In this document: positions 1 through 32,512 of the stretch, piece by piece
Layout of the letters: every line of letters starts with the position of its first letter
Position numbering within the stretch: the stretch's first letter is position 1
NCBI GenBank assembly: GCA_944364075.1
Contig: CALVVZ010000011.1
Location: 1-32,512 of the forward strand
Reading direction: 5' to 3'
Source: an uncultured Clostridia bacterium
GTDB lineage: Bacteria > Bacillota > Clostridia > Christensenellales > Aristaeellaceae
DNA length: 32,512 nt
Position numbers and translations under genes: made by a program
Notes under the pieces: generated by a model
What the model was told of the DNA's origin: nothing
The model's database searches: none
Seen by the model: only the letters and a program-made list of their open reading frames with translations

Positions 1-11
1 CCTTTTCAAAA

Positions 12-182
12 TTAAAAAGTTTGTTTTTCAGAGTTTTTGATTATGATTTCTAATTTTTCAACATCAACGATATGTGTCATACAATTATCGCATATCTTCT
101 CAGGGTCCAGATCGCATCGATCGCACTCCCCACATCCGATACACACCCGATCATACAATACGCACATCTTGGGTTCCCCCAT
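12..182 (-). CDS. small cysteine-rich protein (possible metal or Fe-S binding)
   Basis: This 56-residue reading frame starts at an ATG 8 nt downstream of a GGGAGG ribosome site and ends in TAA. It has seven cysteines, at residues 7, 14, 17, 20, 23, 31 and 34. They are arranged as CxxCxxCxxC followed by CDLDPEK and CDNC, and the C-terminal 20 residues lack Cys. Such spacing suits a zinc or iron-sulfur site, but the ligand is an inference. From memory, short Clostridia proteins with a CDLDP..(K)xCDNC core exist without a known role. A TATAAT box at 209-214 lies upstream, and the lexA SOS box at 244-257 sits just beyond its likely -35 site, so the gene may be transcribed divergently from lexA and may respond to DNA damage. 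The evidence that it is real is the ribosome site, the promoter and the Cys pattern. Confidence 0.72.
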   Translation of the reverse strand: MGEPKMCVLYDRVCIGCGECDRCDLDPEKICDNCMTHIVDVEKLEIIIKNSEKQTF

Positions 183-208
183 GCTGATCGCCTCCCTATG
201 CGAAAACT

Positions 209-237
209 ATTATAGCACGGGGACTGCCTGGAAGCAA
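209..237 (-). promoter_or_regulatory. promoter of the small Cys-rich gene
   Basis: On the minus strand a consensus -10 TATAAT (214-209) follows a weak -35 TTGCTT (237-232) with a 17-bp spacer. It points at the start codon at 182. The -10 is perfect and the -35 matches only its TTG. Confidence 0.5.
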
Positions 238-243
238 TTCCTC

Positions 244-257
244 CGAACAGCTGTTTG
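244..257. promoter_or_regulatory. LexA operator (SOS box)
   Basis: CGAAC-AGCT-GTTTG differs at one position from the Gram-positive SOS box CGAAC-N4-GTTCG. It overlaps the -35 hexamer of the lexA promoter, which is the expected arrangement for LexA autorepression. It also lies 7 bp beyond the -35 site of the divergent Cys-rich gene, so it could act on both. Confidence 0.85.
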
Positions 258-284
258 ACTTTTTCTTGCCGTCTATGCTATACT
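255..284 (+). promoter_or_regulatory. lexA promoter
   Basis: -35 TTGACT (255-260) and -10 TATACT (279-284) are separated by 18 bp, each one mismatch from consensus (-35) or close to it (-10). The -35 is inside the SOS box. Transcription would begin near 291, upstream of the ATG at 315, which argues against the upstream in-frame TTG at 255 and ATG at 285 as the start. Confidence 0.75.
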
Positions 285-314
285 ATGCAAAAGCACACAG
301 AGGGTGGGGATAAC

Positions 315-923
315 ATGCAGCGTCCGCGAGGCGATAATCAGCAGCGTATACTGGAATATATTAAATCGGAAATCCAGACCAAAGGTTACCCGCCGTCCGT
401 ACGGGAAATCGCCAATGCTGTGGGGTTGAAGTCCACCTCCACGGTACATGGTCACCTTACGCGCCTGGAAAAAAAAGGCTTGCTTCACCGTGATGCCATG
501 AAACCCCGGGCCATGGAGGTAATCGGCGATCCCAATTTTGTGCGCAATGCGACCACGGCCATTCCAGTAGTAGGCCGGGTTACTGCGGGACAGCCGATCC
601 TGGCTGAGGAAAATGTGGACGAATATATTCCCATTCCCGAAGCCATGCTGGGCGACGGAGAGCATTTTATTCTATTGGTCAAAGGCGAAAGCATGATCCA
701 AGCCGGTATTATGGATGGCGACTATGTGATTGTGCGCAAGCAGCAGGAGGCCAACAACGGCGATATTGTCGTTGCCATGATTGAAGATAGCGCTACGGTC
801 AAGCGTTTTTATAAGGAACACGGCCATTTCCGCCTGCAGCCGGAAAACCCCACCATGGCGCCTATTTATGCGAATGAGGTAACCATTCTGGGCAAGGTTG
901 TTTCCCTTTATCGTATATTATAA
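315..923 (+). CDS. lexA: LexA, SOS transcriptional repressor and self-cleaving protease
   Basis: LexA represses DNA-damage genes and inactivates itself when RecA filaments form on single-stranded DNA. The 202-residue protein has the usual length. The N-terminal winged helix carries the family's [10 protein letters not shown] and [16 protein letters not shown] segments (about residues 24-57). The S24-type peptidase domain has the cleavage site VTAGQP with Ala91-Gly92, catalytic Ser126 in KGESM and Lys163 in ATVKRFY. The start at 315 is chosen because it gives the canonical N-terminus and follows a GGTGGGG ribosome site; in-frame starts further upstream fall in the promoter or at the transcription start. 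An SOS box overlaps the promoter, so autoregulation is expected. The hemolysin III-type gene starts 15 bp after the stop and may be co-transcribed. Confidence 0.97.
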
Positions 924-938
924 TATTGAGGTGCAGGC

Positions 939-1601
939 ATGACAGATCATAAGCCCCATCGAATATCCATCCCTAAGTATTCCCTCTCGGAGGAACTGCT
1001 CAATTCCATTTCCCACGGTGTGGGCGCACTATTCGGTATCGTAGCCACGGTACTATGCATTGTGAAAGCAGCAGGCACAGGCGATCCCTGGCGCATCGTC
1101 TCCAGCGCTATTTATGGCGCGACGGTATTGCTTCTTTATCTGATGAGCTGCCTGTATCACGCACTGAAGGTAAATATGGCCAAGCGTGTCTTCCGCGTGA
1201 TTGACCATTGTACTATTTTCCTATTAATTGCTGGTACCTATACGCCTTTTACCCTGATAACCCTGCGCGGTACCATCGGATGGTGGCTGTTTGGCATCGT
1301 ATGGGGCATGGCCGTGCTGGGCATAACGCTAAATGCCATTAGTCTCAAGAAATTCTCCAAAATATCGGTTGCATGCTATCTGATTATGGGCTGGGCGATT
1401 CTGGCAGCGTTTCAACCGCTGGCCGACGCGCTGTCCCCTGAAGGCGTGGCCCTGCTGATCTGGGGCGGCGTGGCCTATACGGTAGGCGCAATCCTGTATG
1501 GCATTGGTTCCAAGGTAAAATATTTTCACTCTGTATTCCATTTCTTCTGTTTGGCGGGCACGGTATTACACTTTTGTGCCATTTACCTACACGTGCTCTG
1601 A
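939..1601 (+). CDS. hemolysin III family (PAQR-type) membrane protein
   Basis: This 220-residue integral membrane protein of the hemolysin III/YqfA/PAQR family has about seven hydrophobic helices. Family marks are the early SISHGVGALFG segment with His26, LMSCLYHAL in the second or third helix, IDHCTIFLLIAGTYTP in the middle, and the C-terminal HSVFHFFCLAGTVLHF with several conserved His. PAQR relatives use these His and an Asp to bind zinc in a hydrolase-like site. The bacterial members are poorly understood, and the hemolysin name comes from one Bacillus cereus protein. A GAGGTG ribosome site precedes the ATG. It follows lexA by 15 bp, so it may be SOS-influenced by read-through. No clear terminator follows. 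Confidence 0.93.
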   Translation: MTDHKPHRISIPKYSLSEELLNSISHGVGALFGIVATVLCIVKAAGTGDPWRIVSSAIYGATVLLLYLMSCLYHALKVNMAKRVFRVIDHCTIFLLIAGTYTPFTLITLRGTIGWWLFGIVWGMAVLGITLNAISLKKFSKISVACYLIMGWAILAAFQPLADALSPEGVALLIWGGVAYTVGAILYGIGSKVKYFHSVFHFFCLAGTVLHFCAIYLHVL

Positions 1602-1755
1602 TCGTAAAAATAAAAAATGTAAAAAAGCCTGGGTGTAGGCATGAAATGCCAGCGTTCAAGCGTTGCATCATTGAACTGGAAATCATGGGACGATTTGACT
1701 TCTTCCCGGATCGCGGTACAGCCGGTGCGCAACGACTCCTGACGCGGTACAGGGC

Positions 1756-1777
1756 ATGAAAAGCTATGCTTTTTCAT
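1756..1777. other. hairpin in the 235-bp gap before the peptidoglycan-binding protein
   Basis: ATGAAAAGC and GCTTTTTCAT form a stem of about 9 bp with a TAT loop and one bulged T. No T-run follows, so it is not a normal terminator. The rest of 1602-1836 shows only a short stem GGCAT-GAA-ATGCC near 1638-1650, and no convincing promoter was found. Confidence 0.35.
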
Positions 1778-1836
1778 AGATTCCGTCCTAGATTATTCAG
1801 CAGTCACCTGCTAAGGAAAAAGGAGGAAACGACCAC

Positions 1837-3276
1837 ATGAAACGGAAGGTTCAAATCTTATGTTTGCTGGCGCTCGCTCTTCTGGCGTTTGCCGTTGGCG
1901 CAAACGCTGAACGCTATATCACCAACGGAAGCTATACAGCTTATGTTGGTGAAAACGACTACACTTACCTGGAAGATCCTACGGGAGTAACCAAGGTACT
2001 GCAGACCGCTACCAAAGAATTGCTGTCCATGACAGACACGCACCTGTATTGTCTGACCATGGATGGCCGGCTGTACGATATTGATCTGGCGGCTTCTACC
2101 ACCAGCGTAGTTTCTTCTGCACCTACCCAGGCCGACATTGATGCCATCACTTCCAAGCCGCCGTATACGCTGGAAAATGGCACGCTTTCCGTTACAGGAA
2201 CTACAGGGATACCGGTGGTGGTCGCCACTGGCGTAACGCTGGCTGGCGCGAACACAACGAACCTCTACTTCCTGGATAACAACGGCGCTTCGCTGAAATC
2301 CATGCCGCTGGAAAGCATTGGCGGAGATACGCTGGTAGCAGCTACCCAGATCGGTCCCGGCTCCGCAGGCGCGTTATCCATGTCGGTCACCGAGAATGGC
2401 GTTGTGATTGTTGCAGCGGATCACTCCATGATTATCGTCAACCTCACCAACAACTCCTACAGCTACCAGGCTGCACCTTCCACGGATGTGGTCAGCGGAC
2501 TGCTGGTAGGTACCAAGCTGTATTATTACACTCAGGATCAGGATGGCGTATATCATGTAGCTGGACGCATCGACATTGCGCAGCAGCAGGATGCGCTGGC
2601 GACCGCTGCGAACGCTACTGCGGCAACCGCTACCGCCACGCCTACGCCTAAGCCTACGGCAACTCCCACGCCTAAGCGTACCGCTACACCCACACCTAGG
2701 GCAACTTCCTCTTCCAATAGCTCTTCCAGTTCCAACATCACTTATGGCAGCAGCGGTACCAAGGTGAAAAAAATGCAGAAACGGTTATCGGGGTTGGGGT
2801 ATCCTGTCGGCTCTGTGGACGGTGTATTTGGCGACAATACGCTTTATGCGTTGAACCTGTTCCAGGGCGATGTGGGTTATACGGAGCGCAAGTATGCGAA
2901 TTCCTCTACGCAGGAGAAGCTGAACAGCAAAAGCGCTCCCACCTACGACGCCTTCAAGGGACTGAAGAAAAATGATTCCGGCATCCGGGTAAAGATTCTG
3001 CAGACCTACCTGTATATTTATGGTTACAATCCCGGCGAGTTGGACGGCGTATACGGCGCCAACACAAAGGCCGCTGTGGAACGCTTCCAGTTTGCCAGCG
3101 GTATTCCCGTAACGGGTGAAGCGGATAAAACCACGCTTATTCTGCTTTATGGTCAGTCTGGACCGTCTTATCCCCTGCCCACGACGCCCACCGTTACCCC
3201 GACTTTTGGACCTGTTACGATGCCACCTGTGACCATGCCGCCTGTGACACCTGGCACGATTACCGACTTGAAGTGA
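1837..3276 (+). CDS. secreted protein with two peptidoglycan-binding repeats
   Basis: The 479-residue protein begins with a signal peptide (residues 1-24, likely cut after AxA in GANA). Residues 25 to about 260 form a domain of short repeated strands resembling a WD/DUF5050-like propeller, with phrases such as LYCLTMDGRLYDI and LYYYTQDQDGVYHV; I cannot name the family firmly. A Thr/Pro/Ala linker with TPTPK/TPTPR repeats and a Ser run (about 262-300) leads to two PG_binding_1-type modules (about 303-365 and 378-440). Each has the KxxQxxLxxxGY...DGVxGxxTxxAxxxFQ pattern. A Pro/Thr tail with repeated VTMPP ends the protein. It probably attaches non-covalently to the cell wall and may sense or scaffold there. 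AAGGAGG precedes the ATG by 10 nt. A strong hairpin follows 14 bp after the stop. Confidence 0.85.
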   Translation: MKRKVQILCLLALALLAFAVGANAERYITNGSYTAYVGENDYTYLEDPTGVTKVLQTATKELLSMTDTHLYCLTMDGRLYDIDLAASTTSVVSSAPTQADIDAITSKPPYTLENGTLSVTGTTGIPVVVATGVTLAGANTTNLYFLDNNGASLKSMPLESIGGDTLVAATQIGPGSAGALSMSVTENGVVIVAADHSMIIVNLTNNSYSYQAAPSTDVVSGLLVGTKLYYYTQDQDGVYHVAGRIDIAQQQDALATAANATAATATATPTPKPTATPTPKRTATPTPRATSSSNSSSSSNITYGSSGTKVKKMQKRLSGLGYPVGSVDGVFGDNTLYALNLFQGDVGYTERKYANSSTQEKLNSKSAPTYDAFKGLKKNDSGIRVKILQTYLYIYGYNPGELDGVYGANTKAAVERFQFASGIPVTGEADKTTLILLYGQSGPSYPLPTTPTVTPTFGPVTMPPVTMPPVTPGTITDLK

Positions 3277-3290
3277 CAGATTAACAACGG

Positions 3291-3321
3291 AGATCCGCTA
3301 TCCAAAGGATAGCGGATCTTT
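3291..3321 (+). terminator. terminator hairpin, left copy (interrupted T-run)
   Basis: AGATCCGCTATCC and GGATAGCGGATCT form a perfect 13-bp stem with an AAA loop. Only three Ts follow before the type-1 element begins with CAGACTG at 3322. The full T-run (TTTTTT) is found after the third copy of this hairpin at 3791-3796, so this copy looks like the left part of the original terminator, separated from its T-run by insertions. Confidence 0.8.
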
Positions 3322-3543
3322 CAGACTGTTGAAAAAGGCATATTTTTTTCATGGAACCGCAAGAAAAAATGAAGCTTCAGGTTCCCAAACTTGCAAGTAT
3401 TTCATAGCGTATGAGGACCGAAGGTTTCCAAAGGGCGATCGGGAAGCCCTTTGGTCGCGCCCGCAGGCGCGAAACCTTTTGTATCTGCAAGAATGCATAC
3501 AAAACTTGCAAAAAGAATGATAAAATATTTTGTCAACGCGCTG
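3322..3543 (+). mobile_element. type-1 structured repeat element, copy A1
   Basis: This non-coding 222-bp element has imperfect terminal inverted repeats (CAGACTGTTGA... and ...GTCAACGCGCTG). A second, inverted copy lies at 23662-23882; by eye the core (3390-3515) is about nine-tenths identical. The core can fold as a three-way junction: outer stem AGGTT/AACCT (3422-3426 with 3473-3477), arm CCAAAGGGC/GCCCTTTGG (3428-3436 with 3446-3454) and arm TCGCGCC/GGCGCGA (3455-3461 with 3466-3472). It is flanked by copies of the same terminator hairpin (3289-3315 and 3544-3570, one mismatch in 27 bp), as expected for a target duplication. No plausible protein is encoded. Confidence 0.75.
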
Positions 3544-3549
3544 GGAAAT

Positions 3550-3570
3550 CCGCTATCCAAAGGATAGCGG
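3550..3570. repeat. terminator hairpin, middle copy between two elements
   Basis: CCGCTATCC/GGATAGCGG with an AAA loop, identical to the hairpin cores at 3295-3315 and 3767-3787. This copy lacks a T-run; the type-2 element starts at the very next base. It is best read as the duplicated target shared by both insertions. Confidence 0.85.
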
Positions 3571-3766
3571 CAGGCTGTCAAAAAACCCCGGGGAGGCGTC
3601 GGAGGGGCCGAAGCCCCTTCGACTTTCATTCGTATCCGCCGGCTCTGCCGGCGGGGCGGGTTGTTGATTTTGCTTGCAAAATCAATTCCTTACAACTTCG
3701 GACGACCTCTGGTTGGCCGAAGTTGCTTTCTCAAAAAAGTGGCGGCGCCACTTTTTTGACACGCTG
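3571..3766 (+). mobile_element. type-2 structured repeat element, copy A2
   Basis: This 196-bp non-coding element begins CAGGCTGTCAAAAAA and ends TTTTTTGACACGCTG, giving 15-bp terminal inverted repeats (13 of 15 match). It is bracketed by perfect 21-bp direct repeats of the local terminator hairpin. It folds into five hairpins: 3598-3623, 3636-3654, 3664-3685, 3693-3725 (9-bp stem with a 15-nt loop containing CGACCTCTGGTTG) and 3731-3759 (13-bp stem). The inverted copy at 27377-27573 has compensatory changes in the fourth and fifth stems. A third copy begins at 32439. No ribosome site or credible reading frame was found. Confidence 0.8.
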
Positions 3767-3796
3767 CCGCTATCCAAAGGATAGCGGATCTTTTTT
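3767..3796 (+). terminator. terminator hairpin, right copy with intact T-run
   Basis: CCGCTATCC/GGATAGCGG with an AAA loop, followed by ATC and six Ts. Joined to the left flank at 3289-3294 it recreates a normal intrinsic terminator for the upstream peptidoglycan-binding protein gene. Transcripts reading through the first copy would carry both elements as a 3' tail and stop here. Confidence 0.8.
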
Positions 3797-3828
3797 GGTA
3801 ATAGCAGGAACTTTTTTTATAACAGCTC

Positions 3829-3856
3829 TTGACGTGTCCTATGGATGGTGTATAAT
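3829..3856 (+). promoter_or_regulatory. argC operon promoter
   Basis: -35 TTGACG (3829-3834) and a perfect -10 TATAAT (3851-3856) are separated by 16 bp. The palindrome at 3861-3880 covers the expected transcription start, which suits repression. Confidence 0.8.
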
Positions 3857-3862
3857 ATGCAT

Positions 3863-3876
3863 TGTATTATTATACA
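3863..3876. promoter_or_regulatory. ArgR/AhrC-type operator (ARG box) candidate
   Basis: TGTATTATTATACA matches the ARG-box pattern TGAAT-N4-ATTCA in spacing and all but two positions, with perfectly inverted half-sites TGTAT/ATACA. It lies inside a larger palindrome (ATATGCA at 3854-3860, TGCATAT at 3883-3889). A similar box precedes the ABC transporter binding-protein gene (30359-30372). The regulator itself is not in the window. Confidence 0.6.
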
Positions 3877-3919
3877 CAATATTGCATATTTGCAAATCGT
3901 ATGGAGGGCGATCGAATCC

Positions 3920-4861
3920 ATGAAACTGTTCATAGACGGCAAGGAAGGGACTACAGGATTACGGATCTTCCAGCGTCTCCAAGGAAGGACGGATCTGGAG
4001 ATCATCCTGTTGCCTGAAAAATGCCGCAAGGATGTCCGCTCCAGGGAAGAGGCGATTAACGCCAGCGATATTGTTTTGCTATGTCTGCCCGATGAGGCGG
4101 CCCGAGAATCCGTATCGTTATTACATCGCCCGCAGACCCGTGTGCTGGACACGTCCACCGCGCATCGGACCCAGCCAGGATGGGCTTATGGATTTCCTGA
4201 GCTGTCCACACAGCATCGGGAGGCCATTTCCTCCGGACGCTTTGTGGCGGTTCCAGGATGCCATGCCAGCGGCTTTGTGGCACTGATCACTCCACTGCTT
4301 GCAGCCGGTTTGCTTTCTCCAGATGCTCCGCTAGCCTGCTACAGCCTTACAGGATACAGCGGAGGCGGCAAACGCATGATTGCGCAGTATGAAACTCCGC
4401 CGTCCGATCCCATGCTGGCCAGCCCGCGGGTTTACGGGCTTGGACAGCAGCACAAGCATCTGAGGGAAATGCAAATGATTCCCGGGCTTGCAGCTCCGCC
4501 TATATTTTCCCCTATCGTCGCACCCTATTACAGCGGCATGCTGGTGCTTGTTCCACTGCATAGCGCCATGGTTCATGCGGAACATCCCAAAGCGGCCCTA
4601 TGGGAATGCCTGGCTTCCCATTACGCCGGATCGCCCGTGGTTCACGTCCTGAGCGAGGATGATGTGAATGCCTGGCAAGGTTTTCTCCCGGCCCATGCGC
4701 TTGCTGGAAAGGACAGCATGGAACTGATGGTATTGGGCAATGATGAGCGGCTACAGCTAGGCGCATGGTTTGATAATCTGGGCAAGGGAGCGTCCGGCGC
4801 GGCAATTCAATGCCTGAACCTGATGCTTGGCCTTTCCGAGACCATGGGTCTCGCGCTATAA
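3920..4861 (+). CDS. argC: N-acetyl-gamma-glutamyl-phosphate reductase, short (class 2) form
   Basis: ArgC reduces N-acetylglutamyl phosphate to the semialdehyde with NADPH, the third step of arginine synthesis. The 313-residue protein opens with LFIDGKEGTTGLRI, the nucleotide-binding start of the shorter ArgC form rather than the GxxGYxG start of the common form of about 345 residues. Other marks are LLCLPDEAARE (54-63), LDTSTAHRT (76-84), YGFPEL and catalytic Cys114 in VPGCHASGF, then LTGYSGGGK. The start at 3920 gives this canonical N-terminus and follows GGAGGG by 11 nt; upstream in-frame ATGs overlap the promoter and operator. It heads argC-argJ-argB-argD, with argJ 18 bp downstream. Confidence 0.95.
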   Translation: MKLFIDGKEGTTGLRIFQRLQGRTDLEIILLPEKCRKDVRSREEAINASDIVLLCLPDEAARESVSLLHRPQTRVLDTSTAHRTQPGWAYGFPELSTQHREAISSGRFVAVPGCHASGFVALITPLLAAGLLSPDAPLACYSLTGYSGGGKRMIAQYETPPSDPMLASPRVYGLGQQHKHLREMQMIPGLAAPPIFSPIVAPYYSGMLVLVPLHSAMVHAEHPKAALWECLASHYAGSPVVHVLSEDDVNAWQGFLPAHALAGKDSMELMVLGNDERLQLGAWFDNLGKGASGAAIQCLNLMLGLSETMGLAL

Positions 4862-4879
4862 AAAAAGGAGGATTCCCCT

Positions 4880-6094
4880 ATGCAAATCATTGAAGGCGGC
4901 GTCTGTGCAGCACAGGGTTTCAAAGCAGGCGGCATCCACTGCGGTATCCGTAAGAACAAATCCAAACGTGACCTGAGCATGATTCTGAGCGCCGTTCCTG
5001 CCCGCGCCGCAGCCGTTTATACCACCAACCTTGTGAAAGGCGCCCCACTTGTGGTAACAAAGGAGAACCTGGCGGATGGCCTTGCGCAGGTCATCCTTTG
5101 CAACAGCGGCAACGCCAATACCTGCAATGCCGACGGTATCGATATTGCGCGGTCCATGTGCGATATGGCCGCACAGGCAACCGGCTTGCGGGCCACGGAT
5201 GTGGTTATCGCCTCCACCGGCGTGATCGGGCAACCGCTCCCCCTTGCACCTATCGCGGAAGGAATGGCTCCGCTGGTAGCTTCTCTGAGCGAGCATGGCA
5301 GTGCGCAAGCGGCCGAAGGCATCATGACCACGGATACCGTCCGCAAGGAAATTGCCGTCACTTTTGAAGCCGGCGGAAAAACCTGTCACTTGGGCGGCAT
5401 TGCCAAGGGATCCGGAATGATTGCTCCCAACATGGCGACTATGCTGGTTTTCCTGACCACGGACGCAAACATTTCTTCCTTTATGCTGCAAAAAGCCCTG
5501 AGCGAGGACGTAAAGGACTCCTTCAATATGGTAAGTGTGGATGGCGATACCTCCACCAACGACATGGTCACCATCCTGGCCAACGGCATGGCGGGAAATG
5601 ACGAAATTTGCGCAGAAGGCAACGACTTCTCCGCCTTTTGCGAAGCGTTGGCTGTCGTGACGCAAACGCTGTGCAAAGCTATCGCCAGGGATGGCGAGGG
5701 AGCTACCCGGCTGATTACCTGCAAGGTATCCGGCGCAAAGAGCACTGCAGACGCCAAAACAGCGGCGAAGGCCGTAACGCGCTCCAGCCTGCTCAAGGCT
5801 GCCATCTTTGGTGCAGACGCAAACTGGGGCCGCGTGCTGTGCGCCCTGGGATACAGCGGCGCAGCTTTGGACGTAACGCAGGTAGACGTGACCTTTGCCT
5901 CCGCCAAGGGAAGCATCGAGGTATGCAAGCAGGGCGCCGGCGTTGATTTTTCTGAAGAAAAGGCCAAGGAGATTCTCCTGGAAGACGCCGTAGATATTCT
6001 GATTACGCTCCACGAAGGCTCCGGGGAAGCTACGGCCTGGGGATGCGACCTTACCTACGATTATGTGAAAATCAATGGCGATTACAGAACCTGA
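4880..6094 (+). CDS. argJ: ArgJ, ornithine (and possibly glutamate) N-acetyltransferase
   Basis: ArgJ moves the acetyl group from N-acetylornithine to glutamate, recycling it in the cyclic arginine pathway. Bifunctional members also acetylate glutamate with acetyl-CoA. Of the 404 residues, the key ones are the oxyanion-hole motif ASTGVIG (Thr113-Gly114) and the self-cleavage motif KGSGMIAPNMATML, where the precursor would split between Ala186 and Thr187 so that Thr187 becomes the N-terminal nucleophile. CNSGNANTC (74-82) is also typical. An AAAAAAGGAGG ribosome site precedes the ATG. No argA-type gene is visible, so this enzyme may also do the first step, but sequence alone cannot decide that. 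argB begins 14 bp after the stop. Confidence 0.97.
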   Translation: MQIIEGGVCAAQGFKAGGIHCGIRKNKSKRDLSMILSAVPARAAAVYTTNLVKGAPLVVTKENLADGLAQVILCNSGNANTCNADGIDIARSMCDMAAQATGLRATDVVIASTGVIGQPLPLAPIAEGMAPLVASLSEHGSAQAAEGIMTTDTVRKEIAVTFEAGGKTCHLGGIAKGSGMIAPNMATMLVFLTTDANISSFMLQKALSEDVKDSFNMVSVDGDTSTNDMVTILANGMAGNDEICAEGNDFSAFCEALAVVTQTLCKAIARDGEGATRLITCKVSGAKSTADAKTAAKAVTRSSLLKAAIFGADANWGRVLCALGYSGAALDVTQVDVTFASAKGSIEVCKQGAGVDFSEEKAKEILLEDAVDILITLHEGSGEATAWGCDLTYDYVKINGDYRT

Positions 6095-6108
6095 AAGGAG
6101 GACGCCTC

Positions 6109-6981
6109 ATGACAACAGGCATGACCAACGGCCAGCGGGCCGAGGTGCTGGTGGAGGCGCTCCCCTACATCCAGCAGTATAACCAGAAAATCGTCGTGGT
6201 GAAATATGGCGGAAACGCCATGATTAATGAAGAACTCAAGCATGCCGTCATGCGGGATATGGTGCTGCTGAGCCTCATCGGGGTGAAAGTGGTGCTGGTG
6301 CATGGCGGCGGACCGGAAATTTCCCATATGCTCAAGCGAGTGGGCAAGGAGTCCGTATTCGTGGACGGGTTACGGGTAACGGACGAGGAAACATCAGAAA
6401 TCGTCCAGATGGTGCTTGCCGGGAAAATCAATAAAGGCCTTGTAGCCCAGCTGGATAACCTGGGAGGTCGCGCCATGGGGATTTGCGGCATGGACGGCGG
6501 ATTGATCCAGGCCGAAATGCTGGACGCACGGCTGGGATATGTGGGCCGAATCAGGGAAGTTCGTCCCCAGCCGCTGCTTGACCTGCTGGAAAAGGGCTAT
6601 ATTCCTGTGGTATCCAGTATCGGTTGCGACGCTTCGGGGCATGTGTACAATATCAACGCGGATACTGCCGCCGCCGCGGTGGCTGCCAGCCTGCAGGCGG
6701 AGAGCCTGATTTCCATGACGGATATACCGGGTATTCTCCGGGACCCCAGCGATCCGGCCACGCTCATACGCAAGGTAAACATGACCCAGGCAAGGCAGCT
6801 GATGGAAGACGGCATTATCACCGGCGGTATGATCCCCAAAGTAACTTGCTGCATGGAAGCCATCCAGGCCGGCGTCAAAAAGGTCTTTGTCATTGATGGT
6901 CGTGTCCCCCACGCTATTTTGGTAGAAACGCTTACGGACGAAGGCATCGGAACCATGTTTGTGAAGGAGGATACGCCATGA
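6109..6981 (+). CDS. argB: acetylglutamate kinase
   Basis: ArgB phosphorylates N-acetylglutamate, the second pathway step. The 290-residue amino-acid kinase fold shows VVVKYGGNAM (ATP site), VLVHGGGPEISHML (substrate loop), VDGLRVTDEET, and GGMIPKVTCCMEAI near the C-terminus. The N-terminal helix AEVLVEALPYIQQYNQK ahead of the kinase core is the feature that, in characterised relatives, links dimers into arginine-inhibited hexamers, so feedback inhibition by arginine is likely (inference). AAGGAGG lies 7 nt before the ATG. The stop overlaps the argD start (ATGA), indicating coupled translation. Confidence 0.97.
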   Translation: MTTGMTNGQRAEVLVEALPYIQQYNQKIVVVKYGGNAMINEELKHAVMRDMVLLSLIGVKVVLVHGGGPEISHMLKRVGKESVFVDGLRVTDEETSEIVQMVLAGKINKGLVAQLDNLGGRAMGICGMDGGLIQAEMLDARLGYVGRIREVRPQPLLDLLEKGYIPVVSSIGCDASGHVYNINADTAAAAVAASLQAESLISMTDIPGILRDPSDPATLIRKVNMTQARQLMEDGIITGGMIPKVTCCMEAIQAGVKKVFVIDGRVPHAILVETLTDEGIGTMFVKEDTP

Positions 6982-8129
6982 GCATCCAGCAGCTGGATCA
7001 GCAATATATTGCGCCCACCTATGGCCGCTTTCCTGTAGCGTTGGTAAAGGGGCAGGGCGCGCAGCTCTTTGATGAAAACGGAAGGCGTTACATTGATATG
7101 GGCAGCGGTATCGCCGTGAATACCTTCGGCGCTTGCGATCCGGTATGGACCGAAGCCGTTACCCGTCAGTTGCATACCCTAGGACATACATCCAACCTGT
7201 ACTATACGCAGCCGCAGACACGCCTGGCGGAAATGCTCTGTCAACGTACCGGAATGGAGAAGGTCTTCTTTAGCAACTCGGGAGCCGAAGCCAACGAGTG
7301 CGCCCTGAAGGTCGCACGGAAATGGGGCGAGGAACACGGCGGACGCCATGTGATCGTTACGCTGAAGAACAGCTTTCACGGACGCACCATCGCTACCCTT
7401 GCCGCTACGGGGCAGGACGTATTTCACAAGCATTTTGGCCCGTTTCCCGAAGGCTTCCGCTATGTAACCCCGGGGAACCAGGAAGAACTGGCAGAAGCGC
7501 TGGCCCAACCGGATGTATGCGCGGTCTTCATGGAGCCTATCCAGGGTGAAGGCGGCGTAGAACCGCTGGAGGCAAGTTTCCTGAAGCTGGCGGAAAAGCT
7601 ATGTCAGGAGCATCAGCTCCTGCTGATGCTGGATGAGGTGCAGACAGGAAACGGACGTACCGGTAAGCTGTTTGCTTATATGCATGACGGTTTACAGCCG
7701 GATGTGGTCACCACGGCCAAAGGGCTGGCGGGCGGCCTTCCCTTAGGCGCTACGCTGCTGGGTGCGCGCGTTGCCTCCGTACTGGGCAAAGGAGATCATG
7801 GCTCGACCTTCGGCGGCAATCCCATCTGCGCCGCAGGCGCGTGCAGCGTGCTGGAACGCTTGAATGAAGACCTGTTCCGGGAAGTATGTGAAAAGTCTCA
7901 GGCGATCGTGGATGCGCTGAAAGATTGCCCGAATGTGAAGCGCGTCAGCGGCAGGGGTTTCATGCTGGGCATTTCAACCGTGCATCCGGCTGGAGACATT
8001 GCACAGCGCTGCCTTGCAGATGGCTTGCTGGTATTGACCGCTAAGGACAAGGTACGCCTTTTACCACCGCTGAATATTTCCTGGGAGCTTCTTCAGGAAG
8101 GAATTGACATACTCAAGAAGAATGTATAA
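6978..8129 (+). CDS. argD: acetylornithine aminotransferase
   Basis: ArgD converts N-acetylglutamate semialdehyde to N-acetylornithine using glutamate and PLP. The 383-residue class-III aminotransferase has FFSNSGAEANECALK (97-111), NSFHGRTIATLAATG (131-145), Asp219 in MLDEVQTGNGRTG and the PLP lysine Lys248 in TTAKGLAGGLPLGA, followed by HGSTFGGNP. It overlaps the end of argB by 4 nt behind GAAGGAGG. In some bacteria the same enzyme also serves lysine synthesis (N-succinyl-diaminopimelate). argF and carAB are not in the window; the next gene is unrelated and is preceded by a long hairpin. Confidence 0.96.
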   Translation: MSIQQLDQQYIAPTYGRFPVALVKGQGAQLFDENGRRYIDMGSGIAVNTFGACDPVWTEAVTRQLHTLGHTSNLYYTQPQTRLAEMLCQRTGMEKVFFSNSGAEANECALKVARKWGEEHGGRHVIVTLKNSFHGRTIATLAATGQDVFHKHFGPFPEGFRYVTPGNQEELAEALAQPDVCAVFMEPIQGEGGVEPLEASFLKLAEKLCQEHQLLLMLDEVQTGNGRTGKLFAYMHDGLQPDVVTTAKGLAGGLPLGATLLGARVASVLGKGDHGSTFGGNPICAAGACSVLERLNEDLFREVCEKSQAIVDALKDCPNVKRVSGRGFMLGISTVHPAGDIAQRCLADGLLVLTAKDKVRLLPPLNISWELLQEGIDILKKNV

Positions 8130-8147
8130 TATATCCCGTGCGATACT

Positions 8148-8188
8148 CGCAGGGTCCCGAGAAAAGCATGTTTCTCCGGGGCCCTGCG
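8148..8188 (+). terminator. hairpin after argD (terminator-like or leader structure)
   Basis: CGCAGGG...CCCTGCG with an inner CCGAGAAA/TTTCTCCGG-like stem makes a long, GC-rich hairpin 18 bp after the argD stop. Only a weak CGCTTATT stretch follows, so termination may be partial. It also sits in the leader of the next gene. Confidence 0.5.
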
Positions 8189-8236
8189 CTTATTCGGGCA
8201 AGTAATTTTCTGAACACGGCGGCAGGAGGTGCCTGC

Positions 8237-9313
8237 TTGGACGAAATTCTCTGGGAACATTATCGCCGCTACCCGCAATGGGAGGCGGAGGATCTGCTGA
8301 AACTACTGTATCAGCGTCACTGTGGATGCGGCCATTTTGCACCGGCGAAGGAGGCTGCTCAGGCACGCTTGCAGCAGGAATGGGCGGCAACCGCGGCGGA
8401 CCCTTCCTTTCCCCTCTGGGAACCCATTGGCGGAGGATACGCCCGCTTGCACTTGGCTGCAGCAAAGGCAGCCGGTATACCAGGAGAATTGATATTGCGC
8501 ATCTTTTGCGCTTCCGCCATGCCGGCCGCGGAACAAAATCATCGCGAGCTGGAAGCGGCGCTGACGTGCTTGCAACCGGAAGCCATGGGCATTTCTCCGG
8601 AACGCTGGCAGAAATGCCTGAAAACATGGGAAGAACAAGGAAAGCCTCCTGTCAGCCATTCGCAGGCTTACCGCGATGCATACCATCCGGCCTATCGGGT
8701 AGTAACGGAACGCTTTGCCCGATGGTTACCGCTGCTTGCGTGCGTATACGCGCACATGCAAGCAAGCCCGAAGGCGCTTCTTGCCATCGACGGACGATGC
8801 GGGTCAGGAAAGAGCGACCTGGCTGCATGCTTGCACACGCTATTCGGCGCAGCCGTCGTTCACATGGATGACTTTTTCCTGCCCATAGCGCGAAAAACCC
8901 CCGAGCGCCTGGCGCAGCCGGGGGGCAATGTGGATATAGAACGCTTCTGTGCGGAGGTAGCAGACGCCTTGCGAGCGGGACAGACCGTGCGTTACCGGCC
9001 CTACTTTTGCCATACTGGCGTTCTAGGCGAGGCAATTTCCCTGCCGGATGCGGCGCTGACCGTAGTGGAAGGGGCATATAGCCTGCATCCGCAGTCGGGC
9101 GTTCCGTATACCCTGCGCATGTTTCTCAGCGTTCCTCCGCAAACGCAACGGCAGCGCATTCTGGCGCGGAATGGAGAAGCTCAGCTGCAGCGCTTTGTAC
9201 AGGAGTGGATTCCCATGGAAGAAGCGTATTTCTCGGCCTATGGCATCGCTTCCGCAGCGGATGTATGCTATGACACCCAGGCATGCCGCGTGATTTCGCC
9301 CTACCAGGTTTGA
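8237..9313 (+). CDS. uridine kinase-like P-loop protein fused to an uncharacterised N-terminal domain
   Basis: The 358-residue protein has two parts. Residues about 180-358 resemble the uridine kinase/phosphoribulokinase family: Walker A GRCGSGKS (186-193), VVHMDDFFLP (207-216), a DIERF segment and TVVEGAYSLHP, which is close to the uridine-kinase 'EG' region. Residues 1-175 carry EDLLKLLYQRHCGCGHFAP and PIGGGYARLHLA, a pattern I recall from uncharacterised Clostridia proteins; its role is unknown. The substrate is therefore open, a nucleoside or another small molecule. The TTG start at 8237 is preferred because AGGAGG lies 7 nt upstream; the in-frame ATG at 8138 lacks a ribosome site and would put the hairpin at 8148-8188 inside the gene. 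The end overlaps the convergent small gene by 13 bp. Confidence 0.8.
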   Translation: MDEILWEHYRRYPQWEAEDLLKLLYQRHCGCGHFAPAKEAAQARLQQEWAATAADPSFPLWEPIGGGYARLHLAAAKAAGIPGELILRIFCASAMPAAEQNHRELEAALTCLQPEAMGISPERWQKCLKTWEEQGKPPVSHSQAYRDAYHPAYRVVTERFARWLPLLACVYAHMQASPKALLAIDGRCGSGKSDLAACLHTLFGAAVVHMDDFFLPIARKTPERLAQPGGNVDIERFCAEVADALRAGQTVRYRPYFCHTGVLGEAISLPDAALTVVEGAYSLHPQSGVPYTLRMFLSVPPQTQRQRILARNGEAQLQRFVQEWIPMEEAYFSAYGIASAADVCYDTQACRVISPYQV

Positions 9314-9558
9314 TAGTCCCACGCGTGTTTTCCGGCCTCCCGCATACGGCGCAACACGGCATTGTATTGATCGTGGCGAGGAGCAGGCGCGGGTGGTTGC
9401 TGCAGGCTGCCGCGAATCTCCGTGGGGAGCGTTGGCGCGGAAATGACGTCTGCTTCCTGTACGCCGGCCGGATGCTGGCATTGCCACCAGATCCATTGTT
9501 CCTTTTGCTCCTGGGGGCTTAGCGCCGCAAAGGGCGATACTCTGGCTGGTTCACGCAT
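9301..9558 (-). CDS. hypothetical 85-residue protein
   Basis: I do not recognise a family. The frame fills the gap between the kinase-like gene and the peptidase gene and starts at an ATG with a GGGAAAGGGG-type ribosome site upstream. The product is rich in Gln, Pro and Trp (SPQEQKEQWIWWQCQHPAG) and ends with a charged helix-like YNAVLRRMREAGKHAWDYQTW segment. No signal peptide or membrane segment is evident. The opposite strand also has an open frame here, but its product looks less protein-like. The last codons overlap the convergent kinase gene. Conservation of the C-terminal helix in relatives would confirm it. Confidence 0.5.
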   Translation of the reverse strand: MREPARVSPFAALSPQEQKEQWIWWQCQHPAGVQEADVISAPTLPTEIRGSLQQPPAPAPRHDQYNAVLRRMREAGKHAWDYQTW

Positions 9559-9652
9559 GATGATAATCCCCTTTCCCTACGACTTTCTGACATCCACAAT
9601 ATATGCCGGCGCAGAGAGCGGGTGCGCGGCACAGAAGGAGGAGGCGTTACGC

Positions 9653-10294
9653 ATGACCGGTAAGATCAAGGAAATGAATTTCGGCAATCGTACATTGATT
9701 TTTCACAATCAGCGCTGTACGGAATGGACGCATCCCTATCCTTACCAGGGAGAAGGAAACCTGGCAAATTCCGGTTGCGGTATATTCGCTTTATGCCACG
9801 CGGCGCAATGGCTGACGGGCCGTTGCCCCGATGCGGAAGCATTGGCCGACTTTTCCGTACGGGAGGGAGGCCGCGGCGATGACGGTACGGACCGTCCGGC
9901 GCTGCTGCAAGCCTTGATGCTGCGGGGCGAAAACATACCCTTGGGTTTCACCTATGCCGGAGACGGACTTCGTAACGACCTGGATACGCTGTTTACGCAC
10001 ATTGCGGTAGAGCGTGGCGTGGCCCTGTGCAACCTGCGGGTGGGGCATATTGTCGCCCTGGTAGCTGCTCGGGAAGCGCAGGGCGTGCGGCAGCTGCTGG
10101 CCATTGACAGCTACAGCGAGAGCGCTGCTGAAAAGGTGCGGGATCATGTGCTGGAGGTCCTTCCCGATTCCTTGATTACCTATCCGGTGAAAAATGCAGC
10201 CGGGCTGGAAGTGGGCGAAAACCGTTGCTACGCCGTATTCTGGGTAGACGCTTCCCTGCCGCGGGATTTCAATCTGCTTCATCCGCTGGTCTAA
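9653..10294 (+). CDS. C39-like cysteine peptidase domain protein
   Basis: The 213-residue protein matches the papain-like C39_2 fold: Cys42 in NSGCGIFALCHAAQWLTG, His132 in RVGHIVALVA and Asp152 in LAIDSYSES form a plausible triad. No signal peptide or membrane segment is visible, so it would act in the cytosol, or export would need another route. The start at 9653 follows AAGGAGGAGG by about 9 nt; earlier in-frame starts overlap the divergent small gene. A mutarotase-like gene follows 14 bp downstream and is probably co-transcribed. The substrate is unknown; such domains cleave leader peptides in bacteriocin transporters, but nothing of that kind is nearby. Confidence 0.75.
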   Translation: MTGKIKEMNFGNRTLIFHNQRCTEWTHPYPYQGEGNLANSGCGIFALCHAAQWLTGRCPDAEALADFSVREGGRGDDGTDRPALLQALMLRGENIPLGFTYAGDGLRNDLDTLFTHIAVERGVALCNLRVGHIVALVAAREAQGVRQLLAIDSYSESAAEKVRDHVLEVLPDSLITYPVKNAAGLEVGENRCYAVFWVDASLPRDFNLLHPLV

Positions 10295-10308
10295 AGGAGG
10301 TCGATTTC

Positions 10309-11205
10309 ATGGCAAACCCGGAGCGTGTCTCTCTTCGCTATGGCGACTGTCGTGCGGAAATTTTGCTGCGCGGCGGGCAAATCTGTTCCTTGCGCGACGC
10401 TGACGGACGCGAAGTCATCTGGCAGGCAGATCCTGCTGTATGGGCGCAACATGCGCCTGTGCTTTTCCCTGTTTGCGGAGCGGTCAAAGATGACCAGGTG
10501 CGCATTGCCGGACAGATTTATCCCATGAAAAAGCATGGCTTTACCCGTAATGCACCCTTTCAGGTAGCCAAGCAGGGCGATGATTTTGTAGAACTGGTTC
10601 TGGAACCCACGGAAGAATCCCGCGCCATGTATCCCTTCGATTTTCTCTTGCATGTAACCTACAGTCTTTTCGAGCACGGCTATACCACCACCTTCCTGGT
10701 GGAAAACCGTTCCGAGCGCGTGATGCCCTTCTGTGTGGGCGGACATCCGGCGTTTATCTGTCCCATGGAAGAAAACGCCGCATTTACGGATTATCAACTG
10801 ATATTCCCGGAAAAAGAGGATGGCCGCGTTGCTCTGGCTCCCGGCGGTGGGTTGATTGATGGCTCCGAGATTTTACCCGATCTTCAGGACGGACATATTT
10901 TGCCTTTGCGTCATGAACTTTTTGACGAGCGGGATGCGCTGCTGTTCACCGGCTTGAAAAGCCGCTATGTCACCTTGCAGCACCGAAGCAGCGGCAAAGG
11001 CATCCGCTTTGCCTTCCCAAAGATGGAGGTGCTTGCGGTATGGACAAAGCCATTGATGCAGGCAAATTACCTGTGTCTGGAGCCATGGCACGGCATGCCG
11101 GGGCAAGTGGAAGAAAGCGGCAATATGGAAGAAAAGCCATTTGTTACGCTCCTGCAGCCCGGGCGTTGCTATAAAACCTGGTTTACCGCTACCTTGATCC
11201 GATAA
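10309..11205 (+). CDS. aldose 1-epimerase (galactose mutarotase-like) family protein
   Basis: The 298-residue protein belongs to the galactose mutarotase-like superfamily of beta-sandwich enzymes that interconvert sugar anomers. Visible features are APVLFPVCGAV early, KHGFTRNAPF, the active-site-type GGHPAF (His) and LCLEPWHGMPG (Glu) in the last third. It is closest in feel to the LacX-like aldose 1-epimerase subgroup; the sugar cannot be told from sequence. AAAGGAGG lies 7 nt before the ATG at 10309, and it follows the C39-like gene by 14 bp. A strong terminator lies 24 bp after the stop. Confidence 0.88.
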   Translation: MANPERVSLRYGDCRAEILLRGGQICSLRDADGREVIWQADPAVWAQHAPVLFPVCGAVKDDQVRIAGQIYPMKKHGFTRNAPFQVAKQGDDFVELVLEPTEESRAMYPFDFLLHVTYSLFEHGYTTTFLVENRSERVMPFCVGGHPAFICPMEENAAFTDYQLIFPEKEDGRVALAPGGGLIDGSEILPDLQDGHILPLRHELFDERDALLFTGLKSRYVTLQHRSSGKGIRFAFPKMEVLAVWTKPLMQANYLCLEPWHGMPGQVEESGNMEEKPFVTLLQPGRCYKTWFTATLIR

Positions 11206-11229
11206 CATTCACGATTACATTCATAAGAA

Positions 11230-11275
11230 AGCGTCCTGCCGCTTGCGCAAGGCAAGCTAGCAGGACGCTTTTTTT
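11230..11275. terminator. terminator between the mutarotase gene and mfd
   Basis: AGCGTCCTGC/GCAGGACGCT enclosing GCTTGC/GCAAGC, followed on the plus strand by seven Ts (11269-11275). It overlaps the mfd stop codon. On the minus strand the stem is followed by TTTCTTATG, so it may also end mfd transcripts. Confidence 0.9.
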
Positions 11276-14200
11276 ATGATTTGGCAGCCGATTGAGCGCG
11301 AAGGGCATCCACTCGCGCAGAAAGCCGTTTGAGCACTTTCACGCCCTCCAGCAGCATATCGCTTTCGCTCAGGCGGGGCTCACGTAACAACAGGGACACG
11401 GGCTGTGTGGGAGTAAGCGACAAGCGCTTATCCGTATCCAGCATGGCCTGCATCAGCAGCTGCGGATCGGGAACATAGCGCTGATCCAACCGCATGACCA
11501 GCTGTCCCTTGGCACGGTAGATCACCTGCGCTATCCCAAGCCCCTGGGCCAGGGCACGAAGCTGGGCAATATCCAGCAGACTGATCACCGGTCCCGGAAG
11601 ATCGCCGAAACGGTCGATCATCTCTTCTTCGATGTCTTCTCGTTCAATATCCGTACGCAGCGAAGCAATTCGTTTGTACATTTCCATGCGCTGCCGCTCG
11701 TCGCGCACATAGTCTCCCGGCAGGAAAGCGTCCACCTTCAGGTCTACCCGGGTGGCCAATTCCTGCGCCGTCATGGGTTGTCCCTGCACTTCATGCAGGG
11801 TTTCTTCCATGAGCTTGCAGTACATGTCGTAACCCACCGTTGCCAGATGGCCGTGCTGCTCAGGCCCCAGCAGGTTCCCAGCGCCGCGTATCTCCAGATC
11901 GCGCATGGCAATACGGAAGCCAGCGCCGAACTCCGTAAATTCCCGGATAGCGCTGAGCCGCTGCTCGGCTTCCTCCGAAAGCATTTTATCCGGGCGCACT
12001 GTAAAATAGGCGTAGGCCTGACGGTTGCTGCGCCCCACCCGGCCGCGAAGCTGGTACAACTGACTGAGTCCGAATCGGTCGGCGTCAAATACGATAAGCG
12101 TATTTGCGCTGGGTACATCCAGACCGCTTTCAATAATGGTCGTACAAAGCAATACGTCGTAGTTGCCGTCATAGAAGTCCATCATCACGTCTTCCAGGCC
12201 ATGCTCCTTCATCTGGCCGTGGGCAATGCCAATGCGCGCTTCGGGCACCAATGCACGTAGACGCTGGTAGAACTGCTCGATGGAATGTACCCGGTTATAC
12301 AGGAAGTAGACCTGTCCGCCGCGGCTCAGCTCACGCAAGATCGCATCACGAATCACCGCGTCGGAATACTCAACCACATGCGTCTGTACGGGCAAGCGCT
12401 CCTCCGGCGGCGTCTCCAGCACGCTCATATCCCGTATACCAACCATGGACATGTGCAGCGTGCGTGGAATGGGCGTGGCAGACAACGTCAATACATCCAC
12501 TTGGTTTTTCATATTCTTGATGATTTCCTTATGCGCCACCCCGAAGCGCTGCTCTTCGTCCACAATCAGCAGACCCAGGTCTTTGAACTTTACATCCTTG
12601 GCCAGCAGGCGATGGGTGCCAACCAGAATGTCAATTTTTCCTTCCGCCAGCCGCTTGAGCACATCCTTTTGCTCCTTGGCGGTGCGAAAACGGCTGAGCA
12701 CATCACATTCCACCGGGAAACCCGCGAAACGTTTTTGTACTGTGTGATAGTGCTGCTGCGCCAGAATGGTGGTAGGCGCGAGAATGGCTACCTGCTTGCT
12801 GTCCATGACGGCTTTGAAGGCCGCCCTGAGGCTTACCTCCGTTTTCCCATAGCCTACGTCGCCGCACAAAAGGCGGTCCATGTTGCGGTCAGATTCCATG
12901 TCCTGGGTAATCTCACGGACGGATTGCTCCTGGTCAGGGGTTAGCTCATAGGGAAACTGATCCTCAAACTGCTTTTGCCATAGGGTATCTGCGCCGAAGG
13001 CGTGGCCTTTATGCTGCTCACGGGCAGCGTAGAGTTTGACCAGGTCAAAGGCCAATTCTTTCAGGCCGGCCTTGACCTTGCTTTTTTGGCGCTGCCATTC
13101 CCCTCCACCCAACCGATTGAGCTTGGGCGCGGCGTTCGGGTTGCCAATATAGCGTTGAATCCTGTCCAGCTGCTCGGTGGGCACATAGAGTTTGTCGCTT
13201 CCCAGATACTGTATGGCCAGGTAATCCCGATAGGTACCTTCGCTTTGCAGGCGCACCGTTCCCTGATAGATACCCACGCCGTGGTCCTCATGGACCACAT
13301 AATCCCCCACTTTCAGATCCGTGAAAGCGGCAATGCGCTCGCCGCTGTTGCGCCGGGTTTTGGCCTTTCGATAGCCTGCTCCGTAGATATCCGTATCGGA
13401 GACGATTACCAGCTTGGCTTCAGGCCAGACAAAACCCTTGGTCAATGTCATGGGCAACACAAGCACTTCGCCCAGAATAAGATTTCCAAGCAAGTTCTCT
13501 GCGAAGATCGCGGGCATATCCAATTCGTTCAGGGCCTCCGTCAGGCGCTTGCCCCGGGCAACGCCGCCGGAAAGCAGCGCTACACACCAGCCCTCCCGGC
13601 GCCATTTCTCGCAGTCCTCCCGAAGTAGTTTTACCTGGTTCTGATACCCGGCGACTCCACGGCTGCCAATGGCAACCATAACTTCCGGTTTGATGCCGCC
13701 CATCCCGCGCAGGAATTCCGTCACGATGGCCAGGCTTCGCCCTTCCAAAGAAGCGACAGCTTCTTCATAGGTCATCAGCAGCTTTTCCTGCGCCGGAACG
13801 GCATCTCCGCGCTCCATGGCGTTGCGCAGATCCTCGCCAAATCCTGCCAGACGTTCTTCGCTGCGCTGGCGAAGTTGATCCGGCTGGACAAGAAACACAT
13901 AGGGCGCGTCAAACCAATCGTTTACGGTATGCAACGCATCGGTGAGCACAGGAAGCCAGGGACGCATGCGCTTAAGCGGAACGCCACCCGCCAGCAGTTC
14001 GGCATCAGACTGTAAACGGGCTGCACGGCGGTCCAGTTCCGCGGCGTTCTGCGCTGTTTGAACCCGCGGGGTAATCTGTTCGTCGAAAAAAGAAGGCAGA
14101 TCTTCGTCATCCTCGGGCAGCGGTGGTAAGTCATCGAAAAGCGCCTTTTCCTCCGGGATATTTTGGCCCAACTGTTGCGCGGCTTGACGCAGGCGTTCCG

Positions 14201-14909
14201 CAGCGGCAGTCATTTCTTCCTGCGACAGGATCACCTCTGTTGCCGGCGCAAGAACGCAAGCGTTCCGCTTTTCCTGGCTCCGCTGGCTGATGCAGTCAAA
14301 GGTGCGGATGGAATCCACCTCGTCGTCAAAAAACTCCAGCCGAAGGGCAACGCTGCCAGCAGGCGGATAACAGTCCACAATGGCGCCACGCAAGGCGCAT
14401 TGGCCTTTTCCTTCCACCATCTCCACCCGTTCGTAGCCCATGCGCACCAGTGTGCGAATCAGATTATCCGGGCCGAAACGATCCCCGGGAGCAAGGCGCA
14501 GCATGGATGCCTTGAACAGATCCGGGGACGACATACGCAGCATCAATGCGTCCATGGACACGCACAGCAAACGTAGATCGCCGTTTACCGCCCGCTGCAG
14601 TGTTTCCAGCCGCCGCCAATCGCCTTCGTGACTGGACGCACCCCGGCCTAACGGTATTTCTCCTCCGGGCAGGCATGCAGCCTGACCGCCCAGCAGCTGC
14701 TGCGCATCATCCGCAGCTTTTCCCGCCGCTAAATCATTAGGCAGCACCAGCAAAACACGTTTTCCGGTCATGCTGGTTACCAATGCGGCGATATATGCGG
14801 CTTGACTCTCCGGCAAATCATATACGGCAGCAGTCTCGCCCTTTTTCAGCGCATCCAGCAATGCTTGCAGTGAGGGAGTTTTTCCACCGGTCAGCAACCC
14901 TTGATTCAT
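11274..14909 (-). CDS. mfd: Mfd, transcription-repair coupling factor
   Basis: Mfd recognises RNA polymerase stalled at DNA damage, pushes it off with its ATP-driven translocase and recruits UvrA. The 1211-residue protein has the full family layout: a UvrB-like N-terminal region, the CarD-like RNA-polymerase-interacting domain near residue 533 (VGDYVVHEDHGVGIY), helicase motor with Walker A GDVGYGKTEVS near residue 685, DEEQRFG, SATPIPRTLHMSM, RGRVGRS, and the C-terminal TRCF domain. GGGAGGG lies just before the ATG at 14909. pth ends 17 bp upstream, so both are likely in one transcript, as in Bacillus-type purR-glmU-pth-mfd order. Confidence 0.98.
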   Translation of the reverse strand: MNQGLLTGGKTPSLQALLDALKKGETAAVYDLPESQAAYIAALVTSMTGKRVLLVLPNDLAAGKAADDAQQLLGGQAACLPGGEIPLGRGASSHEGDWRRLETLQRAVNGDLRLLCVSMDALMLRMSSPDLFKASMLRLAPGDRFGPDNLIRTLVRMGYERVEMVEGKGQCALRGAIVDCYPPAGSVALRLEFFDDEVDSIRTFDCISQRSQEKRNACVLAPATEVILSQEEMTAAAERLRQAAQQLGQNIPEEKALFDDLPPLPEDDEDLPSFFDEQITPRVQTAQNAAELDRRAARLQSDAELLAGGVPLKRMRPWLPVLTDALHTVNDWFDAPYVFLVQPDQLRQRSEERLAGFGEDLRNAMERGDAVPAQEKLLMTYEEAVASLEGRSLAIVTEFLRGMGGIKPEVMVAIGSRGVAGYQNQVKLLREDCEKWRREGWCVALLSGGVARGKRLTEALNELDMPAIFAENLLGNLILGEVLVLPMTLTKGFVWPEAKLVIVSDTDIYGAGYRKAKTRRNSGERIAAFTDLKVGDYVVHEDHGVGIYQGTVRLQSEGTYRDYLAIQYLGSDKLYVPTEQLDRIQRYIGNPNAAPKLNRLGGGEWQRQKSKVKAGLKELAFDLVKLYAAREQHKGHAFGADTLWQKQFEDQFPYELTPDQEQSVREITQDMESDRNMDRLLCGDVGYGKTEVSLRAAFKAVMDSKQVAILAPTTILAQQHYHTVQKRFAGFPVECDVLSRFRTAKEQKDVLKRLAEGKIDILVGTHRLLAKDVKFKDLGLLIVDEEQRFGVAHKEIIKNMKNQVDVLTLSATPIPRTLHMSMVGIRDMSVLETPPEERLPVQTHVVEYSDAVIRDAILRELSRGGQVYFLYNRVHSIEQFYQRLRALVPEARIGIAHGQMKEHGLEDVMMDFYDGNYDVLLCTTIIESGLDVPSANTLIVFDADRFGLSQLYQLRGRVGRSNRQAYAYFTVRPDKMLSEEAEQRLSAIREFTEFGAGFRIAMRDLEIRGAGNLLGPEQHGHLATVGYDMYCKLMEETLHEVQGQPMTAQELATRVDLKVDAFLPGDYVRDERQRMEMYKRIASLRTDIEREDIEEEMIDRFGDLPGPVISLLDIAQLRALAQGLGIAQVIYRAKGQLVMRLDQRYVPDPQLLMQAMLDTDKRLSLTPTQPVSLLLREPRLSESDMLLEGVKVLKRLSARVDALRAQSAAKS

Positions 14910-14926
14910 GTCGCCCTCCCTATTCC

Positions 14927-15505
14927 TTATTTCCGATTAAAGCGCTGCATGGCGTCCTCAATGCCATGGGTCAGCCAATCCTCCACGCAGTCGGCGGCGC
15001 GTTGAAAAGCTTCGGCCATTGCTTCCTGCTCTTCCCGAAGGGTATACCGGCTGAGCACCCAGTCTGCCAGTTCCCACCCTTCCGGCTTTGCGCCTACGCC
15101 TACGCGAATACGTGGAAATTCCTGCCCCGGTACATGGGCGAGTATGGAGCGCATTCCATTGTGCGTACCGGCGCTGCCTGCTTTCCGCACGCGCAGCTTC
15201 GCCAACGGCAGATCAATATCGTCATAGATTACCAGCAAGTGATCCAGCGGCGCCTTGTACCATTGGAGCAGTTCTTCCACGCATTCGCCGCTCAGATTCA
15301 TATAGGTTTGCGGTTGGCAAAGCACCGCCCGGCAATCGCCCACGGTGGTTTCGGCCAGCAACCCCTTGCATTTGCGCTTATGCAGCGGCGCGTTCCAGCG
15401 CCGGCTGAGTATATCCGTAACCTCAAAGCCTGCGTTGTGCCGGGTATGGGCATAAGTCAGGCCGGGGTTTCCAAGGCCCACGATGATCCAGGTTTCCTTC
15501 TCCAC
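14927..15505 (-). CDS. pth: peptidyl-tRNA hydrolase
   Basis: Pth frees tRNA from peptidyl-tRNA that drops off ribosomes. The 192-residue protein shows IIVGLGNPG (7-15), catalytic His23 in TRHNAGF, QTYMNLSG, the Asp in VIYDDIDLP and GSAGTHNGMRSI. A GTG start at 15505 is chosen: it gives the normal N-terminus just before the first strand and has AGAGGGA upstream. An in-frame ATG further upstream would extend through the terminator at 15525-15574. mfd follows 17 bp later. The terminator upstream separates it partly from the glmU-like gene. Confidence 0.96.
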   Translation of the reverse strand: MEKETWIIVGLGNPGLTYAHTRHNAGFEVTDILSRRWNAPLHKRKCKGLLAETTVGDCRAVLCQPQTYMNLSGECVEELLQWYKAPLDHLLVIYDDIDLPLAKLRVRKAGSAGTHNGMRSILAHVPGQEFPRIRVGVGAKPEGWELADWVLSRYTLREEQEAMAEAFQRAADCVEDWLTHGIEDAMQRFNRK

Positions 15506-15524
15506 GGTATTCCCTCTTTTCGCC

Positions 15525-15574
15525 AAAAACACCACTTCGCGGGGAGGAAGTTCCCCCGCCCCGCGAAGTGTTTT
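15525..15574 (-). terminator. terminator after the glmU-like gene
   Basis: CACTTCGCGGGG (15533-15544) pairs with CCCCGCGAAGTG (15559-15570). On the minus strand the stem is followed by GTGTTTTT. It lies between the glmU-like stop at 15619 and the pth start at 15505. Confidence 0.8.
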
Positions 15575-15618
15575 CATTCGATTTCCATGGGCTGTTTTCC
15601 TGCTGAGATCATGAAAAT

Positions 15619-16623
15619 TTAGGCGTCCGGACACAAGTGCGCATAGGGCCCCACATGGCTTCCAGGCGCAACGACGCTGTCCTCCGCCACGGTTTGCTCC
15701 ACCACGGCCTCGTCACCCACGATGGTGCGTACCAGACGGCATCCTGGATAGAGAATGCAACGTTCTCCCACCCGTGTACCCCGCTGCAACACGCAGCCTG
15801 GATAGATGATGGTATCCCGGCCAACTTCCACATCTTCTTCCACGTAGGTATTGGAGGGATCAAGCAAGGTTACCCCAGCGCGCATCAGTCGCTGGCAGTT
15901 GCGCTGGACAATGAACGCGGTGGCCTCCGCTAGGTCTGCACGGCTTACGATGCGCTGCCCTTCCTGGGGCTGATCCACGGCAATGGCGGCAATCCGGTGA
16001 TTTTCGCTTCCCAGCCGGTCAATCTGATCGCTGATATGGTATACCTGATGATCGTCCGGTCCCATCTCTGTAAGCGCCTTGTACAACATCTCGTAGGTAA
16101 AGCAATACACGCCCACGTTGACGGAGGCGATCTCCTCCTCCTGGGGCATCAGGCGATCCGCATGGGCGATGCGCTTTACGTCGCCATCCCCATCAAACAC
16201 TACCCGGTCATATCCTTCAGGATGTTCCACATCCGCATACAGCAACGCCGTGTGATAGCGTTGCCCATCCACCGCATCCAACAGGCGGCGGTACGATTCC
16301 GGCGAAACGCAGGGCTTGTCGCCAGCGGTAATCAGAATCTTTGCGTCTTCATCCAGTAGGGATAAAGCCGCCTGCGCCGCCTTTGCGGTACCGAAACCCA
16401 AGGAAAAATCCTGAACGCAACTCATGCACCACGAAGGTAACGCAGGCTGAAGCTCCACGGCATGATGCCCCAGCACCACAATGGTTTTTCCCGCCAGAGG
16501 ACGCAGGGTCTCCGCCGTGGTTTCCAGCAGGGATTTACCTACCAGCTGATGCAGTTCCTTGGCGCGTCCGGAATGCATATGATTTTCCCGCCCGGCGGCC
16601 AGGATCAACGCAATGGTTTTCAC
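15619..16623 (-). CDS. shortened, probably non-catalytic GlmU-like nucleotidyltransferase
   Basis: GlmU normally makes UDP-GlcNAc with an N-terminal uridyltransferase and a C-terminal left-handed-helix acetyltransferase (about 455 residues). This 334-residue relative keeps the N-terminal fold (ILAAG at 7-11, GFGTA at 77-80, AGD at 100-102) and a few helix turns, but stops at GPYAHLCPDA, where canonical proteins read GPxAxLRPG, so all acetyltransferase active-site residues are missing. In the uridyltransferase signature, the GxGTRM segment reads RENHM, replacing the catalytic Arg (Arg18 in E. coli) with His15; Lys22 remains. The metal-binding Asn (Asn227 in E. coli) aligns with Val226. The frame is intact, with a GTG start and AAAGGAGC site, so it may have a changed role. 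It lies between purR and pth, the usual glmU position. Confidence 0.82.
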   Translation of the reverse strand: MKTIALILAAGRENHMHSGRAKELHQLVGKSLLETTAETLRPLAGKTIVVLGHHAVELQPALPSWCMSCVQDFSLGFGTAKAAQAALSLLDEDAKILITAGDKPCVSPESYRRLLDAVDGQRYHTALLYADVEHPEGYDRVVFDGDGDVKRIAHADRLMPQEEEIASVNVGVYCFTYEMLYKALTEMGPDDHQVYHISDQIDRLGSENHRIAAIAVDQPQEGQRIVSRADLAEATAFIVQRNCQRLMRAGVTLLDPSNTYVEEDVEVGRDTIIYPGCVLQRGTRVGERCILYPGCRLVRTIVGDEAVVEQTVAEDSVVAPGSHVGPYAHLCPDA

Positions 16624-16639
16624 AGGAAGGCTCCTTTCC

Positions 16640-17461
16640 TCAGACGTTCAACCATGGTGCGGGCTTGATCTTGGCTACGGGCGTCTCATCCTGTGTAATT
16701 TCCATCACCATCAACGCCTTTTCTCCCTGTACCCGCTTCTTGGAGGGCTGCGCTGTAGACATCACGAAGCCAAGCCCTACCACCGAAACGTTGAACTCGT
16801 GCATCAGATCGACCATACCCTTGGCCGTACCGCCAGCCTTGATGAAATCGTCGATAATCAACGCTCGCTGCCCTTCCTGTACGGCGCGACGGGAAAGGGA
16901 CATGGTTTCAATATGGCCGGAAGATCCGGAAACATAGTTGATATTTACCGCCGAGCCCTCATACACTTTACTGGAACGCCGCGCGATTACAAGCGGTACG
17001 CCCAGAGCATTGGCCGTCATCAGCGCCACAGGGATTCCCTTGGTCTCCATGGTCAGCACAAAATCCGGCGACGCCTCATAGTATTCCGCAGCAAGGATCT
17101 CTCCCATTCGCTGAACGATCTGCGGCGTGGAGAGAATGTCTGAATAGTACAGGAAACCTCCGGGCAGCACACGGTTTTCGCCGCTCAACTTTTCGCACAA
17201 CGAAGCAATGTAATCCCGGGAAGATGCACGCGCTGTGCGCGGACGGTAACGAACGCCGCCCGCCGCGCCAGTTACGGTTTCCAGCTCCCCCAGCTGAAAG
17301 GTTTTCACCACGTCGCGCAGAATATCAATATCCTCGCTCATGGTGGACTTAGCAGCGCCAAACAGCTCGCAAAAATAGGAAAGGGTAAAAATGCGGTTGG
17401 GTGAAGCGGAAAGTATTTTCATCATGGCGCTCATGCGCTCGTTGCGGCGTATCTTTTCCAC
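16640..17461 (-). CDS. purR: PurR, purine operon repressor
   Basis: Firmicutes PurR represses purine genes and is released by PRPP. The 273-residue protein has an N-terminal winged helix (MSAMMKILSASPNRIFTLSYFCELF..STMSEDI) and a phosphoribosyltransferase-like domain with the PRPP-binding loop ALIIDDFIKAGGTA; it lacks catalytic transferase activity in studied members. The GTG start at 17461 with AAAGGAGC upstream gives the expected length (B. subtilis about 285 residues). Two inverted PurBox-like sites lie upstream (17508-17551), arguing for autoregulation. The glmU-like gene begins 16 bp downstream. SpoVG, YabJ and prs, often in this cluster, are absent here. Confidence 0.95.
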   Translation of the reverse strand: MEKIRRNERMSAMMKILSASPNRIFTLSYFCELFGAAKSTMSEDIDILRDVVKTFQLGELETVTGAAGGVRYRPRTARASSRDYIASLCEKLSGENRVLPGGFLYYSDILSTPQIVQRMGEILAAEYYEASPDFVLTMETKGIPVALMTANALGVPLVIARRSSKVYEGSAVNINYVSGSSGHIETMSLSRRAVQEGQRALIIDDFIKAGGTAKGMVDLMHEFNVSVVGLGFVMSTAQPSKKRVQGEKALMVMEITQDETPVAKIKPAPWLNV

Positions 17462-17495
17462 GCTGTTCGCTCCTTTATTTTCATGTATCAACGGG

Positions 17496-17524
17496 ATTAT
17501 AGCACAAAATATCGAATATTGGAA
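17496..17524 (-). promoter_or_regulatory. purR promoter
   Basis: On the minus strand a perfect -10 TATAAT (17501-17496) has a weak -35 TTCCAA (17524-17519) with a 17-bp spacer. The -35 region lies between and overlaps the PurBoxes, so PurR binding would block it. Confidence 0.6.
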
Positions 17525-17551
17525 GCCTGTTCTCAAAAAAAGTTCGTATAT
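17508..17551. promoter_or_regulatory. pair of inverted PurBoxes
   Basis: The site at 17539-17551, read on the minus strand, is ATATACGAACTTT, one mismatch from the PurBox AWWWCCGAACWWT. The site at 17508-17520 on the plus strand, AATATCGAATATT, has two mismatches. They are inverted and 18 bp apart, close to the 16-17 bp spacing known in B. subtilis. Confidence 0.7.
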
Positions 17552-17580
17552 TGTGCGACGTTTTCTTCCATCTGCTTACC

Positions 17581-17659
17581 TTGCATTTCGCGGGTAAAAG
17601 TTGTAAACTAAATAATGATATTCAACGTCCTTTTTTGAGGACGGCCGGGACGAACCGGC
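17581..17659 (+). promoter_or_regulatory. promoter and two leader hairpins of the HdeD-like gene
   Basis: A moderate promoter (TTGCAT 17581-17586, TAAACT 17604-17609, 17-bp spacer) precedes two adjacent hairpins: CGTCCT/AGGACG (17626-17643) and GCCGG/CCGGC (17644-17659). The second ends three bases before the GGGAGG ribosome site, so the leader could tune translation. Confidence 0.4.
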
Positions 17660-17675
17660 TTAGGGAGGTTAACGC

Positions 17676-18248
17676 ATGGATTTCAAAGGATTGTTTGTAC
17701 GGCTAAGAAAAGCGTGGCTTTTTTCATCGCTTCTGTCCATTGTCCTGGGTCTTGTATTGCTGTTGTTTCCTTCGATTACCATTCAGGTTGTTTGCTATCT
17801 GCTGGGCGGATTAGCAATGATCTATGGTATAGGCCGCATAATCCGCTATGCGCGTCAGGGTGATGCTTACCCGGAACTATTTCGCGGCGATCTAATGATC
17901 GGACTGTTTCTCATCGCCATCGGCATCTTCATCGTTTTTCGGATTGAGTTCGTAGCCGGCTTTATTCCGGTTATTTTCGGCATTGCGCTATTGGCAAGTG
18001 GCATTGGCGGTGTGCAACGCGCCATGGACGCTAAACGCGCAGGTTATGAGCGCTGGCTGTTACTGCTGGCGCTGGCGGCGCTGACCATTGCGCTGGGCTT
18101 GGTGCTTGCGCTGAATCCTTTTGCCTCCGCCCAAGTAGCAGTCGCAGTGATAGGCGCCAGTCTGATCTATGACGGCATCACCGATATGCTAACGATTCTG
18201 CTGGTCGGGAAACGCATTGATGAATGGAAAAAGAACATGCGCCCATAA
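17676..18248 (+). CDS. HdeD/DUF308-type membrane protein
   Basis: This 190-residue protein is almost entirely six hydrophobic helices in three pairs, each pair with the pattern xxGxxLLxxP...GxxxxxxGI, as in the HdeD/DUF308 family. E. coli HdeD is linked to acid resistance at high cell density; function in Clostridia is unknown. The C-terminus is charged (KRIDEWKKNMRP) and probably cytoplasmic. GGGAGG precedes the ATG. It stands alone between divergent purR and convergent ligA, with two leader hairpins upstream and a shared terminator downstream. Confidence 0.82.
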   Translation: MDFKGLFVRLRKAWLFSSLLSIVLGLVLLLFPSITIQVVCYLLGGLAMIYGIGRIIRYARQGDAYPELFRGDLMIGLFLIAIGIFIVFRIEFVAGFIPVIFGIALLASGIGGVQRAMDAKRAGYERWLLLLALAALTIALGLVLALNPFASAQVAVAVIGASLIYDGITDMLTILLVGKRIDEWKKNMRP

Positions 18249-18267
18249 CATTCCCTATACACACCAA

Positions 18268-18303
18268 ACCGGACGGCGTTCCAATGCTGGCGCTCCGTCC
18301 GGT
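18268..18303. terminator. terminator shared by the HdeD-like gene and ligA
   Basis: ACCGGACGG (18268-18276) pairs with CCGTCCGGT (18295-18303); AATTTTATTT follows on the plus strand. It lies between the convergent stops at 18248 and 18308. Confidence 0.7.
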
Positions 18304-18307
18304 AATT

Positions 18308-20290
18308 TTATTTGCTTTCTGTTGGGCGCCGAATCTTCTCCAGAAAGGCATTCTCATCCAGAACGGGAATGCCCAGCGCCTGTGCCTTGGTAAGCTTGCC
18401 GCCGGCCGCTTCCCCAGCCAGTACAAAGGATGTTTTCCTGCTGACAGAAGATGCGGCTTTTCCGCCGTTGGACCGGATCAGCTCCTCGGCTTGCTCCCGT
18501 GAAAGCGTCGCCAGCGTTCCCGTAACCACCACGGTCATACCGCTCAGCGGTCCCTCCGCCACTTGCTCCGCATCCCGAGGATGAACGCCTGCCGCCAGAA
18601 GTCTGTCGATCATCGTCCGATTTTCGGGAAAGGAAAAAAAATCGGTCACGCTCTGCGCTACAATATCGCCTACATCCGGAATCGCCGTAAGGGAATCTTC
18701 CGTAGCTTGCGCTACCCGCATGAGGGTGCCGTATGCCTGTGCTAGATCCCGGGCCGTTTTTCTGCCAACATTCGGGATACCTAAAGCAAAAAGGAAAGCA
18801 TCCAAGGTGCAGCTCTTGCTCTTCTCCAGCGCAGCCAGAAGATTTCCGGCTTTCTTTTCCTTGAAGCCTTCCAGACACATCGCCTGTTCCATGGTCAAGG
18901 TATACAAGTCCGCAGGATCACGTACGTTCATTTGATCGTAGACCTGACCAGCAGTTTTTTCGGAAAAGCCTTCGATGTCCATGGCGTTTCTACTGGCAAA
19001 GTGACTCAACCGTGCTACCGCCTGTGGACGGCAACTGACGCGGTTCATGCAAAAAAGATGCGCCCCACGTTCCACCAATGTCGCGCCGCAAGCCGGACAG
19101 CGTTCCGGCTTTTCAATAGGTTTTTCCTGCGGTCCAGGTTCTCCCACACGGCCCATGATTTCCGGTATAACGTCATTGCTGCGGCGGATCCATACAGGAG
19201 CGCCCAACGCTACACGCTTCCGTTGAATGTCTCCCCAGTTGTTCAGCGTTGCTTTGCGCACCGTGACGCCATAAAAATCTACAGGCTCCAGATGAGCCAA
19301 GGGGGTCAACTTGCCCGTGCGTCCCAGCTCCCAGGTAACTTTTTTCAGCGTGGTAACGCTTTCCTCGGCCTCAAATTTGTACGCAACAGCCCAGCGGGGA
19401 AATTTCTCCGTAAAGCCCATGCGCTCCCGTAGCGCGAAATCTCCCACCTTGACGACCACGCCGTCGATGAGAAAATCCAGCGTATTGCGTATTTGCTCAA
19501 TGTGCCGGATACAGGCAACCAACTCCTCGCCGTTTTTGGGTTCGCCCAAATAAGGGCTTACCGGGAAGCCGTTCTGCCGCAAAAACGCCAGCATACCCGG
19601 CTGCGTATCATAGGGCGGATTGTCGATGGTTCCTATCTGATAGAAAAATGCGTCCAGGCGGCGCGCGGCGGTTACGGCAGGATCAAGATTTCGCAGTGCA
19701 CCTGCAGCGGCATTGCGGGCATTTTTTAGCGGCTCCTTGGCCGTCTTGTTGTACTGCTCCAGGACGCTGAGCCGCATGATGCATTCCCCTTGAACCTCCA
19801 TTCGTCCCTGGTAGGGAATCGTCAGCGGGACTGCCCGCACGGTCTTCGCCTGGGGCAGGATTGCTTCACCGATTTCTCCATTGCCCCGCGTAGCAGCCTG
19901 CACCAGCTGTCCGCCCTCATAGGTGAGGTTTAGCGTCAGGCCGTCAAACTTGTATTCCACATAATAGGTCAGATCACTGCGCCCGGCTAGTTTCTCCGTT
20001 CGGCGTATCCAGTCCTCCAACGCAGGGATGCTCTGCACCTTATCCATGCTCCACAACCTGGTAATATGGCGGTGCTGCTCGAAACCTTTCAGCGGTTCTC
20101 CCCCCACCCGGTGGGTAGGAGAATCCGGCAGTACAACGCCCGTTTCTTTTTCCAGCGCAGCCAGCTCATCATACAGCGCATCCCACTGCATATCGGAAAT
20201 GACAGGTTCGCCCAGTACGTAATAGGCATGGGCGGTCTCGTTCAGCCGTTTCACCAACGCCTGCATACGCGCCATGTGGTCCACAGTCAT
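18308..20290 (-). CDS. ligA: NAD-dependent DNA ligase
   Basis: LigA seals nicks using NAD+ in replication and repair. The 660-residue protein has the Ia domain with YYVLGEPVISDMQWDALY, the adenylation site Lys114 in VEYKFDGLTLNL (the usual KxDG motif), the OB fold, a zinc finger with CPACG and FCMNRVSC, helix-hairpin-helix repeats and a C-terminal BRCT domain (about 585-660, SGMTVVVTGTL...). EYKFDG replaces the commoner E(L/P)KIDG, an acceptable variant. The start overlaps the pcrA stop by 4 nt (ATGA), implying translational coupling, and pcrA-ligA pairing is common in Firmicutes. Confidence 0.97.
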   Translation of the reverse strand: MTVDHMARMQALVKRLNETAHAYYVLGEPVISDMQWDALYDELAALEKETGVVLPDSPTHRVGGEPLKGFEQHRHITRLWSMDKVQSIPALEDWIRRTEKLAGRSDLTYYVEYKFDGLTLNLTYEGGQLVQAATRGNGEIGEAILPQAKTVRAVPLTIPYQGRMEVQGECIMRLSVLEQYNKTAKEPLKNARNAAAGALRNLDPAVTAARRLDAFFYQIGTIDNPPYDTQPGMLAFLRQNGFPVSPYLGEPKNGEELVACIRHIEQIRNTLDFLIDGVVVKVGDFALRERMGFTEKFPRWAVAYKFEAEESVTTLKKVTWELGRTGKLTPLAHLEPVDFYGVTVRKATLNNWGDIQRKRVALGAPVWIRRSNDVIPEIMGRVGEPGPQEKPIEKPERCPACGATLVERGAHLFCMNRVSCRPQAVARLSHFASRNAMDIEGFSEKTAGQVYDQMNVRDPADLYTLTMEQAMCLEGFKEKKAGNLLAALEKSKSCTLDAFLFALGIPNVGRKTARDLAQAYGTLMRVAQATEDSLTAIPDVGDIVAQSVTDFFSFPENRTMIDRLLAAGVHPRDAEQVAEGPLSGMTVVVTGTLATLSREQAEELIRSNGGKAASSVSRKTSFVLAGEAAGGKLTKAQALGIPVLDENAFLEKIRRPTESK

Positions 20291-22572
20291 TCCTCCTCGA
20301 TTTTCACAATGGGGGCGATGGACAAGGAAAATTCCTTGGTCCCGTATGCCGTGAACTCAATGGAAATACGGGTATCCGCGCCGCTCCCCTTCAGCTCCAC
20401 TACGCTACCTTCTCCAAATTTACGATGCATTACCCGGTCCCCGGGCTTGAAGATATTCTGCAGCGCAGACGCGCTTTGCCTTGCTTTGGATGGCGTGAAT
20501 CCCTTCTGAACGCCGGGAATTTCCAGCATGTTACCGCCAAGGGTAAGCCGGGGCTGCCCCAACTGATGCACGGTCGGCGCAGATTTCAAGCCATAACCGC
20601 TGGTATAAGTCTTCAACTGTGGCATGGGTTCCCCTTTGAACGTCTGCTTGCGTTTGGATTCCCATTCATCCTCCAGCAACCGGTCAGGAATTTCGGACAA
20701 AAACCGGCTCGGTGCGTTGTGATTCACCTGGTTGTACAGCATGCGTTGGCTGGCGCGGGAAAGGAACAGTCGCTCCTGCGCGCGTGTAATGCCCACATAG
20801 CACAGCCGACGCTCCTCTTCCATGCGGTTGTCGTCCATAAGGCTCCGACCGGAAGGAAAAATTCCCTCTTCCATGCCGGTAATGAATACATTGGGGAACT
20901 CCAATCCCTTGGCGCTATGCAAAGTCATCAGGGTGACATACTGCTTTTCGTCCGCCGCTTGATCCAGTTCGGTAACCAGCGCGACATTTTCCAGATAGGC
21001 CTCCAAGGTGGCGTTTTCAGTCTGACGATCGAATTCCTCCACCGCACCCAGGAATTCCTGAATATTTTCAACGCGGCTGCGAGCTTCATCGGAGTCTTCC
21101 TTCTGATATTGCTCCATCAAGCCAGTCTGATCCACCATCTGCTTTACAAATGCGCTCAACGGCATGGCATCCTTCATGGCCATCAGCGTCGTCATCATGG
21201 TAAAGAAATCCCCCACGCACTTGCGCGGACGGGATGACAGGCTGGCGGGAAGATCCGTCAGCGCGCTAAAAAGCGGCATATCCTGCTCCTGTGCGTGATT
21301 CACCAGTTCCGCTATGGTAGCATCGCCAATGGCACGCTTGGGTACATTGATGATCCGGCGCAGAGATACGTCATCCGTAGGATTAGCAAGCACCCGCAAA
21401 TAGGCGATTACGTCCCGCACTTCCTTACGGTCATAGAAGCGCAGCCCACCGAAAACCTTGTAAGGAATGCCCGCCCGCATCAGCATTTCTTCCAACACAC
21501 GGCTTTGCGCGTTGGTCCGATAGAGCACGGCCATGCGCCCGTACCCTTCCCCGTGGCGGTTCATTTTGCGGATGCGATCGGCTACCCAAGCGGCTTCTTC
21601 CCGTTCGTCGCCTGCGCAGTACAGTTTGATGGTTTCACCCTCGCCAGCCTCGGTCCACAGAGCCTTTTCTTTTCGTCCCGCATTATGGGCGATCACCTGG
21701 TTGGCTGCGTCCAATATATTGGCCGTGGAGCGGTAATTCTGTTCCAGCTTGATGACTTTAGCATCCGGATAATCCTTCTCAAAGTCCAGAATATTGCGGA
21801 TGTCCGCCCCGCGCCAGCCGTAAATGGATTGGTCGTCATCACCGACCACACACAGGTTACGGCTTTTGTCCGTGAGCAGCTTCACCAGCATATACTGGGC
21901 ATAGTTGGTATCCTGGTATTCGTCCACCATCACATAATGGAAGCGGTCCCGATAGCTTTCCAGCACTGGCGGATGATCTGCCAGCAGTTCCAGCGTTTTG
22001 AGGAGCAAATCATCAAAGTCCAGGGCGTTGGCTGTTTTGAGCCGCTGCTCATAGGCCACGAATACGTCATGGAGCGTTTGATTACGAAAGTCCCGTTCCG
22101 TTTTGGCAAACCATTCGTCCGGTCCCATGAGCTTGTTTTTTGCATCGGAAATCTTTGCCTTTATCTCTCTGGGAGGAAGAAACTTTTCATCAATGTTCAG
22201 CCGCTTGAGGATCTCTTTAATAACGGTTCCCTGATCGTCGTCATCATAAATCGTAAAAGAGCGGGTATATCCCAATTTTTCAATATCCCGGCGCAGAATA
22301 CGCGCGCAGGTGGAATGAAAGGTGGAGATCCAGGCGCTTTCCGCCTTCTCTCCCACCAGCTGCGTAATGCGTTCCTTCATTTCCCGCGCTGCTTTGTTGG
22401 TGAAAGTCAGCGCAAGAATACTCCAGGCAGGCACGCCATGATCCATCAGATTGGCTACCCGATAAGTGAGCGCGCGTGTTTTTCCGCTACCAGCCCCCGC
22501 CAGAATCAGCACAGGGCCTTCCATAGTTTCCGCGGCCAGACGCTGCTCGGGGTTTAACATGCTTAGATCCAT
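20287..22572 (-). CDS. pcrA: PcrA/UvrD-type 3'-5' DNA helicase
   Basis: PcrA unwinds DNA in repair and plasmid replication and removes RecA and stalled RNA polymerase. The 761-residue superfamily-1 helicase shows Walker A LAGAGSGKT (24-32), LTFTNKAAREMK, VDEYQDTN, GDDDQSIYGWRGAD, QNYRS, TLHSAKGLEFPNVF and EERRLCYVGITRA. The C-terminal tail (GDRVMHRKFGEGSVVE) is the PcrA-type Tudor-like domain that contacts RNA polymerase. An AAGGAG site lies 9 nt before the ATG at 22572. It follows the YerC-like gene and overlaps ligA, matching the order around B. subtilis yerC-pcrB-pcrA-ligA but without pcrB. Confidence 0.97.
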   Translation of the reverse strand: MDLSMLNPEQRLAAETMEGPVLILAGAGSGKTRALTYRVANLMDHGVPAWSILALTFTNKAAREMKERITQLVGEKAESAWISTFHSTCARILRRDIEKLGYTRSFTIYDDDDQGTVIKEILKRLNIDEKFLPPREIKAKISDAKNKLMGPDEWFAKTERDFRNQTLHDVFVAYEQRLKTANALDFDDLLLKTLELLADHPPVLESYRDRFHYVMVDEYQDTNYAQYMLVKLLTDKSRNLCVVGDDDQSIYGWRGADIRNILDFEKDYPDAKVIKLEQNYRSTANILDAANQVIAHNAGRKEKALWTEAGEGETIKLYCAGDEREEAAWVADRIRKMNRHGEGYGRMAVLYRTNAQSRVLEEMLMRAGIPYKVFGGLRFYDRKEVRDVIAYLRVLANPTDDVSLRRIINVPKRAIGDATIAELVNHAQEQDMPLFSALTDLPASLSSRPRKCVGDFFTMMTTLMAMKDAMPLSAFVKQMVDQTGLMEQYQKEDSDEARSRVENIQEFLGAVEEFDRQTENATLEAYLENVALVTELDQAADEKQYVTLMTLHSAKGLEFPNVFITGMEEGIFPSGRSLMDDNRMEEERRLCYVGITRAQERLFLSRASQRMLYNQVNHNAPSRFLSEIPDRLLEDEWESKRKQTFKGEPMPQLKTYTSGYGLKSAPTVHQLGQPRLTLGGNMLEIPGVQKGFTPSKARQSASALQNIFKPGDRVMHRKFGEGSVVELKGSGADTRISIEFTAYGTKEFSLSIAPIVKIEEE

Positions 22573-22630
22573 GTTTCGTTACTCCTTATCTCCATGTCAC
22601 GTTCCCAAAAAGCAAAATACGATAAGAAAC

Positions 22631-22648
22631 AAGCGCGTCACCGCGCCT
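22631..22648 (-). terminator. weak hairpin between the YerC-like gene and pcrA
   Basis: On the minus strand AGGCGCG and CGCGCTT form a 7-bp stem with a GTGA loop, followed by GTTTCTTATC. This may give partial termination before pcrA; the T-run is broken. Confidence 0.35.
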
Positions 22649-22684
22649 GTCTCATAAGCATATCAATCCATAAAAACGTAAGGA

Positions 22685-23008
22685 TTACTTCTCCTCAGCC
22701 GCCAGGGGCAGCACGTTCTCCTGTTCCAGGCAGTCCAATACGCGATGGTAGCCTTCCGCACCATATAGTAGCGCCCGGTTTACCCGGCTGATAGTGGTGG
22801 AGGAAGCGCCTGTGCGCTTCACGATTTCCTGATAGGTCACACCCTGGCGAAGCAGTATGGCTACCTCCAGGCGTTGCGCCATGCTTTTGAGTTCCGCCAC
22901 TGTGCATACATCTTCAAAAAAGCGATAGGCGTCCTCCTCATTCTCTAAGGAGAGCACCGCTTTCATAAGCAAATCCGTCTGCGGACTCTTCACCCTCGGT
23001 ACAAACAT
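22685..23008 (-). CDS. YerC/YecD family TrpR-like DNA-binding protein
   Basis: The 107-residue protein matches the TrpR-related YerC/YecD family: TVAELKSMAQRLEVAILLRQGVTYQEIVKRTGASSTTISRVNRALLYGAEGY is the characteristic helix-turn-helix region. It is probably a small dimeric regulator, with target and ligand unknown. The ATG at 23008 is preferred because AAGGAGG lies 11 nt upstream and it gives the family's usual length; the longer frame beginning at 23098 has no support. It is upstream of pcrA on the same strand, as in Bacillus. Confidence 0.93.
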   Translation of the reverse strand: MFVPRVKSPQTDLLMKAVLSLENEEDAYRFFEDVCTVAELKSMAQRLEVAILLRQGVTYQEIVKRTGASSTTISRVNRALLYGAEGYHRVLDCLEQENVLPLAAEEK

Positions 23009-23178
23009 ACGCGTGGTATCCTCCTTGCCGTTTACGAAAAAACACAGCGCCCAACCGGCGAGTACAGCTTGAACATTTTTCGCCACGTTGGGCAGCATCT
23101 GGAAGTATTATACCACAGAATGCCCCGGTACGCCAGTGGGAGAAGCTGTCGAGAAAGCAGATTTCTTCTATATGATAT

Positions 23179-23212
23179 AAAAAAAGCGGAGGTCTTCACA
23201 CAGACGCTCCGC
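23179..23212 (-). terminator. secG terminator
   Basis: On the minus strand GCGGAG-C-GTCT/AGAC-CTCCGC forms a stem of about 10 bp with one bulge, followed by seven Ts. It lies 20 bp after the secG stop. Confidence 0.88.
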
Positions 23213-23231
23213 CTGATGGGCCGCATGATGC

Positions 23232-23477
23232 TCAGGCAAGCTTATCCACAATCAACAGCGCCAAGGAAAGTACCACGAACACAGCTGCGCTGATCTTGGT
23301 AATCAACGCCAGTTTGGCTTCCACAGTCTTTGCCTTGTTCTTGCTGAAGTAGCTGTCCAGTTGGCCGGTAATGGCACCAAGGCCGCGAGTGTTTCCCTGC
23401 TGAAGCAGCACCGTCACGATCATGATCAGCGCGGCAATGACGATTACCACGGAAAAAATAACGTACAGTACATCCAT
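23232..23477 (-). CDS. secG: SecG, preprotein translocase subunit
   Basis: SecG is a small partner of SecYE in protein export. The 81-residue protein has two membrane helices (about 3-24 and 58-78) separated by the conserved loop VLLQQGNTRGLGAITGQLDSYFSKNKAK. The typical LLQxGKGxGLGxxxG pattern reads LLQQGNTRGLGAITG here. An AGGAGG site lies 9 nt before the ATG at 23477. It has its own terminator. The rnr-smpB genes that often follow secG are not adjacent on this strand. Confidence 0.95.
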   Translation of the reverse strand: MDVLYVIFSVVIVIAALIMIVTVLLQQGNTRGLGAITGQLDSYFSKNKAKTVEAKLALITKISAAVFVVLSLALLIVDKLA

Positions 23478-23661
23478 TGCGTGCAACCTCCTCGAAATCA
23501 GCGTTGTCATCATACCACATTGGCCGGAAAAAGACAAGCCCTCCCAGGAAATTTGTCGTCAAAAGCACGACTTCGCCCGAGTTTTATCCGCTAAACATCC
23601 CCACGGCATCTATGAGACCAGGCATGTATGTATACAGCGTGATGTATGCAGACAGAAAGTT

Positions 23662-23882
23662 CAGGCTGTTGGCAAAGTATTTTGCCTTATCATTTTTGCA
23701 AGTTTTGTATGTATTCTTGCAGATGCAAAAAGTTTCGCGCCTGCGGACGCGACCAAAGGGCTTTCCGATCGCCCTTTGGAAACCTTCGGGCCCATATGCT
23801 ATGAAAATCTTGCAAGTTCAGATATCTGAAGTTACATTTTCCTTGCATCTGTATGAAAAAGCATGATTTTTTCAGCAGTCTG
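23662..23882 (-). mobile_element. type-1 structured repeat element, copy B (inverted)
   Basis: This 221-bp element is the reverse-complement relative of 3322-3543. On the minus strand it starts CAGACTGCTGAAAAA and ends CTTTGCCAACAGCCTG. The three-way-junction core is kept: CCAAAGGGC/GCCCTTTGG is unchanged, while the other arm and the outer stem each change by a single base to G-U pairs (TCGCGTC/GGCGCGA; AGGTT/AACTT). Unlike copy A1 it lies between divergent genes (secG and the VTC gene), and no terminator hairpin is duplicated beside it. At most a few similar bases flank it. Apart from this element I see no gene in 23478-24023. Confidence 0.7.
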
Positions 23883-24023
23883 AAGTTTCACTTCTTCTTC
23901 ATTTGTTTTTCAGCTAGTATTTCCACGCCCTTAAGAACCAGCCACTATACTTGTTTCGTTTCCGGGCCACGGCATGGCATTTCGCCTTACGTGTCCGAAC
24001 GATGACCATAAGGAGGAATCACC

Positions 24024-24737
24024 ATGGCATACCAGACGACCTTTCAGCGATATGAAATCAAATATCTGCTCACACCGCTCCAGAAAGCGCGGCTTGCAGA
24101 AAGCATGGCCTCCCACATGCAGATCGACGCCTATGGCCGCACCACGATTCGCAACCTTTATTTCGATACGGATTCATATAGATTGATTCGTCATTCCCTT
24201 GAAAAACCCGTCTACAAGGAAAAGCTTCGCATACGCAGTTATCGGCCCGTCGCCTCTGAAGATCCTGTCTTTGTAGAACTCAAAAAGAAATACCGCTCCG
24301 TGGTATATAAACGGCGTCTGGCAATTCCGGAAGCTGACGCTATGCAAAGCTTCCAAACAGGGAAAGCGCTTCCCGTTGATTCCCAGATTGCCAAGGAGAT
24401 CGAATATTTTCGCACGTACTATTGCTCCCTTCACCCCGTCGTATTCCTGAGCTATGAGCGCGAGGCCTATTATGCCCTGGACGGATCCGATTTTCGGGTT
24501 ACCCTGGACGAGCATATTTTGTACCGTCAGCAGGAGCTGTCCCTGGGAAGCGATGTCTATGGAATTCCTATTTTACCTGAGGACTGCACGTTGATGGAAG
24601 TAAAGACCTCTGGAGGAATGCCGCTGTGGATGAGCCATTTTCTCACGGAGCAGCGTGTTTTTCAAACATCCTTTTCCAAGTATGGGACGGCCTATCAACA
24701 TATGAGCCGTCTGCAAGGAGGGCTTCGCAATGCTTGA
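24024..24737 (+). CDS. VTC-domain polyphosphate polymerase-like protein
   Basis: The 237-residue protein matches the VTC domain, which in yeast Vtc4 makes polyphosphate from ATP inside a basic tunnel. Expected charged strand motifs are present: RYEIKYLL (9-16), NLYFDTDSY, KLRIRSYR, VFVELKKKY..VVYKRR, LSYEREAYY, RVTLDEHI and LMEVKTSGGMPLW. There is no SPX domain or membrane helix; the next gene could supply a membrane partner. AAGGAGG lies 7 nt before the ATG. It overlaps the DUF4956 gene by 8 bp. VTC plus DUF4956 pairs are common in Firmicutes beside secreted spore-coat-like or beta-helix proteins; polymerase activity here is inferred only. Confidence 0.9.
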   Translation: MAYQTTFQRYEIKYLLTPLQKARLAESMASHMQIDAYGRTTIRNLYFDTDSYRLIRHSLEKPVYKEKLRIRSYRPVASEDPVFVELKKKYRSVVYKRRLAIPEADAMQSFQTGKALPVDSQIAKEIEYFRTYYCSLHPVVFLSYEREAYYALDGSDFRVTLDEHILYRQQELSLGSDVYGIPILPEDCTLMEVKTSGGMPLWMSHFLTEQRVFQTSFSKYGTAYQHMSRLQGGLRNA

Positions 24738-25425
24738 GCAACTTCTGGGCGGACTATTTGATACCAGTATGACACAGGTCAATGGCTTAGGGGATTTCCT
24801 GCTGTGCATAGCTTGCGCTTTGTTTATCGGTTTGCTTCTGTCGGGGTGTTACATGTACCGCACGCGGTATACCCGGAGCTTTGTTGCCACCTTGGCGCTG
24901 CTGCCCGCTGTGGTCTGTGTGGTTATTATGATGGTAAACGGCAATGTAGGCGCAGGCGTAGCGGTAGCCGGAGCCTTCAGCCTGGTTCGATTCCGTTCCG
25001 TACCGGGTACCGCCAAGGAAATCGGCGCAATCTTTCTGGCAATGGGTACGGGGCTGATTGTGGGCATGGGATATCTGGGATATGCCATACTTTGCGCAGC
25101 AGTACTGGGCGGCGCTAGCGCGTTGTACAATCGGCTGGATTTCGGCTGTGAACGCAAGTCTGCCTTGCACAAGACCATGCACATTACCATTCCCGAAGAC
25201 CTGGACTACACCGGCGTATTTGACGGGATTCTGCGCCAGTACGCTTCGTCATACGAGCTCATACAGGTAAAAACCACCCATATGGGAAGCCTGTTCCGTT
25301 TGACTTATAACCTGACGCTTCGGGCTTCCGACCAGGAAAAGAAGCTCATCGACGAGCTCAGATGCCGCAACGGAAACCTGGAAATTTCCGTTTCCAAGCA
25401 GGAAACGGAAACCGCAGAATTATAA
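24730..25425 (+). CDS. DUF4956 membrane protein
   Basis: The 231-residue protein has three or four N-terminal membrane helices (about 20-140) with the family signature GAFSLVRFRSVPGTAKEIGAIF, then a soluble ACT-like C-terminal half (about 150-231, KTMHITIPEDLDYTGVFDGIL...). The function of the family is unknown. Its constant pairing with VTC-domain proteins suggests it forms the membrane part of a polyphosphate or surface-assembly complex (inference). AAGGAGGG precedes the ATG, which lies inside the end of the VTC gene; the beta-helix gene follows 12 bp after the stop. Confidence 0.9.
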   Translation: MLEQLLGGLFDTSMTQVNGLGDFLLCIACALFIGLLLSGCYMYRTRYTRSFVATLALLPAVVCVVIMMVNGNVGAGVAVAGAFSLVRFRSVPGTAKEIGAIFLAMGTGLIVGMGYLGYAILCAAVLGGASALYNRLDFGCERKSALHKTMHITIPEDLDYTGVFDGILRQYASSYELIQVKTTHMGSLFRLTYNLTLRASDQEKKLIDELRCRNGNLEISVSKQETETAEL

Positions 25426-25437
25426 AGGAGGCATATG

Positions 25438-27219
25438 ATGAGAAACAGAAAGCTCGTCGCATGCCTGCTGACCGCACTACTGCTGCTGGGTGCTACGCCC
25501 CTGGGCCGCGCAGCGTGGGCATCGGAAAACGGAACGCTGATAGACACAAGCGACATGTTTACAGAGCGCGACCTGGAAACGGATTACAACGAAGAGAGCT
25601 GCGACTATATTACCCTATCCGATGAAAGCATCTCCACCACCGCTTCCCATGTTGCCATCAGCGGAAGCACGATTACCATTCAGGATGAAGGCATGTATAT
25701 TCTTTCAGGCACGCTTTCGGACGGTATGGTAATCATCGACGCGGAGGACACGGATAAGATTCAATTGATACTGAACGGCGTAAATATTGTCAGCAGCACG
25801 TCCGCCGCCATTTACATCCGCGAAGCGGATAAGGTGTTCATCACGACGGCTGCCGGTACGGAAAATACGCTGTCCAACGGCGGAGTATATGAAGCCATAG
25901 ATGACAATCACATCGACGCAGTTGTTTTCTCAAAAAGCGATTTAACGCTAAACGGTACAGGCACGCTGATTGTGTATGCCCCCGAAGGGCACGGCATAGT
26001 TTCCAAAGACGACCTGGTGTGTGCCAGCGGTGCGTATGAAATTACCACAGCCAGTCATGGGCTTTCAGGAAAAGACAGCGTGCGTATTGCTGGCGGAGAG
26101 TATACCATCACGGCCGGCAAGGACGGAATCCACGCGGAAAATGCCGATGATGCGAGCCTGGGCTATCTCTATATTGCAGGGGGAACGTTCTTCATCACCG
26201 CGGATGGCGACGGTATGAGCGCAGCTTCCTATCTCCTGGTGGAGGATGGCGATTTCAGTATTCTCTCCGGTGGCGGAAGTACCAACGCTGCACAGACAAG
26301 CGCCGGAAACGATCGTTTCTTCGGCTTTCCAGGTGACGCGCAGAGTGACACCCAGGAAGACGCTGAAAGCACCAAAGGGATCAAAGCCGGCAGCGAGTTA
26401 ATGCTTTCTCAGGGCACCTTTGTGATTGATTCGGCAGACGACGCCCTGCACACCAACGGTAATCTAAGTATCTACGGCGGAACTTTCCTGATTTCCACCG
26501 GTGACGACGGCATACATGCAGATAACGCTGTGCTGATTTCTGATGGTAGCATAGACATAACCCAAAGCTATGAGGGAATTGAGGGCCTGACCATTGATAT
26601 TACGGGCGGAACCATTACGCTGGTATCCAGCGATGACGGACTCAACGCCGCAGGCGGCAGCGATAGCAGCGGCTTTGGACGCGGCAGGGATATGTTTTCA
26701 ACCACGGAAGGTGCATACATCCACATTGCCGGCGGCATCCTGTCCATTGATGCATCTGGCGACGGCATTGATTCCAATGGCGATCTTTTGATGAGTGGCG
26801 GGGAAGTTTATGTGAGCGGCCCCTCGGGAAGCGGAAATGGCGCGCTGGACTATAACGGCAGCGGAACAATCACCGGCGGCATCATCATCGCCGCAGGCGC
26901 CTCCGGCATGGCGCAAAACTTCGACGCATCCTCTACGCAGGGCGTGATGATGGTAAATATAGGGTCTGCCGCTGCTGGAAGCACCATTACCCTCAGCGAC
27001 AGCGCAGGAAATGTGCTGCTCTCCTGGCAAGCCACAAAAGCATATGCCTCGGTAGTAATCAGCTGTCCGGAAATTGTGCAGGGCGATACGTACACCCTCA
27101 CGATCAATGGCACAGCTACACAGATTGTTATGAATTCACTGGTCTTCAGTTCCGGAGGCAGGGGTAACGGCAGCGACTGGGGTGGCAGCAAAGGCGGAGG
27201 CGGACGAAACCGGCCTTGA
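25438..27219 (+). CDS. secreted beta-helix protein, Cthe_2159/DUF4353 family
   Basis: The 593-residue protein begins with a signal peptide (residues 1 to about 27, ending GRAAWA). It then consists of many short repeats of the form GxxTIxxxGDGIxA (GGEYTITAGKDGIHAEN, GGTFFITADGDGMSAAS, GGTFLISTGDDGIHADN, GGTITLVSSDDGLNAAG, GGILSIDASGDGIDSNG), typical of a right-handed parallel beta-helix. The repeated GDG/DDG turns suit calcium binding. Clostridium thermocellum Cthe_2159 of this family binds acidic pectin-like sugars. The C-terminus is Gly-rich. The second of two adjacent ATGs (25438) is chosen for ribosome-site spacing; 25435 is possible. It ends the VTC-DUF4956 operon and is likely exported to the cell surface. 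Confidence 0.88.
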   Translation: MRNRKLVACLLTALLLLGATPLGRAAWASENGTLIDTSDMFTERDLETDYNEESCDYITLSDESISTTASHVAISGSTITIQDEGMYILSGTLSDGMVIIDAEDTDKIQLILNGVNIVSSTSAAIYIREADKVFITTAAGTENTLSNGGVYEAIDDNHIDAVVFSKSDLTLNGTGTLIVYAPEGHGIVSKDDLVCASGAYEITTASHGLSGKDSVRIAGGEYTITAGKDGIHAENADDASLGYLYIAGGTFFITADGDGMSAASYLLVEDGDFSILSGGGSTNAAQTSAGNDRFFGFPGDAQSDTQEDAESTKGIKAGSELMLSQGTFVIDSADDALHTNGNLSIYGGTFLISTGDDGIHADNAVLISDGSIDITQSYEGIEGLTIDITGGTITLVSSDDGLNAAGGSDSSGFGRGRDMFSTTEGAYIHIAGGILSIDASGDGIDSNGDLLMSGGEVYVSGPSGSGNGALDYNGSGTITGGIIIAAGASGMAQNFDASSTQGVMMVNIGSAAAGSTITLSDSAGNVLLSWQATKAYASVVISCPEIVQGDTYTLTINGTATQIVMNSLVFSSGGRGNGSDWGGSKGGGGRNRP

Positions 27220-27347
27220 TACTCAGGGATAACGTTATACATATGTTTTTCCACTTTGCGGCAGCATACAGGTATGTTTTCTGTGGGCACACCCCGGATC
27301 GATATTGCGGAGCAATCCAGCGCAGGAAAAAGAGGGATACATACAAA

Positions 27348-27376
27348 TATCCGGCCAGGAAATTCCTGACCGGATC
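27348..27376. repeat. 29-bp terminator hairpin, left copy
   Basis: TATCCGG...CCGGATC with arms ATCCGGCCAGGAA/TTCCTGACCGGAT is a hairpin repeated without a mismatch at 27574-27602. The type-2 element starts at the next base. The 128 bp before it (27220-27347), after the beta-helix gene, shows no other feature. Confidence 0.88.
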
Positions 27377-27573
27377 CAGGCTGTCGAAGAAGTGGCTTAC
27401 GCCACTTCTTCGAGGCAGCAAATTCGGTCAACCAGAGGTCGCCCGAATTTGTAAGGAATTGATTTTGCAAGCAAAATCAACAACCCGCCCCGCCGGCAAA
27501 GCCGTCGGATACGAATGAAAGTCAGAGGGGCTGCGGCCCCTCCGACACCTCCCAGGGGTTTTTCGACAGTCTG
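27377..27573 (-). mobile_element. type-2 structured repeat element, copy C (inverted)
   Basis: This 197-bp element is the inverted relative of 3571-3766. Its ends (CAGGCTGTCGAAGAA and TTTTTCGACAGTCTG) are inverted repeats matching at 13 of 15 positions. It is flanked by perfect 29-bp direct repeats of the local hairpin. Relative to copy A2, the long-loop stem has changed from CAACTTCGG/CCGAAGTTG to CAAATTCGG/CCGAATTTG (27419-27427, 27443-27451), and the end stem from TCAAAAAAGTGGC to TCGAAGAAGTGGC with matching changes opposite (27384-27413). The TTGATTTTGC/GCAAAATCAA hairpin and the loop CGACCTCTGGTTG are unchanged. Confidence 0.82.
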
Positions 27574-27602
27574 TATCCGGCCAGGAAATTCCTGACCGGA
27601 TC
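27574..27602. terminator. 29-bp hairpin, right copy with T-rich tail
   Basis: Identical to 27348-27376. On the plus strand it is followed by ATCTTTTTATTTTT, making an intrinsic terminator for the beta-helix gene. It is also the first structure met by minus-strand transcripts after the DUF1653 gene. Confidence 0.82.
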
Positions 27603-27608
27603 ATCTTT

Positions 27609-27860
27609 TTATTTTTCCAACAATAATTTGCGGGCCTCGTTTTCATTCTCCGCAATATAGGTGAAGCGCTGAAAGACCTGTCCGTCGCGTTCCACGGTTT
27701 CCAACCACATGGCCGCGGGCCGTACCCACAAACCACGATTACCATAGAGCGCACGATATACCACCATATGTTCGAGTGTTTCGGAGTGCCGCGCCTCCCC
27801 CAGCAAAAGGTACAAGCCTCCCTTGAAGTGCCGGTAAACGCCCGGCTGTAATGCGCTCAT
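27609..27860 (-). CDS. DUF1653 domain protein
   Basis: The 83-residue protein is a single DUF1653 domain: [54 protein letters not shown]. The family forms a small beta-barrel-like fold and has no known function. It is often found alone or beside unrelated genes. The ATG overlaps the stop of the upstream ABC ATPase gene by 4 nt, so it is the last gene of the transporter operon. There is no signal peptide. Confidence 0.92.
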
Positions 27861-28582
27861 TTTAACACCTTCTGCAAAAAGTCACGGGTACGTTGCTGCT
27901 GCGGATGTTCAAAGATCTCCGCCGGTGTTCCCTCTTCCACAACCAGCCCTTCATCCATGAACAGCACGCGATCCCCCACTTCCCGTGCAAATCCCATTTC
28001 ATGGGTAACCACGACCATGGTCATACCGTCCTCCGCCAGCTGCTTCATTACGTCCAACACTTCCCCAACCATTTCCGGGTCCAGGGCGCTGGTAGGCTCG
28101 TCAAAAAGCATCACATCCGGATTCATGGCCAGCGCCCGGACAATGGCAATCCGCTGCTGCTGACCTCCGGAAAGCTGACGTGGAAATACGGTAGCTTTTT
28201 CAGACAATCCCACACGTTTGAGCAGCCGCATGGCGTTTTCTTCCGCCTCTTGCTGGCTCATGAGCTTGAGTTGCACCGGGGCCAGGGTGATATTTTTCAG
28301 GATGTTCAGGTGCGGGAAGAGATTAAACTGCTGGAATACCATCCCCATTTTTCTACGAATTCTGTTAATGTCGCATTTCGGGTCCGTAATATCTACGCCT
28401 TCAAAAAGGATGCGTCCGCCGGTTGGGCGCTCCAAGAGGTTCAGACAGCGCAGGAAGGTGGTCTTGCCGCTTCCTGATGGACCGATCACCACAACCTTTT
28501 CGCCCTGACTGATGTGCTGATCCACGCCGCGCAGCACATGCAGCTTTCCAAAATGCTTTTCCAGCTTTTCAACGGTTATCAC
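27857..28582 (-). CDS. polar amino-acid ABC transporter, ATP-binding protein
   Basis: This 241-residue GlnQ-type ATPase drives uptake of a polar amino acid. Walker A GPSGSGKT (34-41), Q-loop [10 protein letters not shown] (82-91), signature LSGGQQQR (137-144), Walker [15 protein letters not shown] and [10 protein letters not shown] are all intact. The start is GTG at 28582, 10 nt after AAGGAGG; the frame overlaps the permease gene by 14 bp. It partners the permease (28569-29354) and the binding protein (29508-30278). An ARG-box-like site at the operon promoter hints that arginine or a related amino acid is the substrate. Confidence 0.96.
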
Positions 28583-29354
28583 TTCTGCGCAGCCTCCTTT
28601 CCAGTTTACCTACCAGCTTGGTGAAAATGGATATAACCGCCAAGTACAGCAGCGCGGATACGATATACGACGTAAACGGCGAGAAGGTACGGCTGCGGAT
28701 GTAGTCTGCCGCCTTGGTCAAATCTGTCAGCGCGATATATGCCAGCACAGAGGTTTCTTTGATCAGCACGATGAATTCATTGCAAAGCGAGGGCAGCGCT
28801 GTTTTGATTGCCTGCGGCAATACAATCAGGCGCATGGTTTGCCAGCCGTTCAGTCCCAGCGAACGCCCCGCCTCCGTCTGGCCTTTATCCACCGACTGGA
28901 TTCCGCCACGGATGAGTTCCGCCACATAGGCGGCGCTGTTGAGTCCGCAAGCAATAACGCCGATGATGATCTTGTCCACATTGACCGATGCAAAAATGCC
29001 AAAGTTGATAATCAGCACCTGCAGCAGCAGCGGCGTAGAACGAATCAAATGAATATACGCGCCCGCCGGCTTGGAAAGCCAGGGCGTCCGGGAAAGCTTC
29101 ATCAGCGCCAATACGGTACCCAGAATGACGCCCACCAACGCCGCCAGAAAAGACACTTCCAGCGTCACGCCCAAGCCCTTGAGATAGTTGAGCCAACGGC
29201 CTTCCATAATGACATTGCGGTATATTTCTCCGTAGATGGTTTCCCAGAAATTTGCGGTTCCATCCATAAGCTTGGGAGATACGGCATTCCACCAGTTCTC
29301 CAGGAAGGATGCGTTTCCCGCTATGTTTTCTGCCAGAGCAGTGGCAATCAGCAA
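28569..29354 (-). CDS. polar amino-acid ABC transporter, permease
   Basis: The HisM/GlnP-type permease has about five membrane helices and the cytoplasmic coupling loop [30 protein letters not shown], which docks the ATPase. Family marks also include [23 protein letters not shown] and [19 protein letters not shown] start at 29354 (261 residues) is preferred because AAGAGGGG lies 6 nt upstream. This leaves an unusually long N-terminal stretch of about 60 residues before the first helix, so a later ATG at 29267 is possible. Two hairpins lie between the binding-protein gene and this one. Confidence 0.92.
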
Positions 29355-29414
29355 AGCATTCCCCTCTTTTCCTTGGTTGTTTCTTTCGCCTATTGATGAA
29401 AAAACGCGTGACAG

Positions 29415-29451
29415 CACAGGAGCCGGGAGCGTTGCTCCCGGCATTCCTGTG
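29415..29451 (-). terminator. second hairpin between binding protein and permease
   Basis: CACAGGA...TCCTGTG encloses GCCGGGAGC/GCTCCCGGC with a GTT loop. On the minus strand a TTTTTT run follows only after ten further bases, so termination is probably weak. Confidence 0.45.
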
Positions 29452-29463
29452 GGTTTACGCCAC

Positions 29464-29494
29464 AAAAAGGCGGACGAAATATCTTACGTCCGCC
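29464..29494 (-). terminator. partial terminator after the binding-protein gene
   Basis: On the minus strand GGCGGACG/CGTCCGCC with a 10-nt loop is followed by TTTTT. It lies 14 bp after the stop and before the permease, the usual way to make more binding protein than membrane components. Confidence 0.78.
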
Positions 29495-29507
29495 ATGAGA
29501 TTGCGCC

Positions 29508-30278
29508 TTATTCGGCAGCGGCTTCCGCATCCTCCGCCGCTTCCTCTTCCACGGGGAAATACTTCAGCAGCAGTTCATCCATGGTGCCGTCCGTATTGAT
29601 GCGCTCGATGGTAGCATTGATGGAGGCCACCAGGTCCGCATTTCCCTTCTGTACGGCAATGCCATAGAATTCATCGCCAAACTCGATGTTGTCCAATACC
29701 ACCAGGTTTTCATTGTTCATGGAAGCCACCAGATTCGCCGCCACAGGCGCATCGATAATCACGGCGTCCAGCTTGCCGCCGGCCAGCTCCATCACCGCGT
29801 CCAGCGCCTTGTTGTAGCGCATTACCTTATCCGCCGCCGTATACTCCTCCGCAGCAAAATCGCCGGTGGTGCCCTGCTGCACGCCGATAACCTTATCCTT
29901 TAGCGTTTCGCCATCGGTTACCACGCCGTCCTTGAGCACGATGCACGCCTGCTTGGCATTATAATAGGGATCGCTGAAATCCACGCTCATCTTCCGCTCG
30001 TCATTAATGGTCATACCAGCAATGGCGATGGTCGCCTTACCGGAAGCAACCGCAGGCACGATCGCATCGAAAGCCATGGACTGCACTTCCACTTCCCAGC
30101 CAAGATCCTTTGCAATTTCACGGGCGATGTCAATATCCAAACCCACGACATCTTCCCCTTCCACATACTCAAAGGGCGGAAATTCCGGGTTCGTGGCCAC
30201 AATCAGCGTTTCCGCCATGGCAGGCACAACGCAGAGCGCAAGGACCAGGGAAAGCAGCAACGCAGTAAACTTCTTCAT
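29508..30278 (-). CDS. polar amino-acid ABC transporter, substrate-binding protein
   Basis: This 256-residue family-3 binding protein captures an amino acid outside the membrane. After the signal peptide it shows TLIVATNPEFPPFEYVEGEDVVGLDIDIAREIAKDLG, AGMTINDERKMSVDFSDPYY and IGVQQGTTGD, typical ligand-pocket segments; the Arg in NDERK binds the substrate carboxylate in relatives. The signal ends in VPAMA-E, a signal peptidase I site. The only nearby Cys (in LALC) is not in a good lipobox, so normal lipid anchoring is doubtful. The tail is acidic and Ala-rich (EEEAAEDAEAAAE). AAGGAGG lies 9 nt before the ATG at 30278. The promoter at 30323-30351 is near perfect, with an ARG-box-like site upstream. 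Confidence 0.95.
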   Translation of the reverse strand: MKKFTALLLSLVLALCVVPAMAETLIVATNPEFPPFEYVEGEDVVGLDIDIAREIAKDLGWEVEVQSMAFDAIVPAVASGKATIAIAGMTINDERKMSVDFSDPYYNAKQACIVLKDGVVTDGETLKDKVIGVQQGTTGDFAAEEYTAADKVMRYNKALDAVMELAGGKLDAVIIDAPVAANLVASMNNENLVVLDNIEFGDEFYGIAVQKGNADLVASINATIERINTDGTMDELLLKYFPVEEEAAEDAEAAAE

Positions 30279-30322
30279 CTTCGTATCCTCCTTAAGCGTC
30301 TTCATTGCTTGGAATGCATTGG

Positions 30323-30351
30323 ATTATACTCCCTTTCTCGATTCCTGTCAA
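30323..30351 (-). promoter_or_regulatory. strong promoter of the ABC transporter operon
   Basis: On the minus strand a consensus -35 TTGACA (30351-30346) and a consensus -10 TATAAT (30328-30323) have a 17-bp spacer. Confidence 0.92.
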
Positions 30352-30358
30352 TACAAAA

Positions 30359-30372
30359 TGGATTTTTATGCA
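30359..30372. promoter_or_regulatory. ARG-box-like operator of the transporter operon
   Basis: On the minus strand TGCATAAAAATCCA matches 12 of 14 positions of TGAATAAAAATTCA. It ends 7 bp upstream of the -35 box. A further half-site-like TGAAT lies upstream near 30400-30413. The box resembles the one at argC (3863-3876). Confidence 0.55.
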
Positions 30373-30423
30373 TCATTTTTTACTTTTTATGCGCATATTC
30401 ATTTTGTTTTTTCCATGAAAATG

Positions 30424-30453
30424 TTGACAAACCGAGCGCTTTTGACGCATACT
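30424..30453 (+). promoter_or_regulatory. promoter of the lipid kinase gene
   Basis: A consensus -35 TTGACA (30424-30429) and a -10-like CATACT (30448-30453) have an 18-bp spacer. The predicted transcription start near 30460 leaves almost no leader for the ATG at 30467, favouring the TTG at 30494. Confidence 0.55.
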
Positions 30454-30493
30454 ATTCTATATAGCAATGGGATACACGAGAGGTGACGGAAGT

Positions 30494-31360
30494 TTGCTGA
30501 CGCTGATTGTCAATCCGACAGCCGGAAGCGGTTATGCCCGCAAGGTTGCGCCTCAGTTGCATACGGCGCTGGAAGAATGCGGTATCGACCATGAAATGGT
30601 TTATACGCAGTACCCGGGCCACGCTACGAAGCTGGCGCTGCAGGCGGCGCAACGTTCCGACTGCGAAGCCGTCCTGGCCGTTGGAGGAGATGGCACCGCC
30701 TATGAAGTTGCCTGCGGGTTGATGAACACAGGTAAAGCGCTCGGTATGATTCCTGCCGGAACCGGTAATGATTTTATCAAGACCATCGGCACACCCGCCA
30801 AGCCGTTGGCTGCACTGGCGTTTATTTTGGACCATAAGCCCCGGCCGGTAGATATCGGACGGTTAAATCAGCGCATGTTTCTCAACGTGTGCGGAACAGG
30901 TTTTGACGTCACGGTGCTGGACTATACGCAGGCTGCAAAAAAGTATGCCCGTGGACTGCTGCCTTATCTAATCGGATTGATCCGCGCCATTTTTCACTAT
31001 CAGCCCGTGCAGGTCCGCGTAAGCGCAGACGGGCATAGGATGGAGCAGGCAGTTCTGGTTTGCTCCATTGCTAATGGACGATTCATCGGCGGCGGCATTC
31101 CCATCTGCCCGGCCGCCGATCCGGGGGACGGATGGCTGGATCTGGTTACGGTGGATAACGTACCCAGGCGTCGCATTCCCCGCTACCTGCCGACGCTGCT
31201 TCTGGGACGTATCCTGCGCATTCCCGCGTCGCATCACCTGCGCTGCAAAAAAATCGTTCTGGATGCACCGGGGATGCGGCTAAATGTGGACGGTGAAATT
31301 CTCTCCATGGATCATGCAGAGTTCTCCATTTTGCCTGGGCAGCTGCTGCTGTATTGGTAA
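30494..31360 (+). CDS. diacylglycerol kinase-like lipid kinase
   Basis: The 288-residue protein belongs to the DAGK catalytic family (DgkB/YegS type), which phosphorylates diacylglycerol or related lipids at the inner membrane face. It has LIVNPTAGSGYA near the start, the nucleotide-binding AVGGDGT (62-68), IPAGTGNDF (86-94), CGTGFDV and a C-terminal strand domain with DGE before the end. The TTG start is chosen because GAGAGGTGA lies 7 nt upstream; the earlier ATG (30467) lacks a ribosome site. The role is probably recycling of diacylglycerol from cell-envelope synthesis. No clear terminator follows, and 31361-31540 shows nothing certain. Confidence 0.93.
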   Translation: MLTLIVNPTAGSGYARKVAPQLHTALEECGIDHEMVYTQYPGHATKLALQAAQRSDCEAVLAVGGDGTAYEVACGLMNTGKALGMIPAGTGNDFIKTIGTPAKPLAALAFILDHKPRPVDIGRLNQRMFLNVCGTGFDVTVLDYTQAAKKYARGLLPYLIGLIRAIFHYQPVQVRVSADGHRMEQAVLVCSIANGRFIGGGIPICPAADPGDGWLDLVTVDNVPRRRIPRYLPTLLLGRILRIPASHHLRCKKIVLDAPGMRLNVDGEILSMDHAEFSILPGQLLLYW

Positions 31361-31540
31361 ATGATGAACGGATGATGAATCTTTTCTTAAAACGGCAGGA
31401 ATTGACCGTCTTGGGCAAGAACTGCTATCCGTACAGATTTTTCAGACGATATTCCACGCCTTCCAGCGCTGGTAAAACGCTGCGCGCGGTTGAGACCCTT
31501 GCTGTCTGGGCAGCATATGCGATGAAAGGATGATTGACGT

Positions 31541-32266
31541 ATGGCAGACTTCAGCGACAAAATGAAAAAAGCATGGCTGAAAAGTATGGAAGCCATTGGG
31601 AACACAGCCGGCAACATTGCCAACAACACGCGCTACAAGGTCAACGAAATGACGTTGCTCAACCGCCGTCGGGAGATTCTCTCTGATTTCGGTGCGCGCG
31701 CCTATGACCTTTGGCAAAAGGGAGAGGCATTCCCGGAAGAGCTCGCCAAACAGCTGGAAGAGCTTAGCCAGGTAGACATTCAGCTCAACGCCCTGCGCAT
31801 GGAACGGTTGGCCGGCGTCAGCGCCCAGGATGACCAGGAAGGCCCTGCCAAAGAAGAAGGCACTGAAAAAGTCCCTGAAAACGATACCGCCGGCGAGGCG
31901 CCTGCGCAGGAAACGTCTGCCACCCCGGAAGCTACCTCCCCGCTGGCCGATAAAGCAAACCAGGCGCTGGATACCATTGGTAGCACGTTAAAGAGCGTCG
32001 GAAGCTTCTTGGGAGGCGCAATTAATTCCGTCGCAGATACCTTAGCGGGTAAAAAAGGCGCTGTTTCCGAGAAAAATCAGCAAAATGAAGACGATAACGC
32101 TGAACTTTCCCAGGAACCCACCTGTCCGGAAGACGTTGCGGAAGCCCCGGAAGAACCTGACGTGATGCCGGCACAGGACGAATCGCAGCCCCAGAAGGAA
32201 GACGCGGAGCAGGAAGACGCTTCCAAGCCCGCCGGCGAGAACCCGGATGAATATAAGGTTGAGTGA
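31541..32266 (+). CDS. hypothetical acidic protein with N-terminal helical region
   Basis: I do not recognise this 241-residue protein. Residues 1 to about 95 look like two or three amphipathic helices with Arg/Lys and Leu heptad spacing (NTRYKVNEMTLLNRRREILSDFGARAYDLWQKGEAFPEELAKQLEEL), likely a short coiled coil. Residues about 95-130 are low-complexity (Glu, Pro, Ala, Thr). A second amphipathic stretch (about 132-170, LADKANQALDTIGSTLKSVGSFLGGAINSVADTLAG) is followed by a strongly acidic tail. There is no signal peptide or clear membrane helix. The helices could sit on the membrane surface. A weak AAGGA site precedes the ATG. A terminator at 32405 follows. Confidence 0.72.
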   Translation: MADFSDKMKKAWLKSMEAIGNTAGNIANNTRYKVNEMTLLNRRREILSDFGARAYDLWQKGEAFPEELAKQLEELSQVDIQLNALRMERLAGVSAQDDQEGPAKEEGTEKVPENDTAGEAPAQETSATPEATSPLADKANQALDTIGSTLKSVGSFLGGAINSVADTLAGKKGAVSEKNQQNEDDNAELSQEPTCPEDVAEAPEEPDVMPAQDESQPQKEDAEQEDASKPAGENPDEYKVE

Positions 32267-32404
32267 CGTATCCATCCGCAAAGCGCCACAAGGATCAAAC
32301 TACGGCACCATTCAAAATAGCTGTACAGCCTCGCACGGCGGCTCTTAGCATATCAAAGTCTTAGTAGCATGAAACGTTTCCAAGAAATTGCGAATCATAC
32401 ATCA

Positions 32405-32438
32405 AAGCGACGGCGCTCACTTGAGAGCGCCGTCGCTT
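32405..32438 (+). terminator. terminator hairpin abutting a type-2 element
   Basis: AAGCGACGGCGCTC and GAGCGCCGTCGCTT form a perfect 14-bp stem with a 6-nt loop. The usual T-run is missing: the type-2 element starts at the next base. By analogy with 3550-3787 and 27348-27602, the T-run should follow a second copy of this hairpin beyond the window. 32267-32404 shows nothing else. Confidence 0.82.
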
Positions 32439-32512
32439 CAGGCGGTCAAAAAACTTCCCAAGAGGGGTCGGAGGGGGCGCAGGCTCGCTGACTTTCATTC
32501 GTATCCGACGGC
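32439..32512 (+). mobile_element. type-2 structured repeat element, copy D (cut by window end)
   Basis: The first 74 bp match the left end of the type-2 elements at 3571 and (inverted) 27573: CAGGCGGTCAAAAAAC, then GTCGGAGGGG, then CTTTCATTCGTATCCGACGGC. The first hairpin is more degenerate than in the other copies but keeps most pairs. The remaining 120 bp or so lie outside the window. Confidence 0.8.

Follow-up and report, generated by a model that had tools for sequence, protein, structure and literature searches.

We propose, at a probability of about 0.65, that a phylum-spanning lineage of the IS1182 family of insertion sequences targets extruded cruciforms at their four-way junction, with the structure of the DNA, and not the geometry of the transposase, setting the length of the target duplication, and that the IS1272 lineage makes a deletion from the same kind of target. 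Elements of the former lineage have ends starting with CAG and sit at the edge of a hairpin with one full hairpin copy on each side, the duplication tracking the hairpin in length over a range of 16-44 bp. The observation that led to this proposal comes from a 32,512-nucleotide stretch of DNA from an uncultured Clostridia bacterium (the window), in which two MITEs, A and B, interrupt what appears to be a single transcription terminator.

MITEs at a terminator in the window and in its genome

The terminator locus (3289-3796) lies between a gene for a PG_binding_1 protein (1837-3276) and a semialdehyde-dehydrogenase-type gene (3845-4861), as placed by mechanical call. It contains three copies of one hairpin, with the core CCGCTATCCAAAGGATAGCGG at 3295-3315, 3550-3570 and 3767-3787, exactly where an earlier note on this DNA had placed them (Table 1). 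The T-run (3791-3796) adjoins the third core only and the native left flank the first only, and taking out A, B and the extra hairpin copies leaves one hairpin followed by TTTTTT, so that the single ancestral terminator described in that note is recovered. The flanks of B are identical over 21/21 bp, and those of A agree at 32 of 33 positions once B has been removed (3289-3321 compared with 3544-3570 plus 3788-3793); the range of 21-33 bp that had been given for the duplications holds at this locus and extends to 16-44 bp across copies. As the left flank of A ends in GCGGATCTTT, which is absent from the copy to the left of B, the arrangement marks A as the earlier insertion, with 33 bp duplicated, and B as a later insertion into the right-hand copy made by A, with 21 bp duplicated. 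Neither MITE encodes a protein. Both have CAGNCTGTYRAAAAA-type terminal repeats, and the two elements, called different in the earlier note, are not unrelated to each other: one terminal-repeat system is common to A and B. No empty version of the locus was found among the 40 relatives searched, none of which is congeneric, and matches to the B element were confined to five of these genomes and were weak and partial at best.

Table 1. Hairpin copies, MITEs and target duplications in the window
Feature	Position	Strand	Details
Left target duplication of A (terminator hairpin copy 1)	3289-3321		33 bp; core 3295-3315; carries the native left flank
MITE A	3322-3543	+	222 bp; TIRs CAGACTGTTGAAAAA (3322-3336) and TTTGTCAACGCGCTG (3529-3543); without a transposase gene
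Hairpin copy 2	3544-3570		5' part of the right duplication of A; 3550-3570 doubles as the left duplication of B (21 bp)
MITE B	3571-3766	+	196 bp; TIRs CAGGCTGTCAAAAAA (3571-3585) and TTTTTTGACACGCTG (3752-3766)
Hairpin copy 3	3767-3796		Right duplication of B (3767-3787) and last 6 bp of the right duplication of A (3788-3793)
Native T-run of the original terminator	3791-3796		Inside the hairpin copy 3 segment
Left copy of 29-bp hairpin duplication	27348-27376		TATCCGGCCAGGAAATTCCTGACCGGATC
Second B-type MITE	27377-27573	-	197 bp; TIRs same as B
Right copy of 29-bp hairpin duplication	27574-27602		29/29 identical to the left copy; ATC and a T-run come next

The window also holds a second B-type MITE between two copies of a hairpin, and such elements are abundant in the genome to which the window belongs (G000). 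Matches to the element DNA lie at 90 places in this genome, and the CAGNCTGTYRAAAAA motif, allowing at most one mismatch, occurs 164 + 157 = 321 times, compared with 2 + 2 = 4 for a reversed-pattern control. Three further copies of B are 100% identical to the copy in the window and lie between different flanks, which indicates recent spread. Nearly all intact copies are bounded by a hairpin, usually on both sides, and the hairpin differs from site to site. One B copy (L011, G000:C1:56441-56636) has a 21-bp palindromic duplication, TACAAGGACTATACCCTTGTC, seemingly within coding sequence, suggesting that the targets are not terminators alone. Many contigs of this genome have a TIR 60-80 bp in from their start, with the breaks falling inside these MITEs; the MITEs are probably the main cause of its fragmented assembly (271 contigs).

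Duplicated segments and empty sites

A sample of 99 non-redundant elements with these ends was taken from the fetched loci. Matching flanks were present at 74 of them (25 ISs and 49 MITEs), with a length of 16-44 bp and a median of 26. To keep the profile anchored on the duplication itself, each duplicated segment was folded about its centre. In 65 of the 74 segments the symmetry axis falls exactly in the middle, and pairing inside the segment is about 91-99% at positions 2-9 and 66% at the outermost base, compared with 42% and 58% at the first two bases outside and approximately 20-40% farther out. Pairing of at least 80% from end to end was found in 60/74 duplications, compared with 16/1720 random segments matched for length and drawn from the same loci, and the duplication of hairpins is therefore not due to chance. 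An A-run or T-run stands at the outer edge of 55 of the 74 duplications, as in intrinsic terminators. The correlation between hairpin span and duplication length is moderate when hairpins are called automatically (Spearman 0.63, 65 sites), because adjacent A/T tracts lengthen some stems and because a neighbour of the duplicated hairpin sometimes comes out as the best one within a 100-bp stretch. The single duplication length per element seen in classical DDE elements is not found here: in one complete genome of Chakrabartyella piscis, about ten near-identical copies have duplications of 20 to 35 bp. Taken together, and at the level of sequence comparison, these profiles show that the target is chosen by secondary structure without a sequence consensus, and that the edges of the duplication coincide with the base of the stem. 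The target is very probably any inverted repeat that can fold into a hairpin, often an intrinsic terminator.

Copies without duplicated hairpins, which the earlier note had named as evidence that would count against it, do exist, as 25 of the 99 elements lack matching flanks; nevertheless, 21 of these 25 adjoin at least one hairpin. The hairpin lies on both sides in 11 cases, in which the two flanking hairpins are not matching copies, on one side in 10, and on neither side in four, while 235 of 3000 random edges adjoin a hairpin. Seven CAG-type loci (L212, L239, L248, L254, L255, L012, and L018) have a different complete hairpin at each end, and either recombination between copies or an attack of the two ends on two separate hairpins may account for them.

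Empty sites were available for three elements. In a Klebsiella oxytoca IncC plasmid, an element is flanked by a 16-bp hairpin duplication; when its flanks are joined around one 16-bp hairpin, they match 1040 plasmid records, of which 743 do so at 99% or more, and the alignment of the site with an element-free plasmid is exact. The site of ISEfa7 in E. raffinosus has one hairpin in a second strain, and the site orthologous to that of a MITE in genome G215 has one hairpin in a sibling species. Comparison of these occupied and empty sites shows, for two autonomous elements and one MITE, that the duplication occurs on insertion. The whole-hairpin duplication on insertion put forward in the earlier note is thus upheld by most genomic copies, by other genera, by autonomous relatives and by empty sites with one hairpin.

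Autonomous relatives and known hairpin-targeting systems

Autonomous elements were reached through a search with the IS1182-type domain PF13751, and GTDB species genomes were scanned, yielding 80 loci. The ends of the CAG-type lineage are CAGNCTGTCRAAAAA, CAGACTGCTGACAAAG, CAGACTGTAGACAAAG, and CAGACCRTCRACAAAG. Four intact ISs with CAGACC-type ends (L188, L190, L191, and L192; 1531-1588 bp) have intact transposases and perfect hairpin duplications of 22, 33, 31, and 25 bp, respectively; the transposase of L190 scores 431 bits against NF033551 (IS1182), for which the cut-off is 270, and contains the domains PF05598 and PF13751. The Chakrabartyella IS termini, CAGACTGTCAAAAAAG, follow the same pattern as the ends of MITE B, and the terminus of L191 and L222, CAGACYGYTGACAAAG, matches the right ends of MITE A. 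A and B are in all likelihood MITEs derived from this CAG-ended, IS1182-family lineage of DDE insertion sequences. The contrast drawn in the earlier note with the short, fixed duplications usual for DDE transposases was apt, but the cause is still a DDE transposase, of an IS1182-family lineage.

The lineage ranges over Clostridia, Lachnospiraceae, Enterococcus (ISEfa7), Paraburkholderia, Grimontia, and an IncC plasmid. Hairpin duplications measure 18 and 23 bp in Paraburkholderia xenovorans LB400, 16 and 21 bp in Grimontia hollisae, and 20 and 21 bp at ISEfa7 in plasmid records of Enterococcus, and loci with clean ends also duplicate hairpins in Oscillibacter, Lachnospiraceae, and others. Within the family to which the source of the window belongs, the terminal motif is present in 99 of 300 genomes. 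Unrelated-looking MITEs of approximately 160-320 bp with these ends in other genera also show hairpin duplications, and at one locus (L138, G072:C8:62000-67000, positions 1966-2750) four MITEs of about 164 bp stand in tandem, interleaved with five copies of a single 26-bp hairpin, an array whose sequence marks it as repeated insertion at one target. The hairpin-duplicating CAG elements cluster in a tree of the transposases from which IS1272 was left out, with two label changes compared with 8.0 in shuffles; upon bootstrapping, one label change was required in 66% of trees. Two distant IS1182-type loci of Paenibacillus rubinfantis (L280 and L281), with GAGCCCTGCAAAA ends, show apparent duplications of 8-10 bp that are not hairpins, and from these the target mode seems to differ between lineages.

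No CAG-type autonomous element or transposase is assembled in the window's own genome, which is 85% complete and broken at repeats, so that absence there is not proof. The similarity of the ends suggests that the MITEs of the window may be mobilised in trans by a transposase of the CAG lineage. Relics of IS1182 elements on contigs C94, C54, C146, and C171 of the same genome were rejected as parents, having ends that begin GGGCGTGTTGCA, as was the C8 transposase (42% identity), which has a C-terminal fusion and ends that are not of the CAG type. The relics on these four contigs and on C25 and C70 (in all, L049, L050, L052, and L104-L106) constitute a degraded second IS1182 group with GGGCGTGTTGCAGAAA ends. 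A further reason for their rejection is that a hairpin at their right end has itself been targeted by a B-type MITE (L073), with a 36-bp duplication.

A comparison with IS1272/TnSha1, the IS1182-family elements of staphylococci, shows both a close likeness and some clear disparities. These elements carry out "stem-loop replacing" transposition at hairpins, often terminators, in which the target hairpin is deleted and no duplication is left (PMC5678879; PMC4923244). Duplication of the whole hairpin is present in the IS1272 work as a hypothetical pathway only. The CAG lineage shares with IS1272/TnSha1 the transposase family and a hairpin target of variable length that has no sequence consensus and is often a terminator; unlike IS1272, it duplicates the hairpin intact, its TIRs start with CAG, and its transposases form a separate lineage. 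The IS1272 copy in an S. aureus plasmid that bears the fabI transposon has the ends GAGTCTGGGACATAAA and no duplication. Its transposase is 31% identical to the GGGG-ended group over 92% of the query, whereas a CAG query against a similar S. aureus plasmid gave 22% over 43% only. Removal of the hairpin without duplication, the IS1272-type trait, is not seen in CAG-lineage elements, whose empty sites hold one copy.

Other members of the family differ in other respects. ISMac2 MITEs of Methanosarcina are likewise MITEs of an IS1182-family element, but have direct repeats of 0-4 bp (PMC3852290) rather than the 16-44 bp found here. ISCfr1/ISPsp5, IS1182-like by annotation and with a related transposase, have the TIR TCTGTTGAAAAAGTAGC, and hairpin duplication was found in 0 of the three copies examined. 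ISEfa7 (IS1182-like, from Enterococcus) is a named member of the CAG lineage, with the TIR CAGACTGTAGACAAAG, and differs from the MITEs of the window in being an autonomous IS; no published account of its hairpin duplication was found in the open-licence literature searched. Within that literature, hairpin targeting itself is already published for IS1272, and what is new is that the hairpin is duplicated. Direct repeats of 0-60 bp may be listed for the IS1182 family, and long repeats of single members may already be on record in a database.

Proposed mechanism and its alternatives

Under the mechanism that we propose, the transposase would bind an extruded cruciform where its four arms meet, and each of the two 3' ends of the element would most likely attack a hairpin at its 5' foot, one on either strand. 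The two attacked phosphates would lie near each other at the junction whatever the length of the arms, and filling of the gaps would then produce a duplication as long as the hairpin; since the 5' feet would be neighbours in space at any arm length, a DDE enzyme of fixed geometry could give rise to variable duplications. Because both copies stay hairpins and the 3' copy retains the T-run, the terminator may survive and be targeted again, which would generate nested arrays such as the locus in the window.

Single-strand transposition into hairpins is known for IS200/IS605 and RAYT. With these other element types as precedent, and given that terminators are transcribed, an attack on the hairpin in single-stranded DNA, in the lagging-strand template or a transcription bubble, could be envisaged, with repair of the second strand afterwards. 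We regard this as unlikely for a DDE-type transposase and elements with TIRs at both ends, and the clean duplication of a whole stem needs both strands to be cut at opposite edges. Linear recognition, in which a transposase dimer would read symmetric half-sites at the ends of the palindrome in duplex DNA without extrusion of a cruciform, appears improbable: the targets are symmetric and their outer edges are biased (a T precedes CAG in 49/74 and an A follows CTG in 43/74), but they have no common sequence, and a cut spacing of 16-44 bp is too variable for a rigid duplex-bound dimer.

It is very improbable that gene conversion or tandem duplication made the hairpin copies once the element was in place, or that the hairpin travels with the element. 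Although hairpins are generally recombinogenic and some elements have different hairpins at their two ends, the sequence of the hairpin is specific to the site and matches the local empty site, identical B copies lie between unrelated hairpins, and the empty sites in IncC plasmids, E. raffinosus, and the sibling species contradict this explanation. Group IIC introns prefer terminator hairpins as their sites, and the likeness to them raised in the earlier note stands as an analogy of target choice and nothing beyond; retrotransposition of such an intron or a relative can be dismissed, as these are retroelements without TIRs or target duplication, whereas the 196- and 222-bp elements show no intron features and have DDE-type inverted termini with target duplications beside them, and a DDE transposase is all that their autonomous relatives encode.

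In conclusion, recognition of an extruded cruciform remains the reading that we prefer, and it bears on how transposons of this type are defined. The length of the target duplication of DDE elements is treated as a fixed signature of a family and is used to define elements, whereas in the present lineage it varies and is determined by the secondary structure of the target, an indication that cruciform DNA is recognised directly in vivo. The ends of such elements would be missed by annotation tools built to look for short direct repeats. That hundreds of MITEs are carried with little damage would be explained by terminators serving as a safe landing site, complete after insertion and reusable. 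The CAG lineage also offers a test of the duplication pathway that was proposed, but not demonstrated, for IS1272, and, if the cruciform reading is true, the two would be natural counterparts, with duplication switched to replacement by a shift in the position of attack. New insertions of the CAG lineage could then be read as a record of the palindromes that extrude in living cells.

Follow-up and report, generated by a model that had tools for sequence, protein, structure and literature searches.

We found that positions 3571-3766 of the window, as we call the whole 32,512-nucleotide stretch of DNA from an uncultured Clostridia bacterium that was analysed, hold a non-autonomous miniature transposable element (MITE). 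This element, termed type-2, is bounded by terminal inverted repeats and lies between two copies of a duplicated hairpin, and its interior shows covariation across a family of relatives and a wobble asymmetry on the sense strand. The best reading of these data, which we put at a probability of roughly 0.6, is that of a MITE mobilised by a transposase of the IS1182 family and carrying a conserved structured RNA.

The first copy (196 bp, plus strand) is accompanied in the window by an inverted copy of 197 bp at 27377-27573 (minus strand), with which it shares about 90% identity, and by a third copy at 32439-32512 (plus strand), which is cut by the contig end and adjoins a terminator-like hairpin. 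The own genome (G000) is 85% complete, with 3.1 Mb in 271 contigs, and searching it gave at least 66 matches, of which about 40 are type-2 copies or large pieces of them; these counts are lower bounds, as 40 of 238 candidates were scored. Four copies are identical over all 196 bases, many others show 82-99% identity, and there are 121 occurrences of the end pattern CAGRCTGTYRAAAAA in this genome, compared with 0 of the reversed control. The identical copies and the 121 end patterns make recent activity of the element likely. Many contigs of the genome break about 60-77 bases inside a type-2 element. The size of 196-197 bp, the lack of a transposase gene, the CAG...CTG terminal inverted repeats, the target-site duplications and the dispersed copies are all those of a MITE. 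IS200/IS605-like and REP/RAYT elements make no target duplication and have no DDE-type inverted repeats, and such an assignment was ruled out by the inverted repeats and the long duplications. The phage and plasmid records that were searched contained nothing matching the element of the window, and no description of it was found in the literature outside subscription journals.

Hairpins, most of them terminators, are the insertion sites of the element, and the entire hairpin is duplicated in the process. The left terminal inverted repeat of copy 1 (CAGGCTGTCAAAAAA, 3571-3585, plus strand) was assigned from the sequence and the end-pattern count, and the right one (3752-3766), which reads CAGCGTGTCAAAAAA on the minus strand, from the sequence. 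Directly outside these repeats, the complete hairpin CCGCTATCCAAAGGATAGCGG is present as a target-site duplication at 3550-3570 on the left and at 3767-3787 on the right, where the T-run still follows. Copy 2 is likewise enclosed by a hairpin duplication of 29 bp, at 27348-27376 and 27574-27602. In a survey of 119 places, comprising 118 elements and one intact insertion sequence, duplications of 14-43 bp were present at 54 (raw count), none was found by the survey criteria at 60, and 5 places lay at contig edges. The duplicated segments were hairpins, folding at -5 kcal/mol or lower, in 49 of the 54 cases, compared with 39% of segments drawn at random from these loci, and their median fold was -16.4 kcal/mol compared with -3.9 kcal/mol for the random segments. 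A T- or A-run adjoins the duplicated hairpin in 36 of 48 cases. The orientation of the element relative to the terminators is unbiased, with 11 sense, 13 antisense, 12 both and 12 neither (n=48).

The same terminator has received a second kind of insertion. A third copy of hairpin CCGCTATCCAAAGGATAGCGG at 3295-3315 marks the insertion of a type-1 repeat (3322-3543), which also occurs at about 23660-23880 of the window. The ends of the type-1 repeat (CAGACTGTTGAAAAA / TTTTGTCAACGCGCTG) are similar to those of type-2, and it probably depends on the same kind of transposase for its movement. We also noted that the right terminal repeat, at 3752-3766 as well as at other right ends, reads TTGACA in the outward direction, a possible -35 box of outward promoters.

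The type-2 element has ends (CAGRCTGTCRAAAAA) similar to those of intact insertion sequences of the IS1182 family in relatives. Intact elements with similar ends were found at the loci L085 (CAGCCTGTCAAAAAAG), L181 (AGCCTGTCAAAAAAG) and L183 (CAGACCGTTGACAAAG), all in other genera, and these are flanked by hairpin duplications of 25, 21 and 31 bp, respectively; at the other seven of ten complete or near-complete transposase loci, exact matching detected no such duplication. An IS1182 transposase model matched in 5 of 12 element-carrying genomes and the L085 transposase, used as query, in 16 of 120 genomes of the family, and the own genome holds only fragments of IS1182 elements. Judged from these sequences, type-2 elements would be moved in trans by an IS1182-family transposase. 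The type-2 interior (hairpins 1-4, about 140 nt) found no match in 30 of 31 IS1182 loci, and the only locus that did match, L193, is a degenerate place in the own genome; we therefore rejected the idea that the interior is part of an autonomous insertion sequence. At this place on contig C8, also recorded as L088, a degenerate type-2 element lies directly 5' of a fused or truncated IS1182-like transposase frame.

In its ends, in the DDE transposase (here found in relatives) and in the sequence-independent targeting of terminator hairpins, the element is like the IS1182 family with IS1272 and TnSha1, as far as these are described in the accessible text of PMC4923244 and PMC5678879. According to this text, IS1272 and TnSha1 target terminator hairpins and delete them. 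The type-2 element has no gene, and IS1272 removes or replaces the stem-loop without duplication, whereas the type-2 element duplicates it as a whole. In the accessible part of PMC5678879, whole-stem-loop duplication by IS1182-type elements appears only as the hypothetical pathway b, and the duplications described here provide natural evidence for it.

An earlier note on this DNA had claimed that the element folds into five hairpins with compensatory changes between copies 1 and 2, and RNA folding of each copy bore this out. The two copies fold at -98.6 and -98.9 kcal/mol (z -7.0 and -7.4), and none of 200 dinucleotide shuffles was as good. Between them, a C-G pair in the long-loop stem (hairpin 4) is changed to A-T, and two A-T pairs in the end stem (hairpin 5) are changed to G-C, in each case on both sides. 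The 15-nt loop core that had been called constant is indeed the same in copies 1 and 2, but CGACCTCTGGTTG measures 13 nt, varies in other copies of the own genome, and gives way to an internal loop around GGCC in the majority of other genera.

RNAalifold places a proposed closing stem of a multibranch core, P1, between a GGGAGG-like 5' strand at 3591-3596 and its partner at 3726-3731 (both plus strand, as are hairpins 1-4 and the spacer), and 77-93% of the cells per stretch are paired. Within it follow hairpin 1 (3598-3623; 97.3% of cells paired), hairpin 2 (3628-3661), whose apex CCGGCTCTGCCGG is CGACATGYGCG-like in many relatives, and hairpin 3 (3663-3686; 95.4% paired). An unpaired spacer of the TTCCTTACA motif (3687-3692) leads to hairpin 4 (3693-3725), which consists of two helices with 98.6% and 95.4% of cells paired. 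Hairpin 5 (3733-3757), with an A-run, a stem and a T-run, overlaps the right terminal repeat and looks like a bidirectional intrinsic terminator. Conservation of unpaired parts is seen in the loop of hairpin 1, which is mostly CGCA in relatives, in the spacer, whose positions are 79-85% conserved over 73 elements, and, by eye, in the GGCC internal loop of hairpin 4. The consensus of nineteen own copies contains 72 pairs, seven of them with changes on both sides, and divergent relatives that were folded singly mostly gave the same row of hairpins, with z below -3 for 51 of 52 representatives. By eye, GAAC and GTGA runs stand opposed in hairpin 4 of L059, L063, L071 and others and could form tandem G-A pairs.

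Covariation was assessed with an R-scape-like test, using a G-test with average-product correction and nulls simulated on a FastTree tree (E<0.05). When 78 elements were aligned to the model, 30 column pairs were significant and 29 of these belong to the predicted structure, which has 68 testable pairs; they comprise 4, 4, 7, 7 and 6 pairs in hairpins 1 to 5, one in the terminal repeats and none in P1. In this alignment, which was fitted to the structure model and so leans towards structure, 92.8% of the cells are paired, compared with 68.5% when shuffled and 38-50% when slid, and for 69 of the 72 modelled pairs, changes on both sides are found at some point in the set. A sequence-only alignment of 97 elements (without L153, L165, L168, L172, L174-L176 and L178-L180) gave six pairs, three of which are true pairs of hairpin 2, and did not recover the other hairpins. 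When the same test was applied to the 30 own-genome copies alone, no pair reached significance (best E 0.62), and copies 1 and 2 by themselves therefore prove little; the significance comes from the family-wide set. Since covariation across many copies is present, the proposal that selection acts on structure is supported. Overall, these data suggest that the element functions through a folded RNA and not through a protein.

An RNA fold tolerates G-U but not A-C on its sense strand, and double-stranded DNA treats the two alike. G-U exceeds A-C by 246 to 36 in hairpins 1-4 and by 107 to 6 in P1. The corresponding counts are 13 to 12 for hairpin 5 and 26 to 21 for the terminal repeats, together 39 to 33. 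The model of the alignment used for all these counts already held some G-U pairs, and the related elements are not independent, so that the numbers are inflated by ancestry. When folding was repeated with G-U forbidden, small internal loops of the sense strand still showed 43 G-T compared with 27 A-C mismatches, and folding of each element singly under this rule gave 76 purine-purine compared with 17 pyrimidine-pyrimidine mismatches. Folding is strong on the minus strand, too (mean z -6.2, compared with -7.0 for the plus strand), the plus strand being the more stable in 38 of 52 cases. Because G-U far exceeds A-C in hairpins 1-4 and not in hairpin 5 or the terminal repeats, the interior behaves as one folded strand, most likely RNA, and the ends behave as duplex DNA. 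In one small element, a portion evolving as double-stranded DNA is thereby set apart from another that evolves as a folded single strand.

The earlier note had left the choice between RNA and single-stranded DNA during movement. The fold might act in transposition or replication, with the hairpins of the exposed sense strand being recognised by the transposase or by host factors. The same type of transposase targets hairpin DNA, both at the loci analysed here and according to the accessible text of PMC4923244 and PMC5678879, and an asymmetry of the sense strand fits one DNA strand as well as it fits RNA. However, intact IS1182 elements move without hairpins 1-4, and the ends, where the transposase acts, lack the strand asymmetry. 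Moreover, local GC skew revealed no clear replication-strand bias (18 leading, 12 lagging, 12 ambiguous; n=42). We regard the single-stranded DNA explanation as possible but unlikely and favour RNA, since only hairpins 1-4 and P1 show the wobble asymmetry and no orientation bias towards replication or terminators was found.

The paired changes could also have a mutational origin, in which template switching copies one arm onto the other and recombination swaps whole hairpins. Several paired changes among the own copies occur without intermediates, and a hairpin-2 variant of the own-genome loci L017, L020, L022, L025 and L030 is shared with L055-L057 of another genus, which suggests that hairpin blocks may have been recombined or transferred between elements. 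With such an origin, the palindromes should be perfect and neither strand preferred, but G-U is retained in hairpins 1-4 and A-C is not; the conserved unpaired parts, i.e. the CGCA loop, the spacer and the GGCC internal loop, would not be expected either. We therefore consider it improbable that mutation without selection produced the covarying pairs.

For the favoured reading, a MITE with a structured RNA, we propose the following working model. On the level of DNA, a transposase of the IS1182 family would recognise the terminal repeats in trans and insert the element at the base of a hairpin, in most cases a terminator, and repair would then duplicate the entire hairpin. On the level of RNA, the insertion would part the left hairpin copy from its T-run; as the element lies between this copy and the original T-run, a co-oriented gene on the 5' side should be read into it, giving hairpins 1-4 on the sense strand and ending at hairpin 5. 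Transcription from the other side would meet hairpin 5 first, and, with hairpin 5 as a two-way terminator, hairpins 1-4 would arise from sense read-through alone. The resulting sense RNA would fold as P1 with four hairpins, and selection would keep that fold. Both the read-through and the role of the RNA are inferred from sequence. Our guess for this role is a protein- or RNA-binding 3'-UTR or small RNA that makes insertions tolerable or aids persistence. The orientation of the 30 own copies relative to 5' genes is unbiased (15 same, 9 opposite, 6 with none nearby); as 15 of them lie 3' of a co-oriented gene, many copies, though not all, could plausibly give a sense transcript.

A bolder and quite tentative proposal, to which we give less than an even chance, is a novel class of mobile non-coding RNA. 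It would be a transposon passenger whose sole cargo is a conserved multi-hairpin RNA (an aptamer, protein-binding or catalytic), installed via terminators as a structured 3' end behind host genes, with selection on DNA at the ends and on RNA in the interior. If the RNA does have a function, a structured RNA is being placed behind many host genes by a selfish element, and one could then test what benefit an RNA brings to a transposon that has no genes.

Among known systems, the bacterial MITEs BOX, RUP and SPRITE of pneumococcus and QMITE2 of Coxiella are alike in being short, gene-less and bounded by repeats, with transcripts that are predicted to fold. The accessible text of PMC10969869 and PMC3049150 describes predicted folds for them, whereas the type-2 element has a complex multi-hairpin interior that is conserved by covariation in dozens of genera; the string "covari" is absent from the text of PMC3049150. 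IStrons, which combine a group I intron with an insertion sequence, also represent a structured RNA travelling with DNA transposon ends, according to the accessible part of PMC4227781, but the type-2 element has no intron, no transposase gene and no sign of splicing. With Rfam families it shares a covariance-supported structured RNA; the window matched none of them at gathering score, and relaxed thresholds gave weak matches far below the gathering scores.

The element is common enough to study, as more than half of the genomes sampled from one family carry it. A covariance model built from the own copies matched in 110 of 200 genomes of the same family and in 34 of 50 genera (E 0.01 or lower). 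In this search 12 candidates per genome were scored, and the resulting set A5, from which L033 was left out as it fell below the E cut, thus holds one to few places per genome. At E 1e-4 or lower, a second model gave matches across the order in 24 of 297 genomes, including 14 from five other families, and a class-wide search gave matches in 3 of 291 genomes, namely the own genome and two weak matches. This distribution bears on the idea of an ordinary MITE whose folding is a by-product, the hairpins being terminator remnants captured by nested insertions. Hairpin 5 and the ends of the insertion sequences look alike, and 3 of 30 own copies carry another element within their hairpin 5, but the order and spacing of the five hairpins are constant in many genera and their pairs covary, so that we consider this explanation very improbable. 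The nested insertions are of type-1 into hairpin 5 of type-2, with duplication of hairpin 5, at L018, L026 and L028 in the own genome and also at L045:1-420, and mobile elements are thus landing in each other's terminators. Relatives of the type-2 element were also present in five contigs of Clostridia metagenome assemblies from the gut of water deer and sheep.

Follow-up and report, generated by a model that had tools for sequence, protein, structure and literature searches.

Why does a 29-bp palindrome stand twice, base for base, around a small element in the space between two convergent genes of an uncultured Clostridia bacterium, and does the repeated sequence belong to the element or to the site that received it? 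The question arose in a window of 32,512 nucleotides (the whole stretch of DNA analysed; contig CALVVZ010000011.1 of assembly GCA_944364075.1), on which an earlier note had proposed, from the letters alone, that the duplicated hairpin is a property of the locus and not a part of the element.

A duplicated palindrome around a small mobile element

Direct comparison within the window confirmed the claimed lack of mismatch, the segments 27348-27376 and 27574-27602 being identical at 29 of 29 positions. The left copy, delineated by comparison, genome search and folding, is a complete palindrome whose single-stranded fold reaches -9.7 kcal/mol (z -4.8, with all shuffles worse), and the right copy, identified by comparison, is followed by ATCTTTTTATTTTT. 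Between them, on the plus strand at 27377-27573, lies a type-2 MITE of 197 bp without a transposase gene, recognized by its copies in the same genome. Sequence and motif searches place its terminal inverted repeats at 27377-27391 (left, plus strand, CAGGCTGTCGAAGAA) and 27559-27573 (right, minus strand, reverse complement CAGACTGTCGAAAAA). The whole arrangement sits, as the earlier note had it, between convergent genes, namely a plus-strand ORF at 25435-27219 encoding a Cthe_2159 carbohydrate-binding domain protein (Cthe_2159-like) and a minus-strand ORF at 27609-27860 encoding a DUF1653 protein. A perfect 29-bp repeat at a distance of 226 bp is not a product of chance, its probability over the whole window being about 1e-9 by our estimate; these repeats are the target-site duplication (TSD) of a small mobile element inserted at a palindrome. 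We found no empty site for the 27348-27602 locus among its relatives, which included no genome of the same genus.

The window holds further copies of such elements. A type-1 MITE of 222 bp with the ends CAGACTGTTGAAAAA / CAGCGCGTTGACAAA (3322-3543, plus strand) is flanked by a 33-bp TSD, whose left copy at 3289-3321 contains the hairpin CCGCTATCCAAAGGATAGCGG and whose right copy at 3544-3570 shows one mismatch and was struck by the next insertion. The hairpin at 3550-3570 within this right copy serves at the same time as the left repeat in the 21-bp TSD of a second type-2 MITE (196 bp; 3571-3766, minus strand); the right repeat of that TSD occupies 3767-3787 and is followed by ATCTTTTTT. The hairpin is thus present three times in the region 3289-3787 (at 3295, 3550 and 3767) because two elements, type 1 and then type 2, inserted successively. 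The 29-bp repeat is indeed unrelated to the hairpin at 3550-3570. Another type-1 copy (23662-23882, minus strand) shows only a 5-bp direct repeat, AAGTT, and no palindromic TSD, and a last type-2 copy (32449-32512, plus strand) is cut by the end of the contig. In many contigs of this MAG the motif stands 57-92 bp from an end, and therefore the MITE repeat probably breaks the assembly.

Copies of the element elsewhere in the genome and family

A search of the whole genome for the type-2 MITE gave 50 matching places, of which at least 40 are complete or partial copies, with ends conforming to CAGnnTGTCrAAAAA. The terminal motif CAGNNTGTYRAAAAA was counted 247 times in this genome, as against none in the reversed control. 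Duplicated palindromes are found at 15 of the 22 full copies with legible ends, and differ in sequence and length each time. Fourteen of these passed the TSD test, scored up to the element boundary, and one (L004) was added by eye, the same palindrome being present on both sides; the 22 copies with both ends found include L024, which has almost no right flank. Two further copies (L010 and L023) carry a different hairpin on each side and probably arose by recombination between copies, L005 and L025 have a hairpin on one side only, and L006, with a 6-bp repeat only, and L014 have none. There are also MITEs nested, with duplication, in the hairpins of other MITE copies (L007, L055, L059), and a second genus of this family has MITEs of similar ends whose palindromic TSDs measure 26, 32 and 28 bp. 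As a separate observation, we noted very short elements of 44-48 bp that consist of hardly more than two terminal repeats placed back to back (L118:1501-1548; L122/L144 at G013:C70:31350; L062:16-59).

Dozens of further copies with unrelated duplicated palindromes bear out the proposal that the duplicated hairpin is specific to the locus. Association of the 29-bp hairpin with the element at unrelated loci was sought and is absent, since the 3.12-Mb assembly contains the 29-mer at no other place, even when 3 mismatches are tolerated. The earlier note had also read the lack of mismatch as a sign of a recent event. This is weakly suggested by the perfect repeats and by the 100% identity of the element to a copy on contig C10; against it, the repeats flanking that identical copy have already diverged at 2 of 26 positions.

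An IS1182-family element as the probable autonomous partner

At the start of contig C12 of the same assembly we observed an IS end with a promoter-like box, a ribosome-binding site and a start codon, and this left end adjoins no obvious hairpin; an intact transposase with matching ends was not seen in this assembly, only the IS end at the C12 edge. The left end CAGNCTGTYRAAAAAGGNCGC, its terminal 21 bp used as a pattern, recovered 22 matches, spread over 11 of the 308 family genomes, but none in the reversed control, and the left flanks of these matches are nearly all hairpins. A complete autonomous IS was present in one of the genomes (G189, locus L140), having 1493 bp and a single gene for a 478-aa transposase between terminal inverted repeats. 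Its ends, CAGCCTGTCAAAAAAGG / CAGCTTGTCAAAGAA, are matched by the MITE ends, the ends of the ~1.5-kb autonomous element conforming to CAGnCTGTCrAAAAA, and both its sides carry the 25-bp, perfectly palindromic TSD AAACCACCCGTCAAACGGGTGGTTT. Relatives of this IS measure 1473-1733 bp, and its own length falls within the size range of the IS1182 family, about 1.3-1.95 kb. In L140:2578-2587 the target supplies, as its first base, the last letter of the transposase stop codon TGA: the element ends in ...AGCTG and the TSD starts with A.

The transposase scores 415 bits against the IS1182 equivalog model NF033551 (cut-off 270), contains DUF772 and DDE_Tnp_1_6 domains, and has the conserved residues D147, D281 and E408. 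While a search of the PDB with its sequence gave no match, its predicted structure (pLDDT 86) identified the Tn5 transposase as the closest solved fold (Z 14.5, rmsd 5.4, 271 residues aligned). On this sequence evidence we identify the predicted autonomous partner as an IS1182-family element with a DDE transposase, and the shared ends together with the whole-palindrome TSDs mark the element of the window as a putative MITE of this IS1182 subgroup. Two other candidates were set aside: in the IS1182 remnants of the same genome the TIR-like motif is followed by about 130 bp more of conserved sequence, which closes with a different end, GGGCGTGTTGCAGAAA, and full-length IS1182 relatives from this bacterial family whose ends read GGGGCTGT show no palindromic direct repeat.

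The duplication follows the palindrome

Scanning 84,980 species genomes, we found 366 relatives of the IS and examined the best 80. Among these best 80 of 366, a TSD of at least 8 bp was found in 43 of the 58 close relatives from Clostridia with both ends legible, and the long TSDs of these 43 are nearly all complete palindromes of 20-41 bp. Together with the MITEs, the relatives drawn from this set give 59 distinct events, in which the TSD spans 16-64 bp with a median of 27 (16-43 bp apart from one case of 64 bp); a 10.5-bp periodicity in these lengths is weak (p about 0.03). In 55 of the 59 the axis of the palindrome falls on the centre of the TSD, and mean pairing about that centre is 0.89, whereas random segments from these loci give 0.26 (sd 0.018). 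Pairing falls off across the TSD edge, from 0.92-0.97 immediately within it, through 0.66 at the edge base itself and 0.53-0.59 at the first two external bases, to about 0.3 further out. When the best hairpin was sought in empty sites of about 150 bp by a search blind to the TSD, its two ends lay no more than 3 bp from the TSD edges in 39 of 58 cases; several of the other hairpins found in this way pair a few bp further out, often in flanking A/T tracts. Flanking A/T runs typical of terminators are present at 39 of the 59 targets. The target is thus a palindrome of any sequence, and what is duplicated is the entire palindrome, with the axis at the centre and the borders at the stem foot or no more than 2-3 bp away.

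Relatives from Bacilli, about 47% identical, behave in the same way, with TSDs of 27 bp in Enterococcus, 30 bp in Sutcliffiella and 24 bp in Peribacillus. One exception to duplication of the whole palindrome is L219, where a 64-bp palindromic TSD lies inside a palindrome reaching about 60 bp further on each side, possibly an assembly artefact, and the TSDs of L157 and L170 pair less well than the others. Eight further copies (L147, L166, L168, L178, L192, L201, L202, L205) have a different hairpin on each side; these, like L010 and L023 among the MITEs, are as expected if two insertions recombined, which is probably what happened.

Empty sites

The origin of the hairpin in the target can be seen where an uninterrupted counterpart exists. 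In the window's own genome a type-2 MITE interrupts hypA, the gene for a nickel metallochaperone (L017 / L115 / L117; G000:C1:56366-56705), with duplication of 21 bp containing the codons YKDYTLV, in a target whose stem has 6 bp and whose loop has 7 nt. The hypA homologue of genome G175 has an uninterrupted frame in which YRDYKLV occurs once, and hence represents an empty site at the protein level. Similarly, in the Enterococcus faecium plasmid NC_017962 an IS1182-family element lies between copies of a 27-bp palindrome, and the joined flanks match the plasmids NC_010980 and NZ_CP102071 end to end (99.6 and 99.8%), with the palindrome present once. For the insertion in Oscillibacter ER4 no empty site was found within its genus. 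The argument of the earlier note, that hairpins duplicated in two unrelated cases are unlikely to be chance or element-borne, is hence upheld by the further copies and by these sites, at which the locus possesses a single hairpin before insertion.

Proposed mechanism and alternatives

We consider it highly probable, judging from the sequence comparisons, that the repeats at 27348-27602 are the TSD left by a non-autonomous IS1182-type MITE, which a related autonomous IS would have inserted at the palindrome through its transposase. Such an IS subgroup would read the secondary structure of DNA and not its sequence. The target palindrome may be extruded as a hairpin or cruciform, a step that in itself we favour with some reserve; the element's two 3' ends would then be attached to the hairpin at its 5' foot, one on each strand, and repair of the gaps would copy the hairpin on both sides. 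More generally, we lean towards a subgroup of DDE transposases in which the target's secondary structure, rather than the geometry of the transposition complex, dictates TSD length: the ends would be joined at the two feet of the extruded hairpin or cruciform, and therefore the whole hairpin would be copied. As the element would land on the hairpin and copy all of it, the size of the duplication would follow the shape of the target. A bidirectional terminator would then keep an A-tract and hairpin on one side and a hairpin and T-tract on the other, because both its halves survive, and the kept halves may make an insertion between convergent genes tolerable.

A different substrate, with the hairpin recognized on single-stranded DNA, either on the lagging strand or on the strand displaced behind RNA polymerase at a terminator, rather than as a duplex cruciform, is possible though less likely. 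The terminator-type flanks at 39 of 59 targets would suit it, as would the use of stems as short as the 6 bp with a 7-nt loop in hypA, which are poor extruders from duplex. However, a DDE reaction that duplicates its target must cut both strands at two feet, and a hairpin on one strand offers no obvious second site. We judge it improbable that a transposase dimer binds B-form DNA with one subunit on each inverted-repeat arm and makes two nicks without extrusion. The two-fold symmetry of a palindrome could be used by a dimer and the weak 10.5-bp periodicity is in its favour, but the arms share no sequence and the nicks are 16 to 64 bp apart, whereas a rigid dimer would need constant spacing. 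Random insertion, with selection retaining the events in terminators and the duplication being an ordinary TSD, is very improbable: intergenic terminators are indeed tolerant sites, but ordinary TSDs have a fixed length while here the centre falls on the palindrome axis and the ends follow the stem, and the coding palindrome in hypA was struck likewise. A hairpin that belongs to the mobile unit itself, moving with the element or carried at its ends as a terminator, is rejected: nearly every copy adjoins hairpins, but the palindrome differs at every copy, the 29-mer is unique in the genome and the empty sites hold one copy.

Relationship to known systems and implications

The preferred reading, insertion at the feet of an extruded palindrome, has its nearest parallel in IS1272 and TnSha1 of staphylococci, which belong to the same transposase family and likewise target hairpins of any sequence, often terminators (PMC4923244, PMC5678879). 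Unlike the insertions described here, in which the whole hairpin is kept, doubled and present on both sides, IS1272 deletes the hairpin wholly or in part and generates no TSD (Wan et al. 2017, PMC5678879; Furi et al., PMC4923244). Stem-loop duplication was drawn, without an example, as the alternative pathway b in a model of structure-dependent transposition (Wan et al. 2017, PMC5678879, Fig 13), and the elements reported here supply many natural examples of it. A review on the IS1182 family is cited as reporting palindromic targets (PMC4923244, PMC5678879), and to the extent conveyed by these citations a palindromic target preference, in addition to the family itself, is common to those members and ours. 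An archaeal IS1182 MITE with 4-bp repeats has also been listed (PMC3852290). The SMR-A elements of Haloquadratum are similarly small, have inverted ends and enter palindromes, those of other mobile elements; they differ from the window element, which has a TSD, in producing no target duplication (PMC3119063). Identity with PATE or IS605 was rejected, as the window element has inverted repeats and a TSD, while PATE of Haloquadratum has neither terminal inverted repeats nor target duplication (PMC3119063).

We found no description of whole-hairpin duplication in the open-access literature, subscription papers and ISfinder being outside the scope of this search. Presumably ISfinder lists a wide range of repeat lengths for the IS1182 family, long ones included, and its curators may thus have seen the phenomenon. 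TSD length is normally fixed and identifies the transposase; Tn5, to which our predicted structure is closest, makes a duplication fixed at 9 bp, in contrast to the variable, palindrome-length TSD of the present elements. These cases are a warning for tools that annotate MITEs and ISs on the premise of short repeats of fixed length. They also provide many examples of an outcome that the 2017 model only drew, and allow hairpin-duplicating and hairpin-deleting members of one family to be compared directly. If the variable TSD length marks the foot of the hairpin as proposed, each insertion would be a natural record of the palindromes that open in the living cell.
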